Positions 1 to 64,000 of a stretch of DNA of 64,000 nt are shown here, piece after piece. The stretch comes from Flavobacterium psychrophilum. Its GTDB lineage: Bacteria; Bacteroidota; Bacteroidia; Flavobacteriales; Flavobacteriaceae. The notes under the pieces were generated by a model, which was given only the letters and a program-made list of their open reading frames with translations, was not told the DNA's origin and made no database searches. The stretch covers positions 744,001 through 808,000 of the forward strand of contig CP012388.1 in the NCBI GenBank assembly GCA_001708385.1, in the 5' to 3' direction. Each line of letters starts with the position of its first letter. The first letter of the stretch is position 1. The position numbers and the translations under genes are program-made.

Positions 1-596
1 TTGCTGATGATATTAAAATTGTCTTAGACAAACTGGATATTAAAGATGCTACGATTGGCGGACACTCAATGGGCGGTGCAATTGCACTACACTACGTTGC
101 AAAATACAACGCTGCACACATAAACAAACTGGCTTTGTTTTCTGCTGCTGCACCCTGCCATACTAAAAAAGCCGATTATGATCTGCCATTCTTCACTAAA
201 GAAGATATTACACAATGGGTTAACCTAAACAATAGTGACAGGCCTGCTTTACTTGCAGCAGTTGGAGAGAAATTTACGCTATCTGCTACTTCTGTATCTC
301 CGGGTCTCGGCGCATGGTTAGGCGGTATCGAAATGCAATCTTCTCCATACGCTATGGAACAGGCCCTAATTGCACTTCGTGATGAAGACCTTCGTGGCGA
401 CTTACCTAAAATTAAAGTGCCAACACTAATTTTTAATGCGAAAGAAGACAAGATCGTTGCTTTTGCTTTGGCAGAAGACATGCACAAAAAAATTGAAGGT
501 TCTACCCTTGTGCCTTTTGATAAAAGCGGTCATGCTTCATTTATAGAAGAAAAAGACAAATTTAATGAGGAGTTCATCAAATTCCTTAATAACTAA
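1..596 (+). CDS. alpha/beta-fold hydrolase, 5' end outside the window
   Basis: The reading frame is open from base 3, so the true start lies upstream of the window. The visible part is the C-terminal two thirds of an alpha/beta hydrolase. The nucleophile elbow GHSMGG is at about bases 60-77. A plausible acid is the Asp in NAKEDKIV, and the catalytic His is in KSGHASF, close to the C-terminus, which is the usual order for the family. The cap region after the elbow contains the AAAP and ITQW segments. The reaction is probably hydrolysis of an ester or similar small substrate in the cytoplasm, but the substrate cannot be read from the sequence. A strong hairpin follows the stop codon, so this gene probably ends its transcript. 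Confidence 0.85.
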   Translation, partial: ADDIKIVLDKLDIKDATIGGHSMGGAIALHYVAKYNAAHINKLALFSAAAPCHTKKADYDLPFFTKEDITQWVNLNNSDRPALLAAVGEKFTLSATSVSPGLGAWLGGIEMQSSPYAMEQALIALRDEDLRGDLPKIKVPTLIFNAKEDKIVAFALAEDMHKKIEGSTLVPFDKSGHASFIEEKDKFNEEFIKFLNN

Positions 597-609
597 TTAT
601 CAATTACTT

Positions 610-642
610 AACCTCATAATGTTATATTTACATTATGAGGTT
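610..642 (+). terminator. hairpin after the hydrolase gene
   Basis: A perfect 12-bp inverted repeat (AACCTCATAATG and its complement) encloses a 9-base AT loop, 14 bases after the hydrolase stop codon. The stem is AT-rich and the following T-run is short (TTTACTATT), so it may work as a weak terminator or an mRNA 3' end stabiliser. Confidence 0.6.
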
Positions 643-662
643 TACTATTAATACCAAATACC

Positions 663-971
663 ATGGAAAAAATACAGCCATCATTTGACACTGTAACCGA
701 AACATTAAACTGGCTAAGAACAGAAGGATTTACACACGATTTTAATCTTGATTACGATTGTGTAGTATACGGAACTACTTCATTATCTCCCGATGAATTT
801 CATATTCAGTGGGTTTTTAGGTTTGAGGGAGAAACAGATCCTGGCGATGAAAATATCGTTTACGGAATAACATCAGAAAAATATAATCTTAAAGGAGTAT
901 TGCTAAGCGCATACGGTATGTATGCCGACCCAATATCTGACCAGATGATTAAAAAACTTGCAATTCATTAG
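663..971 (+). CDS. conserved small protein of the family often named phosphoribosylpyrophosphate synthetase
   Basis: This is a 102-residue soluble protein without signal peptide or membrane segment. The motif order GFTHDFNL, a DPGDE acidic turn, YGI, LKGV and GMYAD matches a short conserved Bacteroidota family that databases often label phosphoribosylpyrophosphate synthetase. It is far too short for a real PRPP synthetase (about 310 residues) and has none of that enzyme's phosphate-binding loops, so the label should not be trusted. Its function is unknown. It lies 3 bases upstream of the MaoC-like gene and is probably co-transcribed with it and gap. Confidence 0.75.
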   Translation: MEKIQPSFDTVTETLNWLRTEGFTHDFNLDYDCVVYGTTSLSPDEFHIQWVFRFEGETDPGDENIVYGITSEKYNLKGVLLSAYGMYADPISDQMIKKLAIH

Positions 972-974
972 AAT

Positions 975-1451
975 ATGGAAAATATAGCATTCAATAAAGA
1001 AGATTTCAGGCTTGTAGGGCCCCGTACTTTTAAAGAATTAAATATCGGCGATATATTCAGAGCACCAAGCAGGACATTAACAGATGCTCATGCCTCTGCT
1101 TTTCAGGCTGTATCAGCCGATAACCATCCCATTCATTATGATATGGAATATGCCAAACGTTTTGGCCACACAGCACCTGTTGTTCATGGCTTACAGGTAT
1201 TGGCATTTACAGCACCGGGAGCAACTTTGTTTCCGCACTATATAGGCGATGTGTTTATAGCCTTTACATCGCTATCGTGTGAATTTTTAAAAGAAGTTCA
1301 CTCAGGTGATACGCTTTACCCGGCTATTGAAATTGTTGAGCTTATAGACGAAGGCAATACAGGTACCGTGGTAACCCGCGCAACGGTATACAACCAAAAT
1401 AAAGAACTGGTGTTAAAAGGCGAACACCGTTACAAACTAAAAAACACCTAA
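975..1451 (+). CDS. MaoC-like acyl dehydratase (hotdog fold)
   Basis: This 158-residue protein has the single hotdog domain of the MaoC/R-hydratase family. The hydratase motif is seen as SADNHPIHYD, giving Asp49 and His54 as the catalytic pair, followed by the conserved GHTAPVVHG helix. Family members add water reversibly to trans-2-enoyl thioesters. The exact acyl chain cannot be deduced. The gene starts 3 bases after the preceding small gene and ends 28 bases before gap, so the three are probably one transcript, although no metabolic link with GAPDH is obvious. Confidence 0.85.
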   Translation: MENIAFNKEDFRLVGPRTFKELNIGDIFRAPSRTLTDAHASAFQAVSADNHPIHYDMEYAKRFGHTAPVVHGLQVLAFTAPGATLFPHYIGDVFIAFTSLSCEFLKEVHSGDTLYPAIEIVELIDEGNTGTVVTRATVYNQNKELVLKGEHRYKLKNT

Positions 1452-1479
1452 TAGTAACAAATCCAAAAAATTAAATAAT

Positions 1480-2481
1480 ATGGCTAAAATAGCATTATAC
1501 GGATTCGGCCGCATAGGCAGGCAGTTTCTACGCGTAGCACTTACCAACAAATTATTTGTACCGGAGTACATTGCAGATATTAAAGATATAAAAACACTGG
1601 CTGCTCTGTTTAGTGTAGATACCAATTACGGACGTTATAGCGAAAGTGTATCTGCCGAAGGCGAAAGCTTTACAATTGGCGATAAAAATATAACCTACCT
1701 TAATTCATCTAAAGAAATTCCGAACTGGAGTGAACTGGAAATTGATTTTGTGGTAGACTGTACAGGACTTAGCTCTACAAGAGCCGGTGCACAATTGCAT
1801 TTAGACAAAGGTGCTAAACACGTATTGATAAGTGCGCCAAGCAAATCGTTAGCCGATTGCGACGCAGTACTTTTAAAAGGAATCAACCTTGAAACCTTTG
1901 ATCCTGAAAACCATAAGATCATCAGTATGGGTAGCTGTACTACAAATGCATTAGCTTCGGTAGTTAAGGTAATCCTTGAAAATTTCGGTATTCAGTACGG
2001 ACTATTTTCAACGGTACACTCGTATACAAATACACAGTCGCTTACCGATCAGCCAATGAAAGACAGGCGTGATTCTTGGGCAGCGGCAGAAAATATTATT
2101 CCTTCGTCTTCCGGAGCTGCAAGGGCACTCCAGTTTATCTGGAAAGACTTAAAAATTACAGGTAAAGCATACAGGGTACCTACACGTACAGGAAGTATCG
2201 CTGAACTTAACCTTGTAACCGAAAAAGATTGTACAGTACAGGAAGTTAACGATGCATTTAGAAGAGCAGCAAGCGAAGGACAGCTTAAAGGTGTCTTAGA
2301 TGTATTAGAAGAAGAATGGACATCTGCACGTATTGTTGCAGATCCGCACTCATCTATAATAGATTTACCGCTTACGGTTAAAGAAGGTAACTTGTTATCG
2401 GTTGCTACATGGTATGATAACGAATGGGGATTTGCCAACAGGCTTGCAGAAGTTACTGCATACCTTAGCGAGAAGATATAA
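1480..2481 (+). CDS. gap: glyceraldehyde-3-phosphate dehydrogenase
   Basis: The 333-residue protein is full length for type I GAPDH. It has the Rossmann motif GFGRIGR at residues 8-14, the active-site SCTTN with catalytic Cys153, and the base His180 in HSYTN. The C-terminus has the YDNEWGFANR signature. It oxidises glyceraldehyde 3-phosphate to 1,3-bisphosphoglycerate with NAD(P) in glycolysis or gluconeogenesis. The loop after His180 reads SLTDQPMKDRR, which differs from the classical QKLLDGP form, so this is one of the divergent bacterial GAPDH types and may be a second isozyme. A bidirectional terminator follows 18 bases after the stop. Confidence 0.93.
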   Translation: MAKIALYGFGRIGRQFLRVALTNKLFVPEYIADIKDIKTLAALFSVDTNYGRYSESVSAEGESFTIGDKNITYLNSSKEIPNWSELEIDFVVDCTGLSSTRAGAQLHLDKGAKHVLISAPSKSLADCDAVLLKGINLETFDPENHKIISMGSCTTNALASVVKVILENFGIQYGLFSTVHSYTNTQSLTDQPMKDRRDSWAAAENIIPSSSGAARALQFIWKDLKITGKAYRVPTRTGSIAELNLVTEKDCTVQEVNDAFRRAASEGQLKGVLDVLEEEWTSARIVADPHSSIIDLPLTVKEGNLLSVATWYDNEWGFANRLAEVTAYLSEKI

Positions 2482-2499
2482 TTTCATAGTCAGTACTAA

Positions 2500-2531
2500 A
2501 AAAGCCTCATCGTCTTACCGATGAGGCTTTT
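2500..2531. terminator. bidirectional rho-independent terminator
   Basis: A perfect 13-bp stem (AAAAGCCTCATCG with its complement) has a 6-base loop. It has an A-run on the left and a T-run on the right, and sits between the convergent gap and luciferase-like genes, so it can end transcription from both sides. Confidence 0.9.
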
Positions 2532-2538
2532 ACTCATA

Positions 2539-3558
2539 TTATGCTTTATCAGCGTTTATCTCGTTCATTATCTCTGAGAATATCCTGTATGATTTCACCC
2601 TATCATCATGCCCGTAGATGTTAGATACAACCATAAGTTCGTCTACACCTGTTTGCTGAAGGAATTTCTCAACCTCTTTCTTTACAGCTTCTTTTCTTCC
2701 CACAAATGAGTATTTAAGCATATCGCGTACAGCAGGGTTATGTTGTACCATCATGTAATCGTCAGACATTGGTTCTGGTGGCTGCAGGTGTTCTCTTTTA
2801 CCTGTCAGTACGCCAAGAAACATACGTATTAACGATGTAAAGTTTTCTTCTGCTTCAGCATCAGTATCAGCAGCAATAACATTTATCCCTGCAATAGTGT
2901 AAGGCTTATCTAAATATTCTGATGGCTGAAACTCCCTTCTGTATATTTCAAGTGCTTCATGAAGCAGCGATGTAGCAAAATGACTGGCAAAAACATATGG
3001 TAATCCCAGTTTTGCAGCGAGGTGGGCACTATCGGTACTAGAACCCAATATGTATAGGGGTACATTTACACCTTCGGCAACTGTAGCCCTAACCTGCGCC
3101 ATATAGTTATCTACAGAAAAATATTCCTGTATCTCCTCAATCTCTCCACCAAAATTATGCACAGATTTCATCCTGTCAGACCTGATAGCATGTGCCGTAA
3201 CCTGGTCGGTTCCGGGAGCTCTTCCAAGTCCAAGATCGATACGGTTAGGATAGAGTCCCCCTAGCGTACCAAATTGCTCTGAAACAATTAGTGGAGAATG
3301 ATTAGGAAGCATAATCCCGCCTGATCCTACACGTATTGTCTTTGTCCCGCCTGCTATGTACCCAATGAGCACAGATGTTGCCGAACTGGCTATACTTATA
3401 GTGTTATGGTGTTCTGCAAGCCAAAATCGGTTAAAACCCATCTCTTCCGCCTTTTGAGCAAGGTCAAGGCTGTTCTTAAACGTATCCGGAATAGTACTGC
3501 CGCTTGATATAAAAGCCAGTTCTAATATAGAGTACGCAGTGTTTTTATTTGTATTCAT
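2539..3558 (-). CDS. LLM-class flavin-dependent oxidoreductase
   Basis: This is a luciferase-like monooxygenase of about 339 residues with a single TIM-barrel domain. Seen motifs are AEEMGFNRFWLAEHHN, the SxxxLIGYIA helix, GSGGIMLPNHSPL, and LGLGRAPGTD, which are typical of the subgroup that includes bacterial luciferase alpha-like and MsnO8-like proteins. These enzymes use reduced FMN or F420, and in this phylum FMNH2 is likely; the substrate is unknown. I chose the ATG at 3558 because the protein from there begins directly before the first beta strand (SILELAFI). An in-frame start at 3609 would add 17 residues with no family similarity. It is the last gene of a minus-strand group with two methionine sulfoxide reductase genes, which suggests a redox role. 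Confidence 0.85.
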   Translation of the reverse strand: MNTNKNTAYSILELAFISSGSTIPDTFKNSLDLAQKAEEMGFNRFWLAEHHNTISIASSATSVLIGYIAGGTKTIRVGSGGIMLPNHSPLIVSEQFGTLGGLYPNRIDLGLGRAPGTDQVTAHAIRSDRMKSVHNFGGEIEEIQEYFSVDNYMAQVRATVAEGVNVPLYILGSSTDSAHLAAKLGLPYVFASHFATSLLHEALEIYRREFQPSEYLDKPYTIAGINVIAADTDAEAEENFTSLIRMFLGVLTGKREHLQPPEPMSDDYMMVQHNPAVRDMLKYSFVGRKEAVKKEVEKFLQQTGVDELMVVSNIYGHDDRVKSYRIFSEIMNEINADKA

Positions 3559-3621
3559 AATATAAAAGCATACACGCTTTAGTGCTTGTATGCAGGATTT
3601 ACGGCTCATGCCGCATTGTAA

Positions 3622-4137
3622 TTAGTCGGGATTTTGCAGGTGTTGCAATTTCCTTGTATCGGTAACATCCGAAAATTGATTTAACAACAGTTTCAACTTC
3701 GGATTAATATAGTTCTCACAAAATGGCCTTTCGGGATCGCTGAAATAATAATTCAGAGAATCTTCCCTATTCAGCGTGAAATCGGCATAGGGCAATACCT
3801 GGGTTATTATAAGTTTATCAAAGTCCGTTTGTAAAACATGTATAGCCTCTTTAGCCAATTGCGCGTCCTCTTCATTAAATATGTAAACAGCCGAACGGTA
3901 TTTTTCTCTCATAGAATGAGATGCAGTACTGCTATGTGTATGCAAATGCACCGCTATAAGTACATTCAGCGATATTCGCTCAGTATCATAGTCAACAATA
4001 ACACCTTCAGAAAACGATTTGTTTTCCGAATCTGACGCAATCCATCCCTGCTGTACCGATACAACACCTTTTAAAGCAGAAAATACTGCTTCGGTACACC
4101 AATGACATCCTCCCCCAAATCCGGTTCTTTTAATCAT
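3622..4137 (-). CDS. msrA: divergent peptide-methionine (S)-S-oxide reductase MsrA
   Basis: The 171-residue protein keeps the MsrA core. The active-site loop is GGGCHWC with nucleophile Cys11 and a second Cys at position 14, where the usual form is GCFWC. The Phe to His change is unusual because the Phe/Trp pair forms the methionine methyl pocket. The central region around HTHSSTASHSMREKYRSAVY corresponds to the canonical HDPTTLNRQGNDxGTQYRSxI segment but has lost most of it, while the tail FCENYINPKL matches the usual YCxxVIxPKL. It starts 3 bases after the stop of the MsrB-MsrA fusion gene and is clearly co-transcribed. It may be a paralogue with altered substrate or a decaying duplicate. 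Confidence 0.82.
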   Translation of the reverse strand: MIKRTGFGGGCHWCTEAVFSALKGVVSVQQGWIASDSENKSFSEGVIVDYDTERISLNVLIAVHLHTHSSTASHSMREKYRSAVYIFNEEDAQLAKEAIHVLQTDFDKLIITQVLPYADFTLNREDSLNYYFSDPERPFCENYINPKLKLLLNQFSDVTDTRKLQHLQNPD

Positions 4138-4140
4138 ATT

Positions 4141-5130
4141 TTATCCCTCAATGTTTGATACATCTTTTAATTTATCTTTAAAAAGCTGTTTGAACTTTTT
4201 AAGCTTAGGGTCTATCACAGCCTGGCAGTAACCCGCTTCACTATTATTTTTATAATAATCCTGATGGTATTCTTCCGCTTTATAAAACTGCTCGAATGGT
4301 ATTAGCTCAGTCACAATACGCTCATCATATGCCCGCTGTACTTCATCAATTACACTTTGGGCAGCAGCTTTTTCATCTTCGGTACGATAAAAAATCACAC
4401 TCCTGTATTGTGTTCCCATGTCCGCGCCCTGTTTATTAAGGGTCGTAGGATTGTGAGTACTTAAATGTATACTAAGCAAATCTTCAAAAGATATCTCTTC
4501 AGGATTGTAAGCAATTTCAATTACTTCCGCATGTCCGGTCATACCGCTGGAAACTTCTCTGTACGTGGGATTATCAATTTTCCCACCACTATATCCACTT
4601 TCAACTTTGGTAACACCTTTAAGCAATGTAAACACTGCCTCTGTACACCAAAAACAGCCACCGCCAAAAGTTATTTTCTTTTCGTTGCTCTCAACTTTTT
4701 TTAATGAAACAGCGTTCATGCAATACCTAAGTCCGCTAGGTTTTGGCCCATCAGGAAATACATGCCCCAAATGTGCATCGCAGGTATTGCAAAGTGCCTC
4801 TATCCTAACCATACCGTAGCTTATATCTTTATGATATGCCACAGCGTTATCTGTAACCGGCTGTGTAAACGATGGCCAACCTGTACCACTTTCAAATTTT
4901 TCATCACCATCAAATAATAAAGTACCGCAACAAACACAGGCATATTTTCCAGGTTCGAATAAAGAACACATTTCAGAGCTATGCGCACGCTCGGTACCTT
5001 TAAGCCTTGTAATCCTGAATTCTTCCGGACTCAATAAAGCCTGCCACTCTTTATCAGTCTTTTCTACTCTGCGTTCCGGTATAGGGATACCGCTACCGGC
5101 AAACTTTACTATATCTATCCATTTTAACAT
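4141..5130 (-). CDS. msrB/msrA: MsrB-MsrA fusion methionine sulfoxide reductase
   Basis: This is a bifunctional repair protein of 329 residues. The MsrB domain comes first (about 25-145), with zinc ligands in CVCC (65-68) and CNTC (114-117), and the catalytic Cys137 in RYCMNA. The MsrA domain follows (about 150-320), with GGGCFWC and nucleophile Cys159, the HNPTTLNKQGADMGTQYRS region, and a C-terminal GYCQAVI resolving-Cys region. MsrB reduces R and MsrA reduces S sulfoxides of methionine with thioredoxin as donor. I chose the ATG at 5130, which has an AAAGGA sequence 9-14 bases upstream; an upstream start at 5244 would add 38 residues of doubtful coding quality. There is no signal peptide, so it acts in the cytoplasm. 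It heads a three-gene operon. Confidence 0.93.
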   Translation of the reverse strand: MLKWIDIVKFAGSGIPIPERRVEKTDKEWQALLSPEEFRITRLKGTERAHSSEMCSLFEPGKYACVCCGTLLFDGDEKFESGTGWPSFTQPVTDNAVAYHKDISYGMVRIEALCNTCDAHLGHVFPDGPKPSGLRYCMNAVSLKKVESNEKKITFGGGCFWCTEAVFTLLKGVTKVESGYSGGKIDNPTYREVSSGMTGHAEVIEIAYNPEEISFEDLLSIHLSTHNPTTLNKQGADMGTQYRSVIFYRTEDEKAAAQSVIDEVQRAYDERIVTELIPFEQFYKAEEYHQDYYKNNSEAGYCQAVIDPKLKKFKQLFKDKLKDVSNIEG

Positions 5131-5338
5131 GATAAATTCCTTTCTTTTATTTCGTTGTGAAGTAGTATTAAATGTATAAAAATTGTGCCAAAGCTGCATT
5201 ATCAGTATAACATATACTGTAACAGTTAAAATGTCAGTTAACATGCCAATATGTGTAAATTTAAAGTGTAATGGCAGACGAAGGATAAATTTAAGAGTAC
5301 TTTAGCTTTAGTGTTTCGCTATGCAGTTAAAAATCATA

Positions 5339-5346
5339 GTAACTTT
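5339..5346 (+). promoter_or_regulatory. likely -7 element of the GH130 gene
   Basis: TAACTTTA differs by one base from the Bacteroidota -7 consensus TAnnTTTG. It would place the transcript start near base 5352, after the possible ATG at 5349, which favours translation from the ATG at 5367. Confidence 0.4.
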
Positions 5347-5366
5347 AAATGCATAATTATATAGTT

Positions 5367-6419
5367 ATGAAAGATATAGCACATCGTTTTCCGCAGAACC
5401 CTATTTTGGTACCAAAAGATTTAAAACCCAGCAATAGTAAGATGCAGGTTATTTGCCTTTTAAATCCAGGGGTATTTACCTATCAGGGGAAAACGTGGCT
5501 ATTAGTTAGGGTAGCCGAAAACATTCCGGAAAAAGAAGGATTTATATGCTTTCCGGTTACCAATGCAGAAGGAAAAACAAAAATACTGGAAGTCTCCCTT
5601 AACGATCCTGACCTTATAGCTAATGATGCGAGAGTAATAAACTATAAAGGTTCAGATTATCTTACTACTTTATCACATTTGCGATTGGTTTGTAGTGATG
5701 ATGGCATACAATTTACCGAACCTGAAGGATATGATATTGTATCGGGTAAAGACTATTTGGAGCAATTTGGTATTGAAGATTGCCGTGTAGCAGAGATTGA
5801 TGGCACTTACCATTTAACATATACCGCCGTATCAGAAAATGGTGTGGGCGTTGGTTTAAGAACAACCAAAGACTGGAAATCGTACGATTTTAAAGGTCTT
5901 ATTTTTCCTCCCCATAATAAAGACTGTGCTATTTTTGAAGAGTTGATAAACGGCAAATATTATGCCTTGCACCGTCCGAGCAGCCCCAAAATTGGCGGTA
6001 ACTATATTTGGATTGCCGAGTCGTTTGACGGTTTACATTGGGGAAATCATCAGTGCATCGTTAAAACCCGTTCAGCACTTTGGGATAGTGCACGGGTTGG
6101 TGCCGGGGCAGCCCCCATTAAAACAGAACAAGGATGGTTGGAAATTTACCATGGTGCCAACAAAGAAAATCAATATTGCCTGGGTGCATTTCTAATGGAT
6201 TTAAATGATCCTTCAAAAGTTATATCCAGGACGGTTACTCCTATTATGGTTCCAACCGAAACATACGAACTAAGTGGCTTTTTTGGCTTTGTTGTGTTTA
6301 CAAACGGTCATATTGTTAAAGGCGATGAACTTACCATTTACTATGGAGCAGCAGATGAATTTATTTGTGGTGCCAAATTTTCTATAACTGAAATTTTATC
6401 TCTGCTCGAAGAGGTTTAA
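5367..6419 (+). CDS. GH130 family beta-mannoside phosphorylase/hydrolase
   Basis: The five-bladed propeller pattern of glycoside hydrolase family 130 is visible over 350 residues. It includes NPGVF near residue 35, GIEDCRVAEI near 130, PPHNKDCAIF, ALHRPSSP, HWG, GAGAAPIKT, and a final YYGAAD. Family members phosphorolyse or hydrolyse beta-mannosides such as Man-beta-1,4-Glc, Man-beta-1,4-GlcNAc or beta-1,2-mannan. There is no signal peptide, so it works in the cytoplasm. The normally strict G-V/I-E-D-P-R motif has Cys in place of Pro next to the catalytic Asp, which I flag as odd. An in-frame ATG at 5349 is possible but the promoter position argues against it. The gene stands alone, so the substrate is open. 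Confidence 0.85.
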   Translation: MKDIAHRFPQNPILVPKDLKPSNSKMQVICLLNPGVFTYQGKTWLLVRVAENIPEKEGFICFPVTNAEGKTKILEVSLNDPDLIANDARVINYKGSDYLTTLSHLRLVCSDDGIQFTEPEGYDIVSGKDYLEQFGIEDCRVAEIDGTYHLTYTAVSENGVGVGLRTTKDWKSYDFKGLIFPPHNKDCAIFEELINGKYYALHRPSSPKIGGNYIWIAESFDGLHWGNHQCIVKTRSALWDSARVGAGAAPIKTEQGWLEIYHGANKENQYCLGAFLMDLNDPSKVISRTVTPIMVPTETYELSGFFGFVVFTNGHIVKGDELTIYYGAADEFICGAKFSITEILSLLEEV

Positions 6420-6460
6420 AATAGTACTTTAAGAAGCCCAATCTAAGCGTATTTATTTAA

Positions 6461-6533
6461 AGCTATTTCCTGCTATCGGCTGTATCTGCCCTTTGGCTCT
6501 GCCGGGCAGGATGCCGCCTCTATCAGGGCTAGG
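6461..6533 (-). repeat. flavobacterial interspersed palindromic repeat, copy 1
   Basis: Read on the minus strand this holds GATAGAGGCGGCATCC, then a hairpin with stem ATCCTGCCC / GGGCAGAT, then a conserved tail ATACAGCCGATAGC. The same outline (GATAG-AGCGGCATCC, variable hairpin, ATAGCGGATAGC) is present at 47331-47423 on the plus strand. I recall similar elements in intergenic DNA of many Flavobacterium genomes. It lies between convergent genes, so it may also serve as a transcript end. Confidence 0.65.
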
Positions 6534-6601
6534 CACAAACTGTAACAATTTCTTTAAACTTTTTTTCTGCCGTTTTAACTTTTACATTACTTATAAAAAC
6601 A

Positions 6602-6631
6602 AACCCCGGGCAGCTTTCGCTGTCCGGGGTT
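6602..6631. terminator. terminator between GH130 and the adhesin gene
   Basis: The stem AACCCCGG-G-CAGC pairs with GCTG-T-CCGGGGTT around a TTTC loop, giving a GC-rich 13-bp stem with one G-T wobble. It lies 26 bases past the end of the minus-strand adhesin gene and fits as its terminator. The T-run on the minus side is short (GTTTGTTTTT), and the element could serve both directions. Confidence 0.8.
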
Positions 6632-6657
6632 CTTAGTTATTATGGTTTTCTATTTGT

Positions 6658-9600
6658 TTATCTCTTCAGTGAGAAATGCGATTTAAATTCTTTGGTTACC
6701 GTTGTGGTGCCATCAAACTCAGGGTAGGTAACGGTGAACCAGTAGTCCGTTGCCGGTACCGGGGTACCGTTTAGTGTTCCGTCCCATCCGCTGCTCTCAA
6801 GGTCCGGGCTTATCTGTTTGATAAGCTTGCCGTAGCGGTCAAAGATATAGATCACCGATCCTGTACCGCTTAAGCCTATGATGTTCCACGTGTCATGGAA
6901 ACCATCACCGTTAGGGGTAAAGAAGTTAGGGTAGTCTACAATGCTTACTCCATTTAAGACCAGCTCCTGGCATGGAAAATCTGTTTTCTCATCCCATACC
7001 GTAACCGTGTGGTAGCCCGGGGATACATTGGTGAATACCGGAGATTCCTGCCTTGGGCCGTTATCCAGCTGGTAGGTGTACTCCCCGTTTCCTTCTATGG
7101 TTACCGTTATGGTCTGGTTATCGCTAAAGTAGTTGGTTACATAGTACCCCTGGCCTATTGCTGATGCCTGCCCTGATTCGATTACCGTAAAGCCTGCCGA
7201 TTCATCCGACACACATTCCAGTGGCGCAGGGCCCGTTACTACTACGGTGTATACGCCGCCTGTTTTGGCGATGTAGCTTCCTGAGTCATCACTATCGGTT
7301 AGCAGTACCCCGTCTTTGTACCAAAGATAGGTGTGCCCGTTTGGTACTACACCACTGTTAAGTTCCAGCTCGCCTTCGCTTGCCCCCCATTCGATACATA
7401 CTGTATCGCTGCCATCTGCTGTGGTGATAACAGGCTCTGCCCTGCGCTCTACCCTTAGGGTTACCGTAGTGGTGGCACTGCATGGAGTGTCCTGTACCGT
7501 ATCGCTGTTGGTTACTACGATCCAGATCACCTGGCTCTCCGGAGTCTGGTTGGTATAGTTTTCAGGGTCTTGTATCGGTTGCGGTGCAGGTACTGTAGAC
7601 GGGTCAATATCGTAATAGCTTACAAGGAACACAGCCGGGTCCTGAGCGCCAAGTACTTCAGGTGCAAGTAGGGTTAAATCCCATCCTGAGGCCCTGCCGT
7701 CATTCTGGTCGTCGGTATCACATACCGCCGCAGGGTCTGCCACAGGGTTGGCTACTGCCTGCTGCTCTACGATAAGCTCAAGCTCTTTTACGATCCTGCA
7801 CCCTGTGTCGTTGTTCACTACTTCTATGTATACCGTTGCACTGCCTGTTACTACATACCCTGTTATTGGCGTGGCACGTGTGGTAAGGGCTGCATCGCTA
7901 AAGTAGCCTATAGTGTAAATGGTACCTGTATTACCGCCAAGGGCTGTCTCTACATACTCCTTCAGGTTAAAGGCTGTCGGGGATGCAGGGGTGTCGTTAC
8001 AGATACCATAGTCGGCAAGGTCGGCTATCGGTGGCAGTGGGTTCACTATTAGTTCAAGCTCCACTATCTGGAAGCACCTCAAATCAGATGGGTTATTGGT
8101 ATTGGCCTCAACCCTTACCCATACACTGCCACTGGCACTGTTGTGGCTGGTTGGGTCAGGTATCGCATTGGTGCCTGCCTGGGCATCCTCTTCTGTGGTA
8201 TAATAGCTGAACAGGTAGTTAGTACCGTTGTTGCGGATATCATCCTGTGCAAGGGTCAGGTCAAAGGGCTCACTGCCTACCTCTGTAGTATCCTGGTCGC
8301 ATACCTCAAGTGGGGCTGGGTTAAAGTTGGGTACAGGTAGCGGAAGCACCCTTATGGTTAGGGTGGTATAGCTAACACACCCTTGGGTGGTGGTTACCCT
8401 TACCCAGATCGTTCTTGGGTTTTGGGCTGCTCCATTGCTGTCTGTATTTACATACGCCTTAGGGTCAGCGATTGCCACGGCGGTGCTGTCTGTTTTTGGG
8501 TCGGTGGTAAAGTAGTCTACAACGTAGTCCATGCCTACCCCATCAGGGCCCAGTATCTCATCGTCTTTTTGTGTAAGGTTAAACTCCGCAATACCGTCAT
8601 TTGGCAATGCCTCGTTACATACGGCAAGGGGTGTTGGGGTTACCAACTGGTGTGGCTTGTTGATATGGATGGTGAAGCTCGTAAGGCTATAGCAGCCTGC
8701 GGTATTCTCTACCCTTACCCAGATCACCTGCCCATCCCTGGCAATATGCCTTGCAGGGCTGGCAATACCGTTACTACCGGCATCGGAATCAGCCTGTGAC
8801 AGGTAATAGGTGATGGTTACTTCCACAGGGGCTACTGCTTCTTTTATCTGTGTTTCATATACTGTAAGGTCTGTCCTTAGCGCCCCGTCCTGCCCATTGT
8901 TGTCGGTATCATCACAAAGGGTGATATCCTGTAGCTTTGGTGCCTGCGGTGCAGGGGTTACTATAAGGGTAACCGGGAATGGCGTGGTGTTAAAGCAGCC
9001 TGTGGTACCACTCACTGCCCTTACCCAAAGGGTTTGTGTGCCCGGGTGGTCATTCCTGTAGTCGGTCGTATTACCGATCGGGTTGGCCCCCGATAGTGCT
9101 TCTTCCGCCGTTAGGTGGAAGGTAATCACAAGGCTTGCATCACCATTGGCAAGGCCCTCTTTTAAGGCTTCAAGGTTAAACTCACCGATACCGTTGCCAT
9201 CGGTATCACATACCGTTAGCTCATCCTGTGAGGGAAGGGTAAGTACCGGCTGCGGCTCTACCCTGATATCAAGGTAGCCAAGCCTGAAGCAGCCTGTAGT
9301 GGTTACCGTAAAGCGCACATAAAGGCTCTGTACCTGGCTAGTGTTCTCATACGCCTGTGCCTGTTGGTCGGTAAGGGCATTGGTGTTCCCTTGCGCATCG
9401 GCAAGGGTGGTATGGAAGCTTACCTTTACTCCGTTAAGGTTTTCATCGGTGATGAATTTATCTATGGTAGTGGTAAGGTCAAAGGTCTCTTTGTTGGCCG
9501 GCAGTGTGGTATCACACAGCGAGTAGCTGTACTCATTGGTGATAAGCACCGGAAGGGCATTCACCACCAGGCGTACCGGTACGATATAGAAACAGCCTGT

Positions 9601-12600
9601 GGCTGTATTGGTTACCCTGGCATATACCGTGGCACTTGCCGATGGGTAGTTGCCCGGTGTACCGATAAGCCCGGCCGGTGTAGCTGCAGCGTCGGTGTAA
9701 TAGTCTACTGTGTACTGCGCAGGGTCTAAGCCTGCAAGTATCTCAGCACTCTGGCTGTTCAGGTTAAAATGGGCTATGCCATCACTATCGCTGGTACCGT
9801 CATCACACAGCGCATAAGGCTGCGCAGGGCTGTGGGCATCAGGCCTTGGGTTTACAATCAGCACAAGGGTTACCGTATCATAGCAGTCCGTAAGGTCCGA
9901 CTGTACCCTTAGGTACAGGGTCTGGGTACCTGCTACGATATTGTCATAAGCCCCGGGCGACGGTATCGCATTTACATTTAGGTCGGCATCGCTCTGGGTC
10001 TCAAAGGCACTTACCGTTACATCGGCAATAGCAGCCTCAATAGCCTGCATTGTAGGTACAAGGTTAAACCTTGCAAAGCCGTCGTTGTTGTCATCACACT
10101 CTGCAATGGGCGCAGGGGTGGTCGCAATTGGTGCAGGGATGACATTTAGTTCCACACGGGCTACCCTTACGCAGTTCGTGGTAGGGTTAATTACCCTGGC
10201 CCAGATATCGGCATCGCCCGAAAGGTAGGTTGGGCCCGGTTCAAAATCAGCGCCACCGGCCAGTGCCTGGGCCTGGGTCTGGTAGAAATACACTACATAG
10301 CTCGCGGAGCCTGCCGTTACCGCTGTTGCAATTTCATCAAGGTCAAAATCAGCCTCGCCAGGCAGTTCTTCACACTCGGTAGCAATAAAGTCTGCAGGGT
10401 CGGTGCTTAATACCGGTAGCGGGTTTACTAAAATGGTAAATGAAGATACACTGCGGCAGCCAAAGGTTGTTGCTACCCCTACCCAGATTGTCTGCTGGTT
10501 AGGGGTTGCATTTGGATAGGTCTGCGGTGTTGTTATCGGGCTGGTATTGTTTTGTGCGTCTGCCTGGGTAAGGTAATACTGAACCGTAAGGCTCGCATCC
10601 CCGCCCCTTGCGGCATCGTCATTCAAGGTTAAGTCAAATTCTTCTATACCGTCCGGTGAATTGTTGTCATCACACAGGGTAAGCTGGCTTACAACCGGTA
10701 CTGCCGGGCGTGGATGTACTATCAGTGTCAGCGGTACTATGCTGCGGCAGCCTGTTGTGGTGCCTTCCTGTACTACACCTGCATATACCACTGTCGAGTT
10801 GCTGTAATGGCTCGATGGGTCCGGGATGGCATTTACATTTAGCTGTGCATCACTCAATGTTGGGTACCATGTAATGGTTAATCCCGACTGACCGTTTAGC
10901 ACTTCAGCATTTCTTTGGGTCAGATCAAAAGTGGCAAAACCTGCATTGTCAACTTCGCATGCTTCTAACGCGGTAGGCTCAACTATGGTCGGGGCGGTAA
11001 CCGTCATCAAGGTAAGCGTTGTGTAACCTACACAAACAGAACCCTGAGCTGATTCAACTCTTACATACACCAACTGATTATTAGAAATACTCTGATATGG
11101 AGAAGTTAAAGCATTTATATCCTGCTGTGCTTCAACTTCAGTTAAATGATATGTAATAGTATACGTTGAATTTCCTCCGGAAATAACCGGATTATTGCTT
11201 TCTAAATCAAAAATTCCCAATCCTGCTGCACACTGGCGCATAGACTGTGGATTTGTTATTTGTGGCGGAGAGTTTACAACTATTGTACCTGTTGCCGTTA
11301 AAGGTTTGGAACAAAAAGGATCTGTACTGTTTGTTACGCTTACAAGAGAATAGTTTGTGTTTGCAGTAAGCCCTAAAATGCTAATTGTACTTTCCCCCGA
11401 CGCATTAAGCACAGTACTTTGAGTACCGGTTATCCCCTGAACAGTATACTCTACAGTAGCATTGGGTGGTCCTGTAAAAGTAAATATACCTGTCCCTGTT
11501 CCGCAAAGTGGAGAGTTTGTTGTAACTGTTACATCGCCAACCTGTGAAATAGTAACGGTGACACTATCACTTAGCGTCTGACTGCATATAACCTCATTAT
11601 TAGAATTGGTTATATTGACGTCTACTAATGCATAGGTGGTAGTTGCTGTTATAACCTGATTGAGCGCGAAAGATCCTGACGCATCAAGTACTGCGGCCTG
11701 AGCAGGTCCTCCGTTAATTGTATAATGAAAGTTTGCATTTGGCGTTCCTGTAAAAGTTATTGTTGTATTATCTCCTTCGCAAATAGCAGGAGGCGCACTA
11801 ATATCTACATCCGGTACAGGATAAACCCTCAGTAAAAAATCGGTAGTGGTAAAACATCCGGTAGTATTATTTGTAACTCTGGCGTAAATCTGTTGCGGAT
11901 TAACAGTATTCGATATAATATCACTTAAAGGAGATATGTTATCTACCGCATTAGCCAATGTCGAGAAAAAATTTATTGTATTTCCAGTCGTATCTGCATT
12001 AATTTGAGACCTTAAAGATCCTAAATCAAAAATTCCGATATTCGGTGCAGTACTACACGTTCTTACTTCTTCAATATTATTTGCTAACGGCGGCTCCTCA
12101 AATGCACCTGTACCTGCCATTGCAGAACCGATCCACTCTAAAGTGAAGCCTCCTTCACCTTCCGGCCTATCTATAGCTATATAATACGATTGTCCCGGCG
12201 AAACGGTTAACCACCTCACATATCCCGTTCCAAGACCACCCGGGCCACCCTGTGTAGCCAGTGTAGAGCCATTCATACCGGTATGATTGCTATTTAAATT
12301 TGCTGCATCCGGGTTGGTTGTAGAACAACGCAAGGCACTACCTAAAGAACCACAAGATGCATTAGGCCCAAAAACCCAAAAGTCGTAGTCCACAGAAGTA
12401 CTGGGATCATCCGGTATCAGGTTAAAACCTAATGTTCCGGCCTGTACAATATTAATCTTAAGCCATAAAGAATTATGCTCAAGTCCTCCGCATGACGACA
12501 CTTCCTGTACATCTCCTATACCTTGGGCATTAGAAGAAAAGGCACCGTTTCCACACACCGTGATTGCATTTACACAATCGTTTGGCTCATTTTGTGCAAT

Positions 12601-12651
12601 AACCTTGCAGCAAAGCAACAATAATAACCCAAGAGAAAAAATCTTTTTCAT
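6658..12651 (-). CDS. giant repetitive secreted protein with T9SS type B sorting domain
   Basis: The protein of about 1997 residues starts with a signal peptide (MKKIFSLGLLLLLCCKVIAQ). An N-terminal region rich in Cys and Gly follows (to about 190), then Ig-like modules. About 14 tandem modules of 80-95 residues come next, each with a Cys-Asp-rich start followed by F-D/N-L, a middle V-x-Y-Y-x-T or similar strand, and an end like QTIWVRV, then T-G-C. The last 85 residues are the gliding-motility-associated type B C-terminal domain (FFTPNGDGFHDTW, IFDRYGKLI, GWDG), which directs export by the type 9 system. It probably serves as a surface adhesin or SprB-like glider. ATGs at 12660 and 12651 are both possible. 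The repeat part is much richer in G+C than the N-terminal third. Confidence 0.9.
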   Translation of the reverse strand: MKKIFSLGLLLLLCCKVIAQNEPNDCVNAITVCGNGAFSSNAQGIGDVQEVSSCGGLEHNSLWLKINIVQAGTLGFNLIPDDPSTSVDYDFWVFGPNASCGSLGSALRCSTTNPDAANLNSNHTGMNGSTLATQGGPGGLGTGYVRWLTVSPGQSYYIAIDRPEGEGGFTLEWIGSAMAGTGAFEEPPLANNIEEVRTCSTAPNIGIFDLGSLRSQINADTTGNTINFFSTLANAVDNISPLSDIISNTVNPQQIYARVTNNTTGCFTTTDFLLRVYPVPDVDISAPPAICEGDNTTITFTGTPNANFHYTINGGPAQAAVLDASGSFALNQVITATTTYALVDVNITNSNNEVICSQTLSDSVTVTISQVGDVTVTTNSPLCGTGTGIFTFTGPPNATVEYTVQGITGTQSTVLNASGESTISILGLTANTNYSLVSVTNSTDPFCSKPLTATGTIVVNSPPQITNPQSMRQCAAGLGIFDLESNNPVISGGNSTYTITYHLTEVEAQQDINALTSPYQSISNNQLVYVRVESAQGSVCVGYTTLTLMTVTAPTIVEPTALEACEVDNAGFATFDLTQRNAEVLNGQSGLTITWYPTLSDAQLNVNAIPDPSSHYSNSTVVYAGVVQEGTTTGCRSIVPLTLIVHPRPAVPVVSQLTLCDDNNSPDGIEEFDLTLNDDAARGGDASLTVQYYLTQADAQNNTSPITTPQTYPNATPNQQTIWVGVATTFGCRSVSSFTILVNPLPVLSTDPADFIATECEELPGEADFDLDEIATAVTAGSASYVVYFYQTQAQALAGGADFEPGPTYLSGDADIWARVINPTTNCVRVARVELNVIPAPIATTPAPIAECDDNNDGFARFNLVPTMQAIEAAIADVTVSAFETQSDADLNVNAIPSPGAYDNIVAGTQTLYLRVQSDLTDCYDTVTLVLIVNPRPDAHSPAQPYALCDDGTSDSDGIAHFNLNSQSAEILAGLDPAQYTVDYYTDAAATPAGLIGTPGNYPSASATVYARVTNTATGCFYIVPVRLVVNALPVLITNEYSYSLCDTTLPANKETFDLTTTIDKFITDENLNGVKVSFHTTLADAQGNTNALTDQQAQAYENTSQVQSLYVRFTVTTTGCFRLGYLDIRVEPQPVLTLPSQDELTVCDTDGNGIGEFNLEALKEGLANGDASLVITFHLTAEEALSGANPIGNTTDYRNDHPGTQTLWVRAVSGTTGCFNTTPFPVTLIVTPAPQAPKLQDITLCDDTDNNGQDGALRTDLTVYETQIKEAVAPVEVTITYYLSQADSDAGSNGIASPARHIARDGQVIWVRVENTAGCYSLTSFTIHINKPHQLVTPTPLAVCNEALPNDGIAEFNLTQKDDEILGPDGVGMDYVVDYFTTDPKTDSTAVAIADPKAYVNTDSNGAAQNPRTIWVRVTTTQGCVSYTTLTIRVLPLPVPNFNPAPLEVCDQDTTEVGSEPFDLTLAQDDIRNNGTNYLFSYYTTEEDAQAGTNAIPDPTSHNSASGSVWVRVEANTNNPSDLRCFQIVELELIVNPLPPIADLADYGICNDTPASPTAFNLKEYVETALGGNTGTIYTIGYFSDAALTTRATPITGYVVTGSATVYIEVVNNDTGCRIVKELELIVEQQAVANPVADPAAVCDTDDQNDGRASGWDLTLLAPEVLGAQDPAVFLVSYYDIDPSTVPAPQPIQDPENYTNQTPESQVIWIVVTNSDTVQDTPCSATTTVTLRVERRAEPVITTADGSDTVCIEWGASEGELELNSGVVPNGHTYLWYKDGVLLTDSDDSGSYIAKTGGVYTVVVTGPAPLECVSDESAGFTVIESGQASAIGQGYYVTNYFSDNQTITVTIEGNGEYTYQLDNGPRQESPVFTNVSPGYHTVTVWDEKTDFPCQELVLNGVSIVDYPNFFTPNGDGFHDTWNIIGLSGTGSVIYIFDRYGKLIKQISPDLESSGWDGTLNGTPVPATDYWFTVTYPEFDGTTTVTKEFKSHFSLKR

Positions 12652-12672
12652 TAGCATCATTTTAAAACGAGA

Positions 12673-12704
12673 AAAATAGGCAGCCCATTGCGGCTACCTA
12701 TTTT
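12673..12704 (-). terminator. terminator of the 2270-residue protein gene
   Basis: On the minus strand AAAATAGG-T-AGCC and GGCT-G-CCTATTTT form a 12-bp stem with one mismatch and a 6-base loop, followed by T-rich sequence. It lies only about 20 bases before the next gene's start, so the adhesin gene below would depend on partial readthrough or a promoter inside this gap. Confidence 0.75.
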
Positions 12705-12779
12705 GAATAGTAATTTATTTTTGGCAGGCCAGCCCGCCATGAAGCGGACAGACCAACCAATCAAGCAGTTAACCTAACA

Positions 12780-15700
12780 TTACTTGTTTATATATATCCA
12801 GCCTGTTACATTGGTACTATCACTTTTTGTGATAATGTAAAAATATGTACCATCAGGAAGTTCATTGTTATTATTATCCTGCCCGTGCCAGTTGTTTGTA
12901 TAGTTAGCACCATGGCTGTATACTTTTTTACCGTAACGGTTAAATATGGTTATATCTTTAATTGAATATCCCGATAAATCCAGCGTATCGTTAAAGCCAT
13001 CGCCGTTTGGCGAAATTCCGCGAGGAATATCACACATAAGGTTAGTAACAGTATATTCAATTTCATTAGAACAATCACCCGATGTTACAGTTACTGTAAA
13101 TTTAAGCGGCAATGCAGTACTATTGTTGTCTGCAAAATATTGTGTCGCATTAAAATCTACGTTGCTACCTACAGTTGTACCAGCTTCATTTCTCCAAACG
13201 TAATCAACCGTTGCCGAATCGAAAGAATCATCAAGCGGATCTACAGTAAGCCAAACATCATTTTCCCTGCATTCCTGAGTAATCAGTCCATCAAGACCTT
13301 CTGCAATAAATACAGTAAAGCTATGTGAACCACCTGTATTACAAACAGAAGCATCGCCTTCTACAGTATAGGTTATTTCATATGAGCCAGGAACACTAGC
13401 TTCAACATTAATTTCTCCTGTTGCTGCATCTATAGCCAAACCATTTGTTGAGCTAAACACACCTCCTGTATAAAAATCTGTAGCCAGTTGCGGAAGCGCA
13501 TTTTCTGATCCCTCACAATATGAAGTTTCATACGTAAACGCTACAATAGGAACAATCTTATCTGTTACTATAACATCTATCTGAGCTCTTACCCCCTCAC
13601 AGCCATCTGCATTAACATAAGCTACATAGTATGAAGTCGTACCAACATTAGATGTTGCTGGTGTTGGAGCAGTTGTTTCTGCTGTGCCACCTGTTGCCTG
13701 AGTATACCATGCCAGAGTGTAACCGTCTGTAGCAGGAGCCGTTAACTGAGCAGCTGTAGTGTCAAGACAGTATTCAACCGGTGTAACAACTGCAGGTGTC
13801 TCATCTACTGCTTCTTTGGTAACCACAACACTAAACTCGCAGTAACGTGTTTTCCAGTAGAACTTGTACTCTCCCGATTTTGTAAAATCTGTAACAGTAG
13901 TTGTTATACTACCCGGCGTAGTTATTACCACATCGGCAGGATTGTTCTCGTCTGCTGACCAAACGCCCACCCCATCTGCTTCAAGAGTAGTAGAAAGTTC
14001 TGTACAGCTTAAGGTGTGCGCGGTCGTAATTATTTCGTTTTTAGCTATAATGCTTACCGCATCAAGCATATTACCAATTGCATTGTCTTTGGATCTGAAA
14101 ATAAAGCGGGTAACATTTTGCCCTGCAGGAACATTGTATGTGCCTTCATAGTGACTCCATGTCATTAAACCTACGTGTTCTTCTAATAATACAAACGGAC
14201 CAGTAGGCGGACCCGCATACAATTGTACCGAGTTGTCCTGCGCTCTTGATAAGTGAGCAAAGCTATAAGCAAACTTCGTGATCTCAGAGCTGTCAAGATC
14301 CTGGAACATACCTTTAATATTTACAAGATCGTTAGGATCCGGTAGTGGCTGCTCTGTGTCAGGACTCATTAACTGAATCATCTGTCCACCCTCATATGTT
14401 GTAAATCCGTCAACGCCTAAACCGTTTTGAATATATAGCGTTTCGTATAATGACGGAGCATCACTTTCTAACAGGTTATTTCTCCATCCGGGCACTATGT
14501 TCTGAGAATAGAAATTACCTAATCCGCCTGCACCGGCACGTGGGCTTTCAAAACCACCGTTAACAATATCCAGTTTACAAGCATCAAGAGGTGTTTTAAC
14601 GCAAACATCAAATGTGCTTAAGTTTGGTTTTGTATCACTTAGGGTTAATCTTACTTTATAAGTAGCGCCAACTTCAAGTTCTGTACTGTAAGCAGCAACA
14701 ATTACGTTGTTGTATGTACATGCCATTTCCTGTAAAGTTGTACCAACAACTTTGTATAATGTAAGTGTAATTTTTGGTTCAGTTACGTCTGCACTGTTAC
14801 CTGCTTCATACTGATGTTTTGCTGAGAAATTACCCAGTTCAACAATGTGTACTTTTGATGCTGCAACAAATTCAAACCAAACATCTCCTGCATTTGCTCC
14901 TGTACATGACATTGGTTCTGCCGAAACAGTAGCACCCATAAAACTTGCCATTGTAGCAGACTGCTCGCAAACATCACCTGCATTTACAGGCACTGTAATT
15001 GCTTTTGAAGCATCGTCATTACGTACAAACCTGTACGGACCAGACCAGAAACTTGTATCTCCTGATCCACAAAGTGCCCTTACAAAGAATTCATAGCTCC
15101 CTGATTGTAAGTTAGCAAAGTCAGAACCCTGAGGTGTATATGAATTTGTTGTTACAACTGTACCGGATTGTGGTAATGTATTATTAGCCACAGGCTGAAC
15201 AGCAACTTCCCATTGTGTTTCTGTACCACCTGCTGTCCATGAAAGAACCGAAGTTCCACTAACTGCTAAGTCGGTAGGCTGAGGACAGCTGATAGCACCG
15301 CATATTGAAACTGTTTTAAATATAGTAGTTCTTGGTGTTATGTCTCCTAAATCGCCTGTCCAAACTATGTTTCCTTCACTGTCTTTTACAGTTACAGTCG
15401 ATCCCGGATACTGACCCGGCGCTGTTCCCACAGAATCCCAGAATAATGAGAATTCAACTCCTGTACATAACAGTAGAGGATAATCTATAGGTTCAGGTGT
15501 TTCATTCCATGCACTTGTTGGAAATTCCATTGTCTGAAGTAAAACGCCATTTTGCATAACGTTAATTCCTCCACCTACACCACCATTAAATGCACTGTTT
15601 AAAGTAATGGTATAGTCACAAAGGTTTTCAAAACTACACATAGTAGTAAATTCAAGCGGGCCTATCCACTCGCTATCCGTATCGCCACATGCAGCTCTTA

Positions 15701-18700
15701 CGTAGTACTCATATTTTTGAGCAGGTATTAAACCTTCGATAGTGTAAGGATTAGTAGATACCGAATGGCGGTATTGGTCATCACCATCTCCAACAGGAGC
15801 GGCTAGTTCAGCCGGCTGTACATAAACGTCCCAAGCTGTTTCAGTTCCGTTAGCATCCCACGAAAGTTTAGTTGTTGTATCTGCAATTTCACTTACAGAA
15901 AGATTTGAAGGTATAGGACAAGCAGGAATATCTTCTATAATTACTTTGTCTATAAGCAAAATCTGCCCTCTATATCCTTCCCAATGCGGATCTTTTGTAG
16001 GTATATGCCATGCAATGTTAATATCGCCTGTAACACCAGCCGGAATATTGATTACTTTCTCTTTCCACTCTACGTTGTTTAGTGGTGCATCATCATAAAA
16101 ATCTGCCGAATAAAGTAATGTTGTAAACGCAGCCGTATCAATACCTGTTGTTGATAACCTTACATCAAGATCTTCATGAAAATTAGAATTATTTACCCTA
16201 TAATAATAACGTAGGCGCTGACCTGCTGTTACAGTAATTGTTGGAGAAATAAGCCAATCGTTATTAGCACCGTTAGAGCCTGTAAACATACCTGCTGCCT
16301 GGTTGCCTTCGTAAGTATCAATAGTCGTATTCATATTCCAGGCAAACGAATCAGAGTTTCCGTTAAGAACCCTCCAACATGCTTCTGAAGAAGAATCGGT
16401 ATTAAACGTTTCTGTGAACGGCGCAGTAAATGCCTCACATAATGTTATAAATGTAAACGGCCCTACCCATGCACTTTGTTCAGTTGCACTACAATATGCC
16501 CTTAAATAGTATTCATATGTCGTGTTAGGCAATAATGATGCAGCCGGATAAGCTGTATTGTTAGTTGTTAGTTCTCCGGCAGTTGTAGGAACTCCTGTTC
16601 CTGCAGGCTGAACTTTAATTTCCCACTGTGTTTCCTGATATCCTTTTGACCATGACAGTTTAGCTGTATTTTTTGCGATCTCAAAAGCTGTCAACTCTGA
16701 CGGATTTGGACAAGCAGGTGCTTCCTCTATGCGTACATTATCAATGTTAAGTATAGAAGTGCCTTCTGCAGTAGAAAATGTTGGTGGTACTCTGAAAGCA
16801 ATATACACAGGGCCATTAGCCGTAATGTAAACTGATTTTTCAAGATACTCAATATTGGTAAAGTTCATTAATGGCATTACCACACTAAAACTTTCAGGAT
16901 TAGTATCTGTAGTAGACATTAAAACTTCAACACCAAATCTTGGATTAGGGTAAAAAATTGAGAATGCCGCTTTATAATCAAATTTGATTGCTTTTGTTCC
17001 CGTTACATTGATAGCCGGAGATATTAACCAATCATCATACGACGGGGTACCCCAGAACCTGTTACCCTGAATTGATGCTTGTGTAGCTGCTATCTGCCAT
17101 GCAGTACCATCTTCATTTGCATCGTTTGTTGTCCAGCACGATTTGTGTGTGTTTGGGTCGTTATCGTTAAAGCTTTCATAGAAAGGTACATCAAACACAC
17201 TACAAAGGGTTGTAAAGTAATACGGCCCTACCCAGTTACTTTGTTGTGTAGACGAGCAGTATGCCCTTACATAATATTCGTATTGCGTTGCATGTGTAAG
17301 ATTAGTCGCTGCGTAAGTGTTGTCGCTAATAAGAATACCTGCACCTGTAGGTACACCTGTATCTTTTGGCTGAACTACAATTTGCCATTGTCCTTCTACA
17401 TCGCCTGTTTCCCATGTAAGGTTAGCGGTATCGGTTGTGATAGTACCGGCAGAAAGTGCTACAGGATCCGGACATGCCGGTTTATCTTCAACAACAATAT
17501 CGTCGAGAATTAAACTGTATGTAGTTTCATCTGCTCCCGGATCTACATACCAAGCAATATTTACATTACCGGTAATGTTAGTAGGTATGTTAACTATTTT
17601 TTCTACCACTTCATAGTCAGTATCCTGGCTAATGGTTGGCATTATTACGGTTGTAAAATTACCTGCTCCAATACCAGTTGTAGATAGAACAACCGAAAAA
17701 CGGGCTACACCTCCTGAAGTCTGGTATTTAAATCTCAGTCTTTTTGGTGTCGTTCCTAAGTCTATGTTTGGAGAAACAACCATATCGTTGTTATTTCCCT
17801 GATTGTTACCTGTAGATATCATAAAATTCTCCCATGAATGTCTCCACGTCAGGTCGTCTCCATTAATATCTAAAACTGTCCAACACGCCGTGGGCGTAGT
17901 TTCCGTAGCACCGTCAAATGGCTCTATATACGGTGTGCTAAAAGGAGTACACTGTGTTGTAAATTTGTATGGAACACTCCAGCTTCCCGGAACACCGCCA
18001 CATACAGATCGTACATAAAAATCGTAAGCTGTACCAGCTGTTAATCCTGTGTTTATTAAATTGTCTGTGTTAGTATTGGTTGAAGTACCTGTTGCAGGAG
18101 CCGGAGACCCTGACGGTACAACTGCATACTCCCATGAAGCTGCAATCGCTAAAGGATTGTTCCATGAAAAAGTTACACTATTCTGAAGTAAGTTCTTGTA
18201 TGTAATTACATTTGGAGTAGGACAAGTTGAAAAGTTCAATTCAAAATTGAAACAGATGCTAGTTCCTGAATCAAAAAGTGAAGATATCACAATGATGTAG
18301 TTATGACCCGCCTCAACACTTAAATTTGAAATATATTTAGGTACATCTGCCGTTGTGGTATTTAAACCAGCCAAACAGTTAACACCTACCGATGCGCAGT
18401 CTTCGTAGACAAAAACACCAGTGTAAGCATTTCCAAAACATCCTGACCCCTGCGAATACGGAAGAGCCAATTGTTTGATATTTATAACACCGTTTTGAGT
18501 TGGCGTATACGAAAAGAAAGCCTTATCGCCATTCAGATAATTATCTGTTATGTTAGATGGCAAACAGTTACTACCCTGAGTAGTGTATGTTACTGCGGGA
18601 TTTTGAAATAAGTCTAAGTTTGATGCATAGACATAAGGTGTATTTGTTACCGGAATAACAATTGGTGTTTCACAAGAAGTTCCAATAGCGGGGGTGCTGA

Positions 18701-19601
18701 ATGCAAACGGGCCCGCCCAGGCACTTGAATTTTGTGGACATAGTGCTTTTATATAAACCTGGTACGCTGTACCGGGAGTAAGATTATTTGCTGTATAAGT
18801 ATTTCCTGTTGCAGTTCCGTTAGCAGCCGGAGCCTCTCCTGTTGGCACTACCTGTATCTCAAATTGCGTTGCCGTTGGATGTGTCCACGAAAAAGAAGCA
18901 GAGGTTGGTGCATTGCTTGTAACGCTAAAATTATCCGCAAGTACGTTATCACAAGGCTGGGCTGTCTGAAGGCTTACGTTGTCAATAAACCATGTATCAG
19001 CATCGGGTGTAGCACCCGGTTGATTGTTCACCAAAACAAAAGCCACATAGATATTAATACCCGGAGCAATGTTAGTAGGCATATTTACAACCTTTTCCTC
19101 ATACACAAGAGGATTGCTTGTATTAAGCTGCGTTTCTGTCCAAGAAGTAAGAAGCGTCGTAAAACCACTTGGATCTAAAGGATTCGCAGTAGATAATCTT
19201 ATTTCATAGATGTTTCCATGATCTGTAAGACTCGATTGTTTTGTAAAAAAACGTAACTGCCCATTTGCAGGAACAGTGATTGATGGTGTTACCAGATAAT
19301 ACCTTGCAGTGTTACCACTACCAATATTTTCTGTAGTAGGATCTATGAAGGCTGCCCCCGTACTCATGTAGCCATCGGTAGATGTTGCCCATGCGGTTGT
19401 TCCTCCAACTGCAGGTGGTTGAAACCATGTAGTTGGTATACCACTTTCAAAATCCTGGATTGGCAACTGTGCAAACCCTTTTATCGACATGAGGCCGAAA
19501 AGAATTACAAGCGATAATCTGCCCATAAATTTTTTCAAACCCAAAGAACGATAGATTCCCGATTTAAGAACGGGCGGTCTTTGTAATAGTTTTTGTTTCA
19601 T
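12780..19601 (-). CDS. giant secreted multidomain protein (Fn3, choice-of-anchor J, T9SS type B domain)
   Basis: The protein has about 2273 residues. A signal peptide ends at KGFAQ (about residue 40); the n-region is long, so the Met at base 19526 may be the real start. The order of parts is: a choice-of-anchor J jelly roll (FESG..W, ending in WFIDNVSLQ); a fibronectin type III domain (PTSASFSW..YQVYIKALC); a PPC-like domain; then repeated anchor-J plus Fn3 units opening with FDGATE..CW, YESFNDND..CW and TETFNTD..CW. A Cys-rich beta domain, a lectin-like GGFESP domain and Ig-like SprB-type repeats follow. The C-terminal RGISPNGDGFNDT..RYGKKVY domain is the type 9 sorting signal. It is probably a cell-surface adhesin or carbohydrate-binding protein. 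No catalytic domain is seen. Confidence 0.9.
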   Translation of the reverse strand: MKQKLLQRPPVLKSGIYRSLGLKKFMGRLSLVILFGLMSIKGFAQLPIQDFESGIPTTWFQPPAVGGTTAWATSTDGYMSTGAAFIDPTTENIGSGNTARYYLVTPSITVPANGQLRFFTKQSSLTDHGNIYEIRLSTANPLDPSGFTTLLTSWTETQLNTSNPLVYEEKVVNMPTNIAPGINIYVAFVLVNNQPGATPDADTWFIDNVSLQTAQPCDNVLADNFSVTSNAPTSASFSWTHPTATQFEIQVVPTGEAPAANGTATGNTYTANNLTPGTAYQVYIKALCPQNSSAWAGPFAFSTPAIGTSCETPIVIPVTNTPYVYASNLDLFQNPAVTYTTQGSNCLPSNITDNYLNGDKAFFSYTPTQNGVINIKQLALPYSQGSGCFGNAYTGVFVYEDCASVGVNCLAGLNTTTADVPKYISNLSVEAGHNYIIVISSLFDSGTSICFNFELNFSTCPTPNVITYKNLLQNSVTFSWNNPLAIAASWEYAVVPSGSPAPATGTSTNTNTDNLINTGLTAGTAYDFYVRSVCGGVPGSWSVPYKFTTQCTPFSTPYIEPFDGATETTPTACWTVLDINGDDLTWRHSWENFMISTGNNQGNNNDMVVSPNIDLGTTPKRLRFKYQTSGGVARFSVVLSTTGIGAGNFTTVIMPTISQDTDYEVVEKIVNIPTNITGNVNIAWYVDPGADETTYSLILDDIVVEDKPACPDPVALSAGTITTDTANLTWETGDVEGQWQIVVQPKDTGVPTGAGILISDNTYAATNLTHATQYEYYVRAYCSSTQQSNWVGPYYFTTLCSVFDVPFYESFNDNDPNTHKSCWTTNDANEDGTAWQIAATQASIQGNRFWGTPSYDDWLISPAINVTGTKAIKFDYKAAFSIFYPNPRFGVEVLMSTTDTNPESFSVVMPLMNFTNIEYLEKSVYITANGPVYIAFRVPPTFSTAEGTSILNIDNVRIEEAPACPNPSELTAFEIAKNTAKLSWSKGYQETQWEIKVQPAGTGVPTTAGELTTNNTAYPAASLLPNTTYEYYLRAYCSATEQSAWVGPFTFITLCEAFTAPFTETFNTDSSSEACWRVLNGNSDSFAWNMNTTIDTYEGNQAAGMFTGSNGANNDWLISPTITVTAGQRLRYYYRVNNSNFHEDLDVRLSTTGIDTAAFTTLLYSADFYDDAPLNNVEWKEKVINIPAGVTGDINIAWHIPTKDPHWEGYRGQILLIDKVIIEDIPACPIPSNLSVSEIADTTTKLSWDANGTETAWDVYVQPAELAAPVGDGDDQYRHSVSTNPYTIEGLIPAQKYEYYVRAACGDTDSEWIGPLEFTTMCSFENLCDYTITLNSAFNGGVGGGINVMQNGVLLQTMEFPTSAWNETPEPIDYPLLLCTGVEFSLFWDSVGTAPGQYPGSTVTVKDSEGNIVWTGDLGDITPRTTIFKTVSICGAISCPQPTDLAVSGTSVLSWTAGGTETQWEVAVQPVANNTLPQSGTVVTTNSYTPQGSDFANLQSGSYEFFVRALCGSGDTSFWSGPYRFVRNDDASKAITVPVNAGDVCEQSATMASFMGATVSAEPMSCTGANAGDVWFEFVAASKVHIVELGNFSAKHQYEAGNSADVTEPKITLTLYKVVGTTLQEMACTYNNVIVAAYSTELEVGATYKVRLTLSDTKPNLSTFDVCVKTPLDACKLDIVNGGFESPRAGAGGLGNFYSQNIVPGWRNNLLESDAPSLYETLYIQNGLGVDGFTTYEGGQMIQLMSPDTEQPLPDPNDLVNIKGMFQDLDSSEITKFAYSFAHLSRAQDNSVQLYAGPPTGPFVLLEEHVGLMTWSHYEGTYNVPAGQNVTRFIFRSKDNAIGNMLDAVSIIAKNEIITTAHTLSCTELSTTLEADGVGVWSADENNPADVVITTPGSITTTVTDFTKSGEYKFYWKTRYCEFSVVVTKEAVDETPAVVTPVEYCLDTTAAQLTAPATDGYTLAWYTQATGGTAETTAPTPATSNVGTTSYYVAYVNADGCEGVRAQIDVIVTDKIVPIVAFTYETSYCEGSENALPQLATDFYTGGVFSSTNGLAIDAATGEINVEASVPGSYEITYTVEGDASVCNTGGSHSFTVFIAEGLDGLITQECRENDVWLTVDPLDDSFDSATVDYVWRNEAGTTVGSNVDFNATQYFADNNSTALPLKFTVTVTSGDCSNEIEYTVTNLMCDIPRGISPNGDGFNDTLDLSGYSIKDITIFNRYGKKVYSHGANYTNNWHGQDNNNNELPDGTYFYIITKSDSTNVTGWIYINK

Positions 19602-19771
19602 AGTTAACAGGTTCAATTAATAGTCCTTAGTTTAAGTAAAGACAAATCTTAACATAAAATACCTATTATACTAATGTTAACCTTTGTTAATTCGGTAATT
19701 TTAAAACCCTAAAAACACAATAAAACTACTCTATAACAAGGAGTTAAAACAAAAAACCATCAATGATTAAA

Positions 19772-20926
19772 TTATTGTTTCTTCAGTTTGGCTTTTATCT
19801 GAGTAACCTCATAATTTAACATTTTAAGCGCTTTTTTACTTCGCATCTGATATTTGTACAGTAGTAAAAGTGATACTAAAATCAGTAAACTAACAATTGC
19901 AATTATAGAATAATATTGCTTTTTAGCCTCCGATAATTTCTGTTTATTGGTAGCCGTAAGTTCATCTATTGAGTCGCCGATAGATCTTCTTTCGGACTCT
20001 CTAATTATCGATTGGTTCTCTAAAAAAAGCCTATTATATTTTTGGTAACCCTCCCAATTATTTACAGCGAGGTAGTTATTAGCTAACGAAATATACAAAC
20101 CTCTGTTAAGTACTAAGTCGCCCACATTTTTAGAAATAGTAACGGCGTCCTGCAATACGCTTATAGCTTTCTCATACTCCTTTTCGTTATAATACACCTC
20201 TCCAAGCCCTTTTTGGGCAAAGGCCTTCAGACTATTTGCATTTACCGTTTCAGCATAATGAATCGCTTCCCTAAAGCTTTGTTTTGCCGCCTCCAGGTCT
20301 TTTAGCAGAACATAGCAATTGCCTTTATTGTAGTAGGCTATGCTTAGATTAGGCTGATTCATTATTGTCTTTGACTTTTTATACTCTTCAATACCCCTGT
20401 CGAAATAACCTATCGCGATGTCGCAATTGAGTTGATCCTTATAAATAAAGCCTTTCACAACGCTGTTTGTGGCTTTTGTAAAATTATTTGGGTCTGCTGA
20501 TGGATGAGCCTTAATAAGCCTGTCGGATTCATCTAAAAAATGGATAGCCTTATCGTACACCTGCATCTGTTGATACTTTACACCTGTCTTGGTGAGTATT
20601 TTAATTTGAAGCCCTATATCATTAGATTTTTTTGAAAGCTCATTAGCTGTTAGAAAATACCTGAGTGATTTTTGATAATCCCTTTTAGAAGAATAGGCAT
20701 CAGATACAAGCATCAGCCCCATAACCTTATCTTCAGTAGAGCTTTTAGGATCGTTATATATAGAATCGCCAATTTTAATTACCCTTTCAGGTTTTTCATA
20801 TATGTCCAGTTTAGCTTGTTTAAGTATGCTGTCCACCGCCGGCGTTTGTTGCGCAAAGGTGTTTAGGCTTAGCATCAACAGGGCCACACTAATATAAATC
20901 CTTTTGAAAATAAACATCTTAGCCAT
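19772..20926 (-). CDS. TPR membrane protein without output domain
   Basis: The 384-residue protein has a signal peptide (to TFAQ, about residue 25), about six tetratricopeptide repeats over residues 40-320, one transmembrane helix (SIIAIVSLLILVSLLLLY, about 338-356) and a basic cytoplasmic tail of about 28 residues. The layout is that of the neighbouring TPR-AraC protein, but it stops right after the membrane helix, so it could sense in the periplasm and act through a partner. The start ATG lies 2 bases after the TAG of the upstream TPR-AraC gene, which shows tight translational coupling. The function is unknown; a partner or decoy of the AraC-type neighbour is an inference. Confidence 0.8.
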   Translation of the reverse strand: MAKMFIFKRIYISVALLMLSLNTFAQQTPAVDSILKQAKLDIYEKPERVIKIGDSIYNDPKSSTEDKVMGLMLVSDAYSSKRDYQKSLRYFLTANELSKKSNDIGLQIKILTKTGVKYQQMQVYDKAIHFLDESDRLIKAHPSADPNNFTKATNSVVKGFIYKDQLNCDIAIGYFDRGIEEYKKSKTIMNQPNLSIAYYNKGNCYVLLKDLEAAKQSFREAIHYAETVNANSLKAFAQKGLGEVYYNEKEYEKAISVLQDAVTISKNVGDLVLNRGLYISLANNYLAVNNWEGYQKYNRLFLENQSIIRESERRSIGDSIDELTATNKQKLSEAKKQYYSIIAIVSLLILVSLLLLYKYQMRSKKALKMLNYEVTQIKAKLKKQ

Positions 20927-20928
20927 AA

Positions 20929-22482
20929 CTATGCTTTTTTCTGGTTTACCTCTTTACCAATCAAATCTATAAAGACTGTAGGCGCAATACCTGTGATAGA
21001 TTTGAAGACAGTTGCAAAGCTGCTGTGCGACGAAAATCCGCTTTCTTCTGCCAGATAGCTTATTTTATAATTAAGATATTCCGGTTCATTCTTTAGCTTT
21101 TCAATAATATAATTTATCCTTAACCTGTTAATGTAGGTATTAAAATTGTCGTTGTAATGTTTATTAATTATCTCCGACAAGTACTTGGTATTTACATCCA
21201 GTTGCGCCGATAAGGTACCTAAAGACATATCTTTACTGGTATACTTGGTTGACACTTCAAATTTTCTAAGCTTGGCCAATATAACCTGCTCTGTTTCTGT
21301 TGAAATGGTTATTTTTTTAGAGGGCTCTTTTTTGTCTATAGTGTATGATTTTACCAAAAGGTTATTGGTTACCTCAAGATACCCCATAATCTCTTTTAAA
21401 CGTCTTCTCCTGCTCTTATTCGCTATATACAGCAAAGTCCCCGCTACTATTATTAATACCAGTATACCTATTGCGCTGTATGTATATATTTTCAGATTGG
21501 TTAATTCAGAAAGATAATCAGACTCCTGCTCTTCACCGATAAGATTAAAAAGCGAATTAACAGCTTCATTATCAAGATTCATCGCCTGTGTATTCAGCGT
21601 CAAAAACTTATCATAATTTTGCTGATAAATTATCTTGTTATTAAGGGCAAGATAATGTGCCGCCAGCTGATAATGAATATCTTCCTGCAACGGAATGTTG
21701 TTTATTGCAACAGCTCTTTCCAGTAGCGGCAATAGTAAATCTATAGCTATTTGATTTTGGTGAGCTGACAAATATGCTTTTGAAAGTCCCATTTTTACCC
21801 TGCTCTCAAAAACAATGTTCGGTTTATTTAACGAACGATATAGCTTTAGCGCTTTATTAAACTCATTCTCGGCAGCCTTATTATCACCGGTTCCGAGTAA
21901 GGCGGTGGCTTTAGTATATGCAATAGATTTTTGTGTAGAAACTTCATTACTTTTTATTGCCGCCAGTATCTCTAACGCCTTTTTATATTGCTGAAGCTCT
22001 ATAGCTATCAGCGCCTTTTCAAGTGCCATGCGAATTTGCAGTGATTTGTAGGTTACCGGTGCTACTTTATCAAACAAAGCATTTGTGTCATCAAGATAGT
22101 CATCTGCCTGTTTAAACAAGTGTACTTTACGCGATACTTCAGCCTTTACAAGCAATACTTCGGCTACTAATGAGTCGTTACCCTCTTTAGAATTCCTGCC
22201 GGCTTCAAATAAATATTCAAGCGATTTGTTGTAATCTCCTTTTGTGATATATCCTCTTGTAAGCAGCAGGTTTAAAACCGTTTTATTTTCGTCTGACTGT
22301 GTTTTTTTAAGAAGATGGTTGGCTATTTTAATACTCTCATCGGGGTTAGAAAAAACCAGTTCATTAGCCTTTACCTGCAACAGATCCTGTTCTGCATTTT
22401 CCTGAGAATATAGCGTAGCACTAGCCAGGAGCATAAAACATGCTGCAAGCAGACCCGAAAACATACTAACACTAGGTTTCAT
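20929..22482 (-). CDS. TPR sensor-regulator with AraC-type DNA-binding domain
   Basis: The protein has about 517 residues. It carries a signal peptide (to TLYSQ), TPR repeats in the periplasm (about 40-325), one transmembrane helix (YSAIGILVLIIVAGTLLYI) and an AraC-family helix-turn-helix domain in the last 110 residues (LGTLSAQLDVNTKYLSEIIN and ISYLAEESGFSSHSSFATVF). It resembles one-component membrane-spanning regulators of this phylum. I chose the ATG at 22482 because it opens the signal peptide; the start at 22518 adds 12 unlikely residues. It forms an operon with the output-less TPR gene. The target may be the giant proteins downstream or the carbohydrate locus next to it. Confidence 0.88.
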   Translation of the reverse strand: MKPSVSMFSGLLAACFMLLASATLYSQENAEQDLLQVKANELVFSNPDESIKIANHLLKKTQSDENKTVLNLLLTRGYITKGDYNKSLEYLFEAGRNSKEGNDSLVAEVLLVKAEVSRKVHLFKQADDYLDDTNALFDKVAPVTYKSLQIRMALEKALIAIELQQYKKALEILAAIKSNEVSTQKSIAYTKATALLGTGDNKAAENEFNKALKLYRSLNKPNIVFESRVKMGLSKAYLSAHQNQIAIDLLLPLLERAVAINNIPLQEDIHYQLAAHYLALNNKIIYQQNYDKFLTLNTQAMNLDNEAVNSLFNLIGEEQESDYLSELTNLKIYTYSAIGILVLIIVAGTLLYIANKSRRRRLKEIMGYLEVTNNLLVKSYTIDKKEPSKKITISTETEQVILAKLRKFEVSTKYTSKDMSLGTLSAQLDVNTKYLSEIINKHYNDNFNTYINRLRINYIIEKLKNEPEYLNYKISYLAEESGFSSHSSFATVFKSITGIAPTVFIDLIGKEVNQKKA

Positions 22483-22544
22483 TATTAATGTATTTATCAG
22501 GATATAACTAATAAACATTGCCGTTTACAGTTCTATCTGAAAGA

Positions 22545-22552
22545 CAAATATA
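22545..22552 (-). promoter_or_regulatory. -7 promoter element of the TPR-AraC operon
   Basis: TATATTTG on the minus strand matches TAnnTTTG exactly, 62 bases upstream of the chosen start. I see no TTG at the right distance for a -33 element. Confidence 0.5.
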
Positions 22553-22653
22553 GCTACAATTCAATTTTAAAAGTCTATAATAAAGTAACATTATTCAGTC
22601 AACTTGTTACCCTTTTCACAAAAAGTTATAAATAGCGGATTAGAGATAAAAAA

Positions 22654-22676
22654 AGCGGGGCTATAAAAGCCCCGCT
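22654..22676 (-). terminator. terminator of the carbohydrate utilisation operon
   Basis: AGCGGGGCT and its complement form a perfect 9-bp stem with a 5-base loop, followed on the minus strand by a run of seven T. It lies 40 bases past the GH97 stop codon and ends the six-gene operon. Confidence 0.9.
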
Positions 22677-22716
22677 ACACAAAAACAATATATAAAAAGT
22701 GAATTTATAACAAATA

Positions 22717-24732
22717 TTATTTGCTAACAACTGTAAACCGAACTGCTGTACCACCACCGGAAGCCATATCTAAAGCTAAAACTGTTTTGCTGTTAACCTC
22801 TTTTGTAGATATCGTTACAGGATACGGATTTGTTTTATAATTGGCTCCTGCTCCATCAGCATAAATTTCAGCTTTATAAGTCCTACCAGCCTCTAAAAAG
22901 CTTAACGGAACATTAATTTTACGGGCGTCGCTATTAGTAATAGCACCAAGATACCAGTTGTTAGTATCCCAGTCTTTACGCGCTATTGTAACATACTCGC
23001 CTATTTTAGAATCTAATACCTTTGTTTCAGACCAGTTGCATGGCACATCTTTTATAAACTGAAACTCCGGTTTGCCTTCATAGTTTTTAGGCTCGTCAGA
23101 TGCCATTTGTAACGGACTGTAAATAACCACATACATTGCAAGCTGTTTAGCAAGCGTAGTTTGCACTTTTGCACCGGATGGGGTTTTATAACTAAAATCA
23201 AACGTACCCGGAGTAAAGTCAAGCGGACCGGCAAGCATCCTGGTAAATGGCAATATTGTAGTATGTTCAGGCGTATTACCGCCATCGGCAGACCACGCAT
23301 CATATTCCTGGCCTCTTGCGCCTTCCTGCGCCATAAGGTTAGGATAAGTACGCTGTAAACCTGTACCTTTTACCGGTTCATGGTTGTCTATCATTATCTT
23401 GTATTTGGCGGCAGTTTCTATAACTTTTCTGTAATGACGAACACCATACTGGCTGTCATGCCATTCCTTTTTATCAAGATATTTGTTTACATATCCTGTT
23501 TTTACCGTGTTTACGCCCAGCTTATTGTATAGTTTAAAAGCTTCGTCAAGCTGGCTTTCATAATGCTTAGTAGCGCCCGCTGTTTCATGATGCCCTACTA
23601 AACGAACGTTTTTAGAAGCAGCATAACGTGTAATTTCTTCAATATCAAAATCAGGGTATGGTTTTACAAAGCTAAAAGTACTCCCATCAGCTGTCCAGTC
23701 GCCATCCCAGCCATAGTTCCAGCCTTCAACAAGAACGCCTTTAAACTTATTTTTGGCTGCAAAATCAATATATTCTTTAGTAATTTTTGTCGTAGCACCA
23801 TGTTTAGGCCCTTGTCCCCAAGTGTAGTTATCTAAATGGATACCCCACCATATACCAATATATTTAGATGGCTCTATCCATGAAGTATCTTCAATTTTAG
23901 AGGGCTCGTTTAAATTAAGCGTAAGCGTAGAAACCGCAAGATCGCCGGGGTTTGACCCAACCATAACAGTTCTCCATGGTGTATCAAAGGGAGTTTCTGC
24001 ATAAACTTTAACGCCATCAGACCAAGGCACAAGATCACTTTTGTACTGATTGCTCTTGGTTCTTACCAATGTCATAGAAGCAAAATCGGTTAAATTTGCC
24101 TCATGTATAGCCACATACAGCTTGTTTTTCATTTCGAAGGTTGCCGGCGTGTTGATAGTATCAGTCTGGCTAATAGGCGATTTTTTGTAATAGCTTTCGT
24201 AGTAGCTATTTTCGCTATGTACCGGTGTAGACCAAACATCATTATTGTCAGCAAATGTAAACTGTGTTATCTCGTTAGATATCTTCACCTTACCCAGTTT
24301 AGGCTGTTTAGGAAAATGATACCTAAAGCCCAATCCATCGTCAAAAACTCTGAAGATGATATCTACAAGCCTCTGCTCCCCTTTTTCTTCTTTAAGGTGA
24401 ACAATAAGCTCATTATGGTTGTCTTTTACTTTTTTAAATTCTCCCCACGGCTGCTCCCAGGTTTCATTCACCGTTTTGCTTTCGGTATTTATAACTTTAA
24501 AACCATCTGTCATCTTTGCAAGGCCGGCAAATTCAAAGCCCAGTAATGAAGGTTCAATTACCGATTTTCCATTTGATGAAAAACGGTATTGCGGCTGACC
24601 TGCTTTTGTAAGGTCAAAAACCAATTCATTTTTCTTTCCGGGAGATGATACCTTGTAGTTTTTTTGCGCACTACACGAAAGCGACACTAATACAAATGCC
24701 GCCAGGCAGTACTTAAAAATTTTGTTCTTCAT
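22717..24732 (-). CDS. susB: GH97 alpha-glucosidase/alpha-galactosidase, SusB-like
   Basis: This is a full-length GH97 protein of 671 residues with an N-terminal beta-sandwich, a TIM barrel from about residue 290 (EPSKYIGIWWGIHLDNYTWG) and a C-terminal beta domain. A Cys20 after the hydrophobic stretch suggests a lipoprotein, though Ser rather than Leu sits at -3. The strand reading GVNTVKTGYV has Gly where retaining GH97 members have the nucleophile Asp, and NHEP and QEGARG supply the glutamates used by inverting members. From what I recall of SusB this favours an inverting alpha-glucosidase. It is the last gene of the Sus-type operon and probably finishes oligosaccharides in the periplasm. 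Confidence 0.9.
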   Translation of the reverse strand: MKNKIFKYCLAAFVLVSLSCSAQKNYKVSSPGKKNELVFDLTKAGQPQYRFSSNGKSVIEPSLLGFEFAGLAKMTDGFKVINTESKTVNETWEQPWGEFKKVKDNHNELIVHLKEEKGEQRLVDIIFRVFDDGLGFRYHFPKQPKLGKVKISNEITQFTFADNNDVWSTPVHSENSYYESYYKKSPISQTDTINTPATFEMKNKLYVAIHEANLTDFASMTLVRTKSNQYKSDLVPWSDGVKVYAETPFDTPWRTVMVGSNPGDLAVSTLTLNLNEPSKIEDTSWIEPSKYIGIWWGIHLDNYTWGQGPKHGATTKITKEYIDFAAKNKFKGVLVEGWNYGWDGDWTADGSTFSFVKPYPDFDIEEITRYAASKNVRLVGHHETAGATKHYESQLDEAFKLYNKLGVNTVKTGYVNKYLDKKEWHDSQYGVRHYRKVIETAAKYKIMIDNHEPVKGTGLQRTYPNLMAQEGARGQEYDAWSADGGNTPEHTTILPFTRMLAGPLDFTPGTFDFSYKTPSGAKVQTTLAKQLAMYVVIYSPLQMASDEPKNYEGKPEFQFIKDVPCNWSETKVLDSKIGEYVTIARKDWDTNNWYLGAITNSDARKINVPLSFLEAGRTYKAEIYADGAGANYKTNPYPVTISTKEVNSKTVLALDMASGGGTAVRFTVVSK

Positions 24733-24755
24733 TATTTAATTACATTTATTACAAC

Positions 24756-25997
24756 TTATTTTATTTCATTAAGTATCTGTACAGCTTTTTCAGGTTGCAT
24801 TGAAACAAAATAGTTAAAAGCTTTATCCAGTTTAGTCTGTATGGCAGCGTTGCCTTTATACTGTTTCCTTAAATTATACAGTTTGCTTATTTCGGCAAAC
24901 GAAACAGTTGCGTTTTGAACACCTGCAAAGGTTTTTACTTTTTCAATGTATGAATAGCCAAACTCTACAGTTGGCTCAAACATTGTGCCTTCTCCGAAGT
25001 CATTCCAGGTTATTAACTGTAAATAGTCAAGGTTGGCATTCTTTGCCATGTTCAGGGTTTCGTCCAGCGTTGCACCGTTGTTATGTTCAATAGTCCAGCC
25101 TATGGCATCTCCGCCGCCGCCCTGCTGGTAAAAATCTTTAAAACCCGGATATGCAGACCCCATGCCTACAGCCAGACCCGGTAATTTGTTGGCATAAAAG
25201 TTACTAATATGCGTATTGTCCTGATATACCCACGAATATTCTCCCGATGCATTTGCGCCGGCATCTGCCGACTCATACCACAACGTTAAGAACGTAGGTT
25301 TAGGATCAAGATTACTGAAAGCACTTGTCCATTCAGCCGGTGTAGTAAGCGTAATTGGTCCGAAATTCAACAATAGCGGCTTACCATTAACCTTTATGTA
25401 ATTAGCATCGTTAAAATAGTTGTTCTGCAAATAGCTGAAATCGGTTTTAGCGGCACTCACCACAGTAGGCGAAAGTCCTGCATTTACTATATTGGTTAAA
25501 AATCGGTCTTCATACACAATAGCATATTCCAGCCCTACTTCGTCCAGCATTTCAATAAGTTGTTCGGCGTTGTCTTTATTAATCCTGTAATCGTTCAGGT
25601 TATAAGTACCATACCAGTCTATAAGTACTCCATCTATCCCTGCGTATTTCATCAACAGCAAATGGTTTTCTATAACTTCTTTATTACCGGAATGGTAGGG
25701 CCCGATAAGCGGATAGTAATGCGAGGCTATTTCCCTTCTGCCATTAGCATCTGTCTTGTCCGGATTTTTGTTTGCCATTGTCCAGTGATAGCCCCATTTA
25801 CCGTCCGGGCTGCTTTCATTGGTTTCAAACCATGGCATATAATGCATGTAAATTTTAGTTTTGTTGGTTTTGGCAACCGCAACAGGATCTAAAACTTCAT
25901 TTTGTTCTGTAACCTGATTTTTATCATCGTTGCTACAGCTCATTACCGAAGTAATACTTACTAAACCTATAAGCAGCAGTGTAGTATATTTTTTCAT
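24756..25997 (-). CDS. GH71/GH99-like glycoside hydrolase lipoprotein
   Basis: The 413-residue protein begins with a lipoprotein signal (SVMSC, Cys at about 21). The barrel shows the GH71/99 hallmarks: IYMHYMPWF on the first strand, HYYPLIGPYHSG, GIDGVLIDWYG, and a strand ending ITWNDFGEGTMFEP. The last one aligns in form with the GH99 catalytic region (NEWxEGTxxE), with Asp in place of the first Glu and the second acid kept. Family enzymes are endo-acting on alpha-mannosides (GH99) or alpha-1,3-glucan (GH71). In this locus an endo-alpha-glucanase feeding the GH97 enzyme is a reasonable inference. It starts 81 bases after susD with a hairpin in the gap, and is followed by GH97 after 23 bases. 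Confidence 0.82.
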   Translation of the reverse strand: MKKYTTLLLIGLVSITSVMSCSNDDKNQVTEQNEVLDPVAVAKTNKTKIYMHYMPWFETNESSPDGKWGYHWTMANKNPDKTDANGRREIASHYYPLIGPYHSGNKEVIENHLLLMKYAGIDGVLIDWYGTYNLNDYRINKDNAEQLIEMLDEVGLEYAIVYEDRFLTNIVNAGLSPTVVSAAKTDFSYLQNNYFNDANYIKVNGKPLLLNFGPITLTTPAEWTSAFSNLDPKPTFLTLWYESADAGANASGEYSWVYQDNTHISNFYANKLPGLAVGMGSAYPGFKDFYQQGGGGDAIGWTIEHNNGATLDETLNMAKNANLDYLQLITWNDFGEGTMFEPTVEFGYSYIEKVKTFAGVQNATVSFAEISKLYNLRKQYKGNAAIQTKLDKAFNYFVSMQPEKAVQILNEIK

Positions 25998-26023
25998 TAG
26001 CTCTATTTAATGGTTAATAAAAA

Positions 26024-26071
26024 AATGCCGGACCTTCTATGACTAACCCAAAAACATAGAAGACCGGCATT
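26024..26071 (-). terminator. intra-operon hairpin between susD and the GH genes
   Basis: AATGCCGG and CTTCTATG form two 8-bp helices with their complements, separated by an asymmetric internal loop, around a 13-base loop. On the minus strand a run of seven T follows. It looks like a terminator that is partly read through, which would lower expression of the enzymes relative to SusCD, or an mRNA 3' stabiliser for susCD. Confidence 0.75.
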
Positions 26072-26078
26072 AAGCAAC

Positions 26079-27587
26079 CTAATTAGGATATCCAGGATTT
26101 TGATTCAGGTTTGAATTGGTATCCAAAACAGTTTTAGGAATTGGGAAAATAGCTTTCTCCGGAGCAGTAGACCCTTTTTCCCACCATGGTTGGAAGAATG
26201 TACCAAACCTAATATTATCTGTCCTTCGTCTTCCTTCAAATATAAATTCGCGAAGAAGTTCTTTATCAATAAATTCAAGGTCTATCGTAGCAGGCATTTC
26301 CAGACCTGCACGTTCTCTAATCTGCTCAACAAATGGTGCTGCAAGACCTGCCTGCCCTAAACGAACGTAGCATTCTGCCTGCATCATAAGTATTTCAGAG
26401 TAACGCATAATAACCCAGTCATGGTCACGCTCCCACTGCTCACCCGCTTTCATTTCATATTTACCAAGCCTTACACCTTCGTTTTGTTTAGCATTGGTAA
26501 AGTTTGTAATGTCTTCGGTATATATAAGCGGTTCGCCGCTATCCATAATAATTACAGATCCTGTAGCAAGGTTTATCTGCTCACCTTCAATCATAGACGC
26601 TTTTCTTTTATCTGTGTCTTCAAAAGAAGAGAATACACCAGGCTGTGCACATATACCATTTCCACTCCATGGATAGTCTCCTGTCGCCGAAATCGCAAAC
26701 CTATGTAGATAATGGCAGCTCATCGAAGAAAGGTAGTTGCCTACAGTACCCGCTTTTTGGTCGTAAGGAATAGCGAATATAATTTCTGATGATGTCTGGT
26801 TATTTGTAGCAAAACTTGCAAAATAATCAGGCGTTAATGTATATCCTGAAATGTTCTGGCACATAGTTAAACAATCCTGCCAACGGGCAACACCAACATA
26901 CGCTTCAGAGTTAAGGTATAACCTTGCCAATAATCCGTAAGCTACATTTTTAGTGAATTTAGAATACACTATGTTAGCGTTTAGGTATGGCAGGGAAGCC
27001 ACCAATTCTGACTCAACAAAATCGTAAACTTCTTTACGTGTAGAGTTAGAAGGTAAACCAACATCTTCAAAATTCGTAACAATTGGCACATTACCAAACA
27101 TATCAAGCAGTTGATAGTAATAGTATGCCCTGATTGATTTTAATTCTGCATAAATAGGCATTTTAGCCTGTTCTGTAAGTCCTGATTTATCTACCTGATA
27201 AATTATGGAGTTTACTTTTGCTATACCTGCATAGCAGTATCTCCATGCCGATAGTATCATGGCATTGTCAGATGCCCACTCGTGTCGTTGCACCTGCTGG
27301 TAACGACCAAGGTCAAACCAGTCAGTTCCTCTTGTTGGGATTGTAGCCTCATCAGACGCTACTTCGTTAAGAAAGAATACATATTCGCAAGTAGGGAAAG
27401 AGTTTGAAATGGCATCGCTAAATCCTCGTAACGAAGAATAAGCACCACCTACAAGAGCTTCGATCTCTGTTGGTGTCTGACCAAACTGATCATCGGGAAC
27501 CCTGTCGTACAGTTCTTCATCAAGGTTTGTACATGATAAAGTAAAAAGTGTGCTAAAAAATACAGCAGCTATTATTTTGACTTTCAT
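26079..27587 (-). CDS. susD: SusD/RagB family outer-membrane glycan-binding lipoprotein
   Basis: The 502-residue protein has a lipoprotein signal (TLSC with Cys19), the N-terminal SusD-like region (DQFGQTPTEIEALVGGAYSSLRG), TPR-type helices (IRAYYYYQLLDMFGNVPIV, AYGLLARLYLNSEAY) and the conserved C-terminus LLREFIFEGRRRTDNIRFG, PIPKTVLDTN and LNQNPGY. It caps the SusC channel outside the cell and binds the target glycan. It lies 29 bases downstream of susC and is co-transcribed with it. Confidence 0.96.
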   Translation of the reverse strand: MKVKIIAAVFFSTLFTLSCTNLDEELYDRVPDDQFGQTPTEIEALVGGAYSSLRGFSDAISNSFPTCEYVFFLNEVASDEATIPTRGTDWFDLGRYQQVQRHEWASDNAMILSAWRYCYAGIAKVNSIIYQVDKSGLTEQAKMPIYAELKSIRAYYYYQLLDMFGNVPIVTNFEDVGLPSNSTRKEVYDFVESELVASLPYLNANIVYSKFTKNVAYGLLARLYLNSEAYVGVARWQDCLTMCQNISGYTLTPDYFASFATNNQTSSEIIFAIPYDQKAGTVGNYLSSMSCHYLHRFAISATGDYPWSGNGICAQPGVFSSFEDTDKRKASMIEGEQINLATGSVIIMDSGEPLIYTEDITNFTNAKQNEGVRLGKYEMKAGEQWERDHDWVIMRYSEILMMQAECYVRLGQAGLAAPFVEQIRERAGLEMPATIDLEFIDKELLREFIFEGRRRTDNIRFGTFFQPWWEKGSTAPEKAIFPIPKTVLDTNSNLNQNPGYPN

Positions 27588-27616
27588 TTTTTTTAATTTA
27601 TTGTTAATCAGATTGC

Positions 27617-30547
27617 TTAGTTAGCCAAAGTAAAATTCAGTCCGAACGTTATTGTCCTTGGCCTCGGATAGTTGTTAAACCTGTCAATTCCCGGGTTATC
27701 CAAACCACTCATATTCACCTCAGGATCTACACCGCTGTAGTTTGTAAATACAGCCAGGTTTTGTCCTGTTACATACAATCTAAGTTTAGATTTTGAATCT
27801 TTAAACGGAACCGTATATCCTACGGTTACGGTTTGTAACCTGAAGAACGAACCATCTTCTATCCAGTAGCTTGAGAATTTAGGAGACGATGTTATACCAC
27901 TCCCTAAGAAATCGTCTGTTACATTGTAAGAAGGCAGCCTGTTAGGATCGTTAAGCATCATGTTTGATGCATTTAATATATCCTGACCGAACATGCCATA
28001 ACCTGTAAAACCAAAATCGAAGTTTTTGTATGTAAAGTCCATACCTAAACCAAGACTGAAATCAGGCTGGGCATTACCAATAGCTTTACTATCTTCTGAT
28101 ACTAAGATGTTACCTTCTGCATCAAGTCCTTCTGAAGTTGGTCCCCAGAAAGTACCTACCGCATAACCTTCTTTTATGATTTGAGAGAACTGGTTAGACA
28201 TACCCGAAAGTCCGTGAAGCGATCCGCTATAAATTATATCTGTCTTATAAGTCTGGTTAGACAGTTTCTCAATTTTCTGCTTGTTCTTTGCGAAGTTAAA
28301 GTTAGCATCCCATGTAAAGCTATCTTTCTTAATGATGTTTGCATTCAGCGTAAGCTCTACCCCTTTGTTTGAAAGGTCACCTACGTTTGCAAGCATAGTA
28401 CCTACTAAGTAGGGCGGCTGAGGCACCTGGTATGTATACAAAAGGTCTTCCGTTTGTTTGTCATACACCTCAATTGATCCAGTAATCCTGTCGAAAAGGC
28501 TAAAATCCAAACCAATATTTAATTGTTTAGTAGATTCCCATTTAAGGTCCGGGTTAGGATTTTGAGTTGGCGAATAGGCTAGGCTCCATGTACCTGTAGC
28601 AGGATCATAGTAACTGTCACGGCCAACTCCTAAAATAGAAAGTGATTTGTACTCGCCAATACCGTCCTGGTTACCGGTAACACCGTAACCTGCCCTAAGT
28701 TTTAAGTTAGAAAGCCAGTTAGATGTACCGCTCATAAAATCTTCGCCTGAAATTTTCCATGCTGCCGACGCAGAAGGGAATACACCCCATTTGTTGTTAG
28801 CACCAAAACGGCTCGATCCGTCTCTCCTTACTGTTCCGGTAAACATGTATTTACCATCGTAAGAATAATTTGCCCTACCAAAGAATGAAACAAGGTTAGA
28901 TTTTCCCTGATATGAATACACATCACCTAAACGGTAATTGTATCCTGCGCCAAGGTTGTTATAGCCAAACAAATCGGTTACAAAACCACTTCTTTGTGCG
29001 CCAAAGCCTTTGTAAATATTCTCATAGAAAGAGTAACCTACCAAGCCATTAATACTGTGTTTTCCTAAAAGCTTATTGTAGCTAAGGTAACTTTCAAGCT
29101 GTGCATTGGTATATTCTTCGTATGTTTTTTGGGCATAACCACGTTCGGTTCTTCCTTCCATCATCGCGTAGCTTGGCTTGTATGTGTTGCCCTGCATTGC
29201 ATTATGTTCTAACGAAAGGTTTACTGTAGCTGTAAAGTCGTTTAAGAATTTAGCTTCTGTTTTAAAGTAACCTAACACCCTGTGTCTTTCGTTATCTGCA
29301 ATCCTGTTGTTCATTATCTCAACAGGATTTTCATTAAGCGTACCCCCTACCTGAGTATAGTTACCCTGAGCATCTCTAACGGGAATTGTAGGATTAAGGT
29401 TAAATGCCCTTTCAAATATCCTGTAATCCAGCGGATGCCATTTGTCTATATTCGCAAATAAGCCTGTATCAAATTTAAGGGCTTTATCGGCTGCATACTG
29501 TGTACCCGCCACATTTGCGCTTACACGCTCTAAATTTGTAGTTTTAATTACACCCTCATTTTTAAGGTACAATAAAGAGGCACGAAGCGTGCTGTTCTCA
29601 CTACCAGATGCGATGCTAATGTTGTGTGACTGTGTAAAACCTGTCTGCTGTAATTCTTTTTGCCAGTTGGTATTTCCACCGTAATCAACTGCGTCAGCTA
29701 AGTTGTTAGCACGTACATAACCTCTCCACTGATCAGCAGAAAGCAAATCTAAATTATTAGACGCCTCGCTTATACCTGTAAAACCATTGTACACTACAGA
29801 TGTACTTTTCATTCCGTTTTTAGTGGTAATGATAATAACACCATTAGCACCCCTTGAACCGTATATTGCAGTTGCCGATGCATCTTTTAATACGTCTACT
29901 GATTTAATATCCGAAGGCTGAACCACATTGATATCAACTCCTGCAATACCATCCACTACAATTAGGGGGCTGTTGCTAGCAGTTAAAGATGTTCCTCCCC
30001 TTAATCGTAATGTAGCACCACTTGCAGGGTCACCGGTACTTTGTGTTACCGTTAAACCAGCAACCTTACCTTGTAATGCCTGCTCTGTAGATGTAATAAC
30101 ACCTTTTACAAGGTCTTCTCCTTTTACAGAAGATATAGCACCTGTAAGGTCAGACTTTCTCATGGTACCGTAACCTACAGAAACTACCTCTACACCTTCC
30201 AGCATAATAGCACTTTCTTCAAGGTTAATATTTAGTGTAGATGTAGATGCGTCTACCACCACATTTTGAGTTGTAAACCCTATTGAGGAAATTACAAGCG
30301 TACCTCCTACTTTAACTTCAATAACATATTTACCGTTTTCATCGGTACTTACTGCATTGGCTGTACCGGCTTCCAGTATGTTTACGCCCGGTAACGGCAT
30401 TTTTGTATTATCGTAAACTACACCTGATATCAGCTTTTTGTTCTGGGCATACATTCCTGCCGAAAGCAAAAGCATGAAAATCATGAATACCAACGATAGG
30501 TTAGCCCTTCCAGTCTGCGGGGCTGTATTTGTATTTTTACTATTCAT
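27617..30547 (-). CDS. susC: SusC/RagA family TonB-dependent glycan transporter
   Basis: The protein has about 976 residues: a signal peptide (to GMYAQ), a carboxypeptidase-regulatory-like domain (ISGVVYDNTKMPLPGVNI, STDENGKY), a plug (SVGYGTMRKSDLTGAISSV, DVLKDASATAIYGSRGANGVI) and a 22-strand barrel ending in RTITFGLNFTLAN. There is no extra sigma-regulator (STN) domain, so it is a plain importer that moves oligosaccharides across the outer membrane with TonB energy. The ATG at 30571, 5 bases after the preceding stop, is an alternative start adding 8 residues. The order with two small secreted genes ahead of susC is less common than susCD first. Confidence 0.96.
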   Translation of the reverse strand: MNSKNTNTAPQTGRANLSLVFMIFMLLLSAGMYAQNKKLISGVVYDNTKMPLPGVNILEAGTANAVSTDENGKYVIEVKVGGTLVISSIGFTTQNVVVDASTSTLNINLEESAIMLEGVEVVSVGYGTMRKSDLTGAISSVKGEDLVKGVITSTEQALQGKVAGLTVTQSTGDPASGATLRLRGGTSLTASNSPLIVVDGIAGVDINVVQPSDIKSVDVLKDASATAIYGSRGANGVIIITTKNGMKSTSVVYNGFTGISEASNNLDLLSADQWRGYVRANNLADAVDYGGNTNWQKELQQTGFTQSHNISIASGSENSTLRASLLYLKNEGVIKTTNLERVSANVAGTQYAADKALKFDTGLFANIDKWHPLDYRIFERAFNLNPTIPVRDAQGNYTQVGGTLNENPVEIMNNRIADNERHRVLGYFKTEAKFLNDFTATVNLSLEHNAMQGNTYKPSYAMMEGRTERGYAQKTYEEYTNAQLESYLSYNKLLGKHSINGLVGYSFYENIYKGFGAQRSGFVTDLFGYNNLGAGYNYRLGDVYSYQGKSNLVSFFGRANYSYDGKYMFTGTVRRDGSSRFGANNKWGVFPSASAAWKISGEDFMSGTSNWLSNLKLRAGYGVTGNQDGIGEYKSLSILGVGRDSYYDPATGTWSLAYSPTQNPNPDLKWESTKQLNIGLDFSLFDRITGSIEVYDKQTEDLLYTYQVPQPPYLVGTMLANVGDLSNKGVELTLNANIIKKDSFTWDANFNFAKNKQKIEKLSNQTYKTDIIYSGSLHGLSGMSNQFSQIIKEGYAVGTFWGPTSEGLDAEGNILVSEDSKAIGNAQPDFSLGLGMDFTYKNFDFGFTGYGMFGQDILNASNMMLNDPNRLPSYNVTDDFLGSGITSSPKFSSYWIEDGSFFRLQTVTVGYTVPFKDSKSKLRLYVTGQNLAVFTNYSGVDPEVNMSGLDNPGIDRFNNYPRPRTITFGLNFTLAN

Positions 30548-30576
30548 TAGAATTGATTTTTGGTTAATCATACTTG

Positions 30577-31653
30577 TTAGTCCAGCGTTTTAAGAGGAAG
30601 GATAGAATCTGAAATTACCCTGTCGTTATTGTCTTTTACAACCACATGAATTTCTGTTACATCCACACCGTTAAGTTCTGAAACCAGATTAACAAAGCCT
30701 TTTATCTCGCTTACAGTACCCGAAAATTCTCCGGTAATTACTTTACTTCCTGCGGTAACAGTATAAACAAGCTTGTTTACGTTTGTCTCGTTGTTTGTTC
30801 TTATAATACCCAAAAAGTCTTTTTTGCTTATCTGAGTTGGGAAGAACATGAATTTTGGAGGTGGCGGCGGAATAAATTCGGCAGCATTCAGTACCTGGTC
30901 TGGAGTAGTTTTAGCCCAGTTATCTTTAACCATTAAAAAGTTAAGGTTTTGCATAACATAACCTGCAGGTGTATTATAGTATTGTGATGGAATAAGATCC
31001 ATTTTATAGATACCGTCACCCAGGTGCTTTAGTTTTGTTTTCTCAACAATTTCGGGCACAATTGCCTGATATTCTACTTTAACATCCCAGTTATTAAGGC
31101 CACTATGAAAATGTACACTTTCTGCACCTTCAAAACCTTCTGCATTGTTAGCGTTAAATAATATACTTAAGCCTCCGTCTAACGTTGGTTTTGGTGGGTA
31201 TGCCCTTACCAGTTCTCCCGATGTAGCAAAATCGTCAAACGGTGTATATGTTACACTTGAAACCTCGCTTTGTCTTGTGCCCGTTTTATTTTTCAGCCTG
31301 CACCAGAAGCCTGCACTGTCTTTAATTTCCTGCGGCGTTCTTGAAAAGTATACTGTAGGCGTTAACGTAAAGCTCCATACTTTGTTACCTACATAGGTTA
31401 ATTTTGCAAATTCTGATGAATTTTCAAAATTTCCTGCATCCGGTTCAGATGGTGACCATATCCATAAATACACGTCTTCAGTTTCCGCAAACGTTGTAGT
31501 GGAAAGGTCAAAAAACCAGGTTACCTGTTCGTCGTACTTATATACAACAGGGTACGACCATATTTTAGCCGGAGTACCCACGTTTTCCTGTGCCTTAACA
31601 AGAGCAGGAAGCATTATAAAGGCAAGTAATACTATATGTATTAATTTTTTCAT
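30577..31653 (-). CDS. secreted protein of Sus-type loci, possibly DUF4961-like
   Basis: The 358-residue protein has a signal peptide (MKKLIHIVLLAFIMLPALVKAQ). The body is rich in beta strands: VTWFFDLSTTTFAETEDVYLWIWSPSEPD near residue 45 starts the first domain, and a second one with VHFHSGLNNW follows from about residue 165. A FIPPPPPKFMFFPTQ linker precedes the C-terminal domain. Proteins with this opening occur next to SusCD pairs in Bacteroidota, and I think it belongs to the group listed as DUF4961, without certainty. A surface or periplasmic glycan-binding role like SusE/SusF is an inference. It sits between the small lipoprotein gene (11 bases) and susC. Confidence 0.7.
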   Translation of the reverse strand: MKKLIHIVLLAFIMLPALVKAQENVGTPAKIWSYPVVYKYDEQVTWFFDLSTTTFAETEDVYLWIWSPSEPDAGNFENSSEFAKLTYVGNKVWSFTLTPTVYFSRTPQEIKDSAGFWCRLKNKTGTRQSEVSSVTYTPFDDFATSGELVRAYPPKPTLDGGLSILFNANNAEGFEGAESVHFHSGLNNWDVKVEYQAIVPEIVEKTKLKHLGDGIYKMDLIPSQYYNTPAGYVMQNLNFLMVKDNWAKTTPDQVLNAAEFIPPPPPKFMFFPTQISKKDFLGIIRTNNETNVNKLVYTVTAGSKVITGEFSGTVSEIKGFVNLVSELNGVDVTEIHVVVKDNNDRVISDSILPLKTLD

Positions 31654-31664
31654 ACTCTTTTAGA

Positions 31665-32183
31665 TTAATTGATTGCGTTTAGTTTAAATGCATAAGACAC
31701 ATAAGGAGTACCTCCCGATGATCTTACTAACTGAAGTTCCATTTCTTCATTGCTGCCCGGTACAGATGTAAGTCGTAACTCATCTGTCTTTTGGGTTTTC
31801 TGTGCATCGCTGTACAAATAGATTCGAACTGCTTCACCTGTTGTAGTCTGGAAATCTGAACTTAATTTCCAAAAACCGTTAAGTGCAAATAAAGGAGGAA
31901 CGTTTCCTGTAACCTCGTAACTTGTTGGGTTGTTACTTCCGTCTACATTAAACTTAATCCTGAAATCGTCATAGTTGAATAAAGTACTTAAAGTCTGTTC
32001 AGATGGTTCAAGCTTGTTCGATTTTGCAATCTCGTCTACCATCTTCAGGCTCATTAGTCCCCATTCGCCTGTAACTTTTTCGTGAAGCGAAATCGGGTCC
32101 ACATGGTTGCCATCATCCATTTCGTTGCAGCTTACTGCAAGCAAACTAAAGACGGCTAACAAATAGATAATTTTAACTCTCAT
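31665..32183 (-). CDS. small lipoprotein at the head of the carbohydrate locus, possibly DUF5004-like
   Basis: The 172-residue protein has a lipoprotein signal (LLAVSC with Cys19) followed by an acidic stretch NEMDDGNHVD that may act as a surface export signal. The rest is a lipocalin-like beta domain (VTGEWGLMSLKMV near residue 40, GFWKLSSDF, LRLTSVPGSNEEMELQLVR, SYAFKLNAIN), which fits the DUF5004 type often placed in Sus-like operons. The binding target is unknown. It is the first gene of the six-gene operon, 394 bases from the divergent regulator. Confidence 0.72.
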   Translation of the reverse strand: MRVKIIYLLAVFSLLAVSCNEMDDGNHVDPISLHEKVTGEWGLMSLKMVDEIAKSNKLEPSEQTLSTLFNYDDFRIKFNVDGSNNPTSYEVTGNVPPLFALNGFWKLSSDFQTTTGEAVRIYLYSDAQKTQKTDELRLTSVPGSNEEMELQLVRSSGGTPYVSYAFKLNAIN

Positions 32184-32577
32184 AAATGTTTTTGTTTTTT
32201 GTTAGGTTAAATTTGTTTGTTCTTAAAAGTTAGGACGAAGCTACCTGTTAAAATCCTCTTAAAAAAAACATAAAGCAAAAATCAAGATACTATAACGATA
32301 TAATTACACTTAATAATCTAATAAACAATTAATTGACGACAATTGTGTTTTAAAAAAATCAAGATAGAATTGAGAGTCATTTTTGAGTTTTAAAGGCTAA
32401 ATAAATAGCGATATGAAAATTAATAGAACTAAAATTTTAGGATTGTTCACGTATGCTATTATTTTATTATCGAATTGCAATATTTTGACCTATATTTAGC
32501 ATCTTTAAAAATTCTGTTAAAGAAATCACCTTGATTATCACAAATCCAATGATAATAAGGGCTTCAAACTTATAGTC
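32184..32577. promoter_or_regulatory. 394-base divergent control region of the carbohydrate locus
   Basis: This AT-rich gap separates the operon's first gene from the divergent SusR-like regulator and must hold both promoters. AAAATCAAGATA occurs twice in direct orientation (32277-32288 and 32355-32366, 78 bases apart). Between them is the palindrome CAATTAATTG, followed by ACAATTGT. I find no exact TAnnTTTG element; CCTAACTTTT on the minus strand near 32233 comes closest for the operon. Confidence 0.45.
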
Positions 32578-34176
32578 ATGCGTACCATATATCTTTTATT
32601 ATTATCCGTCTTATCCTTCAGTGCTTTTGCTATTGAGATTGACCCAATACTGGACAGTCTGGATAAGGCTATCTTAAAAAAAGACGTTTATACCAAGCAA
32701 AAATATGCCCGCATCAGAGAACTTAAAAAGAATGTGCATAAGTATACGCTTAGTAACGACAATATAAATTTATATCATGATTATATGCGCCTGTTTGAAG
32801 AATATAAGTCCTTCAAATACGATTCGGCATATTATTATCTGGAGTCTGCAAAGTCAAGGGCACATGTTCTAAAAGATGGAAAATTGCTTTCTAAAACTAA
32901 AATAAAGGAAGGGTTTGTTTTGCTTTCATCGGGCTTGTTTAAAGAAGCTATTGATACACTCGATAGTGTAGATATATCCAAACTTGATATCGCTAATAAA
33001 TACGAGTTTTATTCGGTTAAGGCACGTGCTTACTATGACCTTGCCGACTACACAAAAGATCAGCGCTATAACATTAACTATATTCAGCAGGGGAATCATT
33101 TACTGGAAATAGCAATATCTCTCATTAAACCAAATACAAATGATTACTGGGCTGCAGAAAGCCTTAAACGCCTTAAGCAACAGGACTGGAAAGGTGCCGA
33201 AGATGCTTTTAGCTATTGGGTCAATAACTTTAAACTACCGGCAGAATACTACGGCATTGCCACATCCAGCCTTGGTTATATTTACTCTGAAAAAGGGCAA
33301 ACCGATAAAGCCGTATACTACCTTGCTTTAGCGGCAATTGCCGATGTTAAGAATGCTACCAAAGAAACCGTTGCCTTACGCAATCTTGCCAACGAGCTTT
33401 TTAAAATGGGGTATCTAGAAAAGGCCAACCATTACATCAACCTCGCTATGGATGATGCTACCTTCTATGATGCAAGACACAGAAAGATAGAGATATCTTC
33501 CATACTCCCCATCATCGAAAAAGCACAGCTAAATAAAGTAAATGATAAAAATGATCTGCTTGAAAAGATAGTTATACTGCTTACCATTTTAGCTCTAATC
33601 ATTATACTGTTCCTTATTATCATATTCAAGCAGCTAAAGGCACGAAATGCTTCCCGAAAGGCTATGGCAGCATCGTATGATAAATTGCAGCAGATGAACA
33701 AAAGCCTGAGCGAAGCCAATACTATTAAAGAAGAATATATCGCTTACTTTATAAGAGTTACTTCTGAGTTTATTAATAAAATAGACAATATCCAAAAGAG
33801 TACTATACAAAAAATAATAGCCAAAAAGACCGACGAAGTTATTACAAGCCTTAAACGCTATAATGTAAAAAAAGAAAGGGAAGACCTCTTTCATCAGTTT
33901 GATGAGATCTTCCTTAGATTGTTTCCTTCTTTTATTGCCGATTTTAATGCTCTTTTTCCTCCCGACAATAGAACTATTGTTAAAAAGGGTGAACTGCTTA
34001 ATACCGAATTACGAATCTTTGCCCTTTACCGATTAGGTATACAGGATAGTAATCAGGTAGCCGACTTTTTAGAGCTTTCTGTTTCTACAATATATACTTA
34101 TAAAACGCGTATTAAAAGTAAGTCAGATTGTAAAGAGGTGTTTGAAGAAAAAATAATGGCTATAGAAACGATATAG
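32578..34176 (+). CDS. SusR-like membrane-spanning regulator (DUF6377 type)
   Basis: The 532-residue protein has a signal peptide (to SAFA), TPR-like helices in the periplasm (about 30-310), a transmembrane helix ([20 protein letters not shown], about 330-350), a coiled-coil stretch and a C-terminal helix-turn-helix ([20 protein letters not shown], then [17 protein letters not shown]). The layout and length match SusR of Bacteroides, the maltose-sensing regulator of the starch locus, and the family now listed as DUF6377. Divergent placement beside susCD, GH97 and GH71/99 makes it the likely activator of the operon. It most likely senses an alpha-gluco-oligosaccharide in the periplasm, which is an inference. 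Its stop lies 1 base from the convergent PAAR gene stop. Confidence 0.85.
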
Positions 34177-34177
34177 T

Positions 34178-34477
34178 TTATCCTCCAATCATTACAGTAA
34201 ATGCTCCCAATACTATTGAGCCGCCATGTGCTGTCGGATCACCCATTCTGGCTGCAGGTTTCCCTCCTATCATTACAGTTGAAGATCCTTTTACTATACT
34301 ATCAGGCGATCCCACACAGACACATATATCTCCCACGACGGCTGCTGGCATTTGCGCTATTAAAACTGTAGGTACTCCCGGTCCCACTATTGGCCCTCCT
34401 ACATGAGGAATTGGTACAACTCCCGGTGTTGACATAGGGCACTGATGAAAATCTGTTATTCTTGCTGCTGGTGGCAT
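34178..34477 (-). CDS. PAAR-domain spike tip protein
   Basis: This 99-residue protein is a single PAAR domain. It has the opening PPAARITDFHQCP with His and Cys for the metal site, several Gly-rich VMIGG/VLIAQ strands, and KPAARMGDPTAHGG with a second metal His. PAAR proteins sharpen the tip of contractile injection spikes and may carry effectors; here nothing is fused to it, so an effector would have to be separate. It is the last gene of a three-gene cassette, 16 bases after the spike gene, and ends 1 base from the convergent regulator. Confidence 0.93.
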   Translation of the reverse strand: MPPAARITDFHQCPMSTPGVVPIPHVGGPIVGPGVPTVLIAQMPAAVVGDICVCVGSPDSIVKGSSTVMIGGKPAARMGDPTAHGGSIVLGAFTVMIGG

Positions 34478-34493
34478 ACTTATTTTTTTTTTA

Positions 34494-35543
34494 TTAATTG
34501 ATCGTTACCATTGCTCCTTTTACCGTAGTTTGCAAGCCCGAGGAAAGCTCCGCCTGTGTTCCGCCTTTAGCTACAAAAGACATATCTGCTATAGCTTGTA
34601 TTAGTGCAGCTTTTAATTTTACGCCAGTCACTGAGCTTATGTTAATATCGCTATTGGCAGCAATATTTATACCCGTTGCAGCCTTAAATGTTAGGTTACC
34701 GGAAGATTCTATTGAAATACCATCGCCTGACATTTCAATCCTATTATTATGCTGATCTGATAATTTAACCGATCTCAGGTCATCGCTTAACTCTATTTTG
34801 TTACCAGCCACGGTTTCAAGGGTTACAACTCTTTTGGTTTCATCAGACGTTATTTTCACTTCATTAGCGCTGACAGATTTGAAAGCAACACTATCATTAT
34901 ACTTCTGTTCGTCGTAACCGACACTTACTGTAGTAATCCAGTTGCCATTTTCTATGATATGCTCTACACTGCTTACATAAGATAAGCCATTAACTCTTTT
35001 TGAGAACCCGTCAATTTCTATAGTCGTGTCAGGCGTAGCTATAGCACTCCCCTGAAATGAAACTTCTCCTAACAAAGTACCCCACTTAACTATGGTAGCT
35101 TGATCTGTATTTAGTTTTGCATTGAACGCTATTACATTATCGGGATATGTTACTTTTAGAACAGGCTGCGATGATGTAGCAGGATTTGCATCATAAGCAT
35201 TTTTATCACTAGTTACGCAACTTACCTTCAGTCTTAACTGATCTCCACTTGCCATTACTAACTCCTGTGTATGTACAAATCCATGAAACACTACAGCGTT
35301 ACTGTTATCGTAACCACATTCTATTCTTATACTGTTGCCTTCAGCAAAATCCGCATGTTCAAGCTCAAACAAATTTTCCATAGCCTCAGAAGGGGCTAAA
35401 GTTATCAGGGCTCTTCCTATTGTATTAACTTCATGATTAACATGAATACCAGTTACCTGTATGCTATTATTTATCTGTACGCCATTGCTGTAAATAGCAA
35501 AACTTACCAGATCACTCCAATTGTTATTTGGGGAAATATCCAT
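34494..35543 (-). CDS. shortened VgrG-like spike protein
   Basis: The 349-residue protein starts with a gp27-like beta domain (about 10-105), in which FHGFVHTQELVMASGDQLRLKV is recognisable. It then jumps to what is normally the end of the gp27 region (GEVSFQGSAIATPDTTIEIDG..SSVEHIIENGNWITTVSVG, about 150-215). Family members then have an OB-fold, but here the sequence passes directly to the needle region (NKIELSDDLRSVKLSDQHNNRIEMSGDGISIESSGNLTFKAA, about 240-345). Usual relatives are about 550-620 residues. The gene is intact, with no frameshift visible, so the shortening looks evolved. It is the middle gene of the cassette, 14 bases after the sheath gene. Confidence 0.88.
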   Translation of the reverse strand: MDISPNNNWSDLVSFAIYSNGVQINNSIQVTGIHVNHEVNTIGRALITLAPSEAMENLFELEHADFAEGNSIRIECGYDNSNAVVFHGFVHTQELVMASGDQLRLKVSCVTSDKNAYDANPATSSQPVLKVTYPDNVIAFNAKLNTDQATIVKWGTLLGEVSFQGSAIATPDTTIEIDGFSKRVNGLSYVSSVEHIIENGNWITTVSVGYDEQKYNDSVAFKSVSANEVKITSDETKRVVTLETVAGNKIELSDDLRSVKLSDQHNNRIEMSGDGISIESSGNLTFKAATGINIAANSDINISSVTGVKLKAALIQAIADMSFVAKGGTQAELSSGLQTTVKGAMVTIN

Positions 35544-35557
35544 TTTATTTATATTTT

Positions 35558-36997
35558 TTAATTAGCTTTCTGTAGTTGTTGTACAATTGATATTTGCACA
35601 AATTCTGCAGGGCGTACGGGAGCAACCAAAACACTTATACGTAAGATTCCATTCAAAATATCTTCGTTTGTCATTGTCTCGATTAATCCAACCCTCACAC
35701 TAAATGAATCATCAGGCGATGAACCAACAAGGCTACCACGCTTCCAGAGGCTTAGCAGAAAATTATTTATCATACTTTTCAATGCAGACCATGTATTTTG
35801 ATCGTTCTGTTCAAAAACAAATACCTTAGCAATATTTTTAATAGATTCTTCTATCATTATAACTGTACGGCGCACATTTACGTATCTCCAGTCCTGAGAA
35901 TTCCCATCAAGGGTGCGCGCACCCCAAACCAAAGTACCCTCTCCTGGAAAATTACGCAACGCATTTACAGCCATCCCATTTAATGGCACATTAAGATCCT
36001 CCTGATCTGAATCAGAAATAGTAACAACAGAATTTGTAACGTTACTGAGGGTAACATTGGCAGGTGCTTTCCATACTCCTCTCGTGTTATCCATCATTGT
36101 ATATACACCGCCCATGGCTGAGGACGGTGGAAGGATATTTAATTGCCTCCTTATTTCCGCCATAATATCGTTGTACAATTTACTTTGGCTTTTAAATAAT
36201 TTATCAACTGCCAAAAGCTCGTCGTGACTAACATCCTTTACAATTTTATCGGTTTCAGTTTTTAATTTAGGATTCTCTGCGATGAGTATTTTTCTAAAAT
36301 CTTCAAGACCTTCCGTAATATTTGAAAAATCCACTTCACTATTTGAAACAATAGTTGTATTTACCCACGGATAGTATGAAGCTCCGTATGAAAGACTGTT
36401 ACTTCCTATTCTTTCTCTAAACACAGTTACTATGTCATTTTCATCGTTACTACGTTTTTTATATCCATCATAGATATCAAGTATCGCTATCCTGTTTTGT
36501 AATTCACTACAGTGTTTCAACATTTGCTGCTGAATTACATAACAGTCATCTGCCTTTTTAAGGTTAACCGCCTCGGGAATAATAAGCATTGTTGCTTCAT
36601 CCGCTTTTGAGGCAGCACTAATTCCGGCAGATAATCTTTGTTTTGTAATATCTTCCGAATAATTACCCACAGAAATTATGTAACACGGTCCACCTCCATT
36701 GCTAAAGAAAAATCTGACTGCATTGTAAAAGTTGTAATTATCAATACGCGAAAGGCTAAAGCCGGAATTATCGGTAGGCTTAAATTTAAAGGAGGCCTTA
36801 GGTGCAAGCCCAAAATGTTTAACAAAATCTGCCATCGAGTTGATACGTAGAGGAGTGTTAATGATTGAACCGGAATTATCCAGAGCAAATTCAGTATATC
36901 CAACAAAAACAGGTATAGCGGTTGCGGCCTCAACAATTGAGTTTGGAAAAGCATTCTTCTCTTCGATATACACACCGGGGGTTCCATATTTTGGCAT
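35558..36997 (-). CDS. contractile tail sheath protein
   Basis: The protein of 479 residues is full length for a sheath of the extracellular contractile injection system or phage type. It opens with KYGTPGVYIEEKNAFPNSI and AIPVFVGYTE, continues with RINSMADFVKHFG, FFSNGGGPCYIISVG and ASYYPWV, and ends with the conserved WRYVNVRRTVIMIEESI, SLWKRGSLVG and VLVAPVRPAEFVQISIVQ parts. Sheath subunits polymerise around an inner tube and contract to drive it out. I chose the ATG at 36997, which opens the family's usual N-terminus; the one at 37024 adds 9 residues. No tube gene follows, unlike all complete systems I know. Confidence 0.93.
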   Translation of the reverse strand: MPKYGTPGVYIEEKNAFPNSIVEAATAIPVFVGYTEFALDNSGSIINTPLRINSMADFVKHFGLAPKASFKFKPTDNSGFSLSRIDNYNFYNAVRFFFSNGGGPCYIISVGNYSEDITKQRLSAGISAASKADEATMLIIPEAVNLKKADDCYVIQQQMLKHCSELQNRIAILDIYDGYKKRSNDENDIVTVFRERIGSNSLSYGASYYPWVNTTIVSNSEVDFSNITEGLEDFRKILIAENPKLKTETDKIVKDVSHDELLAVDKLFKSQSKLYNDIMAEIRRQLNILPPSSAMGGVYTMMDNTRGVWKAPANVTLSNVTNSVVTISDSDQEDLNVPLNGMAVNALRNFPGEGTLVWGARTLDGNSQDWRYVNVRRTVIMIEESIKNIAKVFVFEQNDQNTWSALKSMINNFLLSLWKRGSLVGSSPDDSFSVRVGLIETMTNEDILNGILRISVLVAPVRPAEFVQISIVQQLQKAN

Positions 36998-37075
36998 AAT
37001 CTCTTTTTTATAATTATGATGCAAAATAAAAAATCAATTGAATGCTATAGTACGTAGAATTACCTGTTTTGAATA

Positions 37076-37106
37076 AAGAAAGCCCGCTCAATGAGCGGGC
37101 TTTCTT
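37076..37106 (-). terminator. terminator of the MoxR-VWA operon
   Basis: A perfect 14-bp stem (AAGAAAGCCCGCTC and complement) with a 3-base loop lies just past the MoxR gene. It separates that operon from the sheath cassette, so the cassette needs its own promoter in the 80 bases between 36997 and 37076. Confidence 0.92.
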
Positions 37107-37120
37107 CTGATATGTGATTC

Positions 37121-38587
37121 TTATAAATTCTTACTGATGTAACTTCCATAAAGATCTTTAAACTGATACCCTTCGGTATAGCGGTCTTTGCTCAGTTTCT
37201 TGAATTCTGATAATCCCCAAAGGATAAATTCTTTTAAGAAGTACTGGTCTTCTTTAGCAGCATCCGGCTGGTATTGTTGAACTAACTGTTTCAACGGAAT
37301 GATTGAATCCAGTTGTTTTCTGTATTCAGCATCAGATGCATCATCAGCAAGGTCGAAACCACTTTCGTTAAAGAACCAGTCAATAACTTCCTGGTAAGGA
37401 CCTTTTTCGTTTTGGCGTTCCAGCTTTTCTATTTTAGGGAAGAAATCGGGGAACAATGTTTTTACTGCTTCACTCAATAAATGTTCGGCAACAACGGCTG
37501 CTCCCTCCTGCTCTCCTTCATAAACCAGCTCTACCTTACCGGTAATAGCAGGAATAACCCCCATAAAGTCAGAAAGCCTTACAGTAGTATTGTCATCACC
37601 TGCGCGTAATGCCCTTCTTTCGGCGGTACTCAACAGATTTTCAAATGCTGTTATGCTCATCCTCGCACTCACGCCACTCTTATAATCTATAAATTCGCTT
37701 TCACGGGCTTCAAAGCTTATTTGCTCCAACAAGTCTTTTGCCAGCGAAGGCACATAGATAAAGTCGCTCTGGCGACCGTCAAGGTTAGCTTCCTGCTCGG
37801 TAATAGTCCTTGCTATTTTAACCGTTTCAGGGTAGTGTGTAAGTATCTGTGATCCGATACGGTCTTTCAGAGGTGTAACTATACTTCCCCTGTTGGTATA
37901 ATCTTCGGGGTTAGCAGTGAATATAAACTGAAGGTCAAGGTTCATCCTTACTTTAAAGCCACGTATCTGGATATCACCTTCCTGTAGTATATTGAATAAC
38001 GCTACCTGTATTCTTGCCTGAAGATCGGGCAGTTCATTAATTACAAATATGCAACGGTTAGCGCGTGGTATCATACCAAAGTGAATTACCCTGTCATCGG
38101 CATACGATAGTTTAAGGTTAGCTGCCTTAATAGGGTCAATATCTCCGATAAGGTCGGCTACTGTAACATCGGGCGTAGCCAGTTTTTCATAAAAGCGTTC
38201 GCTTCTGTGCAGCCAGCTTATAGGTGTAGCATCGCCTTTCTCTGCAAGAATATCTTTTGCATAACGCGATATTGGCGCTAACGGATCGTCGTTAATTTCT
38301 GAGCCTTCCACAAACGGAATGTATTCATCAAGAAGGTTAACCATTAGCCTCGCAAGCCTTGTTTTTGCCTGGCCTCTTAATCCCAGAAGGTTTATGTTAT
38401 GGCGTGATAAAATAGCGCGTTCCAGTTCCGGTATTACGGTGTTTTCAAACCCCCATACACCTTCAAAAACCGTTTCGCCTTTGCTTATTTTCGTTCTTAA
38501 GTTATTTCGTAATTCGTCTTTTATGCTTTTGCTCTGGTATCCCGCTTTTTTCAGTTCACCCAGCGTTTTTATATTCTGTATATCCAT
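37121..38587 (-). CDS. MoxR/magnesium-chelatase-like AAA+ ATPase
   Basis: The 488-residue protein has an AAA+ core. The Walker A loop is GLRGQAKT (69-76), a variant where the first Gly-x4 step keeps G-x4-K-T. Walker B ends in FVINELPDL with Asn-Glu in place of Asp-Glu, and sensor 1 is FIFTANPEDY. An arginine-finger helix GSIVTPLKDRIGS follows. The C-terminal third is helical and specific to this subgroup. MoxR ATPases pair with von Willebrand A proteins as chaperones or metal-insertion devices; the partner gene is directly upstream, 18 bases away. There is no signal peptide, so it works in the cytoplasm. The client is unknown. Confidence 0.87.
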   Translation of the reverse strand: MDIQNIKTLGELKKAGYQSKSIKDELRNNLRTKISKGETVFEGVWGFENTVIPELERAILSRHNINLLGLRGQAKTRLARLMVNLLDEYIPFVEGSEINDDPLAPISRYAKDILAEKGDATPISWLHRSERFYEKLATPDVTVADLIGDIDPIKAANLKLSYADDRVIHFGMIPRANRCIFVINELPDLQARIQVALFNILQEGDIQIRGFKVRMNLDLQFIFTANPEDYTNRGSIVTPLKDRIGSQILTHYPETVKIARTITEQEANLDGRQSDFIYVPSLAKDLLEQISFEARESEFIDYKSGVSARMSITAFENLLSTAERRALRAGDDNTTVRLSDFMGVIPAITGKVELVYEGEQEGAAVVAEHLLSEAVKTLFPDFFPKIEKLERQNEKGPYQEVIDWFFNESGFDLADDASDAEYRKQLDSIIPLKQLVQQYQPDAAKEDQYFLKEFILWGLSEFKKLSKDRYTEGYQFKDLYGSYISKNL

Positions 38588-38605
38588 CGTTCCTTCTGTA
38601 AATTC

Positions 38606-39724
38606 TTATTTAACTCGTTTTTTCCTGTTGGTCTCGTAATCTTCAAAAATCATTTCGCCCAACCCTTTAAGTCCTGTGTAAAAAGCCTTCCCCTGATTTG
38701 CCTCTGTAAATCGGTTTACAAATTTTTGTAAGTAAGGGTCGCTTGCAATCATAAACGTAGTAATAGGTATGTGCAGTTTTCGTGCCTGTTGCGCCATGTT
38801 GTAACACTGGTCAACAATATACTCATCAAGCCCGTTACTGTTCATGTAGTAACTTCCGTCTTTCTCTTTAATACAGCTTGGCTTACCATCGGTAATCATA
38901 AAGATTTGCTTATTGGTATTTCGTTTCCTGCGGAGCAAATCCATCGCCAGTTGAAGCCCCGCCACCGTATTGGTGTGAAATGGCCCCACCTGTAGGTATG
39001 GCAAATCTTTAATAGCTATAGGCCATGCATCGTTACCAAAGACTAATATATCAAGCGTATCTTTAGGGTAACGTGTAGTTATCAGCTCAGCCAATGCCAT
39101 CGCTACCTTTTTTGCAGGAGTTATCCTGTCTTCACCATACAAGATCATACTGTGGCTAATATCTATCATCAGCACTGTACTCATTTGCGATTTATGATGG
39201 GAGTCTTCTACAACCAGGTCATTCTCTGTAAGCATAAAGCTTTCTACACCATTATTTACCTGAGCGTTTTTAAGGCTTTCGGTAAGCGAGATCCTGTCCA
39301 GGCCGTCACCAAAATGGTATTCCCTGAATTCTCCGGTATGCTCATCGCCGCTGCCGGCATGTTTAGTCCTGTGGTTTCCTGAGCCGCTTCGTTTTAAGTT
39401 TCCAAAAATCTGGTTCAGTGCCTGCTGCCTGATCGACCTTTCGGTTTTTGCCGTAATCTTTAACCCGCCGGTACCATCGTCTTTAACCTCATCTTTTATA
39501 TAGCCTTTTTTCTTAAGGTCTTCAATAAAGTGGTCTATGGTATAGTTTGCGTCGGTAAGCTTATATTCTTTATCCAGTTCCCTAAGCCAGTCTAATGCTT
39601 CATCCAGATCGCCTGATGTATGGGTTATCAGTTCGGTAAAAATTTCGAAGAGTTTATCAAACGGAGACACATTTGGAGCTTCGTATTGCCTGAATACAAA
39701 GCCTTTTTTGTTATTTGTTTCCAT
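38606..39724 (-). CDS. VWA-domain partner of the MoxR ATPase
   Basis: The 372-residue cytoplasmic protein has a helical N-terminal half and a linker rich in Ser, Gly and His (RSGSGNHRTKHAGSGDEHTG). A von Willebrand A domain follows from about residue 180. Its metal-binding (MIDAS) site is seen as DISHSM, the Thr in FHTNTVAG, and ITDGKPS. This matches CoxE/ChlD-like partners of MoxR ATPases. It heads the two-gene operon with the ATPase. The pairing suggests a Mg-dependent assembly or remodelling complex, with no client visible nearby. Confidence 0.86.
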   Translation of the reverse strand: METNNKKGFVFRQYEAPNVSPFDKLFEIFTELITHTSGDLDEALDWLRELDKEYKLTDANYTIDHFIEDLKKKGYIKDEVKDDGTGGLKITAKTERSIRQQALNQIFGNLKRSGSGNHRTKHAGSGDEHTGEFREYHFGDGLDRISLTESLKNAQVNNGVESFMLTENDLVVEDSHHKSQMSTVLMIDISHSMILYGEDRITPAKKVAMALAELITTRYPKDTLDILVFGNDAWPIAIKDLPYLQVGPFHTNTVAGLQLAMDLLRRKRNTNKQIFMITDGKPSCIKEKDGSYYMNSNGLDEYIVDQCYNMAQQARKLHIPITTFMIASDPYLQKFVNRFTEANQGKAFYTGLKGLGEMIFEDYETNRKKRVK

Positions 39725-39853
39725 AGCCTATAAAATTATTATATAATTAAACTGCTTCAACAAAAAGGAGGAATAATTTTTAGTTAAATATGACGAATGA
39801 GATACATCATTCTTATTATGAAAGCACAAATTAATAATTCATGTTATTAATCG

Positions 39854-41455
39854 CTACCCCTCATACATATCCATATTCAGCCTTGTTTCTTCGAGATCGA
39901 GTTCGCGTTCTATTTTGCGGAGTATGTCTTCGTTTACCCTACCTTCTTTATGCAGTTCGCCTATTTTCCTACGCTCCACATTCAAAAGGTCAATTTGTAA
40001 TTGGGTGTATTCGTTAAAGATATTGGTAGACAATAGCTCGCCATTACCAAAATAGTGTGATGGAAGTTCCGTTTTTTGCAGTCGGTTAAATTTAACCTCG
40101 TACTTGCTTTTAATGTTATTTAAAAGCTCATCCTGCAATAATGCGTAGGTAGATTCTATATGCGCTATCGTTTCAGACACGATTTTGTTTCGCACCTCAT
40201 ATTCCTCCGCATAAATAGAATACGGTTCTATTTTTAGTTTTTTAATGATCCACGGCAGTGTTAGCCCAAGTATTACCAGTGTTGAAAGTATCACACAGAA
40301 AACAAGGTAGATAATCAGGTTTCGGTGCGGAAAGTCGGTTCCATCCGGTAATGTTAAAGGTATGGCCAGTGCCGCAGCCATAGATACCACGCCCCGCATA
40401 CCTGCCCATCCGAATACTACTAGGTTTCGTTTGTCAAAAGCTTCTGTAGTGCGTATTCTTTTACTGAAATAACGTGGCAGCATCGTAGCCGGAACCACCC
40501 ATAAAAAACGGACAATGATAACCACAAAGCTAACAATACCGCCCCAAAGCAGTAACGACCCTGTAGAATATCCGCCAATACCTTCCATTATAACACGCAG
40601 CTGAAGGCCAATTAGGATAAATATAAGTCCGTTAAGTATATAGGCTACTACATCCCAAACAGTAACCGTCATTACCCGGCTTTGGTGCGAGAATATCTCT
40701 GACGACCTGTACGACAAATACAAACCTGTAGACACTACTGCAAGCACACCTGAAAAATGGAAATGCTCTGCCAATAAGTATGCCGCAAATGGCGTAAGAA
40801 ATGTCAGGGTAACCTCTATAATTGGGTCACACACAAAATTCTTATGAATCAGGTACATAATATATCCCAGGCCAAGGCCAATAGCAACACCCGCAGATGC
40901 CACTACAAAAAAGTTTAGCCCGGCCTGCCAAAGCACAAAATTGCCGGCCATTACTGCCGCAAGAGCATATTTGTAAGCTACAAGTCCGCTGGCATCATTA
41001 ACAAGGCTTTCGCCGTCCAGTATGGTAAGCAATCGCGGATTAAGCCCTAATCCTTTAGTAACAGATGTTGCCGCGACAGCATCCGGTGGTGAAACAATAG
41101 CACCTATTAAAAACGCAAGCGGCCAGCTGATGTCGTCTATCAGTTCGTGGGCTACAACAGCAACAGCAATTGTGGTGAATAATACCAAACCGACAGCTGC
41201 CAATGTTATTGGCCGTAACGCTCCTTTAAAATCGTGCCAACTGGTATGCCATGCCGCATGGTACAATAACGGAGGCAGGAATATAATGAATACTATATCC
41301 GGACTCAAGGCTATTACAGGAAGCCCCGGAATTATACTTATAAGTACGCCACATATTACTAAAACTATGGGGAAAGGGAAGTTATATCTATTACTCAGCA
41401 AGCCCAGAAAGGCAATGCCAAACATCATCATTATTATAATTGTAACGTTTTCCAT
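39854..41455 (-). CDS. CPA1-family Na+/H+ antiporter
   Basis: The 533-residue protein has about 12 transmembrane helices in the first 410 residues. It includes FIIFLPPLLYHAAWHTSW, SPPDAVAATSV and DGESLVNDASGLV, the last carrying the Asn-Asp pair used for ion exchange in CPA1 antiporters, and later FGWAGMRGVVSMAAALAIP. A cytoplasmic helical tail of about 120 residues with charged coiled-coil character follows. It exchanges Na+ or K+ for H+ at the inner membrane for pH and salt homeostasis. It stands alone, 67 bases from the aldo/keto reductase gene upstream. Confidence 0.93.
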   Translation of the reverse strand: MENVTIIIMMMFGIAFLGLLSNRYNFPFPIVLVICGVLISIIPGLPVIALSPDIVFIIFLPPLLYHAAWHTSWHDFKGALRPITLAAVGLVLFTTIAVAVVAHELIDDISWPLAFLIGAIVSPPDAVAATSVTKGLGLNPRLLTILDGESLVNDASGLVAYKYALAAVMAGNFVLWQAGLNFFVVASAGVAIGLGLGYIMYLIHKNFVCDPIIEVTLTFLTPFAAYLLAEHFHFSGVLAVVSTGLYLSYRSSEIFSHQSRVMTVTVWDVVAYILNGLIFILIGLQLRVIMEGIGGYSTGSLLLWGGIVSFVVIIVRFLWVVPATMLPRYFSKRIRTTEAFDKRNLVVFGWAGMRGVVSMAAALAIPLTLPDGTDFPHRNLIIYLVFCVILSTLVILGLTLPWIIKKLKIEPYSIYAEEYEVRNKIVSETIAHIESTYALLQDELLNNIKSKYEVKFNRLQKTELPSHYFGNGELLSTNIFNEYTQLQIDLLNVERRKIGELHKEGRVNEDILRKIERELDLEETRLNMDMYEG

Positions 41456-41522
41456 ATTGTATGTTCTCTCTCTTTGGAGGGATTAAATATACATACAATT
41501 TTTTAACGATCTTAACCGGTAT

Positions 41523-42419
41523 TTACCTGTGCTCTTTATAGACATTTCCTGACCAAAGACCTTGTAATTGCTTCCACTCTTCCACATTTAAGGCTGTGGC
41601 ATTCGCCGAAGACAATGCATCTTCAAGTTGCGGCATCGTACGAATTCCGGCGACGGCTGTTGTAACTGCAGGGTTGTCTATAACATATCGCACTGCAGCC
41701 CCGGCGGCTGTTTTGCCTTCCGGCAGATGATGTTTCAGCTCCTTTACAATTTTCTCTACTTCAGAAGACTTAAGGTCAAGGTAATCGGTAGCCGGTTTAT
41801 CTATCAGCAATCCGCTTGCCATGCTGCCACGTGCCAGTACACCAATCTTGTTTTCATGGAGCAGGTTTAACGTTTCTTCTTCAGGCCTGCGGTCTAAAAA
41901 ACTATACTGCGTCATAATAGCTGCAATGTTAGAACGGCTAACAAATTCCCTTATAACATTCGGGCGGATAGATGACAAGCCGTAACTCCTTATCTTACCC
42001 ATATCCACTAGCCGCTCAAAAGCTTCAATGCTTTCATCCATGGGGTCATCCATAGTGCCGCCATGTAAAAGGTATAGGTCTATATAATCTGTCTGTAATC
42101 TTTTAAGGCTGGCATCCACCGCTTTAAGAATGTACTCTTTACGCGGATACCATTCCCAGCCCGAGCCATCTTCTTTCCAGCGGTTTCCCACTTTGGTCGA
42201 GATAAAAATATCCTTACGCTTCCCTTTTATAGCATTGCCTAAAAGTTTTTCGTTCTCTCCTTTTTCATATAGGTCCGCTGTGTCAAAAAGGGTAATTCCC
42301 CCATCTATTGCTTTATTAATTATAGCCTCATTATCTGTCGCAGAACTTTTAAGCGACATGCAGCCAAAACTGACTTCGCTCACATTAAATCCCGCTTTAT
42401 GCAGTGTGTTATATTTCAT
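41523..42419 (-). CDS. aldo/keto reductase
   Basis: The 298-residue protein is a TIM-barrel aldo/keto reductase with the catalytic set visible as LFDTADLY (Asp and Tyr), ISTKVG (Lys) and DLYLLHGG (His). The coenzyme region SxIRPNVIREF and GIRTMPQLEDAL near the C-terminus are typical of the YajO/PdxI-like groups. It reduces aldehydes or ketones with NADPH in the cytoplasm; the substrate is not predictable. The gene stands by itself. Confidence 0.92.
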   Translation of the reverse strand: MKYNTLHKAGFNVSEVSFGCMSLKSSATDNEAIINKAIDGGITLFDTADLYEKGENEKLLGNAIKGKRKDIFISTKVGNRWKEDGSGWEWYPRKEYILKAVDASLKRLQTDYIDLYLLHGGTMDDPMDESIEAFERLVDMGKIRSYGLSSIRPNVIREFVSRSNIAAIMTQYSFLDRRPEEETLNLLHENKIGVLARGSMASGLLIDKPATDYLDLKSSEVEKIVKELKHHLPEGKTAAGAAVRYVIDNPAVTTAVAGIRTMPQLEDALSSANATALNVEEWKQLQGLWSGNVYKEHR

Positions 42420-42519
42420 ATTTATTCAGTAAATATCAAAAATACGCATCACTATTTTAAATGTGATGTATTTTTTAAAGTTTCGTAGATTGTAACAAAA
42501 TATTATAATTTCTATAATA

Positions 42520-42547
42520 TTGTTAAAAAGACTAAAGCTTACCTTTG
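42520..42547 (+). promoter_or_regulatory. Bacteroidota-type promoter of the PAQR gene
   Basis: TTG at 42520-42522 and TACCTTTG at 42540-42547 match the -33 and -7 elements of this phylum with a 17-base spacer. The transcript would start about 13 bases before the ATG. Confidence 0.65.
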
Positions 42548-42566
42548 TTAGAAGTTAACTATCATT

Positions 42567-43202
42567 ATGCCAAAGAAAAACAGGAAAAGTGAAGAATTGT
42601 GGAATGTTATCACACACGGTACCGGTGCATTGCTTTCTGTAGCAGCATTAATAGTACTGGCTGTGTTTTCGGCATTTAAAGGTACCGCCATGCACTTGGC
42701 GGCTTCGCTAGTGTTTGGTGTAAGCCTCGTACTGCTGTATTCTGCTTCAACAATCTATCACGCAGCTTATAAGCTAAAGTGGAAACGCTTTTTCCAGAAG
42801 GTAGATCATCTTTGTATTTATGTTCTTATTGCAGGTACCTATACCCCTATTGCCCTTTTAGGGCTTAAAGGCGTTTGGGGCTGGAGTATCTTCGGATTCA
42901 TCTGGGCGTTTGCTATATTGGGCTTTATATTCAAATTTTCGCCTTTGAGAAGGTCCGAGAAACTATCATTATCCCTATATGCTTTAATGGGATGGCTTAT
43001 TATAATCGCCATAAAACCGCTTATTGAAAATGTAGCTGCGGGTGCATTATACTTTTTACTAGGAGGCGGGTTGTGTTATACGTTTGGTATTTATTTTTAT
43101 GCTAAAGAGAAAATACCTTATAACCATACCATCTGGCATTTGTTTGTACTTGGCGGCAGCGCCCTGCATTTTTTCGGGATCTTTTTTTATCTGATTCCGT
43201 AA
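42567..43202 (+). CDS. PAQR/hemolysin III family membrane protein
   Basis: The 211-residue protein has seven predicted membrane helices. It shows the PAQR signatures: WNVITHGTGAL at the start, SASTIYHAAYK, DHLCIYVLIAGTYTP and the C-terminal HTIWHLFVLGGSALHF. The conserved Ser, Asp and three His build a zinc site like that of adiponectin receptors. Bacterial members are often called hemolysin III or TrhA and help keep membrane fluidity; real hemolysis is doubtful. A clear promoter sits directly upstream and the gene is monocistronic. Confidence 0.9.
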   Translation: MPKKNRKSEELWNVITHGTGALLSVAALIVLAVFSAFKGTAMHLAASLVFGVSLVLLYSASTIYHAAYKLKWKRFFQKVDHLCIYVLIAGTYTPIALLGLKGVWGWSIFGFIWAFAILGFIFKFSPLRRSEKLSLSLYALMGWLIIIAIKPLIENVAAGALYFLLGGGLCYTFGIYFYAKEKIPYNHTIWHLFVLGGSALHFFGIFFYLIP

Positions 43203-43250
43203 TAACAATTAATCTGTACTTTTAAGAATATCTTTTATCACCTATAACTA

Positions 43251-46200
43251 TTGAACACTACTAAACAACACTCATACTTTTTAGGAGGCGGAGAAATGGC
43301 AGAACGCACCAGAAACCACGACTGGGCTTCTACCACATTGGGCCCAATTGAACAATGGCCTCAAAGTCTTCGCAATACAGTTGCTATGGTGTTGTCGTCT
43401 AAATTTCCTATGCTTTTATGGTGGGGCCCGGATCATATACAATTTTATAACGATGCCTATCGACCAAGTATGGGAGATGATGGTAAACACCCTAAAGCTC
43501 TGGGGCAAAATGGTGAGAAATGCTGGCCCGAGATATGGAATACCATAAATCCGCTAATGGAAAAGGTTTTAAACGAAGGTGAAAGTGTTTGGCGCGAGGA
43601 CCTTTATTTACCCATTTACCGTAACGGAAAGCTTGATGATGTATATTGGACATTTAGCTATAGCCCTGTAATGGATGAAAACAATGTTGTTCAGGGTGTA
43701 TTGGTTATATGTGACGAAACTACCGAAAAGGTTCTAACTATCAAGAGTCTTACAGAAAGCAAGAAAGAACTTGAATTTGCTATTGAAGCTACCGAACTTG
43801 GCACTTTTGACCTGAATCCATTAACTGGATTGTTTACAGGTAATGCAAGACTTAAGGAGTGGTTCGGGCTTAGACCTGATGAACATATTCCGTTAGGCCA
43901 TGCTACATCTGTTATTGCACTTAAAGACCGTAGCCGTGTTGAAGAAGCCATCGCTTACAGCCTTCAGTATGAATCGGGTGGATTGTATGATACCGAATAT
44001 ACAATTGTGCATCCGGTAACAAAAACGGAGCGTATTGTAAGAGCTAAAGGACGTGCGCAATTCAACGAATATAAAATTGCATACCGCTTAAACGGTACAC
44101 TTCAGGATATTACAGAAAGTATCACTTCTAAAAGAGAAATTGCGAAGGCCAACGAGCTTAACGACCTTATACTTAAAAATGCCGGAGTTGGTTTATTTAG
44201 AATAGACCTGCTTACCGGACAGATAGAATATAACAAAGCTTTTTCGGCTATACTTACCGGAGATCCCGATAAAACAGAGATCTCCAGGAAAAGCTTTGCT
44301 AAACACATACATCCTGACGACGTTGCCGACAGGGATGCCGCACTGATTGAAGGTGCAAAAACCAATGAATTTTATTACTCACCCCGTATGATATGGGATG
44401 ATGGGTCTGTACACCGTGTTCACGTTATGGGTACAAATACCCTTGATGAAACAGGAAAACCAATCGTTTTTTCGGGTACAGTCAGGGATATAACCATACT
44501 GGAAGATCAGAGAGCGGCACTAGAGACTGCCGAAACGTTAAAACGCGAAGGTGATGCAATGTTTCGCAATGTAACTGATACCTCACCTGTGGGGCTTTGG
44601 CTTTCGGATGAAAACGGAGAGATAATTTATGTAAACAGGATATTTTCTGAATGGACAGGACTTTCACAGCAGGAATTCATGCAAAGTGGCTGGGCAAATT
44701 CAATTGTTGAAGAAGACAGGGAACGTTTACTTGTAGAACTAAAAAAGGCTGTTTCTGAAAGAGTTCATTATGACACTATATTCAGGCAGCAAAATATAGA
44801 CAAAGTAGTATGGTGCCGCGTTGCAGGCGATCCGTACTATAATGAAGACGGCAGTTTTGCGGGATATTCAGGCTACGTACTGGATATAAATGAAATTATT
44901 GAGAGCCGCAAGGCGTTAATGCAAAGCGAAGAACGTTTCCGTTCTATGATAGAGCAGGCTCCGGTTGCAACATGCCTGTTTGCAGGGAAGGAAATGCTGG
45001 TTGAAGTTGCTAACGATATTATGATAGGCTATTGGGGTAAAGATAAATCGGTAATGGGCAAACCGCTAAGTGTTGGTGTACCTGAACTAGTTGGACAACC
45101 TTTTCTTGATATACTTGACAAAGTATATACTACCGGTATAGCACATAGTGACACCTCAACACCTGTACTTTTAGAGGTAGGTGGCGTTTTAGGCACTTAC
45201 TATTTTGACTTTACTTATCAGCCGTTATTTGACACCAAGGGAGAAGTATACGGCGTAATGGATATGGCAATAGATGTTACCGAACGTGTTCTTGCACAGC
45301 AACGTGTTGCCGAAAGCCAAAAACAGATATTGGATTCATTCGAGCAATCTCCCGTTGGTATCGCTATTTTAGCAAAAGAAAACCTTGTGTTTACAATGGC
45401 TAATCCTTTTTATGGGGAACTTGTGGGCAGGGACAGGGATTCACTTATTGGTAAACCTTTAATGGAGATTTTACCTGAACTTGATGGCCAGGGATTTGAT
45501 AAATTGCTTGATGAAGTTATTGCTACGGGAGTACCATTTACAGCAAAAGAAATATCCGTAAACTTAAAAAGAAATAATCGTCTTGAGACTATATATGTAG
45601 ACCTTACCTATCAACCCATGTATGATGGTAATAAGAATGTTACGGGTGTGCTTGTAGCAGCTAACGATGTTACACAGCAGGTACAATCCAGGGCGCAGGT
45701 TGAACAAAGCGAAGCTAAGCTACGATCTATTATTGCTACAGCTCCGGCAGGTATCGGGCTGTTTGTAGGCAGGGAACTGATAGTTGATATGCCTAACCAG
45801 ACATTCATAGATATAGTGGGTAAAGGATGGGATATTGTAGGAAAACCACTTCGCGAAGCTATGCCCGAACTTATAGAGCATGGACAGCCTTTCCTTAAAA
45901 TACTTGATGATGTATTTACCACCGGAAAAATGTACCAAAGTTACGGTGATCAGGTTATTATCGTTCAGAATGGTGTAACCACATATAATTACTACAATAT
46001 TACATATACCCCTCTCTTCGATGAGAACAATGAGGTATACGCCATATTAGACATCGCTATTGATGTTACTGAAGCGATAGAGGCCCGCCAAAGGGCAGAA
46101 GATATTGGTAGTGCTCTTCAAAGAGCTATTGAACTGGCAGAACTGGCTACATGGCGTTATAACATAAAAGAAAATACTTTTACATTTTCACAGCGTTTTC

Positions 46201-47309
46201 TTGACTGGCTAGGCTTTACCGGAGATTATACTACGTCTGTCGAAAAAGCTTATGATACCCTGCCGGGAGATTATGTTGAACAAATAGATGATGCTATAGC
46301 CATTGCTATTAGTAAAAATTCATCGGGTAAATATGATAAGGAGCACCCTATAATCAATAGACGTACAGGTCAGATACGTATTATTCATTCTCAGGCAGAG
46401 GTAACGTATGACAGTGCGGGAAATCCTGAATTCTTAACCGGAAACGCACGTGATATAACAAAAGAGAGACGATTACAACAGGAACTTGAGTATCAGGTGG
46501 AACAGCGTACCGAAGAATTGCAGGAAGCCAATATAGAGCTCGCCGATGCTATTAATGCATTGGAACAAAATAACGAAGAGCTTCAACAGTTTGCATACAT
46601 TGCTTCTCACGATTTACAGGAGCCTACACGAAAAATCAGCATTTTTGCAAAGATGCTTGCAGATAGCCTTAGCGGCATCGACGAAAGGCCAAAAATGTTT
46701 TTGGATAAAATATCCACTTCTGCGGAAAGAATGGCGGCCCTTATCAGTGATATACTAGCCTACTCGCAATTATCTAAAGATAATAACTTAATAGAGCCTG
46801 TAGACCTTAACAAAATTGCTGCCGAAACCATTACCGATTTCGAACTTATTATAGAGCAGTCTGACGCTGTTGTAAATTACAATAAGTTGCCTGTTGTAGA
46901 AGGGATTCCGAGACAGATGTCGCAGTTGTTTGGCAACCTGATATCGAACTCATTGAAATACAGACGCCCGAATGTAGCCCCCATTGTAAGTGTAACTGCT
47001 GAGTTTTTGCCTGAGGAAGAAGCTATAAAAATTAATGGCTTTACAAAAGGCAGGGATTATTACAGGATTACATTCAGTGATAATGGGATAGGTTTTAACC
47101 AGGAATATGCAGATAAGATTTTCAACATTTTCCAGAGGCTTCATGGTAAATCGGAATATTCCGGAACTGGAATTGGACTATCTATTTGTAAAAAAATTGT
47201 GCTTAACCACCACGGAACGATAGAGGCAAAAGGTTCTAAAGACGAAGGTGCTACATTTGTGGTTATACTTCCTGCAAAACAAAACTTCGACGAAGAGTCT
47301 GAACAATAA
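43251..47309 (+). CDS. multi-PAS sensor histidine kinase
   Basis: This is a large soluble kinase of 1352 residues with no membrane helix. I count eight PAS units, about 1-170, 171-295, 296-420, 430-555, 556-685, 690-815, 820-945 and 950-1085; units five to seven are close to each other and look like tandem duplicates. A coiled coil, the HisKA helix with the phospho-acceptor His in FAYIASHDLQEPTRK, and the ATPase domain (NLISNSLKYRR, DNGIGFN, YSGTGIGLSICKKIV) follow. The start is a TTG, chosen because the family N-terminus FLGGGEM lies upstream of the first good ATG at 43296. No response regulator gene is adjacent, so it is an orphan kinase. Confidence 0.9.
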   Translation: MNTTKQHSYFLGGGEMAERTRNHDWASTTLGPIEQWPQSLRNTVAMVLSSKFPMLLWWGPDHIQFYNDAYRPSMGDDGKHPKALGQNGEKCWPEIWNTINPLMEKVLNEGESVWREDLYLPIYRNGKLDDVYWTFSYSPVMDENNVVQGVLVICDETTEKVLTIKSLTESKKELEFAIEATELGTFDLNPLTGLFTGNARLKEWFGLRPDEHIPLGHATSVIALKDRSRVEEAIAYSLQYESGGLYDTEYTIVHPVTKTERIVRAKGRAQFNEYKIAYRLNGTLQDITESITSKREIAKANELNDLILKNAGVGLFRIDLLTGQIEYNKAFSAILTGDPDKTEISRKSFAKHIHPDDVADRDAALIEGAKTNEFYYSPRMIWDDGSVHRVHVMGTNTLDETGKPIVFSGTVRDITILEDQRAALETAETLKREGDAMFRNVTDTSPVGLWLSDENGEIIYVNRIFSEWTGLSQQEFMQSGWANSIVEEDRERLLVELKKAVSERVHYDTIFRQQNIDKVVWCRVAGDPYYNEDGSFAGYSGYVLDINEIIESRKALMQSEERFRSMIEQAPVATCLFAGKEMLVEVANDIMIGYWGKDKSVMGKPLSVGVPELVGQPFLDILDKVYTTGIAHSDTSTPVLLEVGGVLGTYYFDFTYQPLFDTKGEVYGVMDMAIDVTERVLAQQRVAESQKQILDSFEQSPVGIAILAKENLVFTMANPFYGELVGRDRDSLIGKPLMEILPELDGQGFDKLLDEVIATGVPFTAKEISVNLKRNNRLETIYVDLTYQPMYDGNKNVTGVLVAANDVTQQVQSRAQVEQSEAKLRSIIATAPAGIGLFVGRELIVDMPNQTFIDIVGKGWDIVGKPLREAMPELIEHGQPFLKILDDVFTTGKMYQSYGDQVIIVQNGVTTYNYYNITYTPLFDENNEVYAILDIAIDVTEAIEARQRAEDIGSALQRAIELAELATWRYNIKENTFTFSQRFLDWLGFTGDYTTSVEKAYDTLPGDYVEQIDDAIAIAISKNSSGKYDKEHPIINRRTGQIRIIHSQAEVTYDSAGNPEFLTGNARDITKERRLQQELEYQVEQRTEELQEANIELADAINALEQNNEELQQFAYIASHDLQEPTRKISIFAKMLADSLSGIDERPKMFLDKISTSAERMAALISDILAYSQLSKDNNLIEPVDLNKIAAETITDFELIIEQSDAVVNYNKLPVVEGIPRQMSQLFGNLISNSLKYRRPNVAPIVSVTAEFLPEEEAIKINGFTKGRDYYRITFSDNGIGFNQEYADKIFNIFQRLHGKSEYSGTGIGLSICKKIVLNHHGTIEAKGSKDEGATFVVILPAKQNFDEESEQ

Positions 47310-47330
47310 TTCGTTATATCCGGGCAAATC

Positions 47331-47423
47331 TGCGTGAGGGATAGTAGCGGCATCCCTGTAGTGCAACGGAAGGATATAGCGGATAGCCCGGCGCGTAATG
47401 CAATGGAGCGGCACGCCCAAAGG
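47331..47423 (+). repeat. flavobacterial interspersed palindromic repeat, copy 2
   Basis: GATAGTAGCGGCATCC is followed by a short hairpin region and AAGGATATAGCGGATAGC, the same outline as the inverted copy at 6461-6533. A second hairpin-forming stretch (CCCGGCGCG ... GGCACGCC) follows. It lies between the kinase and aguB and may also end the kinase transcript. Confidence 0.65.
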
Positions 47424-47482
47424 AATTTTACATTTAAGAAAAGGCTAACAGCGGTATCCCTGAAAAAATAAAACTTTTTGCG

Positions 47483-47490
47483 TAAATTTG
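47483..47490 (+). promoter_or_regulatory. -7 element of the aguB gene
   Basis: TAAATTTG matches TAnnTTTG exactly and is 24 bases before the aguB ATG, giving a leader of about 17 bases. A matching -33 TTG is not seen. Confidence 0.5.
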
Positions 47491-47513
47491 CCCCTCAATT
47501 TTTATGTAAAGCC

Positions 47514-48389
47514 ATGAGTAAAGTAAAAGTAGGATTAGTACAGATGAGCTGCGTAAAAGACAGGCAGCCTAACGTTGACAAAGCCATTAGGGAAATTCGG
47601 AAAGCTGCTGCCGATGGAGCACAAATTATTTGCCTTCAGGAGCTGTTTACCTCGCTGTATTTTTGCGATGTTGAAGATTATGATAACTTTCAGTTAGCTG
47701 AAGCCATTCCCGGCCCGTCTACCGCTGCACTTACCGAAGTTGCAAAAGAACTTGAAGTGGTAATTATTGCTTCGCTGTTTGAAAAACGCGCCGAAGGCCT
47801 TTACCATAACACTACTGCGGTTATTGACGCTGATGGTACTTACCTTGGTAAATACCGCAAAATGCACATTCCGGATGATCCGGCATTTTACGAAAAATTC
47901 TATTTTACCCCGGGCGACCTGGGCTATAAAACATTCCAGACACGTTTTGCCAAAATTGGTATTCTTATCTGCTGGGATCAGTGGTATCCAGAAGCGAGCC
48001 GTATAACGGCGCTTATGGGTGCAGAAATCATGTTCTACCCTACTGCTATTGGCTGGGCTACAGACCAGGATGAAGAAACTAACAAAGAACAATATGACGC
48101 ATGGCAAATTATTCAGCGTTCGCATGCCGTTGCCAATGGTGTTCACGTAGTGAGCGTTAACCGTGTGGGCTTTGAGCAGGACGGTGCTATGAAATTCTGG
48201 GGCGGTAGCTTCGTAGCGAACCCGCAGGGTAAACTACTATACTTAGGTTCTCACTACAACGAAGAGACTACTGTTGTAGAAATTGATACTAAGAAAACCG
48301 ATCATTACCGTACGCATTGGCCTTTTCTTCGCGACAGAAGAATTGACAGCTACCAGCCGATAACAAAACGCTACCTGGACGAGGAGTAA
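47514..48389 (+). CDS. aguB: N-carbamoylputrescine amidase
   Basis: The 291-residue protein belongs to the nitrilase superfamily. The catalytic triad is visible as Glu43 (LQELF), Lys116 (KYRKMHIPDD) and Cys153 (ILICWDQWYPE). The details after the Cys, with Trp-Asp-Gln-Trp, are those of AguB. It releases ammonia and CO2 from N-carbamoylputrescine to give putrescine. The ATG at 47514 fits the family start KVKVGLVQMS; a TTG upstream at 47478 would overlap the promoter element. The agmatine deiminase gene follows after 82 bases, so the pair converts agmatine to putrescine. Confidence 0.95.
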   Translation: MSKVKVGLVQMSCVKDRQPNVDKAIREIRKAAADGAQIICLQELFTSLYFCDVEDYDNFQLAEAIPGPSTAALTEVAKELEVVIIASLFEKRAEGLYHNTTAVIDADGTYLGKYRKMHIPDDPAFYEKFYFTPGDLGYKTFQTRFAKIGILICWDQWYPEASRITALMGAEIMFYPTAIGWATDQDEETNKEQYDAWQIIQRSHAVANGVHVVSVNRVGFEQDGAMKFWGGSFVANPQGKLLYLGSHYNEETTVVEIDTKKTDHYRTHWPFLRDRRIDSYQPITKRYLDEE

Positions 48390-48471
48390 ACTATTTTCGG
48401 GTTTTTGAGTTTCGGGTTTCGGGTTGACTGGCTCCTGAATAGTTTTAATACGGTTTCTATACTTATAAATA

Positions 48472-49536
48472 ATGACTTTCGATACACCAACACCCAAACA
48501 GCTTGGATTCCATTTTCCGGCTGAATTTGCAGAACAGCGTGCACTTTGGCTTTCATGGCCTCACAAAGAGGCTTCATGGCCGGGTAAACTGCATACTATA
48601 TACAAGCCTTACTGTGAGTTTATACTTCAGGTATCGCGTCACCAAAAGGTTTGCATTAACGTAGCCGATACTGCAATGCAGCAGTTTGCACTAACGGAAA
48701 TTGAGAAATTTGCGTCTTCTGTTCCGGGAGCAAGGCTAAATGAAATCAGTTTTTACCTGCACCCTACTAACGATGCATGGTGCCGTGATCACGGTCCCGC
48801 ATTCTTAGTAAACAAACAAACAGGCGAAAAAGCTATTGTGGATTGGGGCTATAATGCGTGGGGCGATAAATATCCTCCGTATGACCTTGATGATGTTATT
48901 CCGACTCGTATTGGGGAGGCTTTAGGACTTAAAGTCTTTCATCCCGGTATTGTAATGGAAGGTGGATCTGTTGAGTTTAACGGCAGAGGCACGTTAATGA
49001 CTACTACTGCATGCCTGCTTAATAAAAACCGTAACCCGCATCTTAGCCAAAAGCAAATTGAAGAATACCTTACCGAGTACTACGGTGTAGAGCATATTCT
49101 TTGGTTAGGAGATGGTATTGTTGGCGATGATACTGATGGACATATTGATGATATTACCCGTTTTGTAAACGAAGATACTGTGGTTACCGTGGTGGAACAC
49201 GACAAGAATGACGAGAACTACGAACTGCTTAAGGAGAACCTGAAAAGCCTTCATACGATGCGTCTTGAAGACGGCAAACAGCTTAATGTAATTGAGCTGC
49301 CAATGCCAAAGGCTGTAATTTATGAAGACCAAAGGCTTCCTGCATCATATGCTAACTTTTATATAGCGAACAAAAGTATTATCGTGCCTACCTTTCAGGA
49401 TAGTGTAAACGATATTAAAGCTTTAGATATAATTCAATCCTGCTTTAAAGACCGCGAGGTTATCGGCATAGACTCTACGGACCTTATCTGGGGATTAGGT
49501 AGTTTCCACTGCCTTAGCCAGCAGGAACCGGTTTAA
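48472..49536 (+). CDS. aguA: agmatine deiminase
   Basis: The 354-residue protein is a pentein-fold guanidine-modifying enzyme of the peptidylarginine-deiminase-like group. It has WPHKEASWPG at the substrate entrance, WCRDHGPAF, MEGGSVEFNGRGT, GDDTDGHIDDITRF with the catalytic His and Asp, and the nucleophile Cys347 in GSFHCLSQQEP. It turns agmatine into N-carbamoylputrescine and ammonia, the substrate of aguB just upstream. No signal peptide is present, so it acts in the cytoplasm. The 82-base gap contains short TTTCGGGT repeats. Confidence 0.95.
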   Translation: MTFDTPTPKQLGFHFPAEFAEQRALWLSWPHKEASWPGKLHTIYKPYCEFILQVSRHQKVCINVADTAMQQFALTEIEKFASSVPGARLNEISFYLHPTNDAWCRDHGPAFLVNKQTGEKAIVDWGYNAWGDKYPPYDLDDVIPTRIGEALGLKVFHPGIVMEGGSVEFNGRGTLMTTTACLLNKNRNPHLSQKQIEEYLTEYYGVEHILWLGDGIVGDDTDGHIDDITRFVNEDTVVTVVEHDKNDENYELLKENLKSLHTMRLEDGKQLNVIELPMPKAVIYEDQRLPASYANFYIANKSIIVPTFQDSVNDIKALDIIQSCFKDREVIGIDSTDLIWGLGSFHCLSQQEPV

Positions 49537-49545
49537 TACAGTAAG

Positions 49546-49606
49546 CAGTGTTCAGTAATCAATCGTTACAATTATTATATAAGAACCAATTAATTACTGG
49601 ACACTG
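49546..49606. repeat. imperfect inverted repeat after aguA
   Basis: CAGTGTTCAGTAAT and ATTACTGGACACTG pair over 14 bases with one mismatch around a 33-base AT-rich loop between the convergent aguA and trxA genes. It may act as a weak bidirectional transcript end. Confidence 0.5.
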
Positions 49607-49614
49607 TAAACTTA

Positions 49615-49917
49615 TTACTGAAAACTATTTATAGTACGTATCAATTCCTCTTTCGGTACAACACCACTATGCCTCCAAAGCATTTTTCCGTTTTGGAAAA
49701 GCATCAAAGTAGGTACTCCCTTCACCTGAAACTGCGGGCTCGACATTAATGCCTGATTTTTATCTACATCTACTTTGATGATCTTTATACGGTCACCAAG
49801 GGTATCTTTCACTTCTTTTAGTATAGGTGCCAGCATTTGGCATGGCCCACACCAGGTAGCGAAAAAGTCCACTAATACAGGTTCGGGGCTATTTATAATG
49901 GCATTGAAACTATCCAT
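49615..49917 (-). CDS. trxA: thioredoxin
   Basis: The 100-residue protein is a minimal thioredoxin with ATWCGPCQML, redox Cys23 and Cys26, the Asp before the active site (LVDFF), and the cis-Pro in KGVPTLMLF. It supplies electrons to enzymes such as the methionine sulfoxide reductases coded elsewhere in the window. It lacks a signal peptide. A -7 element lies just upstream, and a relic of a metallo-hydrolase gene precedes it on the same strand, which suggests it once belonged to a sulfur-detoxification cluster. Confidence 0.94.
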   Translation of the reverse strand: MDSFNAIINSPEPVLVDFFATWCGPCQMLAPILKEVKDTLGDRIKIIKVDVDKNQALMSSPQFQVKGVPTLMLFQNGKMLWRHSGVVPKEELIRTINSFQ

Positions 49918-49941
49918 AGTTATAGTATTTTAGGTTTATAC

Positions 49942-49949
49942 CAAATTTA
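49942..49949 (-). promoter_or_regulatory. -7 element of trxA
   Basis: TAAATTTG on the minus strand matches TAnnTTTG exactly, 25 bases before the trxA start. The nearest TTG upstream is 25 bases from it, slightly more than the usual spacing. Confidence 0.5.
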
Positions 49950-50086
49950 CGAAAAAAGCTCCGCCATTATAAACCAACAGAGCCGCACCGCGTTAATTTT
50001 TAGTTATAATAAAGTAGTGGTACACGTATGATCGGTTTTTGGAACAGCGTTTCTATCACTTGCTACCGATCCAAATGAAGGGTTAC

Positions 50087-50182
50087 TTAACGAAGCGGAT
50101 CTACAATTGTGGCCTCGCCGTTGCTCTCTATATAATAAGCCGCATGCGATAGGCAGCCGGTATACATTTGTTCTATTTTCAT
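50087..50182 (-). pseudogene. 5' relic of a persulfide-dioxygenase-like MBL hydrolase gene
   Basis: The ATG at 50182 opens a 31-codon frame that reads MKIEQMYTGCLSHAAYY and ends NGEATIVDPLR before TAA. This is the N-terminus of MBL-fold persulfide dioxygenase/rhodanese-type proteins, whose usual form is MKIEQIYTGCLAQGAYYI and IIDPLR. The rest (metal-binding HxHxDH and beyond, more than 400 codons) is missing. An AAAGGA sequence still precedes the start, as in front of the msr fusion gene. It lies upstream of trxA on the same strand and most likely results from a deletion. Confidence 0.75.
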
Positions 50183-50375
50183 GATATATTCCTTTAATGA
50201 CAAAGGTAAAATTACAGCTCTATAGCCCGTAAACTATGACAATTGTCAGTTTCGATCGCGTATTTGTAATCTGTTAAGGGATAATCACAATTGTTAGTTA
50301 AACTACCTGTCTGTTGCTATATTCGTTATCGTTCTAACAAAATATTTCTTACTTTTATTAAAAACATAAAACAAC

Positions 50376-51953
50376 ATGAAAAGAATAAATTTAGTATTAG
50401 CCATAGTGTTGGGATGCCTGCTAACAACGGTTTCCTGCAAGAAGAAAGACGGAGAGGTTAATGCCAATACCGAAGTGCACGACCATGATGATGCAAGTAT
50501 ACCTTTGGACACTACGCAGATCGCTTCATTCTTTACTAAACATGCAGAGTTTAAAGAGTTTGAAAAAGATGTAAGAAAATTGTATTCTAAGCACAACCAT
50601 TTTATATGGCACGATAGAGGTGGGCTTATTGAGTTTGCCGATGTATTGCATAACAGGGTAAACCAGATGGATAATGAAGGGCTTGAATTAAAGATTCCGT
50701 ACAAAGAACAACTGAACGACATTTTTGATAGCCCTAAAAGTAAGCCGGATACCGAAAGTGAATTGCTTATAAGCTCATTATACTTTTATTACACCAAAAA
50801 TGTACTTGAAGGCCTTGATAAAAGTAAAAGCCAGCAAACAGGATGGTATCTGCCACGTGAAAGGGTTGACTATGTAGCGTATCTGGACACGTTAATGCAG
50901 GACCCTAAGCTTATTAAGCAGGACAAATCTGAAATGTTCAGTCAATACTATAACCTTCGCAAAGGATTACAGAAATACCGCGAAATTGAGAAAAAAGGCG
51001 CATGGGGAACTATTGCCCTTGGTGAAGGTGTAAAATCACTTAAAGAAGGTGATTCTGCTGCGGCTGTGGTTCAGATACGAAAAAGATTAGCTCTTGAGGG
51101 TTATCTTAAAAGTGATTCTGGAAAATCGGTTTACGATAGTGAACTTGCCGAAGGCCTGAAAGCCTATGAGCAGAAACACAACCGTGAATTTGACGGTAAG
51201 ATAGGCCCGGCTATGGTAAAGGAACTTAATATGTCTATAGGCGACCTTATTAAAGCCATTACTGTTAATATGGAGCGTTGCCGATGGATATCGCCTAAAA
51301 TGGATCAGGCACCGGAAGTTATAGCAGTTAACATACCTTCATACCGATTGGTATATTATAAAAAAGGCAAACCTGCTTTCACCTCTAAAGTTGTGGTTGG
51401 TAAAGAACTGAATAAGACAGTTGTTTTCAGCGGGCAGATGAGTTACCTTAATTTTGCACCGTACTGGAATATACCGACCAGTATATTAAATAAAGAGATT
51501 AAACCGGGTATTGCAAAAGACCCTAATTATCTTTCTAAACATAACATGGAGTGGGTAGATGGCAAACGTGTACGCCAGAAACCGGGAGGACAAAACTCTT
51601 TAGGAAAAGTAAAATTCATGTTCCCTAACTCAAACAACATCTATCTTCACGATACACCCGCTAAGAGTTTATTCAATAAAGATGACAGGGCATTTAGTCA
51701 TGGTTGCGTACGTGTGGAAAAAGCACGTGACCTTGCCATCATGATTACAAAAGAAGATGGCAACTGGACAGAAGCTAAAGTTGATAAAGCCATGAATGCC
51801 GGAAAAGAAAGCACTTACAGCCTTAAGAAAAAGATTCCTGTATACATTGCTTACTTTACAGCATGGGCCGATGAAAACGGAAATGTTTCTTTCTATGAAG
51901 ATATTTATAAACGTGACGAAAGGCTTGCAGGCTTATTATATGCGGCTAAATAG
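50376..51953 (+). CDS. YcbB-type L,D-transpeptidase lipoprotein
   Basis: The 525-residue protein starts with a lipoprotein signal (LLTTVSC, Cys21). The order of parts is a helical N-terminal region (about 60-200), a peptidoglycan-binding domain (about 215-290; LKEGDSAAAVVQIRKRLALEG, GKIGPAMVKELN), and the catalytic YkuD domain (about 315-470) with HDTP and the active-site SHGCVRV, nucleophile Cys444. It makes 3-3 cross-links in peptidoglycan or anchors lipoproteins to it in the periplasm. The overall layout is that of LdtD/YcbB. It is monocistronic and ends at a bidirectional terminator shared with the NlpC/P60 gene. Confidence 0.93.
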   Translation: MKRINLVLAIVLGCLLTTVSCKKKDGEVNANTEVHDHDDASIPLDTTQIASFFTKHAEFKEFEKDVRKLYSKHNHFIWHDRGGLIEFADVLHNRVNQMDNEGLELKIPYKEQLNDIFDSPKSKPDTESELLISSLYFYYTKNVLEGLDKSKSQQTGWYLPRERVDYVAYLDTLMQDPKLIKQDKSEMFSQYYNLRKGLQKYREIEKKGAWGTIALGEGVKSLKEGDSAAAVVQIRKRLALEGYLKSDSGKSVYDSELAEGLKAYEQKHNREFDGKIGPAMVKELNMSIGDLIKAITVNMERCRWISPKMDQAPEVIAVNIPSYRLVYYKKGKPAFTSKVVVGKELNKTVVFSGQMSYLNFAPYWNIPTSILNKEIKPGIAKDPNYLSKHNMEWVDGKRVRQKPGGQNSLGKVKFMFPNSNNIYLHDTPAKSLFNKDDRAFSHGCVRVEKARDLAIMITKEDGNWTEAKVDKAMNAGKESTYSLKKKIPVYIAYFTAWADENGNVSFYEDIYKRDERLAGLLYAAK

Positions 51954-52009
51954 TAGAAGAGTTTCAGGGCCGAATTATCTTACTTATAACTATAATATTG
52001 ATTACACAT

Positions 52010-52049
52010 AAAAAAACAGGTTATTCCGAAATGGATAACCTGTTTTTTT
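52010..52049. terminator. bidirectional terminator
   Basis: A 15-bp stem (AAAAAAACAGGTTAT and complement) with a 10-base loop sits between the convergent transpeptidase and NlpC/P60 genes, with A- and T-runs on both sides. Confidence 0.88.
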
Positions 52050-52079
52050 ATATAATATGAGACTTCCATCCAAATCCAA

Positions 52080-52607
52080 CTATAATTCAAAAGGATCTAT
52101 ACATTTATAAAATCTCCTGGTATACATATCAGATCCTAATTCGCTAATCGTAACTGCCATTTCTTTACCTGAAGAAGCATGAATAAATTTCGATTTCATT
52201 CCTTTAGCCTCAGCAACTATACCCACATGCCCAACCGATTTGCTATCACGATAGCCGTAAAACACCAGAACATCCCCTACTTTAAAATCTTCCGGTTTTA
52301 AGGCTTTTCCAAGTTTGGTAAACCCCGATGAGCTTCTTGGCAATTCTATATTAAAATGTTTATAGACAAAGTTTACAAAACCGGAGCAGTCAAAACCTTT
52401 TTTAGGGTCACCCCCTGCATAACAGTATTTGGTACCCATATACTTTTTAGCAAATGTAAGTACCTCATCACGCTTCGCTTTTTCGGCAGTGGCTTTAGTA
52501 TCGGTAATCTCTGATTTGTTTTCCGGCAGTGGCTTTTTGTTTTCGGCACGGCAAAAAACAAAGGTCGCAGCAAGGGTTAAAAGCAATGGTATTTTGTATA
52601 ATTTCAT
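52080..52607 (-). CDS. NlpC/P60 (C40) peptidoglycan peptidase
   Basis: The 175-residue protein has a signal sequence ending near FVFCR, possibly a lipoprotein with Cys19. The catalytic domain covers about 45-170, with GTKYCYAGGDPKKGFDCSGF (nucleophile Cys74), VGHVGI (His127) and a third polar residue His143 in FIHASSG. It cleaves the D-Glu to diamino-acid bond in peptide stems outside the inner membrane. The usual length for the single-domain form is 150-190 residues, so it is complete. It ends opposite the L,D-transpeptidase, another cell-wall enzyme. Confidence 0.92.
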   Translation of the reverse strand: MKLYKIPLLLTLAATFVFCRAENKKPLPENKSEITDTKATAEKAKRDEVLTFAKKYMGTKYCYAGGDPKKGFDCSGFVNFVYKHFNIELPRSSSGFTKLGKALKPEDFKVGDVLVFYGYRDSKSVGHVGIVAEAKGMKSKFIHASSGKEMAVTISELGSDMYTRRFYKCIDPFEL

Positions 52608-52730
52608 AGGCTTAGCTTTTTACAAAGACTGCAAAGTAACCAAAAACTACGCCATTATCGGCAAGGTCTTGTAAATATCTGTAAAACTTTATATGTTGGA
52701 CAAAGTGAAAATTTTGTTAAAACAAAAGAA

Positions 52731-52928
52731 ATGAAGAACGGAAAAATTTTAACCTTAAGCATTGCAATTCTGGCTTTTGCACTGCTGTCATGGGTATTTA
52801 CGCAGGCTTTCCATCTGCTTTCTGCACCATCAGATGTATCTGTTATTGGAGGAATTATCTTATTATGTGCCTCCTTTTTAGCCTGTGTTAAATTATTTTC
52901 TTACCTATTAAAAAACTATCTTAAATGA
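52731..52928 (+). CDS. small two-helix membrane protein
   Basis: This is a 65-residue protein with two predicted membrane helices (about 7-28 and 38-60) and a basic C-terminus. I do not recognise a family. Its stop overlaps the start of the SPFH gene by 4 bases (ATGA), so the two are translationally coupled and probably act together at the membrane. Confidence 0.65.
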   Translation: MKNGKILTLSIAILAFALLSWVFTQAFHLLSAPSDVSVIGGIILLCASFLACVKLFSYLLKNYLK

Positions 52929-53719
52929 GATCTAAAATTATCTATGCCGTTAGCGGACTATTCGCCTTTATTTTTATTCTTTTATTATTTAACTCTTGTA
53001 ACGAACGTATTGATGCCGGTTATGAAGGTATACTTGTGAAACTATATGGATGTGATAAAGGAGTTCAGGATTTGAGCCTGGTTACGGGGCGTGTATGGTA
53101 CAATCCTTTTACCGAAGATGTATATGAATTCCCTACCTATGTACAAACTATAAACTATTCTGCTTTTACAGTAAATGCAAAGGACGGATCTGTCTTTACT
53201 GTAGACCCTACACTTTCATTTAAAGTAAAAGACGGATATAGCCCTGTAATCTTTAAAAAATACAGGAAAGATATTGCAGAAATTAAAGAAACAACCCTGT
53301 TTAACTACATTAAGGATGCCTTTCGTATTGAATTTAATAAATACACAACAGATAGCATTATAAGCAACAGGGAGAAGTTCGAACATTCCATACAAACTAA
53401 TATGGGTTAGCTATTAGATACCGAAGGTTTCCTTTTAGAGCAAATGACAAGCGGCATACAATATCCTGAAGCTATTACTCAGGCCATTAATGATAAAAAT
53501 GCTGCTGTTCAACAGGCAATGCGTGTAGAAAACGAACTTAAAATTGCCCAGGCAGAAGCAAGAAAACTTATTGTTTTGGCAGAGTCTGAAGCAAAAGCCA
53601 ACGAACTTAGAAAACAGTCGCTTAATGCATTACTGATACAACAACAGTTTATAGAAAAATGGGATGGTAAAACCGCCATATATGGCAACGCCCCCGCTTT
53701 CTTTAAGAGTGTGCAATAA
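52925..53719 (+). pseudogene. prohibitin/SPFH-family protein gene with in-frame TAG
   Basis: The frame would give a 264-residue SPFH-domain protein with one N-terminal membrane anchor, but codon 162 is TAG (53408-53410). Before it come the anchor, GYEGILVKLYG and the SPFH core to IISNREKFEHSI (161 residues). After it, in the same frame, come LLDTEGFLLEQMTSGIQYP, a long coiled coil rich in Ala and Glu, and FIEKWDGKTAIYGNAP, the normal family ending. Both halves are well kept and nothing else is disrupted, so one base change or a reading error explains it. A fragment could restart at the ATG at 53444. SPFH proteins form membrane-bound scaffolds. Confidence 0.85.
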
Positions 53720-53760
53720 ATTAAAGGGGCGCTATAAAAATTATAGCGCCCCCTTTAATT
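53719..53760. terminator. bidirectional terminator after the SPFH gene
   Basis: AATTAAAGGGG-CGCTATAA pairs with TTATAGCG-CCCCCTTTAATT around an AAA loop, 19-20 bp with one bulge. It begins at the last base of the SPFH stop codon and ends 3 bases before the monooxygenase stop, so it serves both genes. Confidence 0.88.
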
Positions 53761-53763
53761 CCT

Positions 53764-54051
53764 TTAAATCCTATCGGTTATATAAATTGCAGGCGTCTCT
53801 GCAAGTAAAAGTGCGGCATCTTCCTTAAATTTAAGTACATGCGCCGTAATGTTATGTTGTTGCAGCTTTTCTACATCCTGCCATATTTCATGAAAAATAA
53901 ACACATTTGGTTCATCGGCGGCCTGATGCAAATCATATTGAATGCAGGCTGCTTCCTGAGTTGATCCTGCTACAAGCTCTAAAAGCACAGCTTTCATTTC
54001 TTCCGATTTACCGGGCAGGCTTTTTATTATTGCAGTTACATTAACACTCAT
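53764..54051 (-). CDS. YgiN-like quinol monooxygenase (ABM domain)
   Basis: The 95-residue protein is a single antibiotic-biosynthesis-monooxygenase domain. It has VTAIIKSLPGKSEEM at the start, CIQYDLHQAADEPNVFIFHEIWQD in the middle and HNITAHVLKF near the end. Such dimers oxidise quinols or protect against reactive quinones. It lies 2 bases after the quinone reductase gene, so a menadiol-type redox cycle like that of E. coli YgiN and MdaB is likely. Confidence 0.88.
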   Translation of the reverse strand: MSVNVTAIIKSLPGKSEEMKAVLLELVAGSTQEAACIQYDLHQAADEPNVFIFHEIWQDVEKLQQHNITAHVLKFKEDAALLLAETPAIYITDRI

Positions 54052-54053
54052 AA

Positions 54054-54698
54054 TTATTGAAAAATTTCAGTGTTTTTAGCAGCAAGTCCACTATTGGTCG
54101 CTTTCGCTGAAAGAAACAGAGTAGTTAAATGCTCGTTGTACAATTGAAGGTCGCGCGGCACATCGGCATTTTTCTCTATATCATGAAAATGCATTGACGG
54201 AAGCGGTTCCATACCGGTAAAGGCATTCATGCGGTGGAAACCAAACAATGGCCCGTCGTCAACACTACGTTCATTAAAAAACTCTCCCGGAAGCGTAAAG
54301 GCTTCTTTTGGCGCATTCCATGAAGTGGTAAGCATATATTTACGTCCGTGCATTGTTCCGCCTGTTCCGTAGTTAATGGCAGGATTAGCGGACGAACGTC
54401 CGTCGCTGTTGTAAATTCCTTTGGTATGGCCTTCAGTAAACACCACATCTATATATTTCTTAAAGTTGTGCGGTAATTGAAACCACCAGATTGGCGTATG
54501 GTAAATAACCACATCCGCCCAGACGTATTTAGCAACCTCTTCAACCGGATCGTAGCCATTACTGGTAGTAGTTATCTTCACTTCAAAATCTTCATTATTA
54601 GTAAAGAAATCAAGGGTTTGTGCTGCGACCGTATCGTTGAATTTTCCTCCGGAATGGCCAAAATCCTGACCGCCATTGATGATGAATATCTTTGTCAT
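54054..54698 (-). CDS. mdaB: MdaB-like NAD(P)H quinone reductase
   Basis: The 214-residue protein has the flavodoxin-like fold of the MdaB/Kef-regulator group. It has INGGQDFGHSGGKFN at the FAD site, VIYHTPIWWFQLPHNFKKYIDVVF, the GTGGTMHGRKYMLTTSWNAP loop and FHRMNAFTGMEPLPS near the C-terminus. It reduces quinones by two electrons with NAD(P)H. It is followed by the YgiN-like gene and transcribed away from a LysR regulator whose palindromic box overlaps the promoter, which strongly suggests induction by a quinone-like compound. Confidence 0.92.
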   Translation of the reverse strand: MTKIFIINGGQDFGHSGGKFNDTVAAQTLDFFTNNEDFEVKITTTSNGYDPVEEVAKYVWADVVIYHTPIWWFQLPHNFKKYIDVVFTEGHTKGIYNSDGRSSANPAINYGTGGTMHGRKYMLTTSWNAPKEAFTLPGEFFNERSVDDGPLFGFHRMNAFTGMEPLPSMHFHDIEKNADVPRDLQLYNEHLTTLFLSAKATNSGLAAKNTEIFQ

Positions 54699-54700
54699 AA

Positions 54701-54725
54701 TTGTATCTTATATTTTATGATACAA
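54701..54725. promoter_or_regulatory. LysR-type operator
   Basis: TTGTATC-N11-GATACAA is a perfect 7-bp dyad with an 11-base spacer, containing the T-N11-A pattern of LysR boxes. It overlaps the -7 element of mdaB, so the divergent LysR protein can act directly on it. Confidence 0.8.
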
Positions 54726-54730
54726 ATTTA
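54723..54730 (-). promoter_or_regulatory. -7 element of mdaB
   Basis: TAAATTTG on the minus strand matches TAnnTTTG and shares three bases with the right arm of the LysR palindrome. The transcript would start near 54716. Confidence 0.6.
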
Positions 54731-54766
54731 CGGCAGGATATACTATTATAAAAATAAGATAATTTA

Positions 54767-54774
54767 TAACTTTG
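54767..54774 (+). promoter_or_regulatory. -7 element of the lysR gene
   Basis: TAACTTTG matches TAnnTTTG exactly and lies 22 bases before the ATG at 54797. Confidence 0.55.
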
Positions 54775-54796
54775 CATCATAATTATAATAGTTAGC

Positions 54797-55708
54797 ATGG
54801 TAAATTTAGAATGGTATCGCACATTTAAGGCCGTATATAAAACCGGAACCTTAACAGGAGCCGCTCAGGAGTTGTTTATTTCGCAACCCGGGGTCAGCCT
54901 GCATTTAAGTTCGCTGGAAAGTTATACCGGATACAAACTGTTTGACCGTAAAGACCGGCGCATGGCTCCTACCGAACGTGGTAAAGCCCTGTATAACTTT
55001 ATAATAGATGCAATGGTTAAGCTGGAAGAAGCTGAGAAACACTTTCAGCGAAGTACTGAAAAACATACGCCAACCATTAGTGTAGGTATGTGTTTTGAGA
55101 CCTTTCAGATCACTTTGGAACCTTATATTGCCACATTGCCATTTAATGTTATTATTCAGTTTGGAGAATATCCTGAGATGGTAGAAAACCTTGAAAAAGG
55201 AATTCTTGACCTGATAATTACACCACAGATGGCTGTAAGCAAAGATGTGGACTATGAAGCCTTTAGTAAAGAAACCATTGTACTTGTTGGCGGCAACGAT
55301 ATTGATAAAGATGCATTAAATATTGTAGCAGCCCTTAACGATCGTAACGCTCTCGAAGACTGGCTGAAACAACAAAAGTGGTATGGCACCACCGGAGATA
55401 TGGAACATTTGCGCCGCTTTTGGCAACTTAACTTTAATAAATATCCCGATTTCAGGCCTAACTATATTGTACCCAACCTTAACTCAATTGTTCGTTGTCT
55501 TAGCAGTGGTATTGGGCTTGCCGTGATACCCGACTTTTTATGCCGACGCGAAATTGAAAGCGGACAGATTCAGCTGATATGGGAGGGCGAGCCAAAGCTT
55601 ACGAACACACTGCATTTTGCCACCCGCAAGAAAACTTTATATGCCGACGAGATAAATGTTATTAAAAACATCTTTAAAGGAGAAACGGTACTTGCCGGGG
55701 TGGTTTAA
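54797..55708 (+). CDS. LysR-family transcriptional regulator
   Basis: The 303-residue protein has the LysR winged helix at residues 1-62 (YRTFKAVYKTGTLTGAAQEL, ISQPGVSLHLSSLE, YKLFDRK) and a periplasmic-binding-protein-like effector domain from about 90 (PTISVG). It probably controls the divergent mdaB-ygiN pair and itself through the palindrome at 54701-54725. The effector ligand is unknown; an aromatic or quinone compound fits the target genes. Confidence 0.93.
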   Translation: MVNLEWYRTFKAVYKTGTLTGAAQELFISQPGVSLHLSSLESYTGYKLFDRKDRRMAPTERGKALYNFIIDAMVKLEEAEKHFQRSTEKHTPTISVGMCFETFQITLEPYIATLPFNVIIQFGEYPEMVENLEKGILDLIITPQMAVSKDVDYEAFSKETIVLVGGNDIDKDALNIVAALNDRNALEDWLKQQKWYGTTGDMEHLRRFWQLNFNKYPDFRPNYIVPNLNSIVRCLSSGIGLAVIPDFLCRREIESGQIQLIWEGEPKLTNTLHFATRKKTLYADEINVIKNIFKGETVLAGVV

Positions 55709-55791
55709 TACTATGTATCTTAACCTGTTCTTAACTGATGCACACGGATTAGTTTGCTATTTTTATGTAGTAAACATTAAACTAACCAATT

Positions 55792-56223
55792 ATGAAAGGT
55801 ACTTACATAGCAGAAACATCTGTAACCATTGACGCTCCTGCCGAAAAGGTATGGAAAGCACTAACAACACCTGAACATATTGCCAAATATCTTTATGGTA
55901 CCAAAGTAACATCAGATTGGAAAGAAGGTAGCCCAATTGACTACAAAGGTGAATATGAAGGAAATGAATACTATGACAAAGGCGTTATTAAAACTTTTGA
56001 GCCAAATAAGGTCTTCGCGTCTACGTATTGGAGCTCTATGGGCGGTAAAGAAGATGAGCCCGAAAATTATAACCTGGTTACCTACACCCTTGAAGAAGGC
56101 GGCGACAAAACCCTGCTTACAATTACCCAGGATAATATAGCCACCGATGAAGAAAAACAGCAGATGATTACTAACTGGAATGGCGTACTAGCCGAATTAA
56201 AAATTGTTGCCGAATCGATCTAG
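55792..56223 (+). CDS. SRPBCC/AHSA1-domain protein
   Basis: The 143-residue protein is a START-like AHSA1 domain with the family pattern ETSVTIDAPAEKVWKALTTPEHIAKYL, DWKEGSPIDYKGEY, YTLEEGGDKTLLTITQDN and a final amphipathic helix with NWNGVLAELK. It has a hydrophobic ligand cavity; the function in bacteria is usually unknown. Its stop codon shares the CTAG sequence with the stop of the convergent histidine kinase gene. Confidence 0.9.
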   Translation: MKGTYIAETSVTIDAPAEKVWKALTTPEHIAKYLYGTKVTSDWKEGSPIDYKGEYEGNEYYDKGVIKTFEPNKVFASTYWSSMGGKEDEPENYNLVTYTLEEGGDKTLLTITQDNIATDEEKQQMITNWNGVLAELKIVAESI

Positions 56224-57626
56224 CGATTAGTATTTTGAAAAAAACGAAGAGTTACTGTGGTGCCTGTACCTTTAATACTCTGAATATCAATATTGACATT
56301 AAGTATGTCACACAAACGCTTTACAATAGACAATCCTAATCCGGTACCTTTTACATTGCTATGTTCTAATGCCTCTGAGCGGTAAAACTGACCGTAAATC
56401 TTATCTAAGTTAGCTTTAGCGATACCGATACCGTTATCAACAATTATACAAGTTGTTATGTCACTGGTAGAAGAAAGTAAAATGGTAAGCAATCCATTAT
56501 TATGAGAATATTTTACGGCATTAGATAGTAGATTTTCAATAATAAGTGCAGTCATTCCGCTATCTGATACTATCTCAAAATGTTCGGCAACATCAAAATC
56601 AATAGTCAGGTTTTTAGCCTCTATTTTTGGCGAATACCGTTCAAGACTCTGCAATATCACTTCATCTAAATTTATCTTTTGAGGGATTGACGCCATTTTT
56701 TGATGTTCATATCTGGCAAGAAGTAATAATTGATCTACCATATTGGCAAGACGGTTCACTTCACTTATGCAGTACGCTATTTTTTCGTTGTATTCTTCGA
56801 CGGTACGCGGTTTACGAATAAGTACTTCCAATGTGCCTTTTATTGCGGCAAGAGGTGTGCGCAATTCGTGTGATGCATCAGAAGTAAATTGTTTTTCCCT
56901 GGTAATAGCACTCTCTACCCTTTCTAAAAGTGCATTTATAGCGGAGGATAGTATATATAATTCATCTTTCTTTTTTGGAAGAGCAATACGTTCATCAAAA
57001 TTATTGTCGGTTATATTACGTGTTGTAGTTATAATATCGAGCGTAGGTTTAATGCTACTCCCTGCAATTACCATTGTAATGAAAGATAATATCATCAAAA
57101 CTAACGGGTAGGCAACCAATAATACCCATAGTAAATTATCGAGTACCATATGTGGTTGTTCTACAGACATGCCTATTATCACATACCCTTTTAACGATCC
57201 CTTAAAAAATAAACGTGCCTGCAACTGCCTTACGGCAATCCCAGCAACTGTAGTATCGTAATAGTTCTCAGAACGCTTGTCGGTATACAAAACTAAATTT
57301 TCTCCTTTGAGATTAGGTGATTTTTCAACAGTCTTTCCATCTGTATCAAATACCTGTACAAATACAGGATTGATTATTATCTCTTTATGCTCACTTTCAT
57401 CCCATTCGGCTTTGTCTACAAGTCCTTTAAATTCCGTTTGATTTTCAACAAAAGAAGTATGTAGATTAACTTCTATCTGCAAATCGTCATTAATGTCTTT
57501 ATTTACAGAGTACGATACTATTCTGTAAATAAAGACAAATACAATAAGTATCAGTAAAGCACTGCTTAAAAGGTTATACAGGGCTATCCTGTTTTTTATT
57601 GATGATGACTTTTTAATCGATTTCAT
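56220..57626 (-). CDS. HAMP-containing sensor histidine kinase
   Basis: The 468-residue kinase has two membrane helices (about 15-37 and 165-190) around a periplasmic sensor of about 125 residues. A HAMP-like linker, the HisKA domain with the phospho-acceptor His in SDASHELRTPLAA, and the ATPase domain (NLLSNAVKYS, DNGIGIAK, KGTGLGLSIVKRL) follow. The gene start overlaps the response regulator gene by 14 bases, so they form one system. Upstream on the same strand are a PAP2 phosphatase and an LTA-synthase-like gene, which points to envelope stress or lipid remodelling as the regulated process. Confidence 0.95.
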   Translation of the reverse strand: MKSIKKSSSIKNRIALYNLLSSALLILIVFVFIYRIVSYSVNKDINDDLQIEVNLHTSFVENQTEFKGLVDKAEWDESEHKEIIINPVFVQVFDTDGKTVEKSPNLKGENLVLYTDKRSENYYDTTVAGIAVRQLQARLFFKGSLKGYVIIGMSVEQPHMVLDNLLWVLLVAYPLVLMILSFITMVIAGSSIKPTLDIITTTRNITDNNFDERIALPKKKDELYILSSAINALLERVESAITREKQFTSDASHELRTPLAAIKGTLEVLIRKPRTVEEYNEKIAYCISEVNRLANMVDQLLLLARYEHQKMASIPQKINLDEVILQSLERYSPKIEAKNLTIDFDVAEHFEIVSDSGMTALIIENLLSNAVKYSHNNGLLTILLSSTSDITTCIIVDNGIGIAKANLDKIYGQFYRSEALEHSNVKGTGLGLSIVKRLCDILNVNIDIQSIKGTGTTVTLRFFQNTNR

Positions 57627-58284
57627 TCGCTATATATCCTACACCACGTATGGCTTTAATATAATTTTCATCTTTTGTAAGCCCTAGTTTCTTACGAATA
57701 CCATTTATAAAAACATCAATTACACCTGTATCATAATTAAAATGAATATTCCAAACTTGTTTAATAATTTCGGTGCGTGTACAAACTGTGCCTTTATTTT
57801 TTAGCAAAAATTCTAAAAGAGCAAATTCTTTTTGTGTTAGTATAACCTCATCGTTATTATAAAAAACCTTATAAGTATCGGTTCTTAAAGTAATAGGCCC
57901 TAAGGTATATTGCGGTTTTTCTTCGGTAACGTTACGTAACTGAACCTTAATACGTTCCAGTAATTCTTCAAAACTAAAAGGCTTTTTTATATAGTCGTTT
58001 GCACCAGCCTGAAGACCAACAATAGTTTCCTGAACGGTATCTTTAGCAGTAAGAAAAATTATAGGCGTTGTTTTATTAGACTTGCGTATTGTTTTGCAAA
58101 TTTCCAGCCCGGAAACTTTTGGCAGCATCCAGTCAAGAAGAATAATGTCAAAATGGATTTTAAGCGCAGCAACCAAGGCATTATCGCCTCCGGATTCTAC
58201 CGTAACGCTATAACCTTCTTCTTCAAGCCCCTGTTTAATAAAATTTGAAATGCCTATTTCATCCTCGACAACAAGTATATCCAT
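57613..58284 (-). CDS. OmpR-family response regulator
   Basis: The 223-residue regulator has a receiver domain with the acidic pair Glu-Asp at 7-8, phospho-acceptor Asp51 (IILLDWML) and Lys in FLTAKD, and a winged-helix DNA-binding domain from about 125 (LTQKEFALLEFLLKNKG, INGIRKKLG, IRGVGYI). It is the partner of the overlapping kinase gene. Bases 58285-58346 separate it from the PAP2 gene. Confidence 0.96.
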   Translation of the reverse strand: MDILVVEDEIGISNFIKQGLEEEGYSVTVESGGDNALVAALKIHFDIILLDWMLPKVSGLEICKTIRKSNKTTPIIFLTAKDTVQETIVGLQAGANDYIKKPFSFEELLERIKVQLRNVTEEKPQYTLGPITLRTDTYKVFYNNDEVILTQKEFALLEFLLKNKGTVCTRTEIIKQVWNIHFNYDTGVIDVFINGIRKKLGLTKDENYIKAIRGVGYIANEID

Positions 58285-58346
58285 CGCCTAATTTTTATTA
58301 AAGTTATATAATTTACTTAAGTTTTATCGGTTGCCACTCAAATTTT

Positions 58347-59138
58347 TCAAAACTGTACAACTACCGAACATCCAAACTGGTTTCCGTTATAAAAAGGCGC
58401 TATTGCAGTTTTATATTTTAGGTTTTCTGTACTTTTTTTACCAAAAAGAACTTTACTAATATGTGGCTGAAGCCAATAAGCTATCTTGGTACTTAATATA
58501 CCTATACCTGCGCCGGCAGCCACATCGGTAATCCAGTGCCTGTTATTGTATATCCTGAACAAACCCGTACCTGTGGCAACTGCATAACCCGCTATACCAT
58601 ACCAAACCGACTTATCTTTATATTCCTGCCATAAAAATTCGGCACCGGCAAATGCTGTAGCGGTATGACCCGAAGGAAATGAATTCTTGGAACTACCATC
58701 CGGCCGATCAACTTTGCAGATAGATTTAAGGCTAAGTACTGTACTGCTCATTATAAGATATGACGTTGCCATTATAACCGTACGGTCTTTAAAATTATGC
58801 TTGCCCTGTATTCCCATGGCATTTAAGGCATATACGGATACCATTGGTGCATATTGCGAAAAGTCATCAATAGATGTTTGCTCATCTATATCCTCCTTAA
58901 CTTCTTCGCGCATTTGCCTGTTTAATCCGATAAGGGTATGGCTCTCTAACCCTACCACGCCATACCCAATAAGTACAGATGGGATGATTAGCTGCTTAAA
59001 ACCAAAATGGTGATTGTTTGTTTTATGTAAAGTGTCAGCTATTGACCCTAATAAATCTTTTGCTATTGAATCTGTTTTAACCTGTGCGTTAAGCAACATT
59101 GTACATAGCATCGTTAGTAATAAAAATTTCGCCTTCAT
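58347..59138 (-). CDS. PAP2-family membrane phosphatase
   Basis: The protein has about 263 residues and carries a signal peptide (to LLNAQ) with a few membrane helices. The three PAP2 motifs are seen: KSICKVDRPDG, SFPSGHTATAF, and RIYNNRHWITDVAAG with the catalytic His. Such enzymes remove phosphate from undecaprenyl diphosphate or lipid A on the periplasmic side. I chose the ATG at 59138, which opens the signal peptide. The position between an LTA-synthase-like transferase and a two-component system supports a role in envelope phosphate chemistry. Confidence 0.9.
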   Translation of the reverse strand: MKAKFLLLTMLCTMLLNAQVKTDSIAKDLLGSIADTLHKTNNHHFGFKQLIIPSVLIGYGVVGLESHTLIGLNRQMREEVKEDIDEQTSIDDFSQYAPMVSVYALNAMGIQGKHNFKDRTVIMATSYLIMSSTVLSLKSICKVDRPDGSSKNSFPSGHTATAFAGAEFLWQEYKDKSVWYGIAGYAVATGTGLFRIYNNRHWITDVAAGAGIGILSTKIAYWLQPHISKVLFGKKSTENLKYKTAIAPFYNGNQFGCSVVVQF

Positions 59139-59303
59139 AATATAATATAGTATAGGGGGTGATAGCATGCCCTCACAGCACGCATAGCGTAATTTTTAAT
59201 TCATACTATTATATTTATTGTTATAATTAAGAGGTGGGATTACAGACTTGAGGCATTTATATAAACATGCCTCAACATTAATTCCAGCATTTCAATAGTT
59301 ATG

Positions 59304-61280
59304 TTACTCTTTTAAAAGTTTATGACTAAATAAATAATCGGCGGTCTGATACCAGGAGATGGCCTCTTTAAGAAATTCATTTTCTATTTTCTGAGGTTTT
59401 AGGCTATTGGTTGAAACAGAATATGTGTAAAAATTCTGTTTCTTCTGATCTGAAAGTATCATAACTTTATTCTTTTTCATAAGAGTCAGCTTTCGGTAAG
59501 TACCCATTAAAGCTCTCTCTGTAAAATCGGACTGAAGTACATCTTTACCATAAAAATTAGAGGTATAATCCCAATTTATAAGCGAGAATAGTGTTGGGAA
59601 AATATCAATTTGCGAACATTGCTTTTGTATTTTCTGATTAATGCTATCGGGCAAATTGTAAATCATCGCGGGAATATGGTAGTTGGCGACATCAATTTCA
59701 TCTTTACCTGCACTGCTGGCACAATGGTCGGCAACAATAACAAAAACAGTATTTTTAAACCATGGTTTTGCACGCGCCTGTTCAAGCATCTTTCCAAGGG
59801 CGAAGTCGGCATATTTAACTGCACCATCCCTACCTGTACCCGAAGGTATATCTATTTTATTATCGGGATAGCTATACGGCCTGTGATTAGAAGTCGTCAT
59901 TACGAAATTAAAGAATGGTTTGCCTTCTGTGTAATAGGTATCGGCAACCGAAAGCATTTTATTATATATATCTTCATCGCAAACGCCCCAGGCATTTTCA
60001 AAAGTTACCTCATTGTCCTCAATATTATTTCGGGCAGCTTTGATATCGTCATTAAGCACACTCCCCCTGCCCCGGTCGTAAATTGTAAATCCGTTGCCTC
60101 CAAAATAGCTATTCATATTATCAAAGTAACCGTCTCCGCCATAAAAGAAACTATTATCATACCCCCTGTTTTTAAATACAGTTGATATTGTAAATAGATT
60201 GTGATTGTCCGGACGCTTAACAATACTTTGTCCGGGTGTTGGCGGAATGCAGAGTGTAACCGCCTCCATACCACGGACAGTACGTGTACCTGTAGCATAA
60301 AGATTAGAGAATAATATACTGTTCTGCGCAAGGTTATCCATATATGGTGTTATGTTTTTATTGTTACCAAACTCAGTCATAAACGCGGCACTCATACTTT
60401 CCATCAGGATAAATACCACATTAGGCTTCAACACATTTCCTGTTTCGTCAACTTTTCTTTTAATGGAAAGGGTGTTGTTTTCAAAATGACTATTCGTTTC
60501 GCTCAAATTTTTACGAGCAACATCAAACGCATCTTTATTATTTACAGTGGTATAAAAATCAGTGTAATCCATACGGTTGTTACGAAATTCGGCAAAGAAG
60601 GAATAAATTCCCGATTTGGATATCTCATTGTTATAACGATTAGCAGACCACTCGGCATCGGTATTCTTAACAAAACCAATAAAAAAGAACATAACTGCAA
60701 GTCCCAATCCTAACGCTGCAGCCCTTTGCCCGAGTGATATACCATTTGAAAATGTATGTTTAAAAACCTGTTTTTTAAATAACAAAAACACAATTAACGC
60801 CGTTGTAAGTAACACTACGCCTACCAACAATGGCAACGGATAAGACTCCCGTATATTACCTATAACCTCGTGGGTATAAATAAGATAATCTACAGCAATA
60901 AAGTTAAAACGTGTTCTAAACTCTTCCCAAAAAGTAATTTCAGCAAGAAAAGTGAACATCAATATGAAAAGTGTCAATGCAAAGAAAAATAGGGTAAGCA
61001 CTTTATCCAACCATGAACCTATAAATCGATTTGGAACCATGGCAATGTAAAGTAATGCCGGAAAAACTATAAAACTGGATGTACCCATATCGAAGAACAG
61101 ACCTGTAATAAGTGTTCGTGTAAAATTGATCGGATTCCAAGATACATCTGTAGCCTGCCAAAAGAAAAATACCACTCTCAACAACAAGGATAGCAGTATG
61201 TATAATTTTAAAAACGTAAGTAATAAACTTAGCCTCTTTGAAGGATGAATTTTTAATTTTATTAAGTCTCTTTTGTTCAT
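59304..61280 (-). CDS. LTA synthase family sulfatase-fold phosphotransferase
   Basis: The 658-residue protein has five membrane helices in the first 230 residues and an extracytoplasmic alkaline-phosphatase-like domain from about 280. Key parts are FILMESMSAAFM (metal ligand Glu), ATGTRTVRGMEA (catalytic Thr), FFYGGDGYFDNM, TSNHRPYSYP and FVIVADHCAS. In Gram-positives such enzymes polymerise glycerol phosphate; in Gram-negatives relatives add phosphoglycerol or phosphoethanolamine to glycans and lipid A. It heads a run of four minus-strand genes with the PAP2 phosphatase and two-component system. Confidence 0.93.
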   Translation of the reverse strand: MNKRDLIKLKIHPSKRLSLLLTFLKLYILLSLLLRVVFFFWQATDVSWNPINFTRTLITGLFFDMGTSSFIVFPALLYIAMVPNRFIGSWLDKVLTLFFFALTLFILMFTFLAEITFWEEFRTRFNFIAVDYLIYTHEVIGNIRESYPLPLLVGVVLLTTALIVFLLFKKQVFKHTFSNGISLGQRAAALGLGLAVMFFFIGFVKNTDAEWSANRYNNEISKSGIYSFFAEFRNNRMDYTDFYTTVNNKDAFDVARKNLSETNSHFENNTLSIKRKVDETGNVLKPNVVFILMESMSAAFMTEFGNNKNITPYMDNLAQNSILFSNLYATGTRTVRGMEAVTLCIPPTPGQSIVKRPDNHNLFTISTVFKNRGYDNSFFYGGDGYFDNMNSYFGGNGFTIYDRGRGSVLNDDIKAARNNIEDNEVTFENAWGVCDEDIYNKMLSVADTYYTEGKPFFNFVMTTSNHRPYSYPDNKIDIPSGTGRDGAVKYADFALGKMLEQARAKPWFKNTVFVIVADHCASSAGKDEIDVANYHIPAMIYNLPDSINQKIQKQCSQIDIFPTLFSLINWDYTSNFYGKDVLQSDFTERALMGTYRKLTLMKKNKVMILSDQKKQNFYTYSVSTNSLKPQKIENEFLKEAISWYQTADYLFSHKLLKE

Positions 61281-61617
61281 GATCGTAACTTTGTGTTACA
61301 AAATAACGCCCATCAAAAATTAAAATTGAATAACAAGATCAGTCTTAAGCGAATCTTAAGAATGGAAAAATAAAATTGAAATGTAAAATCTATGGTTGAC
61401 AGCTATAAATATGATAATGCACTTTTATACAAATTCACTCAAAACCGCAAAGTGCAATATTGTTTTTTAATCCACTAATTTTCAACACTCTGACTACCTC
61501 TAATTTTATGCAGCAAAATCGCGTTTTGAGAGCAGAAAGTGCAATATTAAATTGCTGTTTTAGTGGGTAAAAATCGGTATATTTACACTTCAATAAAGCT
61601 GAAACAGCCCGTAATAT
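61281..61617. other. 337-base divergent gap before the HipA-like gene
   Basis: This AT-rich gap separates the LTA-synthase-like gene from the divergent hipA-like gene. AAAGTGCAATATT occurs twice in direct orientation (61449-61461 and 61536-61548). CTCAAAAC at 61438-61445 is inverted as GTTTTGAG at 61523-61530. TAACTTTG at 61286-61293 matches a -7 element but points at no near gene. TATATTTA around 61580 is a candidate -7 for hipA. Confidence 0.4.
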
Positions 61618-62409
61618 ATGGATAAACCACATTTGCGTACGGTTAACGTTACGCGCTATCTTACCCCTCTTCGGGAAGGCGGCTCCCTGCCTGCTCTCGC
61701 CGAAGCTGACGATGAATATAAATATGTATTGAAATTTAAGGGCGCCGGTCATGGCACAAAAGCCCTTATAGCCGAACTTATAGGCGGTGAAATTGCCAGG
61801 GCTCTGGACCTCCCGGTTCCTGAACTGGTTTTTGCCAACCTTGACGAAGCTTTTGGACGAACAGAGGCTGACGAGGAAATTCAGGACTTACTGCAAGGCT
61901 CACAAGGACTTAACCTTGCGCTGCACTACCTTTCGGGTGCTATAAACTTCGATCCTGTAGTTACGGCTGTAGATGCTAAAATGGCATCGCAGATTGTCTG
62001 GCTGGACGCTTACATTACCAATGTAGACAGGACATTCCGTAACACTAATATGCTGATATGGCATAAGGAATTGTGGCTTATAGACCATGGTGCAAGTCTT
62101 TACTTCCATCATTCTTTTGACGATCCTATCGGGCACGCTAAGAGTCCGTTTGGGTTGATAAAAGATCACGTACTGCTGCCACAGGCATCACTTTTAGAAG
62201 AAACTGATACCGAATACAAAGCTATTTTAACGGAAGAAAAAATACGCGGCATAGTAAACCTTATACCCGACGAATGGCTTCATTGGGAAGAACTTGAAAA
62301 ATCGCCATCAGCCATCAAAGAGGTGTATGTAAGCTTCTTAAAGACCCGTTTAGAGAATTCTGCAATATTTGTAAAACAAGCTACCGATGCAAGAAAAGCA
62401 CTTATATGA
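61618..62409 (+). CDS. HipA-like kinase (short HipA_2 type)
   Basis: The 263-residue protein matches the short HipA-related kinase family. Visible parts are EYKYVLKFKGAGHGTKALIAEL (Lys and Gly-rich loop for ATP), LIGGEIARALDLPVPE, the catalytic-type DAYITNVDRTFRNTNML and the metal-type LIDHGASLYFHH. It lacks the N-terminal HipA domain and no HipB gene is present. The DUF3037 gene starts inside its 3' end with a 23-base overlap. The two genes occur together in many genomes, so they may form a toxin-antitoxin or regulatory pair, but I know of no proven role. Confidence 0.88.
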   Translation: MDKPHLRTVNVTRYLTPLREGGSLPALAEADDEYKYVLKFKGAGHGTKALIAELIGGEIARALDLPVPELVFANLDEAFGRTEADEEIQDLLQGSQGLNLALHYLSGAINFDPVVTAVDAKMASQIVWLDAYITNVDRTFRNTNMLIWHKELWLIDHGASLYFHHSFDDPIGHAKSPFGLIKDHVLLPQASLLEETDTEYKAILTEEKIRGIVNLIPDEWLHWEELEKSPSAIKEVYVSFLKTRLENSAIFVKQATDARKALI

Positions 62410-62770
62410 GTATGCCGTTATTCGCGTGGTGCCAAGGGTAGAACGCGAAGAGTTTGTTAATGCAGGTATAGTTGTATTCTGTAAAAGGCAGCGGTTTATA
62501 AGGGTTTTGTTTACTATAGATGAAGCCAAATTAACCATGCTATCGCCTGAGCTTGATGTAGATCAGATACGCCTTAACCTTGAATCGTTTCAGAAGATCG
62601 GACAAGGCGCTAAAGATGGCGGCCCTATTTCGCGCATGGAAGTTCCGGAGCGTTTCAGGTGGTTAACAGCTGTTAGAAGTTCTGTAATCCAAACATCAAG
62701 GCCACACCCCGGTTTATGCGATAACCTGGAAGACAGGGCACAAAAGCTATTTGAAGACTATGTAATGTAA
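62387..62770 (+). CDS. DUF3037-family protein
   Basis: The 127-residue protein has the DUF3037 pattern YEYAVIRVVPRVEREEFVN, GIVVFCKRQRF near residue 30 and RFRWLTAVRSSVIQTSRPHPGL near the end. Its start overlaps the hipA-like gene by 23 bases in another frame, so its translation is coupled to it. The length is normal for the family. It is a candidate partner or inhibitor of the kinase, by position only. Confidence 0.85.
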   Translation: MQEKHLYEYAVIRVVPRVEREEFVNAGIVVFCKRQRFIRVLFTIDEAKLTMLSPELDVDQIRLNLESFQKIGQGAKDGGPISRMEVPERFRWLTAVRSSVIQTSRPHPGLCDNLEDRAQKLFEDYVM

Positions 62771-62834
62771 TATTTGTCCTGAAATACCCTGTTAGTTGTC
62801 GTATCTGCACAGCAGTGTTATTGCATTCGTTAAA

Positions 62835-62842
62835 TAACTTTG
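62835..62842 (+). promoter_or_regulatory. -7 element of the VOC gene
   Basis: TAACTTTG matches TAnnTTTG exactly, 25 bases before the ATG at 62868. No -33 TTG lies at the expected distance. Confidence 0.5.
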
Positions 62843-62867
62843 TAGTATAACATTAAAAAACCAGACA

Positions 62868-63281
62868 ATGACAGCCATTAAACAAATTTTTGTAAACCTG
62901 CCGGTGAAAGACCTTAACAGGACCGTTGAGTTCTTTACAAAACTGGGCTTTACATTCAATCCTGATTTTACCGATGAAAACGCTACATGCATGATTATTG
63001 GCGAGAACATTTTTGCCATGCTGCTAACAGAAAAATACTTTAGTACTTTTACAAAGAAACCTTTAGCAGATGCTAAAACAAGTACCGAAGTTATAAACGC
63101 ATTTTCTTTAGGAAGCAGACAGGAAGTAGATGACATTACCGAAAAAGCAATTGCAGCAGGCGGTAAACAGTACAAAGAAGCCGAAGATCATGGGTGGATG
63201 TACGGCCGTAACTTTGAAGACCTTGACGGACACCAGTGGGAATTCTTCTTTATGGACATGAGCGCAATGCCACAACAATAA
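62868..63281 (+). CDS. VOC-superfamily (glyoxalase-like) protein
   Basis: The 137-residue protein has two beta-alpha-beta-beta-beta units of the vicinal oxygen chelate fold (IFVNLPVKDLNRTVEFFTKLGF, then EVDDITEKAIAAGG and NFEDLDGHQWEFFFMD). The first metal-ligand position, often His, is Asn (FVNLPV), while the final Glu is kept (WEFF). It resembles extradiol-dioxygenase-like or lactoylglutathione-lyase-like proteins often annotated without known substrate. It has its own promoter and terminator. Confidence 0.9.
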   Translation: MTAIKQIFVNLPVKDLNRTVEFFTKLGFTFNPDFTDENATCMIIGENIFAMLLTEKYFSTFTKKPLADAKTSTEVINAFSLGSRQEVDDITEKAIAAGGKQYKEAEDHGWMYGRNFEDLDGHQWEFFFMDMSAMPQQ

Positions 63282-63300
63282 AGACAATAATATATTATAC

Positions 63301-63321
63301 AAACCCGCTTTAGGTGGGTTT
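63301..63321. terminator. terminator after the VOC gene
   Basis: AAACCCGC pairs with GTGGGTTT (one G-T wobble) around a 5-base loop, followed by TTGTTTTT. It lies 19 bases past the VOC stop and 20 bases from the convergent membrane protein gene. Confidence 0.8.
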
Positions 63322-63341
63322 TGTTTTTCTGTAATCTTAAA

Positions 63342-64000
63342 TTAAGTCTCTAAATTGTTTTTATTAATTAGATAGATGTACTGAAACATGCAAAACGCAG
63401 CAACTGCACCAAAGGTGTGCCAAAGAAAATGAGTACCCCATTCTGTTAGTTGCCAGCCATCGGTCACCCTGAAAGTTAATGCCGCAATAAATGCAAGAAG
63501 TGCAAAACCTACCCATTTGCCATGTTTAAACTGAGTGCTTACAAGATAAGCCAATACAGGAAACAGCACCATACCTGCCATTACTCCGTAATTTATATTG
63601 ATAAACAATTGCATATTTCCGTGCTCTGCCATTTGTGCCCTGCCAAAAAACTGAAAGCACATATATAGCACTATAAAAGCCACAGCATAATACCACTTGG
63701 TAACTTTACCTAAGAAGTAAACACCCGCTGCAACACAAAGTAACATAATCGGCAGCCAGTCCATCATTATAAAAAAGCGCCATTGCCTGAGGCCATGATA
63801 TATAGTTCCGCCAATTCCTCCTATATAAAGTAAAACCACAGCGACAGATAAAAACGTATGTTGTTTAAATTTTCCCCATAATTTTATGGTCCAGTAGATT
63901 GCTATAGCAAGGAAAAAACAGGAAGTAATGGTATTGAGCGGTTCGGGAAAAAGGTGCTGTAGGTTTGTTTCAGCATACAACATACCTCCATCGGGCGGAT
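63342..64000 (-). CDS. CREST-type multi-helix membrane protein, 5' end outside the window
   Basis: The frame continues without stop to the window edge (DGG before the Met at 63983). Related proteins have that DGG within the N-terminus, so the real start probably lies beyond base 64000. The visible 218 residues hold about seven membrane helices. Polar residues in TIYHGLRQW, MMDWLPIMLL and GTHFLWHTFGA give the His, Asp and His-x3-His arrangement of the CREST superfamily, which includes alkaline ceramidases and PAQR receptors. It may be a metal-dependent lipid amidase, but the substrate is unknown. Confidence 0.75.
   Translation of the reverse strand, partial: PPDGGMLYAETNLQHLFPEPLNTITSCFFLAIAIYWTIKLWGKFKQHTFLSVAVVLLYIGGIGGTIYHGLRQWRFFIMMDWLPIMLLCVAAGVYFLGKVTKWYYAVAFIVLYMCFQFFGRAQMAEHGNMQLFININYGVMAGMVLFPVLAYLVSTQFKHGKWVGFALLAFIAALTFRVTDGWQLTEWGTHFLWHTFGAVAAFCMFQYIYLINKNNLET

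Follow-up and report, generated by a model that had tools for sequence, protein, structure and literature searches.

A three-gene cassette of eCIS-type sheath, miniature spike and PAAR tip, possibly kept as a tubeless assembly

The window, that is, the whole 64-kb stretch of DNA analyzed here, holds a cassette of sheath, spike and PAAR genes which we read as a reduced eCIS, and we consider it about an even call that it is kept as an expressed, tubeless assembly and not as a syringe. An earlier note on this DNA had listed a minimal device of its own among its readings, and this is the one that we rank first, with sheath, spike and PAAR standing together and no tube or gp25 gene adjoining them. 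More broadly, we tentatively propose, at somewhat short of even confidence, that eCIS evolution repeatedly yields tubeless sheaths as a regulated end-product, in which a sheath with an activator-type promoter, sometimes joined by a miniaturized spike and PAAR, forms an assembly of its own. The window would then be the most elaborate tubeless form found, with sheath, hub-and-needle spike and tip.

The three genes are transcribed from the minus strand in the order sheath, spike and PAAR, with 14 bases between sheath and spike and 16 bases between spike and PAAR (Table 1). The coordinates, strand, frames and spacings given in the earlier note were all recovered, as were its statements that no tube gene lies within the window (the sequence at 34-37 kb was inspected and has none), that the set is without a baseplate, no gp25-type gene adjoining it, and that the MoxR-VWA operon ends in a terminator of its own, where an inverted repeat is visible in the sequence. 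Its description of all three genes as intact holds for the reading frames, which are open, but not for the spike domains, which are truncated relative to the 24 full-length relatives aligned. The right neighbors of the cassette are a MoxR-type ATPase gene and a VWA gene, and the inverted repeat is probably the terminator of this pair. We considered the pair as a component of the system and rejected it, as the inverted repeat sets it apart and no eCIS link was found. On the left lies a convergent DUF6377 gene with a LuxR-type match below the cut-off.

Table 1. Features of the cassette and its upstream region, in window coordinates
Feature	Position	Strand	Remarks
Palindromic operator-like site CAGGTA-ATTC-TACGTA	37051..37066	-	53 bases before the sheath ATG; also found before sheaths of several tubeless relatives
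-7-like box TATTTTG(C)	37021..37028	-	22 nt after the operator-like site; TTATTTTG at 21 nt agrees with TAnnTTTG at 5/6
eCIS-type contractile sheath, 479 aa	35558..36997	-	PF17482 over cut-off; PHROG tail sheath; 507 bits to 9r9h_T
Miniature VgrG/gp27-gp5-type spike, 349 aa	34494..35543	-	hub ~10-212, beta-helix ~220-349; without OB fold
PAAR tip protein, 99 aa, without effector extension	34178..34477	-	PF05488; 9rce_c over the full 99 residues
Inverted repeat between the MoxR-VWA pair (upstream) and the cassette	37079..37103	-	read from sequence

The sheath is of the eCIS type. Its C-terminal domain matches PF17482 with 43.1 bits (Pfam cut-off 26.9), and its best PDB match is 9r9h_T (E=2.7e-151, residues 5-477 in two blocks), a chain whose sequence is also held in 9rce. 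Its best score with the PHROG tail-sheath families is 172 bits, under the eCIS score, and phage gp18-type chains match it at E ~1e-5 or weaker, against 1e-151 for eCIS, which places it nearer to eCIS than to the sheaths of contractile phage tails or tailocins. An in-frame TTG lies upstream of the sheath ATG, at 37024. The spike has no match over the cut-off in Pfam, and its best PDB match is 9rce_F (E=1.9e-36); for both sheath and spike, the next PDB matches are AlgoCIS (7adz, 7aef) and Anabaena (7b5h) chains. The PAAR protein, an eCIS-type tip, scores 82.4 bits with PF05488 (Pfam cut-off 27), with 9rce_c, labelled SalCis10, as best PDB match (E=1.2e-43). Since the best PDB matches of sheath, spike and PAAR are all parts of one solved eCIS, the trio is not a product of chance, and, judged from its sequence, the cassette is made of eCIS-type parts in a real and open trio.

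The spike departs from the usual eCIS plan of gp27 hub, OB fold and beta-helix in that the OB fold is missing. Compared with its full-length relatives it has undergone in-frame losses including the entire OB fold (PF04717, present in 27 of 27 relatives of at least 526 aa), leaving hub and beta-helix. The predicted model retains a gp27-type hub and has three segments with pLDDT below 50, at or within ~10 residues of the deletion joints. The identical 349-aa form occurs in the window and in two environmental relatives, P0002 and P0003, whose spikes differ from that of the window by 8-11%, and among the 398 genomes of the genus a single one gave a near-full-length match to it. An origin of the spike in phages or plasmids was discarded: a search of viral_contigs with two peptide patterns returned no relative, and on plasmids nothing closer than remote VgrG C-termini turned up (4 of 72,556 plasmids). 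Likewise, the PAAR gene is no sign of mosaic origin, because its 14 best matches out of 73 have 75-83% identity and are spread over many eCIS loci, which leaves its origin unreadable.

The genus survey covered 398 genomes, an even draw from a larger group with the own genome (G000; one contig, 4.14 Mb) included. The sheath served as search query, which favors finding sheaths, and in the spike search no more than five candidates were scored for each genome. Seventy genomes were positive for the sheath (the own included), 65 for the tube (PF06841), 64 of them among those 70, and 65 for the spike; G245 has a tube match without a sheath match, and the spike-positive G152 is absent from the sheath and tube lists. 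Six of the 70 sheath-positive genomes were tube-negative, namely the own genome, G033, G164, G176, G313 and G328, and a seventh tubeless sheath lies on contig 29 of G024 (G024:C29), the tubes of which are on contig 51. Neither the ORF lists nor tblastn with the ORFs of five eCIS loci (1e-3) revealed other eCIS genes around the sheaths of G033, G164, G176 and G313. At tubed loci, a PF06841 match adjoins the sheath in all 23 inspected; given this number, genomes with a tube may contain further solitary sheaths. In the genome_contigs scan, 76 of the 80 best sheath loci had a tube match beside the sheath, one ended with its contig and three had no such match, these being an Owenweeksia MAG (L095), Dysgonomonas macrotermitis (L111) and a gammaproteobacterial MAG (L164), in whose genomes PF06841 had no match. 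L161, where the contig stops after the sheath, was excluded from the tubeless count.

Like the window, the six tubeless sheaths of congeners and the three outside the genus have an intact eCIS-type sheath frame with the tube absent beside it; unlike the window, they are without a spike, and G328 alone retains a PAAR gene, truncated. Tubeless sheaths recur in several lineages. In the sheath tree, G328 falls within the G006-type eCIS clade, G176 with the G255-type and G164 with G080, G033 and G313 form a pair (99), and G024:C29 branches off at the base of the 525-aa clade. The window sheath forms a long branch next to L095, a weakly supported placement (63). The scattered positions of the tubeless sheaths imply several independent origins. 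The full eCIS L090 is ordered sheath-tube-tube-226 aa-VgrG-PAAR-gp25-like, which indicates that the window cassette preserves eCIS gene order, minus the genes that separate sheath from spike and those after PAAR.

A common upstream element was recognized at most of the tubeless loci of the genus. The conserved upstream block of G033 and G313 contains a palindrome (CACGTA-AAAC-TACGTG in the G033 form), the exact G033 16-mer recurs on the opposite strand ahead of the distant G164 sheath, starting 267 bases from it, and related forms precede the G328 sheath and the window cassette, where CASGTANNNNTACSTR matches once (37051-37066) in the 64 kb, with 0.02 matches expected. The motif, CAsGTA-N4-TACsTr with 12 scored positions and sought up to 300 bp upstream of the sheath, was found post hoc, being defined from G033/G313 and widened after G328 and the window, and G164 fitted the first form exactly. 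Counts were made on 30 sheath loci, 27 of them with a resolved start (7 tubeless, the window included, and 20 tubed; the tubed loci L007, L075 and L085 were excluded because their start codon was not resolved). A site of at least 11/12 precedes six of the seven tubeless sheaths and none of the 20 tubed ones (one-sided Fisher 2.4e-5), or 5/6 vs 0/20 with G033 and G313 counted once (p 9e-5). At 12/12 the figures are 5/7 vs 0/20 (p 2.6e-4), and at 10/12 or more they are 6/7 vs 1/20 (p 1.6e-4). No site was found upstream of the G176 sheath, nor at the three tubeless loci outside the genus. Tubed sheaths sit inside operons, where a promoter is not expected, and they are thus a weak control, for which background density is the better one: 380 kb held 3 sites of 12/12, 8 of at least 11 and 129 of at least 10. 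A further background of 59 kb, made of 25 loci treated as full eCIS, with the tubeless G024:C29 among them, held 3 intergenic sites, one of them knowingly picked; L198, chosen with knowledge of its site, belongs to this background and was kept out of the tubeless and tubed counts.

Past the operator-like site by ~22 nt, a strict box TAnnTTTG (at least 5/6) follows at 4/7 tubeless and 0/20 tubed loci (p 0.002), and at 6/7 vs 0/20 when the shorter TAnnTTG is admitted; in G024 the boxed site is one of 10/12 at 70 bp, different from the 11/12 site at 97 bp. The -7 element of Flavobacterium johnsoniae is given as TANNTTTG / TAHHTTTG, with the first T at -12, in the accessible portion of PMC6847099. 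Aligning the box on that T brings the palindrome centre near -42. This is a usual place for an activator touching polymerase, and we predict that palindrome and box form an activator-type promoter element.

The operator is not exclusive to tubeless loci, an idea that we dropped. Two of four full eCIS loci of the genus (L090, L091) carry the same arrangement (11/12, 22 nt, TAGATTTG or TACATTTG) ahead of an operon-heading gene with a sub-cut-off GerE/LuxR match; at the full eCIS loci L030, L092 and, from another genus, L027, no convincing site was seen. Another site in the own genome has phage-tail-collar genes (PF07484) on one side and, on the other, an operon encoding a HisKA_3 kinase together with a GerE-type response regulator; a similar two-component operon with a similar site occurs in G164. 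With two full eCIS operons headed in the same way as the tubeless sheaths, the likely history is that the eCIS promoter was kept while the intervening and rear genes were lost.

The main rival to a retained tubeless assembly is slow decay, in which deletions would have stripped the eCIS of its tube, baseplate and other parts, the frames of sheath, spike and PAAR still being open by chance. We regard this as a real possibility, if on the improbable side. The process is displayed by G328, where an intact sheath is followed by a tube-like fragment and then by PAAR without its first codons, and which by this layout is to be read as a deletion remnant. Non-synonymous/synonymous ratios per site, calculated by hand from polarized counts, are ~0.28 on the G328 branch vs 0.04 on its eCIS sister, and ~0.2 on the G176 branch vs 0.08 for the comparison branch, pointing to a constraint on tubeless sheath branches that is relaxed, yet below 1. 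Decay is further favored by the rarity of the spike in the genus, by its internal losses and by its substitutions, which were not significantly conservative in simulation (p 0.64, 0.058, 0.12). The earlier note took intact frames as an argument against decay, and we do not follow it there, as open frames alone do not exclude it.

On the other hand, several observations speak against slow decay. The same 349-aa spike form is shared by three sequences, two of which are 8-11% away from that of the window, and a matching upstream site stands at 6 of 7 tubeless sheaths. The G033-G313 sheaths have a dN/dS of 0.137 at a dS of 0.67 and no stop (~0.03 for two eCIS pairs at similar dS), and their two branches look alike when changes are polarized against the eCIS sheath L062. 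These two loci match over 1891 bases, ~290 upstream ones of which are unmatched in eCIS relatives, so that their ancestor was probably already tubeless. The upstream region is not conserved throughout, since the identity of ~63% in its last 320 columns is not clearly above that of synonymous sites (44% differ), apart from the best block of ~60-80 bases. Three tubeless comparisons were simulated under neutrality, and the chance of finding no stop was 0.032, 0.013 and 0.006, although some of the change may predate tube loss. The sheath changes in these three comparisons are conservative, with 0 of 4000 simulations as high, and so are those between the window sheath and P0034, which itself may or may not be tubeless (mean BLOSUM +0.64 vs -0.37, 0 of 4000 as high); the substitution simulations model point changes and no indels. 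According to the earlier note, a full eCIS locus beside the cassette in relatives would mark it as a recent remnant. Full loci do occur in congeners, but none was seen beside the sheath or spike lineage of the cassette, and while G328 carries a clear deletion remnant, recurrent tubeless sheaths with the same kind of upstream promoter-like element are not predicted by recent decay alone.

Genome-wide family searches in the own genome covered sheath, tube and gp25, the last two as advised in the earlier note. They gave one eCIS sheath and no second. The profile search for the gp19 tube family (PF06841) had 0 matches and is not exhaustive for remote tubes, since it missed a TssD (Hcp) that scores 22.6 bits to gp19, below the cut-off, in hmmscan. 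The sole gp25 match over the cut-off, at 675321-675614, belongs to a T6SS locus and not to the cassette. This locus, at ~660-678 kb of the same contig and ~100 kb from the cassette, has two Hcp (TssD), TssC, VgrG, TssN, TssK-like, gp25-type and ClpV-like genes and a sub-cut-off TssB/VipA-type match, a set that we take to be the T6SS-iii of Bacteroidota. Together with the promoter type and the large number of genomes in the genus, this gene set suggests that the genus is Flavobacterium. TssC and Hcp are confined to it, the cassette having its single eCIS-type sheath gene.

With two Hcp on the same contig, spike and PAAR could be imagined as a satellite loaded on the tube of this T6SS. We consider this very unlikely, as the T6SS has its own TssC and the eCIS sheath would be left unexplained, the spike is without the OB fold, and none of the 7 other tubeless genomes tested has TssD, which also disposes of borrowing from a T6SS as a general answer to the missing tube. 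The satellite of a larger system suggested earlier thus finds little support, there being neither a second eCIS sheath nor a gp19 tube match. A complete eCIS with tube and baseplate too diverged or scattered to detect would fit the restriction of the genome-wide searches to three families and the Hcp that the PF06841 search missed, but it is highly improbable given that PF06841 matches 64 of 70 sheath-positive genomes, most of those listed at >100 bits, and adjoins the sheath at every tubed locus inspected, with none found in the own genome.

Under the preferred reading of a retained tubeless assembly, an ancestral eCIS operon would have kept promoter and sheath while the genes between the two, and those behind, were deleted. 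Transcription would be switched on by a regulator of the LuxR/NarL type acting at the palindrome, whose centre lies near -42. The sheath protein would then assemble by itself into a tubule of the contracted type inside the cell, and mini-spike and PAAR may cap or nucleate this tubule. With no tube there would be no injection, and candidate roles are stress-induced lysis, a scaffold, or interference with other tail-like assemblies. In the available parts of the respective papers, sheath subunits are described as interlocking via a conserved handshake (PMC8894135) and tubeless contracted sheaths are handled as particles (PMC8195476). Considering both, the formation of a tubeless tubule from the cassette sheath is physically plausible.

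The usual description of contractile machines is that of a sheath enclosing a tube, and a tubeless sheath that is kept and regulated, if true, would mean that the sheath is useful in itself. Similarly, a hub-plus-needle spike without OB fold, if kept and used, would indicate to what size such a spike can shrink. With few genes and a precise predicted promoter, the cassette idea is directly testable. Solitary eCIS sheaths do not appear among the titles and abstract openings listed for the open-access literature, nor in the available portions of PMC8195476, PMC8213781, PMC8894135, PMC9230969, PMC10598620 and PMC10066040. The pattern may be overlooked, since the eCIStem survey criterion of at least 10 core genes, as stated in the accessible part of PMC8213781, would miss loci such as the cassette, with its three genes and then DUF6377 or MoxR-VWA on either side.

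Among known systems, the eCIS of 9r9h, 9r9i, 9r9n and 9rce, presumably "SalCIS" from the chain label SalCis10, supplies with its own sheath, VgrG and PAAR the best PDB matches of all three window genes, and by these matches it is the closest solved relative of the trio, followed by AlgoCIS. It differs in its VgrG of 597 aa, against 349 aa in the window, and in the tube, which the window cassette does not have. AlgoCIS of Algoriphagus machipongonensis (7adz, 7aef), as far as the accessible text of PMC8894135 describes it, has a single sheath protein, and its sheath and spike are homologous to those of the window, but it is complete with tube, baseplate and cap and has a sheath chain of 692 aa. 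The cytoplasmic CIS of Streptomyces coelicolor (PMC10066040, in the part available), in contrast to the window, has an inner tube and needs contraction for its role in cell death; it acts inside its producer, as a tubeless assembly might in the case of the window.

Besides sheath genes, the palindrome (CAsGTA-N4-TACsTr) was found in the genome that carries the cassette between two phage-tail-collar-type genes and an adjoining four-gene operon with a HisKA_3 kinase and a LuxR-type response regulator (L213). Both tail-collar-type genes encode 190 aa, and the PF07484 assignment was tested on one of the two. A similar layout of tail-collar genes, palindrome and two-component operon is also present in the congener G024 (L216) and, in part, in G164 (L214), both of which have a solitary tubeless sheath.

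Allowing at most one mismatch, CACGTAAAANTACGTG gave 10 matches in G164, compared with 0–2 in each of the 15 other genomes searched. Since two of these sites (L188 and L189) have longer flanks in common, some of the G164 matches may be repeats.

Loci of the features described
Locus	Genome	Position	Content
L213	G000:C1	~99.8-103.9 kb (L213 11809-15860)	two tail-collar-type genes; operon of 113-aa protein, membrane protein, HisKA_3 kinase, LuxR-type response regulator
L177, L183, L185-L192	G164		CACGTAAAANTACGTG matches
L095	Owenweeksia MAG	8697-12903	solitary sheath
L116	Dysgonamonadaceae MAG	8715-10684	sheath with one tube
L024	G000:C1	~660-678 kb	T6SS, two Hcp (TssD) genes

Outside the genus, the Owenweeksia sheath lies between a gene that, judged by sequence, is probably ApbE-like and others that are probably Nqr-like. 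The Dysgonamonadaceae sheath has kept one tube, beyond which the genes lie in opposite orientation, and a second tube is located ~15 kb away on the same contig. Within the genus, G245 matches the gp19 tube family but gave no sheath match, and G152 gave a VgrG-type match but neither a sheath nor a tube match; these may be solitary components of the other types.

P0025, a spike of 449 aa encoded on a short contig of metagenomic origin, likewise lacks the OB fold but still has the first segment lost from the mini-spike, and may represent another way in which spikes have become small. The T6SS locus of the cassette's own genome lies ~100 kb from the cassette.
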